Assembly (NCBI GenBank): GCA_018304635.1
Contig: JAGVVW010000001.1
Span: forward strand, 1-43,692
Length of the DNA stretch: 43,692 nt
Direction of reading: 5' to 3'
Source of the DNA: Candidatus Aenigmatarchaeota archaeon
Lineage (GTDB): Archaea; Aenigmatarchaeota; Aenigmatarchaeia; GW2011-AR5; JACRMX01
A program made the position numbers and the translations under genes. Below, in pieces: positions 1 through 43,692 of this stretch. How positions within the stretch are numbered: position 1 is the stretch's first letter; each line of letters opens with the position of its first letter. The notes under the pieces are model-generated. The model saw nothing but the letters and a program-made list of their open reading frames with translations, did not search any database and was not told the DNA's origin.

Positions 1-224
1 GCGACACTACCTAATGAGAAGGTTATGCTTTTCATGTTTTCACCTCGAATACATGATGCATAACCTTTCTTTAATTATTATCTAAGTGGCGAAGTCAGGA
101 TAATAATATATAAATATGGCATTCAAGGATGCCATAAAGAGAATGTGTACGCGCGTTTTTTATCTACAAATCGTTGTCATCAGGCAGAACAGGTGTGCCA
201 TTAATAATATCCCACTGAACTATG

Positions 225-590
225 TTAGTCGTCTCCAGAACCAAGATCGTTGTACTGACTCATTGAAGTGTGCTCTCTGCCGCCAATTTCTTGTAATGAT
301 TCTAATTCCTTGAGGAACTGTCTACATCCATGTTCTTTAACTGCAGGATATGTTTGTATTTTAGCATCGGTTGTTGGGTGTGCGTTTGCGTCATAATAAT
401 CTTCTCTCAGAACACCGTGTCTATGAAGTGCTTCAACAGTAGCATACAACGAAATTCCATCGGCTGGAGATAATTGTGATGCAATCCTATCTAATTCAGC
501 TAAATGCTCTCGGTAATTATTATCATCACATTTTAACATCATATATGACGCCCTTAATATTTCATGTTTTTGTAGTTTTTCATATTTCAA
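225..590 (-). CDS. hypothetical protein, 121 aa
   Basis: ORF overlapping the ftsZ stop by 4 nt; no family recognised. Confidence 0.55.
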   Translation of the reverse strand: MKYEKLQKHEILRASYMMLKCDDNNYREHLAELDRIASQLSPADGISLYATVEALHRHGVLREDYYDANAHPTTDAKIQTYPAVKEHGCRQFLKELESLQEIGGREHTSMSQYNDLGSGDD

Positions 591-1684
591 TCTACAAAGT
601 CGATATTTAAGCTCTTCTTGATTTCCTTTTTTTCTTTTCTGTCAACAACGCCATCAGTTGACTTTGCAGCATACAGCTGAGGTGACTGCACGCCAGTTAC
701 AATTATCATTGTCCTGATGCTTTCTCCAAGATCTTTCATGATCTGTGCACCCCAAATGATCTTTGCATCGGTCTGCAGACGGGTAGAGACAGCTTCAACA
801 ATCTCCTGACATTCTTTTATTGTCACGTCTGAACCGCCGCTTACATTTATTAAAGCACCCCTGGCACCATCAATATCAACATCCAGCAGTGGATTGTTCA
901 ATGCACGCTCAACTGAATCACTGGCACGATTATCACCATCAGCATCACCCATGCCTATCATTGCCAGTCCACCTTCGCGCATAACAGCTCTGATATCCGC
1001 AAAATCCAGGTTTACAAGACCTGGCCGTGTAACAAGATCTGCAATGCCTTTTACAGCATTAACGAGAATTTCATCAGCAATCTTAAATGCAGTTGATAAA
1101 GAAACATTAGGTACAATTTCCAATAATTTGTCATTTGGAATTATAATCAAGGTATCCACAACAGATTCTAATCTTTCAAGGCCCTGCCTTGCATTTACCA
1201 TTCTCTGCTTTCCTTCCATTGTAAACGGCAGTGTCACAATGCCAACAGTCAAAGCACCTGCTTTCTTGCTTATATCAGCTATTATAGGTGCACATCCAGT
1301 TCCTGTGCCTCCACCAAGACCGCATGTTATGAAAATAAGATCGCTTCCAGAAATAATATCTTTAATTTCATCCCTGCTTTCTTTTGCAGCTTCTTCACCA
1401 ACTTTAGGATCAGCACCAGCTCCAAGCCCGTGTGTTAATTCCTTGCCTATTAGCAGCTTTTTATCTCCATCACTATATAATAAGTCCTGGGCATCAGTAT
1501 TAATTGCAATTGTCTCAATTCCATGAGTACCTACCTGAACCATTCTTGTTATCGTATTATTGCCAGCCCCGCCAGCTCCAATAACTTTAATGTTGGCTTT
1601 CTTTTCTTCCAATAATTTCTTTAATTTTTCATCAAGCTCTTTCTTTTTTGAGTCTCTGAGTATAGCCATAAATTTTAACACCAC
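587..1684 (-). CDS. ftsZ: cell division protein FtsZ (start may be the internal Met at ~1669)
   Basis: Tubulin signature GLGGGTGTGCAP, plus VIGAGGAGNNT and NTDAQDL motifs. Confidence 0.97.
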   Translation of the reverse strand: MVLKFMAILRDSKKKELDEKLKKLLEEKKANIKVIGAGGAGNNTITRMVQVGTHGIETIAINTDAQDLLYSDGDKKLLIGKELTHGLGAGADPKVGEEAAKESRDEIKDIISGSDLIFITCGLGGGTGTGCAPIIADISKKAGALTVGIVTLPFTMEGKQRMVNARQGLERLESVVDTLIIIPNDKLLEIVPNVSLSTAFKIADEILVNAVKGIADLVTRPGLVNLDFADIRAVMREGGLAMIGMGDADGDNRASDSVERALNNPLLDVDIDGARGALINVSGGSDVTIKECQEIVEAVSTRLQTDAKIIWGAQIMKDLGESIRTMIIVTGVQSPQLYAAKSTDGVVDRKEKKEIKKSLNIDFVD

Positions 1685-1819
1685 AAAAAATAATTAATAA
1701 TTGCTTATTTTCGAAATTATTTAAATCTGACCTGAATTTCCATGAAAAACTACCGAAAAGTTTAAATATCTATAATTGCATGGCTTATAATTCATATAAA
1801 TTATGCAATTCACAATATC

Positions 1820-2470
1820 TCACTTTTTTCCGAAAATTTCAATATATTTTATCCTTTCGATTTCGGATACATTTTTTATTATAACGTCACTTATTCTCTG
1901 CTTCAGTTCTGGTGGCAGGATAATACTGGTTTCTATGACAGCTTCTTTATTCTCTATTTTAACGTTCACTTCTATCCCGAAAAATTCGAAAACAGCTTTT
2001 ATCTGATTTTCGGGTGATGTTATTTTTTCTACGACATCTACATCATATTCCAGAATTTTGCCGGCAAGCGGGTTATTAAAATCAATTCTAACACGGCCTG
2101 CATTTATGCTCTGGATGCGGCCTCTTGTACCGTCAACATCAACTATCATTCCGGGTTGGATATTTTTTTCCCTGAAAACACGTTTTGGGAAAACACGAAC
2201 CATATCTGGTCTTCGCTTCCCGAATCCATCATCAGGACTTATTCTGAAATGAGCTTTCTTCCCGATTTCCATTCCTATAATCAATTCCTCTAACTTGGGA
2301 AGAATGAAGTTTTCACCAACAATTATAGGCACTGGCCTGTATAAGAATTTTGAATTGAAAATTTTTTCCTTTTTAGCTACATCTTCATAGGTTAAATCAA
2401 AAATATCTCCGGATTCCAATCGGCCTATGTAATTGATACGTACAAAATCGCCTTTTTGCACTATTGTCAT
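1820..2470 (-). CDS. FKBP-type peptidyl-prolyl cis-trans isomerase (SlyD-like)
   Basis: N-terminus GDFVRINYIGRLESGDIFDLT and IVGENFILPKLEELIIGMEIGKK, typical of archaeal long FKBPs. Confidence 0.9.
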   Translation of the reverse strand: MTIVQKGDFVRINYIGRLESGDIFDLTYEDVAKKEKIFNSKFLYRPVPIIVGENFILPKLEELIIGMEIGKKAHFRISPDDGFGKRRPDMVRVFPKRVFREKNIQPGMIVDVDGTRGRIQSINAGRVRIDFNNPLAGKILEYDVDVVEKITSPENQIKAVFEFFGIEVNVKIENKEAVIETSIILPPELKQRISDVIIKNVSEIERIKYIEIFGKK

Positions 2471-2569
2471 GATAATTCTAAAAATACAAAGCTTAAAAAT
2501 TGATGAATCTTTTATATTATTTTACATCTCAAACTACACTTGCTCTGTTGCATAATTAATCCTTTCTGG

Positions 2570-2821
2570 TTAATGATCAAGCGTTACATGAATTTTAGCT
2601 TTATGCTTCTTTAGAATTTTCACGACATCCTCAACGATGTTGTCTTTAACGATCAGACCAATAAAAAATATTTTCTTATGATCTGAATTATTCATTAGGC
2701 CCAGTCTTTGATACACATATTTTCCTTTGTTGGAAATATCTTTGAATCCGTAGAGTGCCCTCTGGAGTTTAGTTCGCTCAACGGGTGTCAGGTGTTTGAT
2801 CGAATAACAGACAGTTTTCAT
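2570..2821 (-). CDS. small hypothetical protein (83 aa) inside the IS boundaries, divergent from the transposase remnant
   Basis: Intact ORF between left TIR and transposase remnant. Confidence 0.5.
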   Translation of the reverse strand: MKTVCYSIKHLTPVERTKLQRALYGFKDISNKGKYVYQRLGLMNNSDHKKIFFIGLIVKDNIVEDVVKILKKHKAKIHVTLDH

Positions 2822-2854
2822 AGTATATTATTGTTAACGCAAGTATTTATACAT

Positions 2855-2877
2855 TACTGTTATATATAATAACAGTA
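2855..2877. promoter_or_regulatory. palindromic operator candidate TACTGTTA-N7-TAACAGTA
   Basis: Perfect 8-bp inverted arms in the divergent promoter between the 83-aa ORF and transposase remnant. Confidence 0.45.
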
Positions 2878-2892
2878 TATGGATGTGGAGTT

Positions 2893-3409
2893 ATGAAAGA
2901 ACACAAACGTTGGGGAAAGAAATTCGTTGACAATCGGGACTGGATTGAGTACAACAAGAGACTCGTTACACGAGGAGAGTTCCTGCTTGATTGCGAATGG
3001 GTAGAGTCCTGGAATTCAGAACTGAAAGCAATGAACGAAGGGAAAGTTGCAAGGAATATATATTCCGAAGTTCTGGGGAGATGGATCGTTTGACACATAT
3101 AATCTCTTTGCATTCTTGCAGCACAACAATATCGAACCTGCGATCAAGACCAGAAAGAATGCTATCCTGAAAGGTGACGACTCACTACGCGACAGAAAAA
3201 TCTTGAAAATGAAGAAAGGCTACAAAAAATGGGCACGGAAACGGCAATACGGCCTTCGGTGGAACGGCACTGAAGGCATATTCTCTGCTGTCAAACGCAA
3301 ATTCGGCGAACAAACACGGTCGCACAAGATCGAAAATATCTTCAATGAAGTGAAAAGAAAGTTTTGGGTATATGACAGAATGAAAACTTATGCCGAAATG
3401 CATTCATAA
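2893..3409 (+). pseudogene. IS5-family-like transposase with internal deletion and frameshift
   Basis: N-terminal part (RGEFLLDCEWVESWNSELKAMNEGK) in one frame and C-terminal part (FWGDGSFDTYNLFAFLQHNNIEPAIKTRKNA...RWNGTEGIFSAVKRKFGE) in another; middle missing. Confidence 0.75.
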
Positions 3410-3465
3410 AAATTCAATTAGCTCAAGTTATTTGATATTTGTGCAACACAGCAAACCGGAGTAAA

Positions 3466-3900
3466 TTATTCTGCAACTTTCTGTTTTTTTATCTTCACCA
3501 GTATCAAGATCTTTTCAAATAGTTTGTCCAAATATTCTATGCTTTCTTTTGCTTCTTCGTAATTAATTTTTTCTGCATAGTATTTGCTTCCATGACGCTT
3601 TTTTCTTAGTCTGTCGAGATTTTCAATTTCTACGGTTGTAAATTTACTAAATCTTGAAAGAAACGATATATTGGCTTCATGTGAATATGACTTATAACCT
3701 TCTATATAAAATAAAGCATCTATCAATACGATAATGGCTTCATATGCGTTTTCAAATGCATATTTGGGCTTGCGACTGACATCTTCTTTTGCTGTTTTAA
3801 TCCGATCTATTGCATCTTCAATTAATGACTGGGCAAGCTGAAGGTCCTTTTCTCGTCTGAATACATTGCCTTTTTTAATGAAATACTCAAAATCCATCAT
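3466..3900 (-). CDS. HEPN-domain protein (putative toxin of HEPN/MNT pair)
   Basis: All-helical 144-aa protein overlapping the downstream end of an MNT-type nucleotidyltransferase gene. Confidence 0.7.
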   Translation of the reverse strand: MMDFEYFIKKGNVFRREKDLQLAQSLIEDAIDRIKTAKEDVSRKPKYAFENAYEAIIVLIDALFYIEGYKSYSHEANISFLSRFSKFTTVEIENLDRLRKKRHGSKYYAEKINYEEAKESIEYLDKLFEKILILVKIKKQKVAE

Positions 3901-4414
3901 CTACAACACCGTATATTTTGATACCATTCAAAATATTTAATCTTAAATTTTTGTGAACAGATTTCCAGCTATCAAAGTACATGATATGAATTTTTCGTTC
4001 TAAAACTGTTTCAAATTTTTTGGTATCAATCTCTTTTTTGAGCTTTGAAATAATTGCAATATCTATATCAGAATTTTCTAAATCTTCCCCCTTTGCATAG
4101 CTGCCATAGACAAAAATCACTTTTGGATGATTGTATTGCCTAACCAGAAATTTCTTCAGGTCAATTAAAGAATATAGATTATATAATTTTTTCAAATCTC
4201 TGAATTCTTCTGATTCAAGATTTGCATAAATCATCAATGATGGCCCTATTTTCTCGTTCAAAAGAAGGTCTTTTGTTATAAGTTTTTTTACGATAGAAGC
4301 TACAGTCGGCACAGACAAGCCTGTTCTGCGCGAAATATCTCTGATGGAGAGTTTTATCGTGGGGTTTCTGAAAAAAAAGTCCAGTACATTCTCTATGTTA
4401 GATTTTTTTAACAT
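3887..4414 (-). CDS. wHTH-fused minimal nucleotidyltransferase (MNT-type antitoxin)
   Basis: N-terminal wHTH (IRDISRRTGLSVPTVASIVKKL) and NTase motif GSYAKGEDLENSDIDIAII. Confidence 0.85.
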   Translation of the reverse strand: MLKKSNIENVLDFFFRNPTIKLSIRDISRRTGLSVPTVASIVKKLITKDLLLNEKIGPSLMIYANLESEEFRDLKKLYNLYSLIDLKKFLVRQYNHPKVIFVYGSYAKGEDLENSDIDIAIISKLKKEIDTKKFETVLERKIHIMYFDSWKSVHKNLRLNILNGIKIYGVVDDGF

Positions 4415-4439
4415 ATGTTAAATATTTCTAACATATGTT
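4410..4439. promoter_or_regulatory. two AACATATGTT palindromes 20 bp apart, likely operator of the HEPN/MNT operon
   Basis: AACATATGTT at 4410-4419 and 4430-4439; the first overlaps the ATG of the MNT gene. Confidence 0.6.
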
Positions 4440-4549
4440 TAAATAGATTAATTTTTTAATAATTCGGGAATAAGAAAATTTGTGTTTATTCCTGCACTCT
4501 AATCTTTCCGATCAGCTCGCCTAATCCTTTATATATCCGAGTCAATGCA

Positions 4550-4996
4550 TCATACTCTACCTGATTCATTAGATACATAACCGAATGATCTTTGATTGTT
4601 AACGGGCTCGTAGTTCGCGCTGACGTAGAACGTCCCAGTAACAGAGCCTAAACTCCGCAACACGATATTTAAACTATCTGATCTGAAATAAAAATCTGAT
4701 ATGTCTTTGCCAAAAATTCTTACAGCATCTGCTATACTCTTAGAAGTTTCAACTGGAATACCAGTTAATGGGTCATGTTTTGTAACATAACCAACATAAT
4801 AGCTATTGGATGGAAATTTTATTTCTGGAAAATGTTCAAATGTATTGACTCTGTAACCGTTCACATTGGGGTGGAAAGGAACGAGCATTTCAAGCATGTA
4901 TCTCAATGGAACATCTGCCTTTTTTTCATTATATTCAATCGCAGAAAGTGGTTTACCTTTTTCATCATATGCCATTAAACCATCTGTCTCTGACAT
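4550..4996 (-). CDS. hypothetical protein, 148 aa
   Basis: ORF. Confidence 0.55.
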   Translation of the reverse strand: MSETDGLMAYDEKGKPLSAIEYNEKKADVPLRYMLEMLVPFHPNVNGYRVNTFEHFPEIKFPSNSYYVGYVTKHDPLTGIPVETSKSIADAVRIFGKDISDFYFRSDSLNIVLRSLGSVTGTFYVSANYEPVNNQRSFGYVSNESGRV

Positions 4997-5056
4997 GCCT
5001 CATTTATACAGTTAAGCTTTTAAACTTTTATTACTTTATAACTTCATAGTGATTAT

Positions 5057-5545
5057 ATGATAAGCGATAATATCCTGATTTTAATTCACCTTGTTGTAGC
5101 TGTTGCCACGTTCTGGCTGGTAATAATAGGATTGTGGCCGGTTGCTGTCTTTGTTGTAGCGGTTGTAATTTTACTGCTCCTGCAAAAATATTTTACAGAC
5201 ATTAGAATAGAAAAAACAGAGCGGAATAAGCCTGACATGGATGGTATTATAGGAAAAATCGATAAAATATCAGAACTTAATGAGAAAATAATTACTGAAA
5301 TTAAAAACCAACATGCTTTTACTGACAACAAAATTGAAGGTTATAGAAAGGCTATAAACACGGATATCGAATCCAAGTTTCATGATGTTGTCAAGAAAAT
5401 TTTAGAAATGGAGAATAGTGTAAACACTCTGAAAAGAATAGTTGCAAATAATATTCCTGAGCGTCAGACTAATGTAAAAGCTGTCCGATTTCAGCCAATG
5501 GGTCTGGATAAAAAGATAGATGATATATTCGGGCCAGAAGAATGA
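5057..5545 (+). CDS. membrane-anchored coiled-coil hypothetical protein
   Basis: N-terminal hydrophobic region followed by a charged helical segment. Confidence 0.6.
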   Translation: MISDNILILIHLVVAVATFWLVIIGLWPVAVFVVAVVILLLLQKYFTDIRIEKTERNKPDMDGIIGKIDKISELNEKIITEIKNQHAFTDNKIEGYRKAINTDIESKFHDVVKKILEMENSVNTLKRIVANNIPERQTNVKAVRFQPMGLDKKIDDIFGPEE

Positions 5546-5628
5546 GAATAAAAAGCTTTCTGTGTGTATATTTTATAATCAAAAAAATAATCCGTTCGTA
5601 CTGCGTTTGAAGCAGGAGGGTACATATC

Positions 5629-6309
5629 ATGGAAAAAGAAAGAAATGAGCAAACAGCTAACATTGGTTCTGCGAAGAAACCGAAAATGCAATTTGACAAA
5701 ACCAAGACTTACACTATTGAAGAATCTTTGAAAATACTTGGCGAACATAAGAAAAACTTTTCTCAAAGTTATGATCTGGTATTTACTTTGAAAAATATAA
5801 ACCTTAAAATGCCTGAAAACAAAATCAGCAGGGAAATTGTTTTGCCACACGGAACTGGAAATGAAATCAAGGTCGGTCTAATAAGCAATGATGGTGATAT
5901 AAAGGAAGCTGATATAAAAAAGCTTGAAGGAAATCCTAAAGTTATTAAAAAAATAATTAAGCAGTATGATTTTTTCATTTCTGATACTTCTCTGATGACT
6001 ATGGTTGGAAAGGTTATGGGCAGATATTTAGCGCCGACAGGAAGAATGCCCAAGCCAATACCGCCAAAAGCTGATCCCAAAAACATAATCGCTATGCTTC
6101 AGAAAAGTATACGAATACGTATTAAAGACTCGCCTACTATTCATTGCATTATTGGAAAGGAAATGATGACTGAGAATCAAATAAAAGAAAATATAGAAAC
6201 TGTTTTGAAAGAAGTTAAAGCTGCCTTGCCGAAAGGTTCAGAGCAGGTAAAGAGTGTATATTTGAAAAAAACAATGAGCTCTCCGGTGAAACTGGCTGTG
6301 AAATGGTAA
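5629..6309 (+). CDS. rpl1: 50S ribosomal protein L1
   Basis: Motifs KVMGRYLAPTGRMPKPIPP, IRIRIKDSPTIHCIIGKEMMTENQIKENIETVL; followed by L10 and L12. Confidence 0.95.
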   Translation: MEKERNEQTANIGSAKKPKMQFDKTKTYTIEESLKILGEHKKNFSQSYDLVFTLKNINLKMPENKISREIVLPHGTGNEIKVGLISNDGDIKEADIKKLEGNPKVIKKIIKQYDFFISDTSLMTMVGKVMGRYLAPTGRMPKPIPPKADPKNIIAMLQKSIRIRIKDSPTIHCIIGKEMMTENQIKENIETVLKEVKAALPKGSEQVKSVYLKKTMSSPVKLAVKW

Positions 6310-6452
6310 AAATAAAATATTACGAAAATTGAAATGGGAAGGTGAAAATAAATATTAATAATTATCGGGCAAAAAGAAATGTTGGAAATGTACCAAAGGG
6401 AAATGAATAATATGCAACGAAGTTGCCAAAGAGGGAAGAGGTTGAACAACTT

Positions 6453-6489
6453 GACGCATCTGGTTAAATTTATCAGAATGCGTCTTTCG
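6453..6489 (+). repeat. micro-hairpin element copy A (GACGCAT...ATGCGTC-TTTCG)
   Basis: Inverted arms 6453-6459/6478-6484 then TTTCG; in rpl1-rpl10 spacer. Confidence 0.7.
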
Positions 6490-6599
6490 TTTTGAAACCG
6501 TAGGTGTCTTCATAGAATGTAACGAAAGTTGTCGTGGTGTTTTTTCTTTTGGCAACTTACATTTTCTTTGTTTCGAGAGCAAAGCTCTTGAAACTCCGA

Positions 6600-6649
6600 G
6601 ACAAGAACTCGCATGACGTTGCTTCGCAACGTCTTTTCGTCTTCTTGTC
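6600..6649 (+). repeat. nested micro-hairpin element copy B
   Basis: Inner GACGTTGC-TTC-GCAACGTC (6615-6633) then TTTTCG; outer GACAAGA/TCTTGTC (6600-6606/6643-6649). Confidence 0.75.
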
Positions 6650-6692
6650 GTAGGATTTTAAAAAAGAAAAGGCAGAAAGAAAGGGTGTAATT

Positions 6693-7529
6693 ATGTTAAA
6701 ATCACAAAAACCAAAAGATGTTGAAAAGATGAAACATCTTATTGGTATGTATCAAAGTGTTGGAATTTTAAATATGCGCAAATTACCTGGAAGGCAATTG
6801 CATGAAATTCGTGGCAAACTTAAAGGTAAGGCTATAATAAAAATGAGCAGAAAAAGTCTTATTTTGCGGACATTGAATGAATCAGGTAGGGAAAAGTTAA
6901 GCGAGAAACTAACTCAAGTAGATGTTCCTGCCCTGATATTAAGCAATGAAAATCCTTTTAAGCTGTTTAAATTTTTGAATGAAAACAAAACATCTGCTGC
7001 TGCGAAATCTGGTGATGTTGTCGATGAAGATATAATTATTGAAGAAGGTTCGACAGGGATTCCACCCGGACCTGCTATGGCCCAGCTTCAGGCTGCCGGT
7101 CTTAAAACAAAAGTTGAGTCTGGGAAAATATCATTGGTTGGCAAGAAAACAATTTTAAAGGCTGGTGGAAGTGTAACACCGGGATTGATAAATGCTTTTA
7201 ATCTTTTGAAAATAGAACCAATGAAAATAGGATTAACTTTAGTATATGTATTTGAAAATGATATTGTATATGACAGCAATGTGCTGGATATAGACGATGA
7301 AAAATTTATGGCCGACCTTAATCAGTGTGTTTTCAATGGCATTAATTTGTCCTTGAATATTGGTTACATTACATCCTATAATGCTGAAATGGCAGTGCAG
7401 AAAGCTTATGTAGAAGCAAAGACATTGTGCCTTGAAACCGGCTTTATGACAAAAGAATTTATAAGCGATATCATATTGAGAGCAGCCAGAGAAGGTCTTG
7501 TATTAGAATCAGAAGTTGGAAAACGGTGA
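6693..7529 (+). CDS. rpl10: 50S ribosomal protein L10 (acidic P0)
   Basis: LRGKxxIKMSRKSLILR, STGIPPGPAMAQLQAAGLKTKVESGKISL. Confidence 0.95.
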   Translation: MLKSQKPKDVEKMKHLIGMYQSVGILNMRKLPGRQLHEIRGKLKGKAIIKMSRKSLILRTLNESGREKLSEKLTQVDVPALILSNENPFKLFKFLNENKTSAAAKSGDVVDEDIIIEEGSTGIPPGPAMAQLQAAGLKTKVESGKISLVGKKTILKAGGSVTPGLINAFNLLKIEPMKIGLTLVYVFENDIVYDSNVLDIDDEKFMADLNQCVFNGINLSLNIGYITSYNAEMAVQKAYVEAKTLCLETGFMTKEFISDIILRAAREGLVLESEVGKR

Positions 7530-7588
7530 AATTAAAAACTATACTACAAAATGTGGCAATTCACGATTTTGTAAATTCTGAAAGATTT

Positions 7589-7610
7589 GACGAGCAAAGC
7601 TCGTCTTTCG
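7589..7610 (+). repeat. micro-hairpin element copy C (GACGAGC-AAA-GCTCGTC-TTTCG)
   Basis: Perfect 7-bp stem, triloop, TTTCG tail; rpl10-rpl12 spacer. Confidence 0.75.
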
Positions 7611-7634
7611 TTCGAAAAGAAAATATAGGGAGGT

Positions 7635-7955
7635 ATGAAAAAAATGAATTTAATATACGCAGGGCTTTTACTGCACTCTGCTGGAAAAGACATAAATGAA
7701 GAAAATGTAAAAAAAGTAGCACATGCTACAGGCGAGAACGTTGAAGAAGCACAAATAAAAGCTTTGGTAGCTGCTTTGGATGGCATTGATATCAAAGAAG
7801 CTATATCAAAAGCTGCGATGCCTGTTGCAACAGTAGCTGCTGCAGCACCGATTGCAGGTGAAGCAAAAAAAGAAGAAAAAGCTGAAGAAAGTGCAGAAGA
7901 CAAAGAAAAGAAGGCTGAAGAAGCTGCTGCAGGATTAGGCAGTTTATTTGGTTAG
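7635..7955 (+). CDS. rpl12: 50S ribosomal protein P1 (L12)
   Basis: [22 protein letters not shown], Ala/Glu-rich hinge, C-terminal GLGSLFG. Confidence 0.96.
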
Positions 7956-7967
7956 GTATAGTGCTCT

Positions 7968-8077
7968 GACAAATTAATTTTATTACACACTATTAGCGTA
8001 GTCCATCTCGTAACGAAAGGCATTGCTTCGCAATGCCAAGTTGGTAAGTTATAATCACGTATAGTAATTAATTTGTC
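7968..8077 (+). repeat. nested hairpin element copy D
   Basis: Outer GACAAATTAATT/AATTAATTTGTC (7968-7979/8066-8077); inner CGAAA-GGCATTGC-TTC-GCAATGCC (8014-8037). Confidence 0.7.
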
Positions 8078-8246
8078 TCGGTACTAGTTTTTTATTTTTT
8101 TGACCTGGCCATTTATAATTATTTAGCATGTCAGAAAGCTCGCTTCATTAGAAAAGCAAAAGCTTTTCCATGTGTCTGACGAAGCCCAACATTTGTACAT
8201 GGCATTTTTGAATGCAAAATAAAAATTAAGATATCAATTATCTGCG

Positions 8247-8675
8247 GTGATATTTATGTTCCGAAAAATCCACGTATTCAGAATAAAGCCTGAGCAGGAC
8301 TTGCTTAAGGGAATTATGGAATATTGTAGAGAGCATAAGATAAAATCCGGTGTTATCGTGCATATCATAGGTTCGTTAAAATATGCTAAATTAGGTTATC
8401 TGAAGAAGCTGCCTGGAAATTATATCCAGAAAAAATTCAGAGGGCCTCTGGAAATTGTAAATGGACAGGGGACAATTGCAGTTCTTGGTGATTCTATTGT
8501 ATCGCATGTACATGTGACATTGTCAGATGAAAATCGTGTTATTGCGGGGCATATGGCTGATGAAAATATTGTGTTCTCTACAGCGGAAGTTGTGTTAATC
8601 GAGACTAAGATTATTGAACGGGAAAAGGATGACTATACCGGATTAAATGAACTTAAGAAAAATTGCATGGTATGA
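8247..8675 (+). CDS. PPC/DUF296 domain protein (start probably 8256)
   Basis: Motifs GSLKYAKLGYLK, EIVNGQGTIAV, SHVHVTLSDENRVIAGHM. Confidence 0.85.
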   Translation: MIFMFRKIHVFRIKPEQDLLKGIMEYCREHKIKSGVIVHIIGSLKYAKLGYLKKLPGNYIQKKFRGPLEIVNGQGTIAVLGDSIVSHVHVTLSDENRVIAGHMADENIVFSTAEVVLIETKIIEREKDDYTGLNELKKNCMV

Positions 8676-8724
8676 AATTTGTATGAGATTACGTGTCGTA
8701 TTGACGGTTGCAGAATCATTTAAA

Positions 8725-9048
8725 TCAGTTCTTAATCATCACCAATACCATCTTGAATTTTTTTTCTGCGCGAAGTGCGTGCGGCTTATTAGCAGGCATG
8801 ATAATCATTTCACCTTCCTTGAGATGAAATTCTTTTCCAGCTACAATAATTTCAGCTTCGCCATCAACAATAAAAACAAAAGCATCAAAAGGTGCGGTAT
8901 GCTCGCTTAATCCCTGTCCTGCATCAAAAGCAAAAAGCGTTATTGTGTTTGTTTTCCTTCGCATAAGTTCCATACTAACCACAGAACATTTTTGATAATT
9001 AATCATAGATCTGATCGGGCCAAAAACAACATTATTTTTAGTTGCCAT
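8725..9048 (-). CDS. cupin domain protein
   Basis: GQGLSEHTAPFDAFVFIVDGEAEIIVAGKEFHLKEGEMIIMPANKPHAL. Confidence 0.9.
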   Translation of the reverse strand: MATKNNVVFGPIRSMINYQKCSVVSMELMRRKTNTITLFAFDAGQGLSEHTAPFDAFVFIVDGEAEIIVAGKEFHLKEGEMIIMPANKPHALRAEKKFKMVLVMIKN

Positions 9049-9143
9049 AATAATAAATTATATGCGGCTAATTTAAATTAAAGAGAGATCCATAAATATT
9101 AAATTTTTAATATTTTTATTTTTCCTTTTTTCATAACTGCGAT

Positions 9144-10028
9144 CTACTTCTTCTCACGTGATTTTTCACGATTCTTTTGCTTTTCAATTTCGCTTAAAGC
9201 TACAAGAGAAACTGATTCAAGATTTCCCATTATGTTTGCTGCTGATGACGGCACGATGATGAATGTTCCTTTTTCCTTTGTTGCTTCGTATAATAAATTC
9301 AGGCCCCGGAGATGAATCGGATCTGTGCCATAGATTTTTGCAGCGTCTTTGAATTTCTGGGCTGTCTGAACTTCTGAATCAGCTAAAATTATTCTTGCCT
9401 GACGCTCGCGCTCTGCCTGTGCATTCCGTGACATTGCATCCTGGAGGTCTTTAGGTATTCTTATTTCTCTTATCTCTACATTCTGGACATCCACACCCCA
9501 TGGTGCTGTCTTGTCATCTATGCTGCTTTTTAATTTTTTGTCAATTGTTTCGCGGTCGCTTAACATGTCTGAAAGCATGGTTTTTCCTATGATGTCTCTA
9601 AGGGTTGTCTGGGCAACAGAATTCACAGCATCTCTATAATCCTGCACATCAATAGCTGCTTTCTGTGCATCTTCAACCTTCCAGAATAAAACGCCGTCAA
9701 CATCTACAGGAACATTATCATTTGTAAGAGTTTCTTCAGCTGTGAATGTAGATGTTATTATTCTCATATCAACGACTTCAGGAATTGTATTTATTACTGG
9801 AATTACAAAAAACAAACCAGGACCCCTAATTCCCTGGAATTTACCAAGCCGCAGAATAACTGCCTTCTCCCACTGATTTGCAATCCGGGCAGAGGATGCA
9901 AGAATTATTGAAAGAATGATACCTGCAGCTAAAATTATGTAATTTTCTGTAAAATAGAATGCTGTAAGCGTAGCTAATAACCCGACGAGAAATATCAGAC
10001 CTGATACAGCATTTATGTTGTTTGCCAT
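9144..10028 (-). CDS. SPFH/Band 7 (stomatin-like) membrane protein
   Basis: EKAVILRLGKFQGIRGPGLFFVIPVI; start chosen at internal Met (MANNINAV...); ORF track extends to 10187. Confidence 0.93.
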   Translation of the reverse strand: MANNINAVSGLIFLVGLLATLTAFYFTENYIILAAGIILSIILASSARIANQWEKAVILRLGKFQGIRGPGLFFVIPVINTIPEVVDMRIITSTFTAEETLTNDNVPVDVDGVLFWKVEDAQKAAIDVQDYRDAVNSVAQTTLRDIIGKTMLSDMLSDRETIDKKLKSSIDDKTAPWGVDVQNVEIREIRIPKDLQDAMSRNAQAERERQARIILADSEVQTAQKFKDAAKIYGTDPIHLRGLNLLYEATKEKGTFIIVPSSAANIMGNLESVSLVALSEIEKQKNREKSREKK

Positions 10029-10150
10029 TGAAAACACCCGTGAATATATTACACGTAATGGTTTTAAAAACAAAAAATATCTGCCTGTAAAACAGTGCGG
10101 AATTAAAGATTTAAATCCGTTGCTATCTAATTTTATATGTGGTGTTATAA

Positions 10151-10336
10151 ATGGTTTTAATTGAAGAAAATGGAAAGCATATGACAACTTTTATTACTAT
10201 ATCAAATGATGAGTATGAAAGCATGAAAAGAACGCTTGATATACTGAATGATGAGGAACTAATGAGCCAAATTAATCAGTCCAGACATGCTAAAAGCAGG
10301 TCCTGGAAGGATGTTAAAAAAGAATTAGGGCTTTAG
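10151..10336 (+). CDS. RelB-like antitoxin
   Basis: Short DNA-binding-like N-terminus (TTFITISNDEYESMKRTLDIL) and acidic/basic tail SWKDVKKELGL. Confidence 0.6.
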   Translation: MVLIEENGKHMTTFITISNDEYESMKRTLDILNDEELMSQINQSRHAKSRSWKDVKKELGL

Positions 10337-10596
10337 AAATCATCCTTATGCTTGATCGCTTCTATAGAGATTTTCTTTGAATTTTCATCAATTGTGTAAA
10401 CTATGCGAAAACTTTTTTCAAAGTAAATTTCCCAGTAGCCAGCAAGAACGCTTCTCAAAGGCTTGCCGAATGCCTGTGGATTTGTTGCCAACTTGTCTAT
10501 GCGCTTTGCAAATCTGCGTTGTAATTCCTTATCAAAACTTTTGAGTTTCTTTATCGCTGGATCTTTAATGTAAATATTATATATCATTTCAAACAC
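10333..10596 (-). CDS. RelE/ParE-superfamily toxin (GTG start)
   Basis: YNIYIKDPAIKKLKSFDKELQRRFAKRIDKLATNPQAFGKPLRSVLAGYWEIYFEKSFRIVYTID. Confidence 0.85.
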   Translation of the reverse strand: MFEMIYNIYIKDPAIKKLKSFDKELQRRFAKRIDKLATNPQAFGKPLRSVLAGYWEIYFEKSFRIVYTIDENSKKISIEAIKHKDDF

Positions 10597-10705
10597 TACC
10601 CTTTACGTACTTCCATTTTTTACCTTCCGCTCGGTTCTTGAGCCACATTTTCCAGTCAGGCTTTTTCATTTTAAACACATCTCTGTGTTTGAGAGAGGTG
10701 CTCAT
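10589..10705 (-). CDS. 38-aa basic small protein between MNT and RelE genes
   Basis: Hand translation MSTSLKHRDVFKMKKPDWKMWLKNRAEGKKWKYVKGSV*; starts 3 nt after MNT stop and overlaps RelE start. Confidence 0.55.
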   Translation of the reverse strand: MSTSLKHRDVFKMKKPDWKMWLKNRAEGKKWKYVKGSV

Positions 10706-10707
10706 AA

Positions 10708-11292
10708 TTATGCAGGCACTTCATTTTCAAGCTCTCTCCAATACTCTACACCTATAACAATTATTTTATTTTCCTTTAATTCCTTCATAAAGGCATCTTT
10801 TTCATCAAAAAATTTCTTCCTGAAGTTATTCCATGAAAGGTAAACAGGCTCTATGCTAATACCATGTCTGCTGCTTACTAATTTCGCTTTTTTTTCTAAT
10901 TCATCATTCAATTTATTAAAAACAAAAATAACATCAAGGTCGCTCGTTTTTGTGAATGTGCCTTTCGCATATGAGCCGAAAATTATTACTATAATGGGTT
11001 TGTTCTCAAGTAAAGAAATTATATCAAAAACTGCATCACCAATAACTTTTGGAAGACTTTTCAGGCGAATGGATTCTATCTGATAGAGATATGATGTCAG
11101 ATTTCTATTTTTCCTGTTTATATAGAGCTTGAGATTTCTACCCTCATATTTTTTAGTAATAAGACCTTCCTTAAGCAATTTATCGACATGATTCTTCACA
11201 GCAGGTATACTTAACTTGAGCTTTCTTGACAGTTCGCGTATATGTATACCTTCGTTTACATATATCACTAAAAGAATATCGATCATTTCCAT
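10708..11292 (-). CDS. wHTH-fused nucleotidyltransferase (MNT family)
   Basis: HIRELSRKLKLSIPAVKNHVDKLLKEGLI wHTH; GSYAKGTFTKTSDLDVIFVF NTase motif. Confidence 0.85.
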   Translation of the reverse strand: MEMIDILLVIYVNEGIHIRELSRKLKLSIPAVKNHVDKLLKEGLITKKYEGRNLKLYINRKNRNLTSYLYQIESIRLKSLPKVIGDAVFDIISLLENKPIIVIIFGSYAKGTFTKTSDLDVIFVFNKLNDELEKKAKLVSSRHGISIEPVYLSWNNFRKKFFDEKDAFMKELKENKIIVIGVEYWRELENEVPA

Positions 11293-11378
11293 GATATATT
11301 CTATATATCATATGATATAAAAAGGTTATCGATTCATGTTGATTTCACTTTAAACACAATACACAATAAGCAACTTCA

Positions 11379-11528
11379 TCTGATGATCCTTTTCTGCTGA
11401 GAGCTCCATTCTTTATTAGGCACAGTTTTCATCCATTCAGCATACTGCTCAATAAATTTAAGCCGCTCTTCAAAGTTTCTTTGTTTCTGTTTTTTGAGTT
11501 CATCAAAATCTATATTATGAATTTTCAT
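11379..11528 (-). CDS. 49-aa small protein translationally coupled to nucleotidyltransferase
   Basis: Hand translation MKIHNIDFDELKKQKQRNFEERLKFIEQYAEWMKTVPNKEWSSQQKRIIR*; ATGA overlap with upstream gene. Confidence 0.6.
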
Positions 11529-12124
11529 AACAAATACCTTCTGAATATTCCAGATACCTTAAGTTTCTTATTGAATACACGCAGAGACTCTATATCCAGA
11601 TTATTCCTGAAAACTATATAAAGATGCTTTGCATCTTCTATATCTTTTTCACTCCCAAGGTAAAGCTTGAATGCTATCTGAAGTTCCAGTGGAGAAATAT
11701 AGAGTTCGTTTTTATTGACTATTACTTTTATTTTATCGTTAAGGGATATTTCTCCAAAAATACCCTTAGGAAATGAAAGCTCCATGTTCGGTATAACACT
11801 TCCCTTATTTGAAAATCTGATAGCATAGTTATTTTTCAGATAATTGGAATAAGCATACTTTGCGTTTTGTGCGTTCAGGCAATAAAAATTCACAGAAAGA
11901 TTATTCCAGAGGCTTTCGAATTTTTTGAACCCAATATCCTCGATAAATATATCAACATCTTCTGAAGACCTGCTTCTTCCGAAAAGAATTGATATATAAC
12001 CTGCAATTAATACATATTTTATTTTTGATTTGTTCAGTACAGATGTGAAATCTATTACAAATTTGTCAAGAAGGTTAAGCTCTTTTTCAAACTCTATTAC
12101 TGACTTGCTATACTTTATCTGCAT
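11525..12124 (-). CDS. nucleotidyltransferase fold protein (AbiEii-like)
   Basis: KYVLIAGYISILFGRSRSSEDVDIFIEDIGF. Confidence 0.75.
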   Translation of the reverse strand: MQIKYSKSVIEFEKELNLLDKFVIDFTSVLNKSKIKYVLIAGYISILFGRSRSSEDVDIFIEDIGFKKFESLWNNLSVNFYCLNAQNAKYAYSNYLKNNYAIRFSNKGSVIPNMELSFPKGIFGEISLNDKIKVIVNKNELYISPLELQIAFKLYLGSEKDIEDAKHLYIVFRNNLDIESLRVFNKKLKVSGIFRRYLL

Positions 12125-12279
12125 ATGATTATAATTGTATAGCTTATTTTTTATATATACGTAATTATTATATCGTAGAAGTGTAGCCTGGATGAATAGT
12201 TTTTTAAACTTTTTACTATAGAAAGTATATATTTTTATATACTTTGTATGTATGAAGGTTTAAGATAGATAGAGACACT

Positions 12280-12846
12280 CTATTCCTCAAATTTCTGCAC
12301 CACATAAATCCATATTCTTGTTTCCTTTTCATTCAGGACAGAAACAGGCAGGTCTGCTTTGGCACATAAATGCTTCAGAAACTCCTTTTTGTCAGGTAGG
12401 TCTTTCCAGACCTGAGGAAGAAAAGTTGCACTGTGATCATGATAACTTATTATTACTCCGTGCTTTCCGGGAATTATTTTTTCAATATTCGAAGCTTCTG
12501 GTTGAGTAAGCACTGAAATTTCTACATGAATATGACCAAAATCTTTTTTTATCAATGGCGGGAATCTTGGATCATGGAATGCTGCATTGACTGCGTTTGA
12601 AATTACATCACGACACAAAGGCTGATGAGCTTTGAGACTGCCAATGCAGCCGCGCAATGAACCATTTATAGTAAGCGTCACAAAACTTGCACCATTTTCC
12701 AATAACTTTTTTGGAATTTCTGTTTCAGAAATTGAAATTTTTAATAAATCATGTATATTCATGTAGTATAATATGCTTTTCCGTGCTAATTCAACCAGAT
12801 ATTTTCCATTTTCTTCAGTTAAATTAGTAGAAACCATAACAACCAT
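12280..12846 (-). CDS. AMMECR1 domain protein (AmmeMemoRadiSam system protein A)
   Basis: GASFVTLTINGSLRGCIGSLKAHQPLCRDVISNAVNAAFHDPRFPPL. Confidence 0.95.
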   Translation of the reverse strand: MVVMVSTNLTEENGKYLVELARKSILYYMNIHDLLKISISETEIPKKLLENGASFVTLTINGSLRGCIGSLKAHQPLCRDVISNAVNAAFHDPRFPPLIKKDFGHIHVEISVLTQPEASNIEKIIPGKHGVIISYHDHSATFLPQVWKDLPDKKEFLKHLCAKADLPVSVLNEKETRIWIYVVQKFEE

Positions 12847-13618
12847 ATCCTACAACACTTTTCTTATCGCCGGCAGTGTCTCCTGATGTAGCGTAACCAA
12901 GCATCTCTCCTTTCCAGCTGTGTATTCTTGCAAGATGCATGCAGCTGAGCACTCCTGTTTTGCCGCAGGCTTCAACCCCTGCTTCAACATTTTTAATATC
13001 AAGGCTGGGGATTGCGTTGTTTGCTATTGCATCAATTTTTCGTGCTTCGTCATAAGAATGGTAATGGCTTAGATCTGTGCTTATAACCAACATATCTTTT
13101 TCTGAAATGTATTTATCCAACTCTTTGGCAAGTTTTTCAGGATTTATATGTCCTGTTAATATTGGTACAATTTTTGCTCGTGGTAACACCGCTTGAATGA
13201 AAGGAACTTGAACCTCAATTGAATGTTCTTTTTTATGAGGCTGATCCAAAAACCTAATGATATCTGAAATCGGTGAAATATAATTTTTATTTACAGCTAT
13301 AGTTCCTGATGGAGTTTCCCATGCATCTGCAGAACTCATTACGCATCCGTCAAATTCAGCATGATGACTTGGACCAATAATAATAACGTTTTGTATGCCT
13401 GATACATATTTTGAAATAATCTTATAGCCAATTGCAGCTATCTGGCCGGAATATACGTAACCTGCATGCGGTATTATGATCGCCTTTGGCTTTTCTTTTA
13501 CGCTACATTTTGCATCTTCCAGAAATCTGTTTATTTGTTTCTCCAATACTTCTTTCTCGGCTGGATAGAACATTCCCGCCACTGCTGGTTTGCGAATCAA
13601 TACATCAACGTTTTTCAT
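12824..13618 (-). CDS. MEMO1 family protein (AmmeMemoRadiSam system protein B)
   Basis: RKPAVAGMFYPAE, IIPHAGYVYSGQIAA, GPSHH, STDLSHYHSYDEARK. Confidence 0.96.
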   Translation of the reverse strand: MKNVDVLIRKPAVAGMFYPAEKEVLEKQINRFLEDAKCSVKEKPKAIIIPHAGYVYSGQIAAIGYKIISKYVSGIQNVIIIGPSHHAEFDGCVMSSADAWETPSGTIAVNKNYISPISDIIRFLDQPHKKEHSIEVQVPFIQAVLPRAKIVPILTGHINPEKLAKELDKYISEKDMLVISTDLSHYHSYDEARKIDAIANNAIPSLDIKNVEAGVEACGKTGVLSCMHLARIHSWKGEMLGYATSGDTAGDKKSVVGYGCYGFY

Positions 13619-14258
13619 TTTTCATCGCCAGAAATTTTATAATTTCAATGAAGTTGGGTTCTCTGTATCCGTAGATAAAATGATCATCTGCTGTCATTTC
13701 AGCCAAGGTTAAAATACTTCCAAAAGGCTGGAATATTGCATTAAAACCTCCTCCGAAATGATTATAATCATCGGAGTCTTTTTTGCCATTAGGAGTTACC
13801 CATCCTGGTCCCGGATTCCATCTCTCATTCTCTGATATATTTCCTAAAATAGATGTTATGAATGGATACACTATTTTATTTTCATCTATAAAAGCCGCAG
13901 CAGAAATTATTTTCGCTGCCCTGTTTTCAGTTCCTCTTAACTCATCTATTAAACCAGTTCTTCCTTTCTCCTTCAAGTATTTATTAGAAAATAACCCCGG
14001 TTCGTTATTTAAGTTTTGTACTATCAATATAGAATCTTCTGTAACTAATGGAACTTTTATTTTTTCGAATAAAAATACAGCACCTTTAACAGCTATATCC
14101 AGTGCAGATATCCCATTTTCTTCATATTTAGGAATGTTAAAATTTTTGTATACTGATTTTACAACAAAACCCGAATTAAGCTTGTCACAAACATATTGAA
14201 ATTGTTGTATTTTCGCTTCATTTGATGTTGCAAACCATATAGTTTTTGAATTATTCAT
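13605..14258 (-). CDS. non-canonical purine NTP pyrophosphatase (RdgB/HAM1-like)
   Basis: WFATSNEAKIQQFQYV, VTEDSILIVQNLNNEPGLFS, FGGGFNAIFQP. Confidence 0.8.
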   Translation of the reverse strand: MNNSKTIWFATSNEAKIQQFQYVCDKLNSGFVVKSVYKNFNIPKYEENGISALDIAVKGAVFLFEKIKVPLVTEDSILIVQNLNNEPGLFSNKYLKEKGRTGLIDELRGTENRAAKIISAAAFIDENKIVYPFITSILGNISENERWNPGPGWVTPNGKKDSDDYNHFGGGFNAIFQPFGSILTLAEMTADDHFIYGYREPNFIEIIKFLAMKNEKR

Positions 14259-14311
14259 ATATAGTAAATGTTATTTAATTATAAATATTCCTGCCACTGC
14301 TGGTTTGCGAA

Positions 14312-15343
14312 TCATTGCCATACCCCGGGTATATCTATTCCACACTTGCCACACTTTCCGTTTAATAAATCAACATTGCGTGCAGTGTGCCAGGTGCGCT
14401 GAATCAAAAGATTTGAACATTTTTGGCAATATGTGTTCTGATATTCACTGCTGTGAACATTTCCTGTGTATACAAAATTCAGTCCCGCTTTCCTGCCGAT
14501 TTCATATGCTTTGTTCAGCTTTTGGATTGATGTAGAATCCCTGTCCTTCATTTTATAATCCGGATGGAATGCTGATATATGCCATGGAATATTTTTATCA
14601 ATAGATGCAACAAATCCTGCAATTTGTTCAAGCTCTTCCTTAGAATCATTCTCTCCGGGAATAACCAGCGTAGTGATTTCAACCCATACTCCGGCTTTAT
14701 GTAATTTTTTAATATTATCCAGAACAGGTTCAAGTCTTGCTTTGCAGACTTTTTTATAAAAATCCGGGTTGAAAGATTTCAGGTCTATATTTATTGCGTC
14801 TAAATGTCCGAATAATCTTTCTGTAGCTTCTTTAGACATATAGCCATTTGAAACAAAAACTGTCTTAATGTTTTTTTGATGTGCAAGCTTCATTATGTCA
14901 AAGGCATATTCGAAAAATATAGACGGTTCGTTGTAAGTGAATGCTATGCTCGGAATGTTGTGTTCTGTACAATAATCGATTATTTTTTCTGGCGGAAGGT
15001 CATGACCAATGTTTTTGGGTTTCCGATATTGGCTTATATCCCAGTTCTGGCAGAATTCGCAGCTAAAATTGCAGCCGAATGTGCCCAGAGAAAATATTTT
15101 TGTTCCGGGGAAAAAATGATAGAGAGGTTTTTTTTCTATGGGATCGGTGTTTACAGAACACGGCTTTCCATATACTAAAAGCCATAACTGGCCATTGATA
15201 TTTTTTCTGACACCACAGATACCGGTCTTTCCATTCAGAATGGTGCAATAATGCGAGCATGCAGTACATTGAACTTTCTTATCCGGCAAAACCCTGTACA
15301 AAACAGCTTTTTTTCCATGAATCGTTGATTTTGTTTTATGCAT
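14312..15343 (-). CDS. amrS: AmmeMemoRadiSam system radical SAM enzyme
   Basis: CxxxCxxC motif GCNFSCEFCQNWDIS; KNINGQLWLLVYGKPCSVNTDPIEKKPLYHFFPG. Confidence 0.95.
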   Translation of the reverse strand: MHKTKSTIHGKKAVLYRVLPDKKVQCTACSHYCTILNGKTGICGVRKNINGQLWLLVYGKPCSVNTDPIEKKPLYHFFPGTKIFSLGTFGCNFSCEFCQNWDISQYRKPKNIGHDLPPEKIIDYCTEHNIPSIAFTYNEPSIFFEYAFDIMKLAHQKNIKTVFVSNGYMSKEATERLFGHLDAINIDLKSFNPDFYKKVCKARLEPVLDNIKKLHKAGVWVEITTLVIPGENDSKEELEQIAGFVASIDKNIPWHISAFHPDYKMKDRDSTSIQKLNKAYEIGRKAGLNFVYTGNVHSSEYQNTYCQKCSNLLIQRTWHTARNVDLLNGKCGKCGIDIPGVWQ

Positions 15344-15372
15344 GATTATAATTCGTACAGAATCTTTTAAAG

Positions 15373-18045
15373 ATGAAACCTTTTATTTCTTCTCTGATGA
15401 ATTATTTTATGCTTAATGACAAAGAATTGAAGATTAAATACAAAAAAATCTTCTCTGATAAATATGCAGAATATTACCCTATAAAAATTCTGAAAAATTT
15501 AGGTATGGTCAGAAATCAATGTTCTAAATGCGGAAAATTTTTCTGGAATGTTAATGCCAAAAGAAAAATTTGCGGAGACTCAAATTGTGAAGGCGGGTAT
15601 TCTTTCATAGGCAATAGCCCTGCTAAGGTTAAAATGGATTATATTGACTCATGGATGAAATTTTCATCTCATATGAAGTCTTTGGGTTATACGCCAATTA
15701 AAAGATATCCTGTTGCTGCACGATGGAGAGATGATGTATTTTTTGTTCAGGCTTCTATTGACGATTTTATACCGTATGTTATAAATGGTACTGTTGAACC
15801 ACCAGCTAATCCTTTAGTAGTACCACAACTATGTTTGAGATTCAATGATATTGAAAATGTCGGTGTCACAGGCTCGCATAATGTCTTATTTACAATGATA
15901 GGCCAACATCAATTCAGAAAAAAGAATGAATACAGGATAGATGAATATATAGAACACCTATTATCATGGTTTATAAAAGGCATGAAACTCCCGATTGATG
16001 AATTGACAATACATGAAGATGCATGGGCTGGATCTGGTAATTTCGGGCCGTGTATGGAGTTTTTTTCCCGTGGACTAGAAATTGCGAATCAGGTTTATAT
16101 GCAATTTGAACAAACCGAAACAGGCTACAAAGATCTTGGATTGAAGGTTCTTGATATGGGAATGGGTCAGGAAAGATTAGCATGGTTTACAGGCAATAAA
16201 CTGACTGCATATGAATCGAGTTTCCCGATAGTCTGTAAAAAACTAAAAAACCAGGCTGGAATTGATGTAAAAGATTTTTCAAAGTTCATGCCGTATGCTG
16301 GAATGCTGAATATAGATGAAACTCCTGACGTTAACATTGAATGGGAAAAAATATCTGCTAAAATAGGGATAGATAAAAATGTCCTGAAAAATGAGCTAGT
16401 ACCACTAATGGCAATTTATGCAATAGCTGAGCATACACGTGCTTTGCTGGTTGCTATAACTGATGGTGTTTTGCCAAGCAATGTCGGCGGTGGATATAAC
16501 TTAAGAGTTATATTCAGAAGAGCACTGGGCTTTAATGAAAAATATAAATTCAATTTTGATTTTAAGGAAATAGCGAAATTGCATGCTGGGTATTTAATGC
16601 CGATTTTCCCTGAATTAAAAAACGGACTGGAAAGCTTCAATAAAATACTTGATATTGAAACTGACAGATTTTCAGAAAATAAAAAACGTGGTGCAACAAT
16701 TATTAAAAAATTAGAAGGCAAAAAAATCACTCCAGACAAGCTTACGGAACTTTATGAATCACATGGAATTACTCCTGAAACTTTACAGACAATGATAAAA
16801 ACCAAAATAAAAATTCCTGAAGATTTTTATTCCAATATTTCAACGAAGCATCTTAGAAAAAAACATAAATCCGAAGTTAGTGTAGGCAACATAAAAGATA
16901 CAGAGATTTTATACTATGATGATGTATCAGAGTTTTCTGCCACTGTCCTGAAGGTTATGAACGATATTGTTATTCTTGACAAATCCGGATTTTATCCGAC
17001 GTCAGGCGGACAGGAACATGATACAGGAACATTGAATAAAAATCTGGTATATAAAGTTGAGAAATCTGGGAATGTTGTGATTCACTATGTTTCAGATGCT
17101 GAAAAAATATTCAGAAAATGCATTAAGGTTAATGGAAAAATTGATATGGAAAGAAGGCATCAGTTGGCTATACATCATACAACAGCTCATCTGATAAATT
17201 CAGCTGCGAGAAAAATTTTAGGCCCTCATGTTTATCAGGCTGGAGCACATAAAGACGTAGAAAGAGCTCATCTGGATATAACGCATTATCAGGGGCTGAC
17301 AGAGGACCTTATCATGAAAATAGAAAATGAAGCAAATGCTATAGCTAGAAAAAACATTAAGGTTGAAAAATTTCTCATGAAAAGATCTGAAGCTGAGAAA
17401 ATTTTTGGTATGAATATATATCAAGGCGGAGCTATTCCGGGAAATAATCTTCGCATTATCAGGATAGGTGGTTATGATGTAGAAGCCTGCAGCGGCATTC
17501 ATGTGGATGAAACCAAAGCTGTTGGCAAAATTTACATTACATCAACTGAAAGAATACAGGATGGGATTGTAAGAATAAATTATGTTTCAGGCAAAACTGG
17601 ATTGCAATATATTGAAAAACAAAGACAGGTATTAGAAGAATGTTCAGATATACTCAGCATCAGCATGAATAAGGTTTTTGATTCGTCCCTAAAATTATAC
17701 GAAAAATGGAAAAAAATTAAGAAGGAAATGAAACATGAAATAAAACAAATGCCAGTAACTACTGGAAAAAGAATTGTACAGGATGTTGGTATTGCCAGTT
17801 TCAATCAGCTAAAGGAAATCGCCAGGAATTCGGGCAAAGAATTTATTATCCTGTTTGGACACGAAAATGATAAAATAAATATTTTCGCTGCTTCAAGCTG
17901 TGAACTGGATGCAGGGAAAATTTTAAAGGAAATGTGTGAAATTATGAATGGGAAAGGCGGGGGAACAAAAATAGTTGCACAGGGATTCGGAAAAAATAAT
18001 CTAAATAAAGCCATGGAAAAAGCGAAATTAATGATGAAGAATTAA
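15373..18045 (+). CDS. alaS: alanyl-tRNA synthetase (archaeal type)
   Basis: RFNDIENVGVTGSHNVLFTMIGQH, HHTTAHLINSAARKILG, GGYDVEACSGIHVDETKAVG. Confidence 0.97.
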   Translation: MKPFISSLMNYFMLNDKELKIKYKKIFSDKYAEYYPIKILKNLGMVRNQCSKCGKFFWNVNAKRKICGDSNCEGGYSFIGNSPAKVKMDYIDSWMKFSSHMKSLGYTPIKRYPVAARWRDDVFFVQASIDDFIPYVINGTVEPPANPLVVPQLCLRFNDIENVGVTGSHNVLFTMIGQHQFRKKNEYRIDEYIEHLLSWFIKGMKLPIDELTIHEDAWAGSGNFGPCMEFFSRGLEIANQVYMQFEQTETGYKDLGLKVLDMGMGQERLAWFTGNKLTAYESSFPIVCKKLKNQAGIDVKDFSKFMPYAGMLNIDETPDVNIEWEKISAKIGIDKNVLKNELVPLMAIYAIAEHTRALLVAITDGVLPSNVGGGYNLRVIFRRALGFNEKYKFNFDFKEIAKLHAGYLMPIFPELKNGLESFNKILDIETDRFSENKKRGATIIKKLEGKKITPDKLTELYESHGITPETLQTMIKTKIKIPEDFYSNISTKHLRKKHKSEVSVGNIKDTEILYYDDVSEFSATVLKVMNDIVILDKSGFYPTSGGQEHDTGTLNKNLVYKVEKSGNVVIHYVSDAEKIFRKCIKVNGKIDMERRHQLAIHHTTAHLINSAARKILGPHVYQAGAHKDVERAHLDITHYQGLTEDLIMKIENEANAIARKNIKVEKFLMKRSEAEKIFGMNIYQGGAIPGNNLRIIRIGGYDVEACSGIHVDETKAVGKIYITSTERIQDGIVRINYVSGKTGLQYIEKQRQVLEECSDILSISMNKVFDSSLKLYEKWKKIKKEMKHEIKQMPVTTGKRIVQDVGIASFNQLKEIARNSGKEFIILFGHENDKINIFAASSCELDAGKILKEMCEIMNGKGGGTKIVAQGFGKNNLNKAMEKAKLMMKN

Positions 18046-18133
18046 TTACAGAAACGGTAAATTTTATAGGGGGAAGTGGTGGATAAAAAATTTTCAGACT
18101 TTCCATCCAAAATTGAATTTTATGGTGATAACT

Positions 18134-18265
18134 ATGCTAAATGCGGATGATAAAATCCGGGATGAACTAAGAAAAACAGCTAAATTATTCAGTGTTCCTG
18201 TTGATCAGCTACCGTCAACTATCAGACGATTCCGAAAAGAGGTTGAATCCTATGAAAAGAAGTGA
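18134..18265 (+). CDS. 43-aa ORF resembling the archaeal AlaRS linker helices
   Basis: Hand translation MLNADDKIRDELRKTAKLFSVPVDQLPSTIRRFRKEVESYEKK*; 14-nt overlap with next gene. Confidence 0.5.
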   Translation: MLNADDKIRDELRKTAKLFSVPVDQLPSTIRRFRKEVESYEKK

Positions 18266-18764
18266 AAAAAATAAACTAATGGTTCTGCTGATGATATTTA
18301 TTTTATTTGGCTCGACAATTGCTTTTAGCGCTATAGGTTATTTCAATGAAAAACCCGAACAAAGTAAACCGCTGGAAATAAAATATTCAACCGATGGGCT
18401 ACTTTCGGAAGACGAGAAAAATCTATATCTTCAGCGGGGATTTACAGTATCTGAGCTGCATTACGATGGAATGTGCTGCGATGACCTGATATTTTTTATA
18501 GAAAATGATGATACTATGAAAGCTCAGGGACAAAGGCAGATAATTCTGCAGAAAATCATTAAATCAAATTCAACGAAGACATTTTTAATTGTGGAAAGTG
18601 TATATGGCTATGTGGAAAAAAATGTTTCGTCAATACGGGATATATTCCATACTTACTGCAAAGTTTTAGTTATGCCACCAAATGAGTGTGGAGTTCCTGA
18701 AATAAACTGGACTGGAAATACAGCTGATAATAAGATAGTGGAAAATATGAGCAAATGGCAGTAA
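18252..18764 (+). CDS. membrane-anchored hypothetical protein
   Basis: N-terminal TM segment, Cys-containing extracellular portion. Confidence 0.6.
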   Translation: MKRSEKNKLMVLLMIFILFGSTIAFSAIGYFNEKPEQSKPLEIKYSTDGLLSEDEKNLYLQRGFTVSELHYDGMCCDDLIFFIENDDTMKAQGQRQIILQKIIKSNSTKTFLIVESVYGYVEKNVSSIRDIFHTYCKVLVMPPNECGVPEINWTGNTADNKIVENMSKWQ

Positions 18765-18825
18765 TTTTGTCCGAAAATTAATGTTTCCTATTATATAATA
18801 GTTTCGATGATAATAACATATATAC

Positions 18826-18998
18826 AGCCCCGTAGTCTAGCTGCCCTTTTTCTTTTCAAACGAAAGACGCATCTTTGATGCGTCAGGTCGTTAAAGAAAA
18901 AGTGTAAGTTGCCCAAAAAGAAATTTTGGGTGTTGGAAAACGGTCAAGGATAACTGGCTCTGGACCAGTTGACCCAGGTTCGAATCCTGGCGGGGCTA
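18826..18998 (+). tRNA. tRNA-Gln(CTG) interrupted by ~100-nt insertion in the D-loop
   Basis: Exons AGCCCCGTAGTCTAGC + GGTCAAGGATAACTGGCTCTGGACCAGTTGACCCAGGTTCGAATCCTGGCGGGGCTA give a complete 73-nt cloverleaf; anticodon loop CTCTGGA. Confidence 0.88.
18861..18884 (+). repeat. micro-hairpin element copy E (CGAAA-GACGCATC-TTT-GATGCGTC)
   Basis: Perfect 8-bp stem inside tRNA-Gln insertion. Confidence 0.75.
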
Positions 18999-19027
18999 TT
19001 TCTACCCTTTTTCTTTTAGCATGGATT

Positions 19028-19255
19028 TTATTTCATCGAATTAATTCCCTTCTGCGTTATTGCATAGGACGAAGCTCCAACACCTGACAACGGCACAATG
19101 TATGACATTTCAACGAGGTTTGACAACACAGTATCCACTGAATTTATTTTTTTCCCGTTAGCTTCAAGCAAACTTCTTGTTTCAGATTTGGTCATGATGT
19201 GCCTTTTTGAAAGTTCTGTCATTACTATATTTTCAATTTCAGTAAGAGCTGCCAT
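19028..19255 (-). CDS. small winged-helix protein
   Basis: 75 aa; helices followed by SYIVPLSGVGASSYAITQKG wing-like end. Confidence 0.5.
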   Translation of the reverse strand: MAALTEIENIVMTELSKRHIMTKSETRSLLEANGKKINSVDTVLSNLVEMSYIVPLSGVGASSYAITQKGINSMK

Positions 19256-19385
19256 TTCTTATCACCAATAATTTATATTGCGTTTATTCTTTTTATATTT
19301 AGATTTTAAGGGCTGATTTAAGATTTAAAAAGATTCTATATTTAATTATATTTAATGTCTTTGAGTATATTTGGGAGGTTTTGAA

Positions 19386-19835
19386 ATGCCAGTATTAGGT
19401 ATTCTATTGAATGAAATTGAAGGGAAAAACAACAACAAACAGGCTGAAGGTATGAACATAAATGTAAATACTACGCCGAAAATAGAGCGAATTAAAAAAA
19501 GCGAAATTGATCCTAACATCAAAGATGTTTTATCCGTTGAATTTTCATTTGCTACGAACTATAGCCCTGATATCGGGGAAATAAATATGAAAGGCGAGGT
19601 TCTTTACAAGGCAAAAAATGCTGATAAGATCGTGAAAAATTGGGATGATACAGGCAAAGCTGATGACGACATGATAATTGAAATTCTGAATGCAATTCTG
19701 AGAAAATGCGTAACAGAAGCGGTTTCGCTTTCAAATCAGATGCGTTTGCCGCCGCCAATAAGGTTTCCAATGGTGAAAAAACAGGATCAAAGCGGAAAAA
19801 AGGTAAAAGATGGTGTTGAAGATTATGCAGGCTGA
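19386..19835 (+). CDS. conserved archaeal-type hypothetical protein
   Basis: ORF MPVLGILLNEIEGKNN...; strong start context. Confidence 0.6.
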   Translation: MPVLGILLNEIEGKNNNKQAEGMNINVNTTPKIERIKKSEIDPNIKDVLSVEFSFATNYSPDIGEINMKGEVLYKAKNADKIVKNWDDTGKADDDMIIEILNAILRKCVTEAVSLSNQMRLPPPIRFPMVKKQDQSGKKVKDGVEDYAG

Positions 19836-19931
19836 TGAGCCTTCATATAAAAAGGAAATAGGGTAAACAACTTGACACATTTTGATGAAGTCAAAAACAA
19901 AATTTAAATACTTTTCTGTTGTAATTAGAAG

Positions 19932-20162
19932 TTGGCGATGTATATGCGTTATCATGATCTGGATAGGGATTTGATTAAAGAAATGAGAGGTGCTGCGCCA
20001 AGATCTATACGTATAATTCAAGTGGTTGATGGTATTCGTCCGGATGTAGTACAGAATTATCTAAATAAACACGTTGGTTGTGGTAGTGCAGAATATTATG
20101 AAGTTGAAGCGACAAGAACACGAGATGGTTGTGTTATAATAAAAAAAATATGGCTTGATTGA
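19932..20162 (+). CDS. small hypothetical protein
   Basis: ORF in tight series preceding HerA-like gene. Confidence 0.55.
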   Translation: MAMYMRYHDLDRDLIKEMRGAAPRSIRIIQVVDGIRPDVVQNYLNKHVGCGSAEYYEVEATRTRDGCVIIKKIWLD

Positions 20163-20168
20163 ATAATT

Positions 20169-20396
20169 TTGGAGAGACTATGTATGTTATATGTAAGTGA
20201 CTTTGATGACATGGCTTCTTTGATGAGGGATAAAAAACCAGGAAATGTTGTGACGTTAAGATTATATGAAGGAAATACTATGCCGCCTGATAGTGGAGTT
20301 ATAGCTGCTGGTCTTGAATTTTATGGTGTAAGTGCTCATGTCAAAATATATCCTGACAGAAATCCCGTTGAATTGGAGATCACAAAACAGGAATAA
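20169..20396 (+). CDS. small hypothetical protein
   Basis: ORF 6 nt after the previous one. Confidence 0.55.
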   Translation: MERLCMLYVSDFDDMASLMRDKKPGNVVTLRLYEGNTMPPDSGVIAAGLEFYGVSAHVKIYPDRNPVELEITKQE

Positions 20397-20420
20397 ATTG
20401 TTTTCTGATAAGAATTAATC

Positions 20421-21839
20421 ATGCCTGTGTCTGTTTATCTTGGCGAATCCAATGAAGGAAGTGTTTCATGGATTCCAAAAAATGAAAAAAACCCACACTT
20501 ACTGGTTGTTGGCACAAGTGGCTCAGGAAAAACCGTAACACTACGCTCGCTTGTTTATGAGCTTGGAAAATCTGGAATACCGAGCCTTATTGTGGATTTC
20601 CATAATGACTTTGATGACCTGGCTGAAAGCATTCTGGATTTTAAAAATATTACAATAAATCCACTTGACTTTTCCGGCGGTGAAACTGCTGAAACATCAA
20701 TGTATAAAGTTTCCAGCATTTTAAGCAAAATATTCAGATTAGGTGTGCAGCAGGAAGGTGTGCTGCAGGATGCTATAATTGAAAGTTACGGAAAATATGG
20801 AATCGGGCTTAAGGATACAATGCATGATGGCGCTATACCTGATTTTAATACAGTACGACGGGCATTGGAAGAGAAAATCGATGTTTTGCGTGAGGAAAGG
20901 CGTGCGACTGTTACAGTTGAAACATTGATGGTCAGGCTTAGGCCGCTGTTTGACACGGGTTTCTTTTCCCAGAAGGAAACGAAAAAATTTGATGAAATTT
21001 TCATGAAAACAACTGTTTTAAAGCTTCGCGACCTGCCGACAGACGAGGTAAAATATACTGTTGCTGAATTTTTTCTGAACAAATTAAAATATGCCCTTTA
21101 TAAAAAGGGAAAGACAGATGAGCTCCGGTTATACTGCATAGTTGACGAGGCTCATAGGCTTATAGATGAGAGAAGCCCGCTAAATGACTTATTGAGAGAA
21201 TCGAGAAAATATGGAACAGGCGTGATAATGTCTTCTCAGCGCCCGGGTGATTTCAGTGAAACTGTTCTTGCAAACATTGGCGCATTTATTGCATTTCAAT
21301 GCAGGCTTGACAAAGACTCTAAATTTGTTTCAAAACAGATGAAAATAGATTTTGAATCTGTACAAAATTTAACTGAAACAGGAACTGCATATATAGATTT
21401 TTCTTCCAGTGATCGCAGTTTAAAAGTCAAGGTAAAAGATTACGACAGCAGAACAAGCGGGAAAAAACAAATAAAAAATATGAGAATTGAAGATACTGCC
21501 AAAACCAGTAGTGATGAGATCAAGATATATCCTGAGAAGAAATATCAAACAGTTAAATCTATCCCAAATAAAAAATCCAAAACCTCTGAATCGTTGCATG
21601 AGAATCCTGAAAACTACAGCGCTAAGATAATAACACATGAAAAAACACGAACACCGTTACATTGGTTTTTTGATGGGATTAAAAAATCATGGGATGACCT
21701 GGGGCTGATATTATCATCAAAAATCTGGCGCGCTATGCTAATAGCTGCGATCGTAGCTCTTGGGTTCTTTGCATTCAATTGGTTTTCAATTCTTGCGATA
21801 ATTATATTTTTTATGGTTTTAGGATTTCGAAAAGTATAA
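20421..21839 (+). CDS. HerA/DUF87-like ATPase with C-terminal transmembrane segments
   Basis: Walker A VVGTSGSGKTVTLRSL, Walker B LYCIVDEAHRLI, SSQRPGDFSETVLANIGAFIAFQ; C-terminal hydrophobic WRAMLIAAIVALGFFAFNWFSILAIIIFFMVLGF. Confidence 0.88.
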   Translation: MPVSVYLGESNEGSVSWIPKNEKNPHLLVVGTSGSGKTVTLRSLVYELGKSGIPSLIVDFHNDFDDLAESILDFKNITINPLDFSGGETAETSMYKVSSILSKIFRLGVQQEGVLQDAIIESYGKYGIGLKDTMHDGAIPDFNTVRRALEEKIDVLREERRATVTVETLMVRLRPLFDTGFFSQKETKKFDEIFMKTTVLKLRDLPTDEVKYTVAEFFLNKLKYALYKKGKTDELRLYCIVDEAHRLIDERSPLNDLLRESRKYGTGVIMSSQRPGDFSETVLANIGAFIAFQCRLDKDSKFVSKQMKIDFESVQNLTETGTAYIDFSSSDRSLKVKVKDYDSRTSGKKQIKNMRIEDTAKTSSDEIKIYPEKKYQTVKSIPNKKSKTSESLHENPENYSAKIITHEKTRTPLHWFFDGIKKSWDDLGLILSSKIWRAMLIAAIVALGFFAFNWFSILAIIIFFMVLGFRKV

Positions 21840-21840
21840 G

Positions 21841-21926
21841 GACAGGTCGTAATTCCAAAGGCTTTTAGAAAAGCCACGGGTATATCTCCGGGTTCAAGAG
21901 TATTTCTAGAACTGAAGGATTATTAA
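21841..21926 (+). pseudogene. truncated AbrB/SpoVT-like swapped-hairpin domain remnant
   Basis: In-frame GQVVIPKAFRKATGISPGSRVFLELKDY* directly after the HerA stop, no start codon. Confidence 0.6.
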
Positions 21927-22031
21927 ATTTTAATTGTCATGCAATTAAAGAAAAAAATTCAAAAAACTTTAAATGAAGTTTGTGGATATTAATGTTTCAG
22001 AATTTTTAATTTCGTAAATATATCATGTGCT

Positions 22032-22994
22032 TTAGCGTGGTGTATTTGATTTTTTTCCCCAGTCAATACCAACTGATTCGTTTTTGATATAAGCGTATGC
22101 TTCAAGTGCTGCTTTCGCACCTTCTCCCGCAGCAATGATTGTCTGCTTATACGGAATAATAGTAGCATCGCCTGCAGCAAATATACCGGGCCTGGATGTA
22201 TGGCAATTAAAATCTATGATAATTTCATTTTTCTCATTTACTTCCACCAGTTTGTTCAGAAAATCCACATTAACTTCATATCCGATTTCAGAGAAAACTC
22301 CATCAACTTTTAGCTCTCTCCGTTCTCCTGTTTCACTGTTTTCTACAATCAGTGTGTGGAGGAATTCACTGCCTTTGATTTCAACAGGAATTGTGTCAAA
22401 TAGAATTTCTATATTCTTCATTTTCTTTATTTTTTCAGCTGTTATTTCATCTCCGCGAAATTCATCTCTGCGATGAATAAGATAAACTTTCTTTGATATT
22501 GAAGCCATGTATACTGCTGATTCAAGTGCGGAATTTCCACCACCGATTATTGCTGTTATTTTCCCGGAATACATTGGCGCATCGCATGTAACACAAACAG
22601 ACAAACCTTTTCCCAGATATTCGTTCTCACCGGGAATTCCAAGACTTCTCGGAATTTTTCCGAATGCAAGTATAACTGTTTTTGATGAATATTCAGAGCC
22701 GTCGGAAAATTTTGCTGTAAAATTTTTATTTTTCTTCTCCAGATTTGATACCTTTTTTCCCAGCACAAAATCTGCTCCGAATTTTGCGGCCTGCTTATAT
22801 ATTTTTTCTACTAATTTATTTCCATTGACCGATTCCATTCCGGGATAATTTTCCATATATGATGTCCTTGCAGTCTGCCCTCCCAAATCCATACTGACAA
22901 TTAAAGTTGAAAGCTTCTTTCTGCACGTATATATTGCAGCTGTCAGTCCAGCAGGACCTGCTCCGATTATTAAAACGTCATAAATTTTTGCCAT
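22032..22994 (-). CDS. trxB: thioredoxin reductase
   Basis: IIGAGPAGLTAAIY, redox motif CVTCDAPMYSGK, GIFAAGDATI. Confidence 0.96.
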   Translation of the reverse strand: MAKIYDVLIIGAGPAGLTAAIYTCRKKLSTLIVSMDLGGQTARTSYMENYPGMESVNGNKLVEKIYKQAAKFGADFVLGKKVSNLEKKNKNFTAKFSDGSEYSSKTVILAFGKIPRSLGIPGENEYLGKGLSVCVTCDAPMYSGKITAIIGGGNSALESAVYMASISKKVYLIHRRDEFRGDEITAEKIKKMKNIEILFDTIPVEIKGSEFLHTLIVENSETGERRELKVDGVFSEIGYEVNVDFLNKLVEVNEKNEIIIDFNCHTSRPGIFAAGDATIIPYKQTIIAAGEGAKAALEAYAYIKNESVGIDWGKKSNTPR

Positions 22995-23080
22995 ACAAAG
23001 AATAAGATTTTTCAGATTTAAAAAGAAATTGGTGGTGGAGAAGTGGAGTCAGGTTCATTTTATAAATGTTATTTTTTCTA

Positions 23081-23635
23081 TTATAATTTTCTTGGTTTTT
23101 CTTCATCAATCACGGGAATTTCAGGCTCATTTGGTTCTTCTGGCTCATCATCCGGACCAGCTGGTCTTCTCTGGGATCTGGCACTATCCAGCATTACTAA
23201 ATCGTCAAAATCTTTTGCTATTCTCCGTGTTTCGCGGATAAAACTCTTGAAAGATGATTCAACTTTGTCTAATAAACGATTTGTTGTATTGCCCCCGAGC
23301 ATGTATCCTTTAATGTAGTCATTTCCCTGTGACAATTTAACGAATTCAATCAATCCCAAAGTCCGCCATTTGCGTATTTCTTCATAAGTTTGAGACTGGC
23401 TAACTCCGAGTATACAAGCAATATTTTCAAGCGTAACAGGAACATTGTCTTTTTTGTATTTGATCAATTCCCGAAGAAGCTTTGAATGATCAGCTTTGCT
23501 CTGTTTTCTTTTCAAGCCCAATCTTTGGACAATAACGTGTGATAAATCCTCCAGATTAACTTCCTGCTTGTAATCAGGCGGATCAATCTGCAAAAAGACC
23601 ATGTCTGATAATTTTCGCTTTGGCATATATGACAC
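23081..23635 (-). CDS. HTH-containing hypothetical protein
   Basis: VTLENIACILGVSQSQTYEEIRKWRTLGLIEFV. Confidence 0.6.
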   Translation of the reverse strand: MSYMPKRKLSDMVFLQIDPPDYKQEVNLEDLSHVIVQRLGLKRKQSKADHSKLLRELIKYKKDNVPVTLENIACILGVSQSQTYEEIRKWRTLGLIEFVKLSQGNDYIKGYMLGGNTTNRLLDKVESSFKSFIRETRRIAKDFDDLVMLDSARSQRRPAGPDDEPEEPNEPEIPVIDEEKPRKL

Positions 23636-23647
23636 TCCATAAATTTA

Positions 23648-23893
23648 TTAAACATATTCCGGTGATGTGTTAATGGTTCTTGTTTCCATTCTTTCTGATC
23701 TTGATATTTCAATATCCGTTGGATAATGTGTTCCACAATAAAAATGCCCGTCTGGTGATTGTCTTATTGATAAATCACAATCATAACTACTTTTATGGCA
23801 CCTTGTTAGAAAAAATTCAGGTCTGCCAGTACTATCTCTGGTTGTTTGGTGTTTGCTTATAACATAAATATTTAGCATTGACATATAAACCAC
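23648..23893 (-). CDS. hypothetical protein with Cys/His pairs
   Basis: ORF only. Confidence 0.4.
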   Translation of the reverse strand: MVYMSMLNIYVISKHQTTRDSTGRPEFFLTRCHKSSYDCDLSIRQSPDGHFYCGTHYPTDIEISRSERMETRTINTSPEYV

Positions 23894-23938
23894 TCCATCT
23901 TCGGTTGTAATTATTTATTCTTTCTGGATTTATAGTTT

Positions 23939-24451
23939 TTACGATTTCGTTATCTGCATATTATCGTATTTTTCTATTTCCGGATTGATGATTTCAAAAC
24001 GAATTCCTGCTCGTTTGAACAAATCCGGAGTTTCATATACACCATGATAACCTTTTTCAGCAACAATTCGCTTTATGCCTGAATTTATTATCATTTTTGC
24101 GCATACAGGACATGGTGTAAATTTTAAATAAAGAGTGCTGCCTTCCAGTGATATGCCAAACCGGGCTGCCTGGCATATTGCATTCTGTTCTGCATGTATT
24201 GTACGAACACAGTGCTGCCTGATTGTGCCATCATCCTGAAGAACATTCCGCAAAATATGACCTTCATCATCGCAATGCGGCAGTCCTGTTGGCGAGCCAG
24301 CATAGCCCGTTGCAATTATTCTGTTATCTTTTACAATTACTGAACCCGGTTTTCCACGATCGCATGTACTGCGCTCTCCGACTTTTCGCATAATTTCAAG
24401 AAAATATTCATCCCAACTCAGTCTTGTTATAATTATCACCCTTCTTTTCAT
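23939..24451 (-). CDS. deoxycytidylate (dCMP) deaminase family
   Basis: TIHAEQNAICQAARFG and TPCPVCAKMIINSGIKRIV zinc motifs. Confidence 0.94.
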   Translation of the reverse strand: MKRRVIIITRLSWDEYFLEIMRKVGERSTCDRGKPGSVIVKDNRIIATGYAGSPTGLPHCDDEGHILRNVLQDDGTIRQHCVRTIHAEQNAICQAARFGISLEGSTLYLKFTPCPVCAKMIINSGIKRIVAEKGYHGVYETPDLFKRAGIRFEIINPEIEKYDNMQITKS

Positions 24452-24702
24452 GCCATGTTTTCTCTATATACCCCTATACGTAATCTATGAATGGGGTGCT
24501 TTTTATGGTAAGTTTGTCCGTTGAATGCACTGGTTTTCAGAAATATTCCTAATATCTGCCTCTTGCATACCTGACAATATTCAGTTCCAGTACCAAATCC
24601 TGATATTTCATCGGGTTCAATATCTCCGTCACCTGAAGAAACTTCATCAGGTGTTCTTTGAAGCCACCTTTTTGCTGTTTCATAATAATGCTGTAGTACC
24701 AA
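24448..24702 (-). CDS. hypothetical protein with CxxC, coupled to dCMP deaminase
   Basis: 4-nt overlap with following gene. Confidence 0.45.
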   Translation of the reverse strand: MVLQHYYETAKRWLQRTPDEVSSGDGDIEPDEISGFGTGTEYCQVCKRQILGIFLKTSAFNGQTYHKKHPIHRLRIGVYRENMA

Positions 24703-24929
24703 TTGAAAACCTCTGTTTTGAATGTCTTTGTTCAGCTATCTTCATGTCTGTATAAACTACTTAAGCCAAGGAGTTTTTATTTTTTTCTATAGTAGACAGG
24801 AAATATTAAATTTAGCAGGAGTAAGTGGTTTTTCCCGATTTGGTGAATTTTGGCGTGTTAAAATTTTTCAGAATAAGACAGGAATAGCGGAAAATAAAAA
24901 TATTTTGTGATCTTGAAAATATTTAAACT

Positions 24930-25211
24930 TTACTTTTTTATACTCGAGAACTTGCGCATAACAACCTCAAAATTATCTGCAATTGACTTGCCGAGCAGCG
25001 TCAGCTTTACAAATTTTACCCTGCCTTCCTTTGAAAACTCAACAAGACCTGCAATCTGAAACTGTTCAAGCAGCTTAACTGTATGAGAATAAGTACAGTC
25101 TGTCTCCTTTGTAAGAACACTTATATATTTTATACCATTATTTAGATTTAACAGTAGCTTTACTGGTTTTTTCCTCAGAAAAATCTCCTCAAGCTCTGTT
25201 TTAGTACTCAT
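24930..25211 (-). CDS. winged-helix transcriptional regulator
   Basis: ISVLTKETDCTYSHTVKLLEQFQIAGLVEFSKEGRVKFVKLTLLG. Confidence 0.75.
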   Translation of the reverse strand: MSTKTELEEIFLRKKPVKLLLNLNNGIKYISVLTKETDCTYSHTVKLLEQFQIAGLVEFSKEGRVKFVKLTLLGKSIADNFEVVMRKFSSIKK

Positions 25212-25279
25212 AATGTATTTACGTGGTTAGGAGTTTAAATATGATGTTTTAAATAAATTTGAATCAAAATATGATTATG

Positions 25280-25489
25280 TCTGAATTTACTATTGAACCT
25301 TTGAAGAAAATTCTGAAAAATGCCGGTGCAAAGCGCGTTTCAGATGATTCTGCTGAAATTTTTGGTGAATTTCTTGAAAATTATGTAAAAGACATTATTA
25401 TATCAGCTAATAAATTTTCAGAACATGCTGGCAGAAGAACTGTCATGAGAGAAGATATGCATGCGGCAATTAAGATAGCTAGCAAATAG
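25280..25489 (+). CDS. archaeal histone
   Basis: PLKKILKNAGAKRVSDDSAEIFGEFLENYVKDIIISANKFSEHAGRRTVMREDMHAAIK histone fold. Confidence 0.95.
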   Translation, partial: SEFTIEPLKKILKNAGAKRVSDDSAEIFGEFLENYVKDIIISANKFSEHAGRRTVMREDMHAAIKIASK

Positions 25490-25625
25490 GGTTGGATTAA
25501 CTTATAAAGTTTTCACTATATTTATTTCTATGAAAGAATTATACCACGGAAGATTTAAACATGTCTGTTCTGAAGATGCTAGAAATGTATAATAGAATAA
25601 AATATGATAAACCACAAAAAAATGG

Positions 25626-26396
25626 GTGATTTTTATTAAAATTAACCAGATTGAACAGGGAAAGCCTGTACTTGTTTTGGCCAGAGTTTTGACTGAAAAG
25701 ACAAGGCTTTTAAAATCTGGAAGCACTGTACAAAATATTCTTTTAGCTGATGATACTGGTTCCATACGACTTGTTCTCTGGAATGATGAAATAGATAAAT
25801 ACGGGATAAAAGAAGGAGAAACCATAGGAATTAAGGGTTATTGCAAAAAAGATAGCGTGGAAATTAAGTTCATTTCTCTCGGGCCATACGGCGGTATAGA
25901 AAGGTCTGACAAGGAAATAAAAAATATTATGACAATATCCAGAAAAAGTATAGAGGAACTTAATCTGGGTGATAAGGCTGAGATAAGAGCTGCTTTTGTT
26001 CAGGTATTTGAATCTAGGCATTTTTACAGAGCCTGTTCTGAGTGCGGCCTGAAATTAGAAAATGACGAATGCCCGGAACATGGCAGCCAAAATGGAGCAT
26101 ACAACATGGTACTTAACGGGATTACTGATGACGGAACTGGTAATATACGAATCGTATTCTTCAAAGACGTTGCTGAGAAACTCACCGGCAGGAACGTAGA
26201 TGAAAATATGAAGCTTTTTTTAGAAGATAGAAATAAATTTTATTCTGCCATGCCGGTTGGTGTGGAATTTATTTTCCGTGGCGTATGCCAGTATAATAAT
26301 TTTCTTAAAAGAAATGAGTTTCTTGTAAATGAAATAAAACCAGTTGATGTAAATAAAGAAATTAAAGCATTAACAACAAGTAATTTTAATGTCTGA
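25626..26396 (+). CDS. RPA-like single-stranded DNA-binding OB-fold protein with zinc finger
   Basis: OB motif [35 protein letters not shown]. Confidence 0.85.
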
Positions 26397-27489
26397 AATA
26401 GAAGATTTGCCCGGTATCGGGCCGAAAGGTGCTGAGAAACTAAGAGAAGCTGGTTATGATAATTTAATGTCCATTGCTGCTGCAAGCATTGGCGAGATTA
26501 CAGAAGCCTGTGGAATAGGCGAGGCCACTGCTGAAAAAATTATAGAGGCTGCACGCAGCCAGCTTAAAATGGGATTTGAAACTGCTGAAGATGTCCTGAA
26601 GAAAAGAGAGAAAATCGGGAAACTGACAACTGGCAGCAGTGAATTAGATAAACTGCTTGGTGGTGGTGTTGAAACACAAGCTATTACAGAAGCTCATGGT
26701 GCATGGGGTTCTGGAAAAAGCCAACTTGGGTTTCAATTATCTGTTAATGTTCAATTGCCTGTAAGCGAAGGCGGACTTAATGGAAAGTGCCTTTTCATTG
26801 ATACTGAAGGCACATTCAGACCTGAAAGAATTGTGCAGATTGCTGAATCTATGAAACTGGATGGAAAAAATGTTTTAAAAAATATTTTTGTTGGCCGCGC
26901 ATTTAACAGTGACCATCAGATTGTTCTGGTGGACAATGCAAAAGATGTTATTAGGAAAGAAAATGTAAAGCTTATTATTGTTGACTCTATGATGTCACAC
27001 TTCAGATCAGATTACAGCGGCCGGGGTGAACTGGCTCCGAGACAACAAAAACTCAACAGGCATTTACATGACCTTCAAAGAATCTCTGATATCAATAATC
27101 TTGCTGTTTACTTTACAAATCAGGTTATGGCAAACCCTGGCCTTTTATTTGGAGACCCTACAACTGCAATAGGCGGTCATATATTGGGACATGCAGCCAC
27201 TGTCAGACTGTACCTGAGAAAAAGCAAGAATGATACAAGAATTGCGAGGTTGATTGACTCGCCAAGCCTACCAACGGGTGAAATTATTTTCACCATTGAT
27301 GCTTTAGGTGTTACAGATAAAGGAAAACGGGAACCAAAAAAAACAACAACCGAAGACGGCGAAAAAAAAGGTGCAGGAAACGGGAAAATTGAAGATGAGA
27401 AAACCGAGGGATCTGTAGATGAGAAAAAAGATATAACAGGAGAAAAGAAAAGAGGTAGGCCGAAGACAAAAACCGGGGATGAGGAATAA
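26389..27489 (+). CDS. radA: RadA recombinase with charged C-terminal extension
   Basis: [18 protein letters not shown] Hh[18 protein letters not shown] Walker [29 protein letters not shown]. Confidence 0.97.
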
Positions 27490-27687
27490 TTCTGTTTTCA
27501 ACGCCTGCATGTGTGTAAGCTCTTCCTCTACCAGAATGTGATATCCACAAATAACTTCTAAGATCGACAGGTGGGTTTCCGCTTTTACTTTCTATCAATC
27601 GGGCTGTTTGCATGAATAAATTTATGAATAATGAAGAAAATCTTCATTTTTGAACTCATTCTCGTGTTATTATCTATTTTTCCTGTT

Positions 27688-27945
27688 CTAAGCGATTTCT
27701 TTTTCAGAAATAATCACAAAATCGCCAACGCTTTTTACAGTTGAGAACGGCACAAGCATTCTGTTTTCTTCATCGCGCTCCAACGTAAGATTTTGTGTGT
27801 GCTTTGTAGGTTCGGAAAGAACGAGGCTCAAGAGTTCACCGCTTTCAGAAACAAATTTCAGATCACCGACAACGCCAAATTTTCTGCCAGTTTCCTCAGA
27901 AATAACGACTTTCCCAATAATTTCTCTTGCTCTTGACTTCAACAT
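27688..27945 (-). CDS. PRC-barrel domain protein
   Basis: AREIIGKVVISEETGRKFGVVGDLKFVSESGELLSLVL; VPFSTVKSVGDFVII. Confidence 0.85.
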   Translation of the reverse strand: MLKSRAREIIGKVVISEETGRKFGVVGDLKFVSESGELLSLVLSEPTKHTQNLTLERDEENRMLVPFSTVKSVGDFVIISEKEIA

Positions 27946-27993
27946 AAAATCACACTTACTATATTTTAGCACACATACACTTAAATAATTATA

Positions 27994-28042
27994 CTTTTTC
28001 TTTTTTAAAAAAAAGAATGACTCGATGAGCAAGCTCATTTCG
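27994..28042. repeat. weak micro-hairpin element copy I with polyY/polyR stem
   Basis: CTTTTTCTTTTTT/AAAAAAAAG then ATGAGC-AA-GCTCAT-TTCG. Confidence 0.4.
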
Positions 28043-28196
28043 TGAATTTCAAAGCTCCGTTTTTAAATAAACCTATACTAAAAGAAAAATATTTGGCAAT
28101 GCAATATTATTTCAATGTTATTTTTTTCTTATGTGAGGGATGAATACGGGTTTTTGACGGTGGATCTGATTTTTCATCTGGAATGACATTTTTATC

Positions 28197-29465
28197 TCAG
28201 GCTTTTACAACCAGTGTCTTGATACGTGGGGACAAAACGTATAAGAATGCGCGACCTGTTCTTTCTCTTTCAATAAAATCCTCAGTCATCATTCTTTTCA
28301 AAATATTGTTTACAGAACGAACTGCATGCTGACGTGTTTTGTATTTAGACAGATCAATAAGATTTGCTATTTCACCCGGGGAACGAGGCTTTATAGCCAG
28401 CAATTCTATTATATTTTTTTGCAAAGACGTCATGGAGTCTATAAAATGCATAGAGGATGTGGTAATCGCTGTGATATCTGGTGATGTTTCTGCCAAATCC
28501 GGGGTTATAGAATATACTCTTTTATTCACAGCTTTGTTCACCATATCATCACACATTCTCAGAACTTCACGCGGAAAACCGCCTGTTCTTTCATATATTA
28601 TGCTCAATGATGCTGAAGTGAATGGCGTGCTATTATTACCGCCAACGCTTTCTATACGCTTTTTTATCAGTTCTTCTGTTTCTTCTTTTGTGAGAGATAA
28701 TAACTCGACTTTTGTAGTTATTCTTTTTCTAAAAGTCTCCAGGTTCTCTTTTAGATTTGCCTCGAAGACAGGCAGTCCTGATACTATAAGAGACATGTTA
28801 TCAACCTGATCTGTTAATACGCGAAGCCATTCCAATACTTCCTGATCAGCCTCGTGGATCTCATCACAGAGGACAATGAGATGTTTTTTACCCAATTTCT
28901 TGTTCAGAAAATTCGGAATCTGATAAAGATTTTTTATGTGAGGGTTAAACCACCTTAAAATCCATGATTTTTTGAATTTTTCGTTGAAAATGTCGACAAA
29001 ATTTTCAGCTTTTTGCGGCATTTTACTTATATATAGGCTTTCATATCCGTTTTTCAAATTAGCTGTCAACCACTTTAGCATTGTGGTTTTTCCTGATCCA
29101 GTTGGTCCAACGATCATTGATAATTTATGGCCTGAATATATTGAATTCATGATTTTATCCAGTTGTTCATTGTATCCAACAAGAAGGGATGGTAATATAG
29201 AAAGTGTGAAAGGATTTGTAGACCAGTTTACTTCAGAAAACCAGTATTTTATTGAGTATGATTCAGAAACTGGCTTAAAATGCGGTTTTAATGCTGTTCT
29301 TTGGTGGTTTTTTTCATCACCGAAAAGGGTGTTGTGGGCTATATGTTTTGATTTAAATTTGGATGAAAACGACTCCTGATCAGGCTTGGAATTATCTGTT
29401 TTTTCATTATTTTCAGGTATAGCTTTAGGTATAAGTATTTCATCATTGTTCTCATTTTCACTCAT
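28197..29465 (-). CDS. Orc/ExeA-like AAA+ ATPase with C-terminal wHTH; candidate replication initiator
   Basis: Walker A VGPTGSGKTTMLKW, Walker B LIVLCDEIHEA, sensor VSGLPVF, RTGGFPREVLRMCDDM, C-terminal HTH. Confidence 0.75.
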   Translation of the reverse strand: MSENENNDEILIPKAIPENNEKTDNSKPDQESFSSKFKSKHIAHNTLFGDEKNHQRTALKPHFKPVSESYSIKYWFSEVNWSTNPFTLSILPSLLVGYNEQLDKIMNSIYSGHKLSMIVGPTGSGKTTMLKWLTANLKNGYESLYISKMPQKAENFVDIFNEKFKKSWILRWFNPHIKNLYQIPNFLNKKLGKKHLIVLCDEIHEADQEVLEWLRVLTDQVDNMSLIVSGLPVFEANLKENLETFRKRITTKVELLSLTKEETEELIKKRIESVGGNNSTPFTSASLSIIYERTGGFPREVLRMCDDMVNKAVNKRVYSITPDLAETSPDITAITTSSMHFIDSMTSLQKNIIELLAIKPRSPGEIANLIDLSKYKTRQHAVRSVNNILKRMMTEDFIERERTGRAFLYVLSPRIKTLVVKA

Positions 29466-29504
29466 AAAACATTATACTTACAAGAGAGTTTATAAAGTTT
29501 TAAT

Positions 29505-30080
29505 TCATGTGAAGTTCACGTTTTTTATGTGAGTGTTCACGTTAACTTCACTGTAAAAACATATTAATACGTTATGTTCACATTAACTTCACGTGATGTT
29601 CACGAAGTTCACGTGATTATTTTTTTCTCTTATAATTTATATATTTTTATTGAAATAAGTTCACTATATTTGTTCACGTTCACGTATACTTCACGTGAAA
29701 TATTTGTGAATATGTATATTTTTTTATATTTTTATGTGAATTACGTGAAGTATCTGTGAATACTTTGTGAAATTAAAGTGAAGTTCACGTGATATTCATA
29801 TGAATTCATGTGAACATTGTGTGAAGTCGGTTTTAATATTTTTGGACTTACTATGGCTAAATATAATAATAGAACATATTTCGTGAGTTTTTTGATTTTT
29901 AAGTTCTTGAGGAGAAAATACAGGTAATTTTCATATATATGAATTTGTAGAGGTGTGATCAAAATGTGAGTCTTTTTTTCTAAACAAAGTCTCACAAAAT
30001 CCATGTTCACGCAAATTCACAGAACCTTCACGCATATTCACGTAGCTTCATATGAAGTTCACAGAACCTTCACGAAGTTC
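29505..30080. repeat. dense TTCAC(G)/(C)GTGAA iteron cluster; candidate replication origin or operator array
   Basis: Roughly two dozen or more half-sites by eye, including TTCACGTGAA (~29690) and two GTGAAGTTCAC composites. Confidence 0.8.
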
Positions 30081-30174
30081 ATTTTGGAAATTTCATAAGA
30101 ATTTTCGAAAATATTACAACTATAGCCAATAGTTATTTTTCATATAGAGATGTTCTTTTATTCACTCAAAAAAG

Positions 30175-30477
30175 CTAGATATTCTTTATCACGGACACCA
30201 TCTTAAGGATTTTAGTTATACTCATACCCTCGCCCAGCCTTTCAATAACATATGGTTTTAATTTTATCACTCTCAAAATAGGCTTTTCTGAACCTAGGCT
30301 AGTATCATCTATTAAATCACTAAGAATATTGTTGATATAGCTGGTTACTGTAGATGGGTGTAAATTTGTTTTTTCTGCTAATTTACGTATCCAAAGTCCT
30401 TCTGGATTTTCATATAATGCTTTGACTATAGCATATATTTTATCATCGCTGAACCCTGGCTTTCGTCCCATAGTCAT
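30175..30477 (-). CDS. winged-helix DNA-binding protein
   Basis: WIRKLAEKTNLHPSTVTSYINNIL. Confidence 0.75.
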   Translation of the reverse strand: MTMGRKPGFSDDKIYAIVKALYENPEGLWIRKLAEKTNLHPSTVTSYINNILSDLIDDTSLGSEKPILRVIKLKPYVIERLGEGMSITKILKMVSVIKNI

Positions 30478-30635
30478 ATTTTAGACATCTGTCTATTTAA
30501 ATGTTTTTCAGGCCAGAATACCTGTTTTATGCGTTTTTTTGGCTATTTTGATATAAATAAGCTATGTAATTATATTTATCACTCACAAAGCTCTTCCCAC
30601 TATGGGGATTTAAACATTATATTCACCAAATATTT

Positions 30636-30986
30636 ATGGAAAAAAGAATTGTAACCTCACTATGTATAATAACCATAGTAGTTGGTTTATTGTCTTTGTT
30701 TCTGGTTTCTGAGTTCTATGGTCCAGCTAAACTTGAGATCAGCTCAATAACAAAATCAATGAACAACAGGCTTGTCTTAGTTCAGGGAATTGTTACGAAC
30801 CTAAGAATATCCGGTGAAAATACTTTTTTTGTACTGGAACGCAACAATACTGGTATTAAAGTTGTTATTTTTAATAAAAATTATAACATAGAAAACAACC
30901 AAAATATCATTGTAAAAGGCAGAGTATCGATATATAAGAATCAGCTTGAAATCATAGCAAATGACATAATAGTGAAAAATATTTAA
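30636..30986 (+). CDS. TM-anchored OB-fold (nucleic-acid-binding-like) protein
   Basis: LVLVQGIVTNLRISGENTFFVLERNNTGIKVVIF...IIVKGRVSIYKNQLEIIANDI. Confidence 0.7.
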   Translation: MEKRIVTSLCIITIVVGLLSLFLVSEFYGPAKLEISSITKSMNNRLVLVQGIVTNLRISGENTFFVLERNNTGIKVVIFNKNYNIENNQNIIVKGRVSIYKNQLEIIANDIIVKNI

Positions 30987-31031
30987 TACTGAGAATCAAT
31001 AAATCATATATATTTCAAATACGGATGGGTT

Positions 31032-31790
31032 TTGATGGATGTTTTGATTTTAGCAGGAGGATATGCCAAAAGAATGTGGCCATTGACTTTAAAGGTGCCA
31101 AAGCCTCTTTTAAAAGTCAATGAAAAGCCTGTTATGAATTACATAATAAAAAACATTCAGTCTCTCGAAGGAATTGGAAAAATTTATATTTCTACAAACA
31201 TGAAATTTGAAAAAAAATTCCAGAAATGGAAGGAAAAAAACAGGCTGAATGTAGAAATCGTAATAGAACCCACGACAAATGAAAATCATAAATTAGGTGT
31301 CATCGGAAGCATCCAGTATTTCATAGACCGGAAAGGGTTTAAAAATGACCTGCTGGTTGTTGCCGGTGATAATTTGTTTGATTTTGACCTGAGTAAAATG
31401 ATACATATCTTCAATAAAAATAAAGAAACCATCATAGCTGTTTATAATGTGGAAAACAAAGAACTTGTTAGGATATATAGCAATGCAGTAGTGGATGAAA
31501 AAAATAAAGTGATTGAATTTGTTGAAAAACCTGAAAATCCAAAATCCTGCTTAATTGGAACGTGCTGCTATATCTTCCCTAAAAAAACTCTCTCTTATTT
31601 CAAAAAATATCTTAATGAAAAAAACAATCCTGATGCAATTGGTTATTTCACCCAATGGCTTCACAAAAAAGTTTCTGTATTTGCCTGTCCGTATAATGGT
31701 ATCTGGTTTGATATTGGTGATAAAACATCACTGGCAAAAGCAAATGAGGCGTTGAAAAATGGTACCATTAGAAATATTCCGAGCATATGA
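31032..31790 (+). CDS. sugar-nucleotide pyrophosphorylase (NDP-sugar nucleotidyltransferase)
   Basis: LILAGGYAKRMWPLTLKVPKPLLKVNEKPVMNYII. Confidence 0.93.
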   Translation: MMDVLILAGGYAKRMWPLTLKVPKPLLKVNEKPVMNYIIKNIQSLEGIGKIYISTNMKFEKKFQKWKEKNRLNVEIVIEPTTNENHKLGVIGSIQYFIDRKGFKNDLLVVAGDNLFDFDLSKMIHIFNKNKETIIAVYNVENKELVRIYSNAVVDEKNKVIEFVEKPENPKSCLIGTCCYIFPKKTLSYFKKYLNEKNNPDAIGYFTQWLHKKVSVFACPYNGIWFDIGDKTSLAKANEALKNGTIRNIPSI

Positions 31791-33138
31791 CATTCGCGGC
31801 ATTTATAGGGAGCAATTGAACGAAGAAACAATGAAACTGATTGCTGCTGCTATTGATGCACAAAAGATAATTCTTGGACATGACTGCCGAATGTCGAGTG
31901 ATGCGTTATGTGAAGCTTTTATTTCTGGTTTTGGCGGTGAGATAATTGATGTGGGCTTATCGCCTATTGGCAGTGCAATGTTTTTTTCATGGAAGCGGGG
32001 TATTGATTTGGCTTATATAACAGCTTCACATTTAACATCAGAATGGAATGGTCTGAAACTCTTTCACAGCAGCGGGGTTGGATATTTAGAAGATGAAATA
32101 AAAGCTATCAAGAGTATTGTTGTTGATGAAATGAATCCCGGGAAAAAATCCAGAAGTGTGAAAAATGTGAAAATAAGCAGTATAACTGGTGATTATATAA
32201 ATCATCTTCTTGCTAAGGTTCCTGGACATAAAAAGATGAAAATTATAATTGACTGCGGTAATGGTGTCAGTTCAATGATTGCTCCTGAGCTATTTAGACG
32301 GGCTGGTTATGATGTTGAGATTATTTTTGAAAATATTGACAGCAATTTTTCAGGCCGAGGCCCGGATGTTGAAGAGAAACATTTGACAAATTTGAAAAAT
32401 AAAACAGAGCAGAACAAGTGCATAGGCATAGCTTATGACGGTGACGGAGACAGAGTTGCATTAGTAGATGAAAACGGCAATGTTCTGACTCCTGAACAAA
32501 TTTCCTATATTGTTATTTCGGAACTGCTGAAAAAAGAGCAGGGGCCTGTTGTTGCAAATGTTGAATGCACCAATGTTATAGATCATGCTGTTAAAAAATT
32601 CAACAGAAAAGTTTACCGTGTTCCAGTTGGCCATACTTTTCTCGTTGAAAACGTGCATAAAAATAATGCTAGTTTTGGCGTTGAACGTTCTGGACATTTT
32701 TCAATACCTTCGATAATACCATTCGATGATGCTGTTGCACTGAGTTTTTATGCTACTAATGTAATCTCCAATTCTGACAAAACCTTATCAGAACTCGTAA
32801 GAGATATTCCTTCATTCCCATCAAAAAGAACAAATTATATCTGTCCTGAGAAAAAAAAGTTTGAGCTTATTAGACAAGTTGAACGTAATGTAAATGGAAT
32901 ATGCTTATCAAACAATAAAGGAGATGAAAAAGCAAAGGCAGAAATTAATACGTGCGACGGGGTTCGCGTTGATACAAATGACGGTTGGTTTCTGATTCGC
33001 GCATCAAATACAGGTCCGCTTGTCCGGCTGACAACGCAGTCAGATACAAGACAGGGATTGGAAAAGATAAAGAACGAAGCTGAAAAAATCCTGATAAAAT
33101 CTGCATATGAACTGGGAATTGAACTGAGAGAGGAGTAA
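31759..33138 (+). CDS. phosphomannomutase/phosphoglucomutase
   Basis: FRAYDIRGIYREQL, TASHLTSEWNGLK, YDGDGDRVALVDENG, RASNTGPLVRL. Confidence 0.93.
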   Translation: MVPLEIFRAYDIRGIYREQLNEETMKLIAAAIDAQKIILGHDCRMSSDALCEAFISGFGGEIIDVGLSPIGSAMFFSWKRGIDLAYITASHLTSEWNGLKLFHSSGVGYLEDEIKAIKSIVVDEMNPGKKSRSVKNVKISSITGDYINHLLAKVPGHKKMKIIIDCGNGVSSMIAPELFRRAGYDVEIIFENIDSNFSGRGPDVEEKHLTNLKNKTEQNKCIGIAYDGDGDRVALVDENGNVLTPEQISYIVISELLKKEQGPVVANVECTNVIDHAVKKFNRKVYRVPVGHTFLVENVHKNNASFGVERSGHFSIPSIIPFDDAVALSFYATNVISNSDKTLSELVRDIPSFPSKRTNYICPEKKKFELIRQVERNVNGICLSNNKGDEKAKAEINTCDGVRVDTNDGWFLIRASNTGPLVRLTTQSDTRQGLEKIKNEAEKILIKSAYELGIELREE

Positions 33139-33204
33139 TGGAAAGGGTTTTTTAATTCGTTCTTATGGAGTCATCTTTCGTTAATACAGAAATATAAAAG
33201 AAGC

Positions 33205-33433
33205 ATGTTTTATCAGTTAGTAAACAGGCTGAAAAAAAGACAAATAATTTCTATAGTAGGCTTACGAAGGACAGGCAAAACAACCCTTATGTTTCAACTA
33301 ATAGAAAAGCTGCTTGATGAAGCAGGGTATTATAATAACCAAGAATGACGAAACTAAAACCAAAGTCCCGGAAGGTGAAATACAGACAATACCTGCGTGG
33401 AAGTTTCTCCTTAATGCTGGAAAACCGAGATAA
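33205..33433 (+). pseudogene. internally deleted DUF4143-type ATPase remnant
   Basis: MFYQLVNRLKKRQIISIVGLRRTGKTTLMFQLIEKLLDE then frameshift into ITKNDETKTKVPEGEIQTIPAWKFLLNAGKPR*. Confidence 0.7.
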
Positions 33434-33468
33434 TAATTCACTTTCTTAATAATAATTCACTTTCTTAA
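33431..33468. repeat. 19-bp tandem duplication TAATAATTCACTTTCTTAA x2
   Basis: Directly visible. Confidence 0.9.
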
Positions 33469-33792
33469 AAATCTGATAATTTTTCTAATTATGCCGGCCT
33501 TTTCTAAAATAACTATTGACACGGATATCATTAAAATTAAAAATCCTACTGCCAGTGCTATTGCTAAAATATTAGCTCGGAAATTATGGGAGCGTATTGT
33601 TTCTTTATCAATGTCTGTTAAATTTTTACTTTCGTCATACTCTAGCGCATCGTTCATCGCTATGGATAGAGAATTTTCACTATGTTCTATGCCAACTGTA
33701 ACATGATTTGCTATCATAGCACTGCTATACATAGCTATAGCTAAAATGGATAAAGTTATTATAATTAATACCACGAGTAATATTTCTTTCAT
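33457..33792 (-). CDS. hypothetical protein with two TM segments
   Basis: Hydrophobic N- and C-terminal segments. Confidence 0.55.
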   Translation of the reverse strand: MKEILLVVLIIITLSILAIAMYSSAMIANHVTVGIEHSENSLSIAMNDALEYDESKNLTDIDKETIRSHNFRANILAIALAVGFLILMISVSIVILEKAGIIRKIIRFLRK

Positions 33793-33798
33793 TCAAAC

Positions 33799-35061
33799 TC
33801 ACCTGTTTTCCAGCAGCCATTTAAATACAGGCACGATTTTTATTTTTCTGCCTTTTATTTTTATTTCATCATTCTGCTCCTGCGTTAATATCAAGCCTTC
33901 TTTCAAATTGAATTTTTCCATGGCTTCAAGCAACCCTGCCATTTCTCTCTTTTTGTTGGTTTCATCCAGATTATAACAAACCTGCAGAGCTTCTGTAACT
34001 TTTTTTCCGGATTTTACCATAAAATCGCATTCATTCTTATCGGCGTAATAATAAACTTCTTTATTTTTTCGCTTCAGCTCTATGAAAACGATATTTTCCA
34101 GAACACGGCCTTTATTCTCCAAAAAGCTTGCGCTAAGTATATGGCTGAATGCAGTATCCGCAACATATATTTTTTTAGGTGCAATCAGTTGCTTTTTCAC
34201 TGATAACTCAAGTTTCTGTAATTCAAAAAACAAATACGAATTGCCCAGATAAGTTGTGTACTCCTTTACTGTTATCGCATTTGCAAGCCCGAGTGTTTTT
34301 TTGAGAGAATTATAAGTAAACTGAGCAGTAATATTTGTTATAAATATGTTTACCAGTTCTCTGACAAGTCGTTCTCTTCTGATTGCATACCTAGTAATAA
34401 TATCCTTATATATTATATTTTCGTACACTGTTTTTATGTATTCTATGTCTTTGTTTTTCAGGTATTCGGGCATTCCGCCATCTGTTATGAAGTTTTCAAA
34501 GAATTTCACCAGCTTTACTTTTTTTCCTGTGTCATAGAACCATGTCTTATCAGGCTCTGCTTTCCTGAATTTCAAATATTCTGAAAACGAGAAGGGGTAA
34601 ACTTCAAAGGCTTTATATCTTCCTGTCAGTCTGGTTCCAAGTTCTTTGCTTAGAAGCGAGGCATTGGATCCTGTGATTACTATTTTTTTCCCCTGATCCT
34701 GAAGACGCCTAACAAATGTTTCAAAATTTTTTATATTTTGTATTTCATCAAAGAAATATATCGCTGGGTTTCCATATGTCTCAATCAATACTTCATTTAA
34801 TTGCTCGAAATCCTGTGCTCTGAAATCTATAAATCTTTCATCTTCAAAATTCGCATAACAATATCTACTTTTGTGCTGCATTATCTGCTTCAGAAGTGTT
34901 GATTTTCCGCTTCTCCGAAGGCCTGTAAGTATTAATATTCTGTTGTCTCCGAACCATTTCAGTATTTCATCCAGCAGTTCCCGTTTTATAGTTTCTTCTG
35001 TGTGCTGGAGTAAGTTCTTTTGCTGCATGATTACTGATCTCAGAATATCTTTGTTTGTCAT
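33799..35061 (-). CDS. DUF4143-type AAA ATPase
   Basis: LTGLRRSGKSTLLKQIMQ; YFDEIQNIKNFETFVRRLQDQGKKIVITGSNASLLSKELGTRLTGRY. Confidence 0.93.
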   Translation of the reverse strand: MTNKDILRSVIMQQKNLLQHTEETIKRELLDEILKWFGDNRILILTGLRRSGKSTLLKQIMQHKSRYCYANFEDERFIDFRAQDFEQLNEVLIETYGNPAIYFFDEIQNIKNFETFVRRLQDQGKKIVITGSNASLLSKELGTRLTGRYKAFEVYPFSFSEYLKFRKAEPDKTWFYDTGKKVKLVKFFENFITDGGMPEYLKNKDIEYIKTVYENIIYKDIITRYAIRRERLVRELVNIFITNITAQFTYNSLKKTLGLANAITVKEYTTYLGNSYLFFELQKLELSVKKQLIAPKKIYVADTAFSHILSASFLENKGRVLENIVFIELKRKNKEVYYYADKNECDFMVKSGKKVTEALQVCYNLDETNKKREMAGLLEAMEKFNLKEGLILTQEQNDEIKIKGRKIKIVPVFKWLLENR

Positions 35062-35295
35062 ACTAATTACTAATTAGTATAAAGTATATAAAGCTTTCAT
35101 TAGTAATTAGTATAATTCAGATGATACAGGATGTAATATTTTCCTCCTGAGCCTGTAAGCACGAACTGTCTCATTAATTCTTTGGCAAATTGCTCAAGCT
35201 ACTGTTCCCATTCATTTTCTGATTTTCTTGATTTTGCCGATATTAAACCTGACATTTTGGATCACATTCCTGATATTCACCCAGTCTTTAAAACG

Positions 35296-36270
35296 TTATC
35301 CATCCTTGGTAATTTTTGTCCGTGACATCCATATAAGCCCGGCGAAAATTACAAGCCAGAGTGAAATAAAACGATCAACTATCATTGCTCCTGCTGCTGT
35401 TGCAACTGGAATGCCAAATAAAACAAAAGCTGAAACACCGCCTACTTCGATTAAACCAAGACCACCTGGAAGCCATGGTATCATACTAAGCAGGAGAATG
35501 AGACTCCATGCAAGAAGAATTACCCAGAAAGGCGCATTAAAATGCAGTGCAAGGAAAACTATCCATATACGAAGAAATTCGAAAATTCTTATTAGGGCTG
35601 AAACAACTGCGGTTGCTAACATTGTTTTTTTGCTGTAAGTCATAATTTTTGTATATTTAAAAAAAAGTTCTGCGTAATCTTTATTTTCAATCTTTCTGAA
35701 TTTTGATATCAAACGTATGAAAAAATTTACAAATTTTCTCAAAAGGTTCAGGTTATGTGAAACACACATAAACAAAACTATAAGAATGAAACTGACTGCA
35801 AAAGCTATAATAAACGGCATCATCACTGCAAATGGAAACATCTGAGTTGCCAGAATATAAATTATTGAAATTGCAATTATTATATAAAGCGAAAGAACTT
35901 CAGCGAACAGATCCAAAACTACTATTGCTGCTGACTTTGAAACTCCGAAATCTGACTTTAACATACCTATTTTAACAGGCTCACCGCCAATTCTTGCAAG
36001 CGGTGTTAAAAAACTTACAGCTGAACCTATGACACTGACTTTTAATGCTTTTATAAAAGATAATGGCGGATATTTTCCAGCCAAAACCCTGAGACGTATT
36101 GCAAGCAGAACAAAGAAAATGATCTGCACAAGAATGGCTATTGAGAACAGAAAAAAATCCATTGACGATAACTGGGAAATTATTTCATTTAATCCGAAAT
36201 AAAGCATCACAATAAATATGAGAATTATGCCTGATACAATCAGCAAACTGCTTTTAAGAATATTTTTCAT
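35296..36270 (-). CDS. lysylphosphatidylglycerol synthase TM region / UPF0104 family membrane protein
   Basis: Multi-TM; SVIGSAVSFLTPLARIGGEPVKIGML; PWLPGGLGLIEVGGVSAFVLFGIP. Confidence 0.88.
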   Translation of the reverse strand: MKNILKSSLLIVSGIILIFIVMLYFGLNEIISQLSSMDFFLFSIAILVQIIFFVLLAIRLRVLAGKYPPLSFIKALKVSVIGSAVSFLTPLARIGGEPVKIGMLKSDFGVSKSAAIVVLDLFAEVLSLYIIIAISIIYILATQMFPFAVMMPFIIAFAVSFILIVLFMCVSHNLNLLRKFVNFFIRLISKFRKIENKDYAELFFKYTKIMTYSKKTMLATAVVSALIRIFEFLRIWIVFLALHFNAPFWVILLAWSLILLLSMIPWLPGGLGLIEVGGVSAFVLFGIPVATAAGAMIVDRFISLWLVIFAGLIWMSRTKITKDG

Positions 36271-36326
36271 TTTTAAGGTTTAGTTTATTTATTTTAATAC
36301 TTATATGCATTATTTATTATGATACT

Positions 36327-36562
36327 AAACTGCGTAACTTGTATTGTATAATTCTACGCAGTTTGTATTTTGGAAATTCAATAACGAAATACGAGAAAAC
36401 TATGACACATCGAAACGAAAGACGAGCGAAGCTCGTCATGTGCGTATGTGTCTTTCGTGACTGCTCGTCAAGTTTTTCGTAATTTCCAATTTCCGAAATC
36501 TTATGAGGATTTCGAAAATATCGATAACTGCCTTTAATTTGTAACATAATTATGCAGTTATC
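36327..36562. repeat. compound nested hairpin element (copy F) flanked by two related palindromes
   Basis: AAACTGCGTA/TACGCAGTTT; TTGGAAATT/AATTTCCAA; ACGAAA/TTTCGT; GACACAT/ATGTGTC-TTTCG; CGAAA-GACGAGC-GAA-GCTCGTC; GATAACTGC/GCAGTTATC. Confidence 0.75.
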
Positions 36563-37624
36563 AATATGTTGCAGCAGGCGATGTGTTGTCTGTCATAGTG
36601 CTGATTTTTTAATGATGCTATCATAGGCGTTTGGATGGATAAAGCTAGCTCCCATGCTGCCTGAGGGATGGCTTGGCTTGACAGGCGATGAAGGTCCTGG
36701 TAAGCTGGGAAAAGTCAGGGCGAGTCGCATGCAGACTTCGAACCCTGAATCGCCTAATGGGACATCCCTTATATTCACGGCAAAAAGCTGTGAAAGCGAA
36801 CGCGGAGAATTGAAAGAGAAGAAGTTGATTAAACAAATAAAAAATATATGAGGAACACAGATTGATTTTATAGTTGAGTTAAATGGATCAAATATAACCG
36901 AAAATAATTTCAGCTTCTTCTCCAAGAAACATCTTAATATCCGCAGGAAAAGAAAGCAAACGCGATGTTGTTAGTAAAGGCGATTGAACGCAACAGAGAA
37001 CAAACCGAACCTTTGCAGAAATGCAATAGGAATGTGGGGTTTGGACCTGTTTTTGACTTAACTTTCTATCTGAAGTCTCCTGGAAAGGAGTGCCATAGAC
37101 AGTGATAGCCTGGTAAGAAAAAGAAAGAAAGTTGTTATTCAGGTATCCAGAGTATGATTGGTTGAATTTCCAGTCAGAATGCGGGAGTCATCAACTTCCA
37201 ATTCTAAATTACTCGTCAAGTCCGATAGCGAAGTAGTAGGGTGACTGAAAGCTCAAAAGTATCCATAAAAGGAGTTGAAAAGAGCCTGAAATCAGGTAGC
37301 TACAGTTAGGCAGTGAAAGCCCGGCAACGGGTATAAGCTGCTGTTAGTTTTGAAAAACTAAGCAGGGAGTTTTGGATCGTGGCAAGGTGAAAGCCGTAGC
37401 GAAAGCGAATATCGTATGAAAGTGCGTAAGTCACGGTCTGAATACCCGAAACCGCAGTGATCTAGGCCTGAGTAAGGTGAAGTCGCGCGAAAGCGCGATG
37501 GAGGCCTGAACTGGTTTTGGTACAAACCACTCAGATGACTTGGGTCTAGGGGTGAAACGTGAGACGAACAAAGTTCATCTACGTTTGTTGCTCACGCACC
37601 AAAAGCCAATCGAACGCGGTGATA

Positions 37625-38080
37625 TCTTTAGGGTTAATAGCAAACATACGGCTTAGCATCCATATTCTCTTTTTCGGTCCTTTAGACACGAAAAATAGAT
37701 AAGGATGCTTCGCCTAAATAGTAAACATGAAAACAAGAATTCCAATTGAAAATTATCTGAGAATGTTCAGAAACCAAAATATTTATATGAGTGGTTGCGA
37801 GAAAATCGTTAAAAAATATGAACATAAAATTAAAAAATTATCTAAAAAGAAGATATCATTTCATCAAAATGATTTCGATTCTTTGAAATTTATTAAGAAC
37901 GTTCTTAATAATTTCGGTATAAAGACTGGTGAAATATTTCTTCAGGATAAAAGAAAGTGTTATGCTCTTTATATTCAATCTACAGATGGAATACAAAAAT
38001 TTGCTTCTTTGTTTGAACCTATTCAGAAAAAGAAGAGAATTAATGATTTATTAGATGTTTTGCTTCCTAAAGACACCAAA
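37625..38080 (+). ncRNA. 23S intron 1 (between GGTGATA and GCTGGTTCC, E. coli ~806-810) containing LAGLIDADG-like ORF
   Basis: Breaks conserved GGTGATA^GCTGGTTC; terminal pairing TCTTTAGG/CCTAAAGA. Confidence 0.75.
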
Positions 38081-38125
38081 GCTGGTTCCTCCCGAAATGA
38101 GTCTCAGCTCAGCCTGGTTCTATAG
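37727..38125 (+). CDS. LAGLIDADG-type homing endonuclease-like protein, ORF runs into the 3' rRNA exon
   Basis: FIKNVLNNFGIKTGEIFLQDKRKCYALYIQSTDGIQKFASLF; inside 23S intron. Confidence 0.6.
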   Translation: MKTRIPIENYLRMFRNQNIYMSGCEKIVKKYEHKIKKLSKKKISFHQNDFDSLKFIKNVLNNFGIKTGEIFLQDKRKCYALYIQSTDGIQKFASLFEPIQKKKRINDLLDVLLPKDTKAGSSRNESQLSLVL

Positions 38126-38373
38126 ACATCAATGGGGTAGGGCACTGATTAGACAACCAAGGGAAGAAATTCCCAGTTGCCTTGTCAAACCGCGAATCTG
38201 TTGATACTGGAACTGGAGTGAGAGCATCTGGAGTAATTTTGGTGCTCGAGAGGGAAACAACCCAGACTTATGTTAAGGTCCCTAAGTACTGACTAAGTGT
38301 ATCGAAAGTAGTCTTGAATTTTAGACACTGGGGAGGTTGACATAGAAGTCGTCATCCTTTAAACAACGTGTAA

Positions 38374-38501
38374 AAGCCCTTTTTCTTTTTATAAGAAATC
38401 TATGAAAAAAGAAAAAGCTCTTGGGGAAAAAGAAAAATATAATATATTTTCCATAAACGTTTTTTCGTAGATAAAAATTTTCGATTCTCGAAAAAGGGTT
38501 T
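38374..38501 (+). ncRNA. non-coding insertion in the 23S GTPase-associated centre (E. coli ~1085-1100)
   Basis: AAGCCCTTTTTC (38374-38385) / GAAAAAGGGTTT (38490-38501) ends; inner CTTTTTCTTTTT/AAAAAGAAAAAG. Confidence 0.65.
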
Positions 38502-39182
38502 CATGATATAACGGACCCACCAAAATTCAGGGCGCTGAAAATGGACGGGGCTAAGTCAGTTACCGATACATAAGATGTGCGATTTATAATCGTATGTGGT
38601 AGGGAGGCGTCCTGCGAGGGCAGAAGCTTGTCTGTAAAGATGAGTGGACCTCGCTGGAATGAAAATCCTGCTGGGAGTAGCAAACAAGCCGGGTGAGAAT
38701 TCCGGTCGCCAAAAGGGTAAGAGTTCCCCAGTAAAGCTTATCTACTGGGGGGTAGTCGATCCTAATTGCAACCCTAACTGGGATTGCGAGAAAGGGCATA
38801 CGGTTAATATTCCGTAACCAATGATATTTCGTTTATGTTGCATTCAACGTTTTAGGATAGGCTGACCATGATTGTCGTCGTGGCCAATCATCTAAACAGG
38901 AGGAGATGCGTCATGCAGAGAATCTTGTGAAGATGCCATGGGGCTGCTGTATGGTGGCTTCAGTTGATTCCTAGAACCATTGAAAAGAAATGCAAACAGA
39001 AATGCCATTGTTCGTATCGAAAACCGACACAGGTACCCATGCTAAGAACTGGTATTAGGTGAAAAATATGAGTTATGCAGCAATGTGTCATATTGAGATA
39101 AGAAATGTCAGTATAGTATCACTATAATACCACTTAATGGCGAAGGTGTTCGGGATAATCAACCTAAAGGAATTCGGCAAAT

Positions 39183-39437
39183 GAGCGTAGAATTCGTCCA
39201 ATAAGCACTGTAAATTTTAAAAATTTTATTCCTATAATTTATATGGTACTTAGATGTTATTATGTAAATTCATTGCAGTCTCCTGTCAGATGGTTCTGTA
39301 GATAAAAAGCGATACACCGTATCTTTTACAAAAGATAATGTTGAAAAGTTTCTACATAATTGTGTGGAATTGATAAATAATCAAAAAGAGTTTCGTGATT
39401 TTATAAAATTAAAATTGAATTCTACACTCAGTCGAGA
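39183..39437 (+). ncRNA. 23S intron at E. coli ~1680-1690 with LAGLIDADG remnant
   Basis: Terminal pairing GAGCGTAGAATT (39183-39194)/AATTCTACACTC (39418-39429); interrupts GGCAAAT^TAGTCCTGTACG. Confidence 0.65.
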
Positions 39438-39441
39438 TTAG
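39280..39441 (+). pseudogene. LAGLIDADG homing endonuclease C-terminal remnant
   Basis: Hand translation LLSDGSVDKKRYTVSFTKDNVEKFLHNCVELINNQKEFRDFIKLKLNSTLSRD*. Confidence 0.7.
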
Positions 39442-39643
39442 TCCTGTACGTTTTCCATAAGGGATGCCTGCTTAGAGATAAGCAGGTCGCAGTGACTAGG
39501 GGATTCCGACTGTTTAACAAAAACATAGCTGGCTGCTAGTCCGAAAGGATGTGTATAGCCAGTGAATCGTGGCCACTGGTGGTCGGTTAAACTCAGTTTC
39601 AACTGGGCAAAGCCCCACTATAGGCCGGCCCTAACTCTAGTAC

Positions 39644-39665
39644 GACGAGCAGAGCTCGTCTTTCG
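39644..39665 (+). repeat. micro-hairpin element copy G in 23S helix 69 region
   Basis: GACGAGC-AGA-GCTCGTC-TTTCG between GGCCCTAACTCTAG and GAAGAGGGTCTTAAGGT. Confidence 0.75.
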
Positions 39666-39684
39666 GTGAAGAGGGTCTTAAGGT

Positions 39685-40474
39685 GATGATAAAAAAGCCT
39701 GTACTTCGTACAGCACGCTACGTTGCCTTAATAAAATTTGGCTGTATGCTGGAACGTCCAGATTTTCCAAGTCCTGAGAAAGGAATAATCTTGGAAGTAT
39801 GAGGATAATCAGCAGGAAACCGCTGGGGGTGAGAAACCATGAAATCAAAGTATGTCAAACATTATCTCAGAGGTTTTACAGATGCAGAAGGATGTTTCAG
39901 TATTTCTTTGAAAAAAGATGATAAGGCGAGATTTGGTTGGGTTCTAGATCCTTTATTTCAAATAACGCAACACAAAAAAGGCGCTAAGGTTCTAGAAATT
40001 TTCAAAACAGAATTAAAATGTGGTAGAATAATAGAAAAACCAGGACAACCTGATCTTTTGCTTTTATTGATTGATAACAGAAGACAATTAATGGAACACG
40101 TAATACCGTTCTTTGAAAAAAATAAACTTTTATTAAAGAACGATGACTTTGAAAAATTTAAAGAAATTATAACTGGAATGGAAAATAAAATGCATCAAAG
40201 AAGAGGTGATTTCATAGAACTTATTAAAAAATGTTATGAAATGAATATGGAAGGAAAACAGAGAAGATATAAACTTGAGGATATTCTAAAAGACGTAAAT
40301 AAAAAAGCGGGCTCCTCAGAGACTAAAAGCCAAACACAAAGCGAAAATGCTTTGTGAAGATATAGTCCGAACCTCATGGTAACATGAGGAGTTATGCAGA
40401 AATGTATAACCGCTTCTAAAGAAAACCTGAATATTTTGATTTGTTCTTTAGATGTCAGAAAAGTAACAGAATTG
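39685..40474 (+). mobile_element. group I intron in 23S rRNA (site CTTAAGGT^AGCG, E. coli ~1931) encoding a LAGLIDADG homing endonuclease
   Basis: 5' exon ends U, intron ends G; IGS GCCTTAA (39725-39731) pairs with exon TTAAGGT with U.G at splice site; P7 GACTA/TAGTC; P8 ACAAAGC/GCTTTGT; P9 CCTCATG-GTAA-CATGAGG. Confidence 0.92.
39839..40357 (+). CDS. LAGLIDADG homing endonuclease
   Basis: YLRGFTDAEGCFSISLKKDDKARFGWVLDPLFQITQHKKGAKVLEIFKTELKCGRIIEKPGQPDLLLLLIDNRRQLMEHVIPFFE. Confidence 0.95.
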   Translation: MKSKYVKHYLRGFTDAEGCFSISLKKDDKARFGWVLDPLFQITQHKKGAKVLEIFKTELKCGRIIEKPGQPDLLLLLIDNRRQLMEHVIPFFEKNKLLLKNDDFEKFKEIITGMENKMHQRRGDFIELIKKCYEMNMEGKQRRYKLEDILKDVNKKAGSSETKSQTQSENAL

Positions 40475-40712
40475 AGCGTAATCCCTTGCCAACTAATTAT
40501 TGGCCTGCATGATAGATCAACGAGAGTCCCACTGTCTCTAGGTTGAACCCGGCGAAACCATCTTTCTGGTGATTAGGCCAGAGACTTCCGATGGGAAGAG
40601 TAGACCCCGTGGAGCTTTACTGCAGTTTATTGTTGTAGTATGGTCGTTGTTGTATAGCGTAGGTAGGAGACGTCGAAGCGAAGGCGAAAGCTGACGTGGA
40701 GTCACTAAAGAC

Positions 40713-40765
40713 CTGACACATCGAAAACACTGACGAGCTTCGCTCGTCTTTCGAGTGTGTGTCAG
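40713..40765 (+). repeat. nested micro-hairpin element copy H within 23S
   Basis: Outer CTGACACA/TGTGTCAG, middle TCGAAA/TTTCGA, inner GACGAGC-TTC-GCTCGTC. Confidence 0.8.
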
Positions 40766-41051
40766 TCGGTGAGTGTAACACTACCCTTCAATTTCCATAT
40801 TGCTAACGTGAAGAAATTTGCGGACATCAGTAAATGGGCAGTTTGACTGGGGCGGTACGGCTTTGAAACGGTATCAAAGCCGCTCTAAGGTCTCCTCAGT
40901 CCGGTCAGAAATCGGGCGGCGAGTGTAAGCGCAAAAGGAGGCTTGATTGGATTCTGAACAACGAGGAATCCAAGGGCGAAAGCCTGAGCTAGCGATACGC
41001 ACATTGGCCTTGATGGCTGTGTGTGACGTCAGAAAAGCTACCCCGGGGATA

Positions 41052-41496
41052 GATTTATAAATGTCTACTTGAAAACAGAAGCACGAAAGAAAAAGGATTT
41101 GTCTTTGGAGCAAGTCACGACGGTATAGTTTATTACAGAGAAAACAAGAACTAATATGGATTGGAAATTGATCAAAAATCCAGAGAATGGCTATAAGAAA
41201 TCTAGAATTAGTTCTTGCACAAAACATAGATTTCCAGATAGGATTTCTTCAAGGAATTTTCGATGCAAAAGGAAGTGTTCGTTTAAATCGCAAACACATA
41301 ACAACAAATTCTAATAACATGAAAACAATTTCCGTCGTTACGCGATTGCTCAATGATATATGAATTAACATTGGTAAACCCTTTAATAATTTATCTGAAT
41401 TTAGGAAATTTGTCGATTTTATACATCCTGAAAAGAAACGAAGACTTCGAATGCTTTTGTAATGAAATCGTTTGTAAATCCCTCAAAATGGTGTCG
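41052..41496 (+). ncRNA. 23S intron at GGGGATA^ (E. coli ~2449) with decayed LAGLIDADG ORF; 3' boundary approximate
   Basis: CCCCGGGGATA interrupted; exon resumes near GGTGTCGTAGCGGGTTAGAGTTCATA. Confidence 0.7.
41187..41462 (+). pseudogene. LAGLIDADG homing endonuclease with one in-frame TGA
   Basis: MAIRNLELVLAQNIDFQIGFLQGIFDAKGSVRLNRKHITTNSNNMKTISVVTRLLNDI*INIGKPFNNLSEFRKFVDFIHPEKKRRLRMLL*. Confidence 0.8.
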
Positions 41497-41616
41497 TAGC
41501 GGGTTAGAGTTCATAATCCGCGCTCTTCCATAAAAGAAGAATAGACGCGGTTGAACCTATCGACCCCGCGTGTTGCGGCGTCGCTGTCGGCTCCCCCTCT
41601 CCTGGCTGTGCAGAAA

Positions 41617-41704
41617 AGCCTTTTTATGCCCTTTCTTTTTCAAAAAAAGAAAGTGCATCCGGAAAGAAAAATTCTTTTTGGAAAAATCTTTGTATAAAAA
41701 GGTT
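41617..41704 (+). ncRNA. A/T-rich hairpin insertion at the tip of 23S helix 91-like stem
   Basis: GGCTGTGCAG...CTGCAAGCAGCC stem expanded by CCTTTTTAT/ATAAAAAGG and GCCCTTTCTTTTT/AAAAAGAAAG. Confidence 0.65.
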
Positions 41705-42398
41705 CTGCAAGCAGCCAAGGGTGCCGGAGTTCACGGATTAAAAGGGGACGTTAGCTGGGTTCAGAACGGCGTGAGCCAGTTTGGTCTATATCTGTCGGAA
41801 GTGCTAATGCCTGAGAGGAAGGGACAATAAGTACGAAAGGAACATTTTCCCGGGGCCTCTGGTTTATCAGCTGTCTGATAAGGCAAGTTGAGTAGCTACG
41901 CCCTAATGGATAACACCTGAAAGCATCTAAGGTGTAAGCCATTCTCAAAACAAGGCATTCGGCTGGAGCAAGACGACTCCTCTATGGAGCAGGGGTGTAA
42001 GCATCAAGCTTCGGCGAGATGTTCAGCCCACTGTTTCCTATGCTAATGCTAGCTTCCAAATTCCAAACGCTTATGAGAAAAATATTGCAAAAGACAAAAT
42101 CTGTGAAATCAAATATCCATGATGAAACATGGGGAGATATGTTTTCGAGATCCCTTATGGAAATTGGAAATTTGTATAACTTCCAAAATATTGCGAACTT
42201 GATGGATTAACTATAGAAAGATGTAAAACATTGTGCAATGGCCGGGATGGGTTGTATAATTCTTATTGTCGTGTTGTTCAAAAAGATAATTGGTATCCTG
42301 TTGAAGTCATGATAGAACAGGGATTCCTAAAATCCCTTGAAAGTTTAGATCAGCTTAGGCTGTAGTGTTGCTATAGAAATTTACTTGCATTGTGTGTA

Positions 42399-43493
42399 CT
42401 ATTGATTCTTCCTGCATCCAACTTCCCAACATCTGTCTTTTTTTCTGATTTCGTATTTCATGTCCATGAACTGTTCAACGACCCATATGTTTGTTTCCAG
42501 ATGCTTTGTGACTTCTGAAACAGTTACGCTACATTCGCCGAATTTTTTCGTAATAAATGCCATGTAAGGAATGAATTGGTCACCCATATTCTTGTCCATC
42601 CATGCGCCAGTGTTGAATTCTTTTTTTAACTCACCTGCACAAATCTCTCCGATCTTTTCTGATTTTAATCCGGGTTTTCCAAGAACATCTACTCCTATGG
42701 AAACATTGCCACGTTGAATGTTTGCATGCAAAACCGATCCTGGGGATAATGATGAAACGTATTCGTTTCGAATGTTTTTTATTTCACATTCAAAATTTGA
42801 ATGTGAAATGTATCCCTCATGATTTATCATGGGGGATTTGATTTCTATGCCTTTCAAATGATCCTTGAAAGCCTGTAACTGCCTTTCGCAAACTTTTGCC
42901 TGCCTGAGAACATCAGATGCACAGGAAGTTACATTACAAATATTTTCAGTGGTTGTATCTATTTCTAATGGTTTTAGTTCTTTTTGTTTTATTTCTACAT
43001 CCACTAAGCCGCCGCCTTTTGGATAAAATCCGTGTTTATTAATTACTGTATTTATATCAATTCCGATTTCTTTCATATAGTGAGCAAAGACGTTATTGAA
43101 ATAGAAAATGCTTGGGCTCCATGCAACAGCAGTCCCGCCTAAGATACTGAATACAAACTTTTCTTTTGAAGAAAGTGCAAATGGAACCAGTGTTTGAAGA
43201 ACCAATGTTATTGATCCTGCTGTTTCTATCCCGATATTATAACTACCGGGGGTGATTTTTTTAGGAATAAACTCTATCTTTTCTGAACCGATTTTTAGAC
43301 CGCTGGTATCTGCATTACATATATGAGCTGCTGCTTCAATGCCTTTAAGATGCTGCATCTTCAATCCTGGTGTTGGGCGATTAGCACGTATGCTATGAAT
43401 CTCAACGGGCTTTTGCGTCAGCGCTGACAAAGCCACAGCTGTTCTTAGTATCTGTCCGCCGCCTTCATGATAAGAACCGTCAATTTTGAGCAT
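42399..43493 (-). CDS. rtcA: RNA 3'-terminal phosphate cyclase
   Basis: IDGSYHEGGGQILRTAVALSALTQKPVEIHSIRANRPTPGLKMQHLKGI; GFYPKGGG. Confidence 0.97.
   Translation of the reverse strand: MLKIDGSYHEGGGQILRTAVALSALTQKPVEIHSIRANRPTPGLKMQHLKGIEAAAHICNADTSGLKIGSEKIEFIPKKITPGSYNIGIETAGSITLVLQTLVPFALSSKEKFVFSILGGTAVAWSPSIFYFNNVFAHYMKEIGIDINTVINKHGFYPKGGGLVDVEIKQKELKPLEIDTTTENICNVTSCASDVLRQAKVCERQLQAFKDHLKGIEIKSPMINHEGYISHSNFECEIKNIRNEYVSSLSPGSVLHANIQRGNVSIGVDVLGKPGLKSEKIGEICAGELKKEFNTGAWMDKNMGDQFIPYMAFITKKFGECSVTVSEVTKHLETNIWVVEQFMDMKYEIRKKDRCWEVGCRKNQ
42781..42809. repeat. 29-bp perfect palindrome (14-bp arms, 1-nt centre) inside rtcA
   Basis: ATTTCACATTCAAA-A-TTTGAATGTGAAAT. Confidence 0.9.
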
Positions 43494-43557
43494 GAAATAA
43501 ATTGGCAGCAAGATATAAATATTGGGGGGTTTACTTTCAGTTTGTGTATGATGAAAG

Positions 43558-43593
43558 TTTTCTCTGCCTGTTTTTCAACGGAGGCAGAGAAAA
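43558..43593. repeat. 12-bp perfect inverted repeat upstream of rtcA
   Basis: TTTTCTCTGCCT-N12-AGGCAGAGAAAA. Confidence 0.85.
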
Positions 43594-43692
43594 TTGATCA
43601 TGCTGGAAAACATACATAAATCGAAAGGAATCGTTATCAGGTCTTGATCGGATCGATAACTTCAATAAAATCTATTTTTTTAAATGAGTTAT

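Follow-up and report, generated by a model that had tools for sequence, protein, structure and literature searches.

One covarying structural core in predicted bulge-helix-bulge introns and related spacer copies of an Aenigmatarchaeota genome

Results

The predicted bulge-helix-bulge (BHB) introns in RNA genes of Candidatus Aenigmatarchaeota archaeon and a set of related copies in protein-gene spacers are built on one covarying core, of which we found no description in the literature. Nearly all of its tRNA genes contain small folded elements, which resemble introns that are spliced out. We think it likely that the rpl1-rpl10 spacer and the tRNA-Gln insertion of the window are two copies of one structured, non-coding element, dispersed in the genome of an Aenigmatarchaeota-like archaeon, which would be BHB-spliced in RNA genes and copied at the DNA level. 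The assembly (1.08 Mb, 52 contigs) is 88% complete, and the window refers to the whole stretch of 43,692 nucleotides analyzed here. Judged by ribosomal protein L10, its closest relatives with a name are MAGs of Aenigmatarchaeota (42-46% identity).

Two sequence blocks shared by the rpl1-rpl10 spacer and tRNA-Gln

The initial annotation claimed two blocks common to the minus strand of the rpl1-rpl10 spacer and the tRNA-Gln insertion, and both were found where it placed them. Block 1 (TTTCaAAACGAAAGACGCAT...) is at 6443-6498 minus in the spacer and at 18853-18892 plus in tRNA-Gln, and block 2 (AAAGAAAA(AG)TGTAAGTTGCC(CA)AAAAGAAA) is at 6541-6569 minus and 18893-18923 plus, respectively. In local pairwise alignment, block 1 scored 35 and block 2 scored 40, above the shuffle maxima of 28 and 33; 0 of 1000 dinucleotide shuffles reached the observed score for either block. 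Because no shuffle did so, the alignment is better than that of shuffled sequences, the level that had been named as speaking against the similarity. The pair said to close the spacer unit, GTTGCCAAAGA/TCTTTTGGCAAC, is present with one additional T. The partial copy placed near 19,860-19,880 spans 19849-19889 (76% over 41 nt and 81% over 32 nt in two genome searches) and resembles a truncated version of a fuller repeat at C35:61218-61331 (locus L008).

The two blocks do not occur in the same order. On the minus strand of the spacer, block 2 (6569 to 6541) is followed by block 1 (6498 to 6443), whereas in tRNA-Gln block 1 (18853-18892) is followed by block 2 (18893-18923). This reversed order rules out a single collinear transposable unit, so the spacer and the tRNA gene share two modules instead, and in a genome-wide search each block is a dispersed repeat independently. 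Common descent, which had been preferred over convergent hairpins, is supported by a 98% identical copy of the tRNA insertion on contig C25 and a 95% identical copy of the spacer on C45. Thus, the homology and dispersal implied by the proposed "transposable unit" hold, but the one shared unit does not, the blocks being separate modules in opposite order. The dispersal of the spacer and tRNA elements suggests transposition. Searches of the own genome returned both the spacer and the tRNA insertion as genome-wide repeats, and 0 of 58 related genomes gave a DNA match (E 0.001). Judged from these alignments, the similarity between the spacer and tRNA-Gln is real and homologous.

The structural core

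The core has the form 5'-XYZa-C-Y1 ... R1-C-a'Z'Y'X'-(2-3 nt)-R2. Y1 and R1 form a hairpin, which is extended beyond a C.C mismatch by 3-4 more pairs between XYZa and the start of the second loop, and R2 follows. R1, the reverse complement of the pyrimidine-rich Y1 (CTTTCTTTTT and variants), is mirrored by the purine tract R2; block 2 is the 3' half of this core. Triples of Y1, R1, and mirror R2 occurred 30 times in 360 kb and never in ten shuffles. Direct repeats of R1 were also present 17 times in the 360 kb, because the arms are simple in sequence. In members defined without R2, the R1/R2 mirror held at 176 of 182 positions, while permutations gave 134.5 on average and 154 at most. XYZ was complementary to loop positions 3-5 at 52 of 54 positions in loci unselected for pairing, against a permutation mean of 21 and a maximum of 34.

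In an alignment of 32 cores, whose phylum rows have Y1/R1 fixed by the search pattern and whose own-genome rows were admitted only with two or more XYZ pairs, 95.7% of the cells were paired (77.9% when shuffled) and 71 cells were double-changed (19.5 in shuffles). The covariation score of this alignment was 0.531, compared with at most 0.106 when the partner was slid by 1-3 columns. The unselected XYZ figure is the cleanest of these measurements since the alignment rows were partly preselected for pairing. The core pairing and the R1/R2 mirror both covary across copies.

The first loop, between Y1 and R1, ranges from 0 to about 100 nt, and its payload is accordingly anything from nothing up to that length, the block 1 hairpin being among the payloads. 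Block 1 is a hairpin payload met in many contexts, and block 2 is part of a phylum-wide core. The second loop is 8 nt in one class and 10-13 nt in the class of the spacer and tRNA-Gln. A downstream complementary strand accounts for R2 only weakly in the 8-nt class, with a mean longest match of 5.4 against 4.5 in shuffled sequence, while R2 of the long-loop copies does pair with a later CTTTTGG.

The spacer element and its context

The features of the spacer element in the window are as follows.

6675-6688, minus: truncated start of an outer element (ACACCCTTTCTTTC), adjoining the rpl10 start codon; the arrangement is repeated at C40 and C45
6660-6675, minus: 5' end of the spacer element, CTGCC-TTTTCTTTTTT, read from the sequence as XYZa-C and Y1; the C25, C41, and C45 copies start alike
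6570-6659, minus: payload between Y1 and R1, with two hairpins (GACGTTGC..GCAACGTC and GTTTC..GAAAC); a 95% identical copy is at C45:7384-7531
6541-6569, minus: R1-loop-R2, AAAGAAAA-TGTAAGTTGCC-AAAAGAAAAAA (block 2), of the long-loop subtype found in this genome only
6443-6498, minus: hairpin module AAACGAAAGACGCAT..ATGCGTCAAGTTGTT (block 1), 3' of R2, with many copies genome-wide
6405-6427, minus: 3' hairpin module GGCAACTTCGTTGCATATTATTC, also in other spacer copies

The region 6405-6680 has a fold z of -5.7, and the CTGCC element appears to be nested inside the outer element ACACCCTTTCTTTC. With the spacer as query, dozens of matches were obtained genome-wide, the top one being 95% over 149 nt on C45. 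The rpl1-rpl10 gap is 383 nt here but about 0-120 nt in named relatives (including L084-L089), and the near abutment of the two genes in relatives is what an insertion predicts. CTGCC copies are preceded by YTAR in 4 cases, and a clean target-site duplication was not seen.

Spacer copies occur in both orientations. Those in sense lie directly after stop codons (C25, C45:14839, and C41), and those antisense to both neighbors lie directly before start codons, the antisense orientation being found in most same-strand gene pairs here. An identical 40-nt hairpin module (AAACGAAAGACGCACTTTTATAGATTTCATAGGTGCGTCA) also directly precedes, in antisense, the start codon of each of three genes (L027, L028, and L029). 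Since many of the copies that abut stop codons or precede start codons are beside ribosomal-protein genes, the spacer copies might be read as cis-regulatory terminators or leaders of ribosomal-protein operons whose intron similarity is incidental. We regard this as very improbable, given the high identity of spacer copies to tRNA introns and the mixed orientation (antisense in most same-strand pairs here, sense after stop codons elsewhere), from which no consistent RNA would be made.

Copies in tRNA and rRNA genes

The copies in the RNA genes of the window, with one relic, are as follows; the ends of the 23S introns are approximate.

18826-18841, plus: 5' exon of tRNA-Gln(CTG), which ARAGORN calls as tRNA-Gln only once 18842-18939 is excised
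18842-18939, plus: 98-nt D-loop BHB intron of tRNA-Gln (central helix UCUA/UGGA, 4/4; fold z = -5.5); excision restores the tRNA
18940-18998, plus: 3' exon of tRNA-Gln (Rfam search, and ARAGORN after excision)
19849-19889, plus: a relic of block 1, its hairpin module being truncated; it matches the fuller copy L008 described above
38373-38506, plus: 23S rRNA BHB intron whose core, AAAAAGAAAAAG-CTCTTGGG-GAAAAAGAAAAA, has an 8-nt loop
41614-41711, plus: 23S rRNA BHB intron, nested like a twintron, with AAAAAGAAAG-TGCATCCG-GAAAGAAAAA as its inner core

The tRNA-Gln intron consists of Y1 (CTTTTTCTTT), the block 1 hairpin, R1-TGTAAGTTGCC-R2, and a CCCAAAA/TTTTGGG hairpin, in this order, and its 98% identity to the C25 copy, which is located after a stop codon, extends over 83 nt. 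The intron at 38373-38506 has the central helix CGUG/CAUG (4/4) and the inner helix AGCCCUUUUUC/GAAAAAGGGUU. Nesting of one core within the Y1/R1 loop of another was found in tRNA-Gln(TTG) (L142 19600-19850) and in 23S rRNA at 41614-41711. The tRNA insertions are in the D-loop, anticodon loop, or T-loop, frequently two per gene and some of them nested. Only eight tRNAs are above the Rfam cut-off here, a number as low as in the sister genus and lower than in most relatives. At the loci examined, every copy within a tRNA or rRNA gene has the sense orientation, as judged by eye.

The rRNA genes are long, spanning 2333 nt for 16S and 5418 nt for 23S (window 36640-42057). The 16S gene (L083 1501-3833) contains about 850 nt of insertions, one with a AAAAGAGAAAG-CCCTTGGG-GAAAGAGAAAA core. 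The 23S gene also has larger, ORF-bearing insertions at 37727-38125 and 39839-40357, which look like group I introns in their sequence; the ORF of the latter reads like a LAGLIDADG endonuclease. For the element itself, a group I intron was rejected, since the element is shorter than 200 nt and no Rfam group I match was found in the window at gathering cut-offs. A separate hairpin repeat, GACGAGC(A)AAGCTCGTC-TTTCG, is found at 7589, 36421, 39644, and 40732, within and outside rRNA, and also in the sister genus (L156 and L161).

Junctions and predicted splicing

A BHB junction was taken as a central helix of about 4 bp, formed by the 5' exon with the 3' intron end and flanked by 3-nt bulges. In the T-loop introns (n=12), the central helix had 41 of 48 pairs, against a null mean of 24 and no more than 37 in any of 20,000 draws, and 11 of the 12 had at least three. 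All four pairs were formed in 8 of 9 other junctions, including tRNA-Gln and both 23S introns. The inverse geometry, in which the intron 5' end pairs with the 3' exon, failed by eye, and pairing of the 5' exon with the intron 3' end fits. ARAGORN recognized 0 of 11 interrupted tRNAs before excision and 9 of 11 after the predicted introns were removed, among them tRNA-Gln(CTG) from 18826-18841 and 18940-18998. This excision result is strong but not fully independent, because the exon borders were picked with the BHB and cloverleaf rules in mind. One of the nine recovered tRNAs has no clear isotype, and this and the two failures are probably due to additional introns. Two tRNA genes (L072, and L138 minus 11800-12700) seem to hold one more intron each, a possible cause of failure after excision. 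The insertions have the central helix of BHB introns, their predicted removal restores nine of the 11 tRNAs, and the RNA-gene copies may be spliced in the cell by the splicing endonuclease and ligase.

Distribution in the phylum

One exact version of the core is present in 23 of 156 phylum genomes from 15 genera, compared with 0 of 156 for a reversed-pattern control. Among the 20 core loci listed, most are within tRNA genes and several begin directly at a stop codon. The sister genus has the same core design in other letters. The subtypes with 11-13 nt loops, including the spacer and tRNA-Gln copies, were found in this genome only, 8 and 9 times, and this confinement suggests recent spread. 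On this sequence distribution, the phylum-wide core is old and the local expansion is young.

Two other explanations bear on these patterns, and we rate both as unlikely. One sees the core as an RNA domain with a function in ordinary, vertically inherited tRNA introns, for example in folding, stability, or processing, and the spacer copies as secondary escapes. The phylum-wide, in-sense presence in tRNA introns and the strong pairing covariation fit such a domain, but the copies of 98% and 95% identity in spacers and unrelated genes, the antisense copies in operons, and the one-genome subtype point to spread rather than inheritance alone. In the other, a plain MITE-like or palindromic DNA repeat inserted into tRNA genes by chance, the BHB evolved later, and the core is merely a hairpin with no role in splicing or movement. 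Both orientations of the spacer copies, the modular hairpins in many combinations, and the nested insertions are as expected from such a repeat. However, introns of many genera have the core directly at their 5' splice site and the core's 5' end paired with the loop, a register that a random MITE would not hold throughout the phylum.

Discussion

In the explanation that we favor, a dispersed element spliced in RNA genes and copied as DNA, the RNA-gene copies would lie in sense and their insertion ends would form a bulge-helix-bulge, from which the archaeal splicing endonuclease and ligase would remove them. Insertion into RNA genes would be little harmful because BHB splicing would remove the element. 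Spacer copies would require no splicing and would be tolerated in both orientations, after stop codons or antisense before start codons. Copies would build up as the element and the smaller hairpin modules are copied at the DNA level into each other and into new sites. That the copies are dispersed, nest in each other, and multiply in lineage-specific bursts speaks for copying at the DNA level, and the element is presumably mobile as DNA.

We looked for an enzyme or a source that could account for such mobility. No PF00078 match for a reverse transcriptase was found in the 88%-complete genome assembly, which speaks against a retro-element or group II intron. The sole Y1_Tnp match in that assembly covers profile positions 77-120, the C-terminal part; it is an IS200-type Y1 transposase at L176 1492-1716, truncated to that part. 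No intact transposase for a MITE or IS200-IS605 derivative was found with the Y1_Tnp profile in the same assembly. A viral source was rejected because two core patterns were unmatched in viral contigs.

The R1/R2 mirror suggests that in single-stranded DNA R2 may act as the third strand of a triplex. Class II intrastrand triplex motifs of bacteria are reported to form as single-stranded DNA, to have a link to genomic instability, and not to form purine-motif triplexes as RNA (PMC4666352), which makes a single-stranded DNA role of the core plausible. As purine-motif triplexes are not expected in RNA (PMC4666352), the mirror may also reflect something else. A new class of mobile archaeal intron, with a single-stranded DNA triplex-like core and a 5' end read by its own loop, and spliced at a BHB, is a tentative and rather doubtful reading. 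If true, this mobile triplex-core intron class would provide the mechanism that is still missing for the spread of tRNA introns in archaea.

The gain of archaeal BHB introns is an open question, and near-identical copies occur here in tRNA and rRNA introns, nested in each other, and outside genes. A core that recurs in the phylum may help explain how archaeal introns spread. One covarying core across the phylum would be a definable element with testable ends, targets, and partner enzyme. Standard tools would count too few tRNA genes in these genomes and estimate their completeness too low.

In the organelle genomes of fungi and algae, mobile hairpin elements are short palindromic modules, which lie in spacers and RNA genes and nest in each other. 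The elements here are alike in these respects but differ in their predicted BHB splicing out of RNA genes and in their specific three-strand core. Archaeal group I introns are found in LSU and SSU rRNA of DPANN archaea and co-occur with BHB introns (PMC6125680), as the rRNA insertions do here. The elements described here are far smaller (about 40-200 nt) and have BHB junctions, and the group-I-like LSU insertions of the window are distinct from them.

The class II intrastrand triplex motifs, PIT elements and BoxC (PMC4666352), share with our core the order of a pyrimidine arm, a purine arm, and a mirror purine arm, the C-G-G and T-A-A triads, and many copies in non-coding DNA. The second loop, of 8 nt in one class but 10-13 nt in that of the window's two copies, and the first loop, of 0 to about 100 nt, do not fit the loop lengths of those motifs (1-6 nt for ITxF; 0-10 nt for Hoyne). 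Our elements also differ in being A/T-rich, in lying in BHB introns, and in a further, conserved pairing between the 5' end and the second loop through the C.C mismatch; tRNA is not mentioned in the text of PMC4666352.

A close comparison is with archaeal tRNA introns, for which a review describes the transposition mechanism as unknown (PMC4090602) and an earlier model invokes integration of mobile elements (PMC3293823). Like the copies here, those introns are in non-canonical positions, occur several per gene, can be near-identical in different tRNAs, and have BHB junctions (PMC4090602). In contrast to them, the elements described here have a covarying structural core, are also in 16S and 23S rRNA, nest in each other, and have near-identical copies in protein-gene spacers.

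Follow-up and report, generated by a model that had tools for sequence, protein, structure and literature searches.

The plasmid sites parC and tubC are repeat arrays that lie upstream of their own operons and are split in two or three blocks, and the small DNA-binding proteins that bind them also repress the operon (PMC5016525). The parS sites and the sites of archaeal SegB cluster near origins, and the knowledge of archaeal chromosome segregation in general is very rudimentary (PMC12284271). How the chromosome is copied and shared out in tiny-genome archaea is essentially unknown.

Here, we analyzed a window of 43,692 nt, by which we mean the whole stretch of DNA under analysis, corresponding to bases 1–43692 of contig C35 (107,790 bp) in a MAG of 1.08 Mb and 52 contigs. 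The original prediction proposed an intergenic repeat region in this window as a candidate non-canonical origin, perhaps paired with a divergent initiator. Part of this proposal stands, as iterons occur at orthologues and the model of the neighboring ATPase has an Orc-like fold, while the ordinary origin, with a canonical Orc1/ORB pair, lies elsewhere. Judged from sequence, the array region appears to be a single-copy site and a candidate for nucleoprotein assembly, distinct from the Orc1 origin.

A helically phased array of half-sites

The array lies in an intergenic region of 709 bp, bounded by a gene for a 100-aa winged-helix protein (30175–30477, minus strand) on its far side and by the gene for a 422-aa AAA+ ATPase (28197–29465, minus strand); intergenic lengths are approximate because gene starts are uncertain. 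This region holds 28 exact TTCAC/GTGAA half-sites within 565 bp (29509–30073), in good agreement with the two dozen or more in about 570 bp that had been counted by eye, whereas dinucleotide shuffling of the region gave a mean of about 2.6 and a maximum of 9 (500 shuffles). The division into two blocks also holds. The proximal block (29509–29825) contains 22 half-sites, which read TTCAC in 29509–29694 and GTGAA in 29695–29825 with one exception in each part, and the distal block (30006–30073) contains six, all of them TTCAC on the plus strand, at spacings of 10, 11, 10, 21, and 11 bp. Between the blocks lies a spacer of 180 bp (29826–30005) without exact half-sites. The composites TTCACGTGAA and GTGAAGTTCAC, named in the original prediction, are both found in the sequence. 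A weakly conserved core in the spacer (29845–29890, minus strand), read by eye and without statistics from a MAFFT alignment of the spacers of 16 genomes, consists of a CTCAC(A) box and, after it, a degenerate dyad of the TACTAT/ATAGTA type. No RNA family was matched in the array region by Rfam at gathering cut-offs.

The pattern TTCAC-N6-TTCAC has 11 matches in the window against 0.16 expected, and none of 100 shuffles reached 11. Across the whole 1.08-Mb MAG there were likewise 11 matches, every one inside the array, and a reversed-pattern control gave 0.

Same-strand half-site spacings in this genome follow a period of 10.4 bp with a resultant of 0.73, a value reached by 0 of 2000 random placements. 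Helical phasing was found not only in this genome but also across its order and in all other family groups tested, and the best period in five other family groups was 10.3–10.7 bp. Across 25 intergenic regions from the order, the distances between half-sites on the same strand have maxima at 11, 22, 31–33, 42, and 52 bp; distances from TTCAC to GTGAA peak at 5, 15–16, and 25–26 bp and continue beyond, and those from GTGAA to TTCAC peak at 6, 17, 28, and 39 bp. With periods of 10.3–10.7 bp, half-sites of the same orientation therefore stay on one face of the helix. Such a register would suit a continuous assembly with one protein bound at each turn.

Conservation of the array and its neighbors

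Orthologues of the ATPase were found in 105 of 145 relatives and in 111 of 156 genomes of the phylum, and arrays lie upstream of them in about 20 families; the iteron thus recurs beside orthologues throughout the phylum, as the original prediction would have it. For all 21 of 21 extended loci (12 families), the 400-bp segment densest in half-sites lies just upstream of the ATPase gene, with 6–23 half-sites against 2–9 in the second-best segments elsewhere. Nine more families beyond these 12 also carry arrays; families f8 and f13 have only weak arrays. An array comprises 20–40 half-sites in helical register, in two or more blocks, and in the order the layout is one of block, spacer, and block, where the relatives have spacers of approximately 50–230 bp. 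The array persists as a pattern, and most of the DNA around the half-sites is not conserved or alignable. Divergent paralogues of the ATPase (about 25–30% identity, on other contigs) have no arrays and no clear plasmid context. We found no description of the array/ATPase locus in the open-access literature, which does not prove absence.

The gene order winged-helix, array, ATPase, PRC-barrel recurs, usually with RadA and RPA in convergent orientation. In this genome, a PRC-barrel protein of up to 116 aa (27688–28038, minus strand) is encoded just downstream of the ATPase, followed by the convergent genes for the RadA recombinase (26389–27489, plus strand) and an RPA-like OB-fold protein (25626–26396, plus strand), both conserved neighbors. 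The PRC-barrel gene adjoins the ATPase gene in nearly all families and loci. The 100-aa winged-helix gene stands beside the array in many families, but some array-bearing families lack it at this position.

A TATA-like element of the ATPase gene, CTTTATAAAC (29488–29497, minus strand), is our own reading of the sequence; it would lie directly beside the array, which occupies the operator position of an operon encoding the ATPase and usually the PRC-barrel protein. MalT-like ATPase regulators bind helically phased box arrays, and the array could in the same way serve solely to autoregulate the ATPase/PRC operon. We consider an oversized operator of this sort improbable. The array does stand directly upstream of the TATA-like box, and no further copies are present in the genome, which therefore points to a local target only; however, it does not cover the box, 20–46 sites over 0.4–1 kb far exceed what autoregulation needs, and the retention across the phylum and the proximity to orc1 would be left unexplained.

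A few further repeats were noted outside these arrays. In G015, a second, smaller TTCAC cluster with 9 half-sites in 400 bp (contig C1, approximately 9.15–9.55 kb; L253:4150–4550) lies about 0.8 kb upstream of the 100-aa winged-helix gene. Contig C1 of G081 (L244, L125) carries two full sets of RPA, RadA, PRC, ATPase, and array, 206 kb apart and with N runs at one of them, which could reflect a genuine duplication or a chimera in the assembly; the second array locus was excluded from the evidence because of the N runs and the possible chimera. Dispersed 16-mers of the TTCACATATAGTTCAC type in family f3 (G016:C2:132628 and 745218, and similar 16-mers in G013, G020, and G029) were rejected as extra binding sites, as the copies in G016 belong to a shared inverted-repeat element that looks like a MITE or an IS end.

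An ATPase with an Orc-like fold

The ATPase has the Walker A motif GPTGSGKT, a Walker B DE, an invariant R248, and R299 within GFPR. The P-loop AAA+ core and C-terminal wHTH that had been proposed are both recovered: the core matches AAA_22 (42 bits vs a cut-off of 27), and an AF2 model (mean pLDDT 84) places a winged helix C-terminal to it. Three residues of the last long helix, R383, N386, and N387, are invariant in 32 orthologues. Because of these residues, and because the 100-aa winged-helix gene has gone from some array-keeping families, we infer that the winged helix of the ATPase is the predicted reader of TTCAC.

Among curated families, the best match is the ExeA-like TIGR03015 (75 bits vs a cut-off of 324.5), which agrees, below the cut-off, with the earlier remark that the motifs look ExeA/TniB-like. 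The ExeA/TniB ATPases (AAA_22, TIGR03015) are the closest sequence family of the AAA+ core and have similar PF...P...GY motifs and a GFPR sensor-2, but the ATPase described here differs from them in its C-terminal winged helix, its phylum-specific conserved residues, and its low TIGR03015 score. Transposon ends can bear arrays of binding sites, and this distant likeness could be taken to mean that the locus is a relic of a mobile element, with a TniB/TnsC-like ATPase and end repeats for a transposase. We strongly disfavor this explanation and regard it as highly improbable, as the locus is single copy and vertically conserved with its RadA, RPA, and PRC neighbors, a transposase is absent both at the locus and among the conserved neighbors, and plasmids and viral contigs gave no full-length relatives of the ATPase (plasmids gave only distant ExeA-like matches).

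The best PDB matches of the model in Foldseek are Orc2 of A. pernix, Drosophila and yeast ORC, and Cdc6/Orc1 of Sulfolobus, with TM-scores of approximately 0.5, 12–16% identity, and E-values down to 5e-14, which supports the Orc1/Cdc6-like plan that had been suggested for this protein. In the model, strand 2 is separated from the Walker B strand by two or three helices; by our own reading of the clade, they would correspond to those of initiator-clade AAA+ proteins. An HMM comparison with Orc1/Cdc6, put forward together with that plan, gave no profile homology: hhalign against the Orc1 profile of the same phylum reached a probability of 11% over the P-loop part only, PF24389 (ORC-CDC6-like) scored 18.5 bits, under its cut-off of 27, and the ATPase gene was not among the matches of PF22703 in its own genome. 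The ATPase, as modeled, is built like an Orc protein, yet by the profile tests it is not Orc1.

Relation to the canonical origin

A canonical orc1/Cdc6 gene (403 aa) is present on the same contig (C35:63674–64885), separated from the array by 34 kb. It is preceded by an ORB box TTCCATGAGAAATGTGGGGG at C35 63394 and by two partial ones (63441 and 63495), and DP1 and later PolB lie downstream; the search for a canonical orc1 elsewhere, advised by the original prediction, thus had a positive outcome. No ORB boxes (TTCCAnnnGAAAnnnnGGGG) were found at the array, where neither an ORB motif nor a G-string is present, and the iteron indeed departs from the classical archaeal ORB consensus. Among 174 loci scanned, the ORB pattern TTCCANNNGAAANNNNGGGG occurred at orc1 loci only and at no array locus. 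Most relatives also have a canonical Orc1 and ORB, and the orc1 gene of G127 has two ORBs at a distance of 3 kb. GC and AT skew were dominated by gene strand, with no usable extreme, on most of a 918-kb contig, on 699 kb of a 742-kb contig, and on C35. Because a canonical orc1 with ORB is found there and ORB is confined to orc1 loci, orc1 is the most likely place of the usual origin, which would put it 34 kb away from the array, as far as can be told from these motifs.

The locus resembles the archaeal Orc1/Cdc6–ORB oriC1 in that an AAA+/winged-helix protein adjoins intergenic repeats and the fold of the ATPase is Orc-like overall. Unlike oriC1, its array has no ORB motif, the profile of the ATPase is unrelated beyond the P-loop, and the canonical Orc1/ORB pair is separate. 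An auxiliary or alternative origin, at which the ATPase would act as a divergent Orc/DnaA-like initiator on the phased array and open the DNA or load a helicase, is in our view less likely than the partition role considered below, yet a strong rival to it. Its appeal comes from the Foldseek matches to Orc2, ORC, and Cdc6/Orc1, the combination of AAA+ and C-terminal winged helix, the helices between strand 2 and the Walker B strand, the RadA and RPA neighbors, and family f22, which is without the ATPase and also without canonical Orc1. Its weak points are the canonical Orc1 and ORB 34 kb away, likewise in most relatives, the profile comparison with Orc1, the TM-scores of only about 0.5, and an array without ORB, G-string, or any special A/T-rich tract in comparison with the region upstream of orc1. 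As for the A/T-rich tracts thought to be suited to unwinding, the intergenic region as a whole is A/T-rich (GC 0.28), but the sequence upstream of orc1 is at least as A/T-rich (GC 0.27), and A/T content alone is therefore no mark of an origin.

The ATPase gene and orc1 are both present in 94 genomes and share a contig in 42, and in 40 of these 42 they are at most 60 kb apart, at highly variable distances (1.3–59 kb). AlaRS, a control gene taken from the same window, was at most 60 kb away from orc1 in 14 of the 20 genomes that have both on one contig; over all, it was so in 14 of 93 genomes, with 7 within 30 kb. The ATPase gene is linked to orc1 more often than AlaRS (Fisher p = 4e-5, which is optimistic as the genomes are related), and because AlaRS is also near orc1, the linkage is partly a general synteny of the origin region. 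It fails in two single-contig genomes, where the ATPase gene and orc1 are 294 kb (G127) and 379 kb (G141) apart. The well-completed genomes of family f22 (e.g., G065, G070, G075, and G080) have only a divergent Orc1 paralogue of about 30% identity, besides their lack of both the ATPase and canonical Orc1.

A possible centromere-like site

Our tentative interpretation, to which we give almost an even chance, is that this is a phylum-wide nucleoprotein-assembly locus with parC/tubC-like anatomy, where the ATPase would polymerize on the array, most likely for partition of the origin region. We prefer a centromere-like site since the canonical origin is found at another place, and since the array forms one large, phased site that is linked to the origin. 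Similar to parC and tubC, the array lies upstream of an operon, in blocks and in helical register with a spacing of approximately 11 bp. The small winged-helix gene, adjacent in many but not all of the families that keep the array, may be a counterpart of their small DNA-binding proteins, with TubR among the Foldseek matches of the model of its 100-aa product (6tey, TMt 0.67, rank 31). In contrast to these plasmid sites, the array is chromosomal, phylum-wide, and made of half-sites in both orientations, and its constant partner is an AAA+/winged-helix ATPase rather than ParM or TubZ. The array is also near an origin, as the partition sites of SegAB cluster near one (PMC12284271), whereas SegB sites are scattered over the chromosome as well, in place of one dense array with an AAA+ ATPase, and the SegAB motor is a ParA-type Walker ATPase.

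In the centromere-like scheme, each turn of the DNA would offer one TTCAC site to be read by the winged helix of the ATPase, so that many ATPase molecules could assemble next to one another as an ATP-controlled filament or a wrap. The 100-aa winged-helix protein may join the ATPase assembly or read the spacer core, and the ATPase–array complex would also repress its own promoter. The last and least certain step would be the centromere-like job, namely the capture and the positioning or segregation of the origin region, with the Orc-like AAA+ protein standing in for ParM, TubZ, or ParA. No gene for a ParA-, ParM-, or TubZ-type motor adjoins the locus, which offers only the AAA+ ATPase in their place. 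A scan with PF13614 as a marker of ParA/SegA was not discriminating, as 58 of 59 genomes match, likely including MinD/Mrp relatives; the sole match in this genome is on another contig, C13. We know of no AAA+ partition motor of such a sort. Counting against partition, RadA and RPA as neighbors would suit a role in replication equally well.

Somewhat more doubtful is the fuller proposal of a new partition or origin-organizing machine in a DPANN-type phylum, in which an Orc-like AAA+/winged-helix ATPase, acting through a PRC-barrel partner and without ParA, ParM, or TubZ, would polymerize on one phased centromere next to the origin. A cis-element that is kept across the phylum only as a pattern of repeats, always next to the same ATPase and in the vicinity of the origin, offers a concrete site and a concrete protein. 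As a centromere, it would extend the partition ATPases by an AAA+ class; as an origin, it would represent a second initiator–replicator pair, unrelated to Orc1/ORB.

Other features of the window

The window also contains an archaeal 23S rRNA gene (36640–42057, plus strand), which is stretched by insertions to 5.4 kb against 2987 consensus positions. Together with RadA and the RPA-like protein, this gene marks the organism as an archaeon. At least one insertion carries an ORF for a LAGLIDADG endonuclease (39839–40357), and a 132-aa ORF in the same gene (37727–38125) has no Pfam match. A ParE/RelE-type toxin-like gene adjoins a winged-helix nucleotidyltransferase gene at 10333–11292 (minus strand), and a second winged-helix nucleotidyltransferase, at 3466–4414, has a small ORF as its partner; both pairs are possibly toxin–antitoxin-like. 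A HerA/FtsK-like translocase ATPase of 472 aa with a hydrophobic C-terminus is encoded at 20421–21839 (plus strand).
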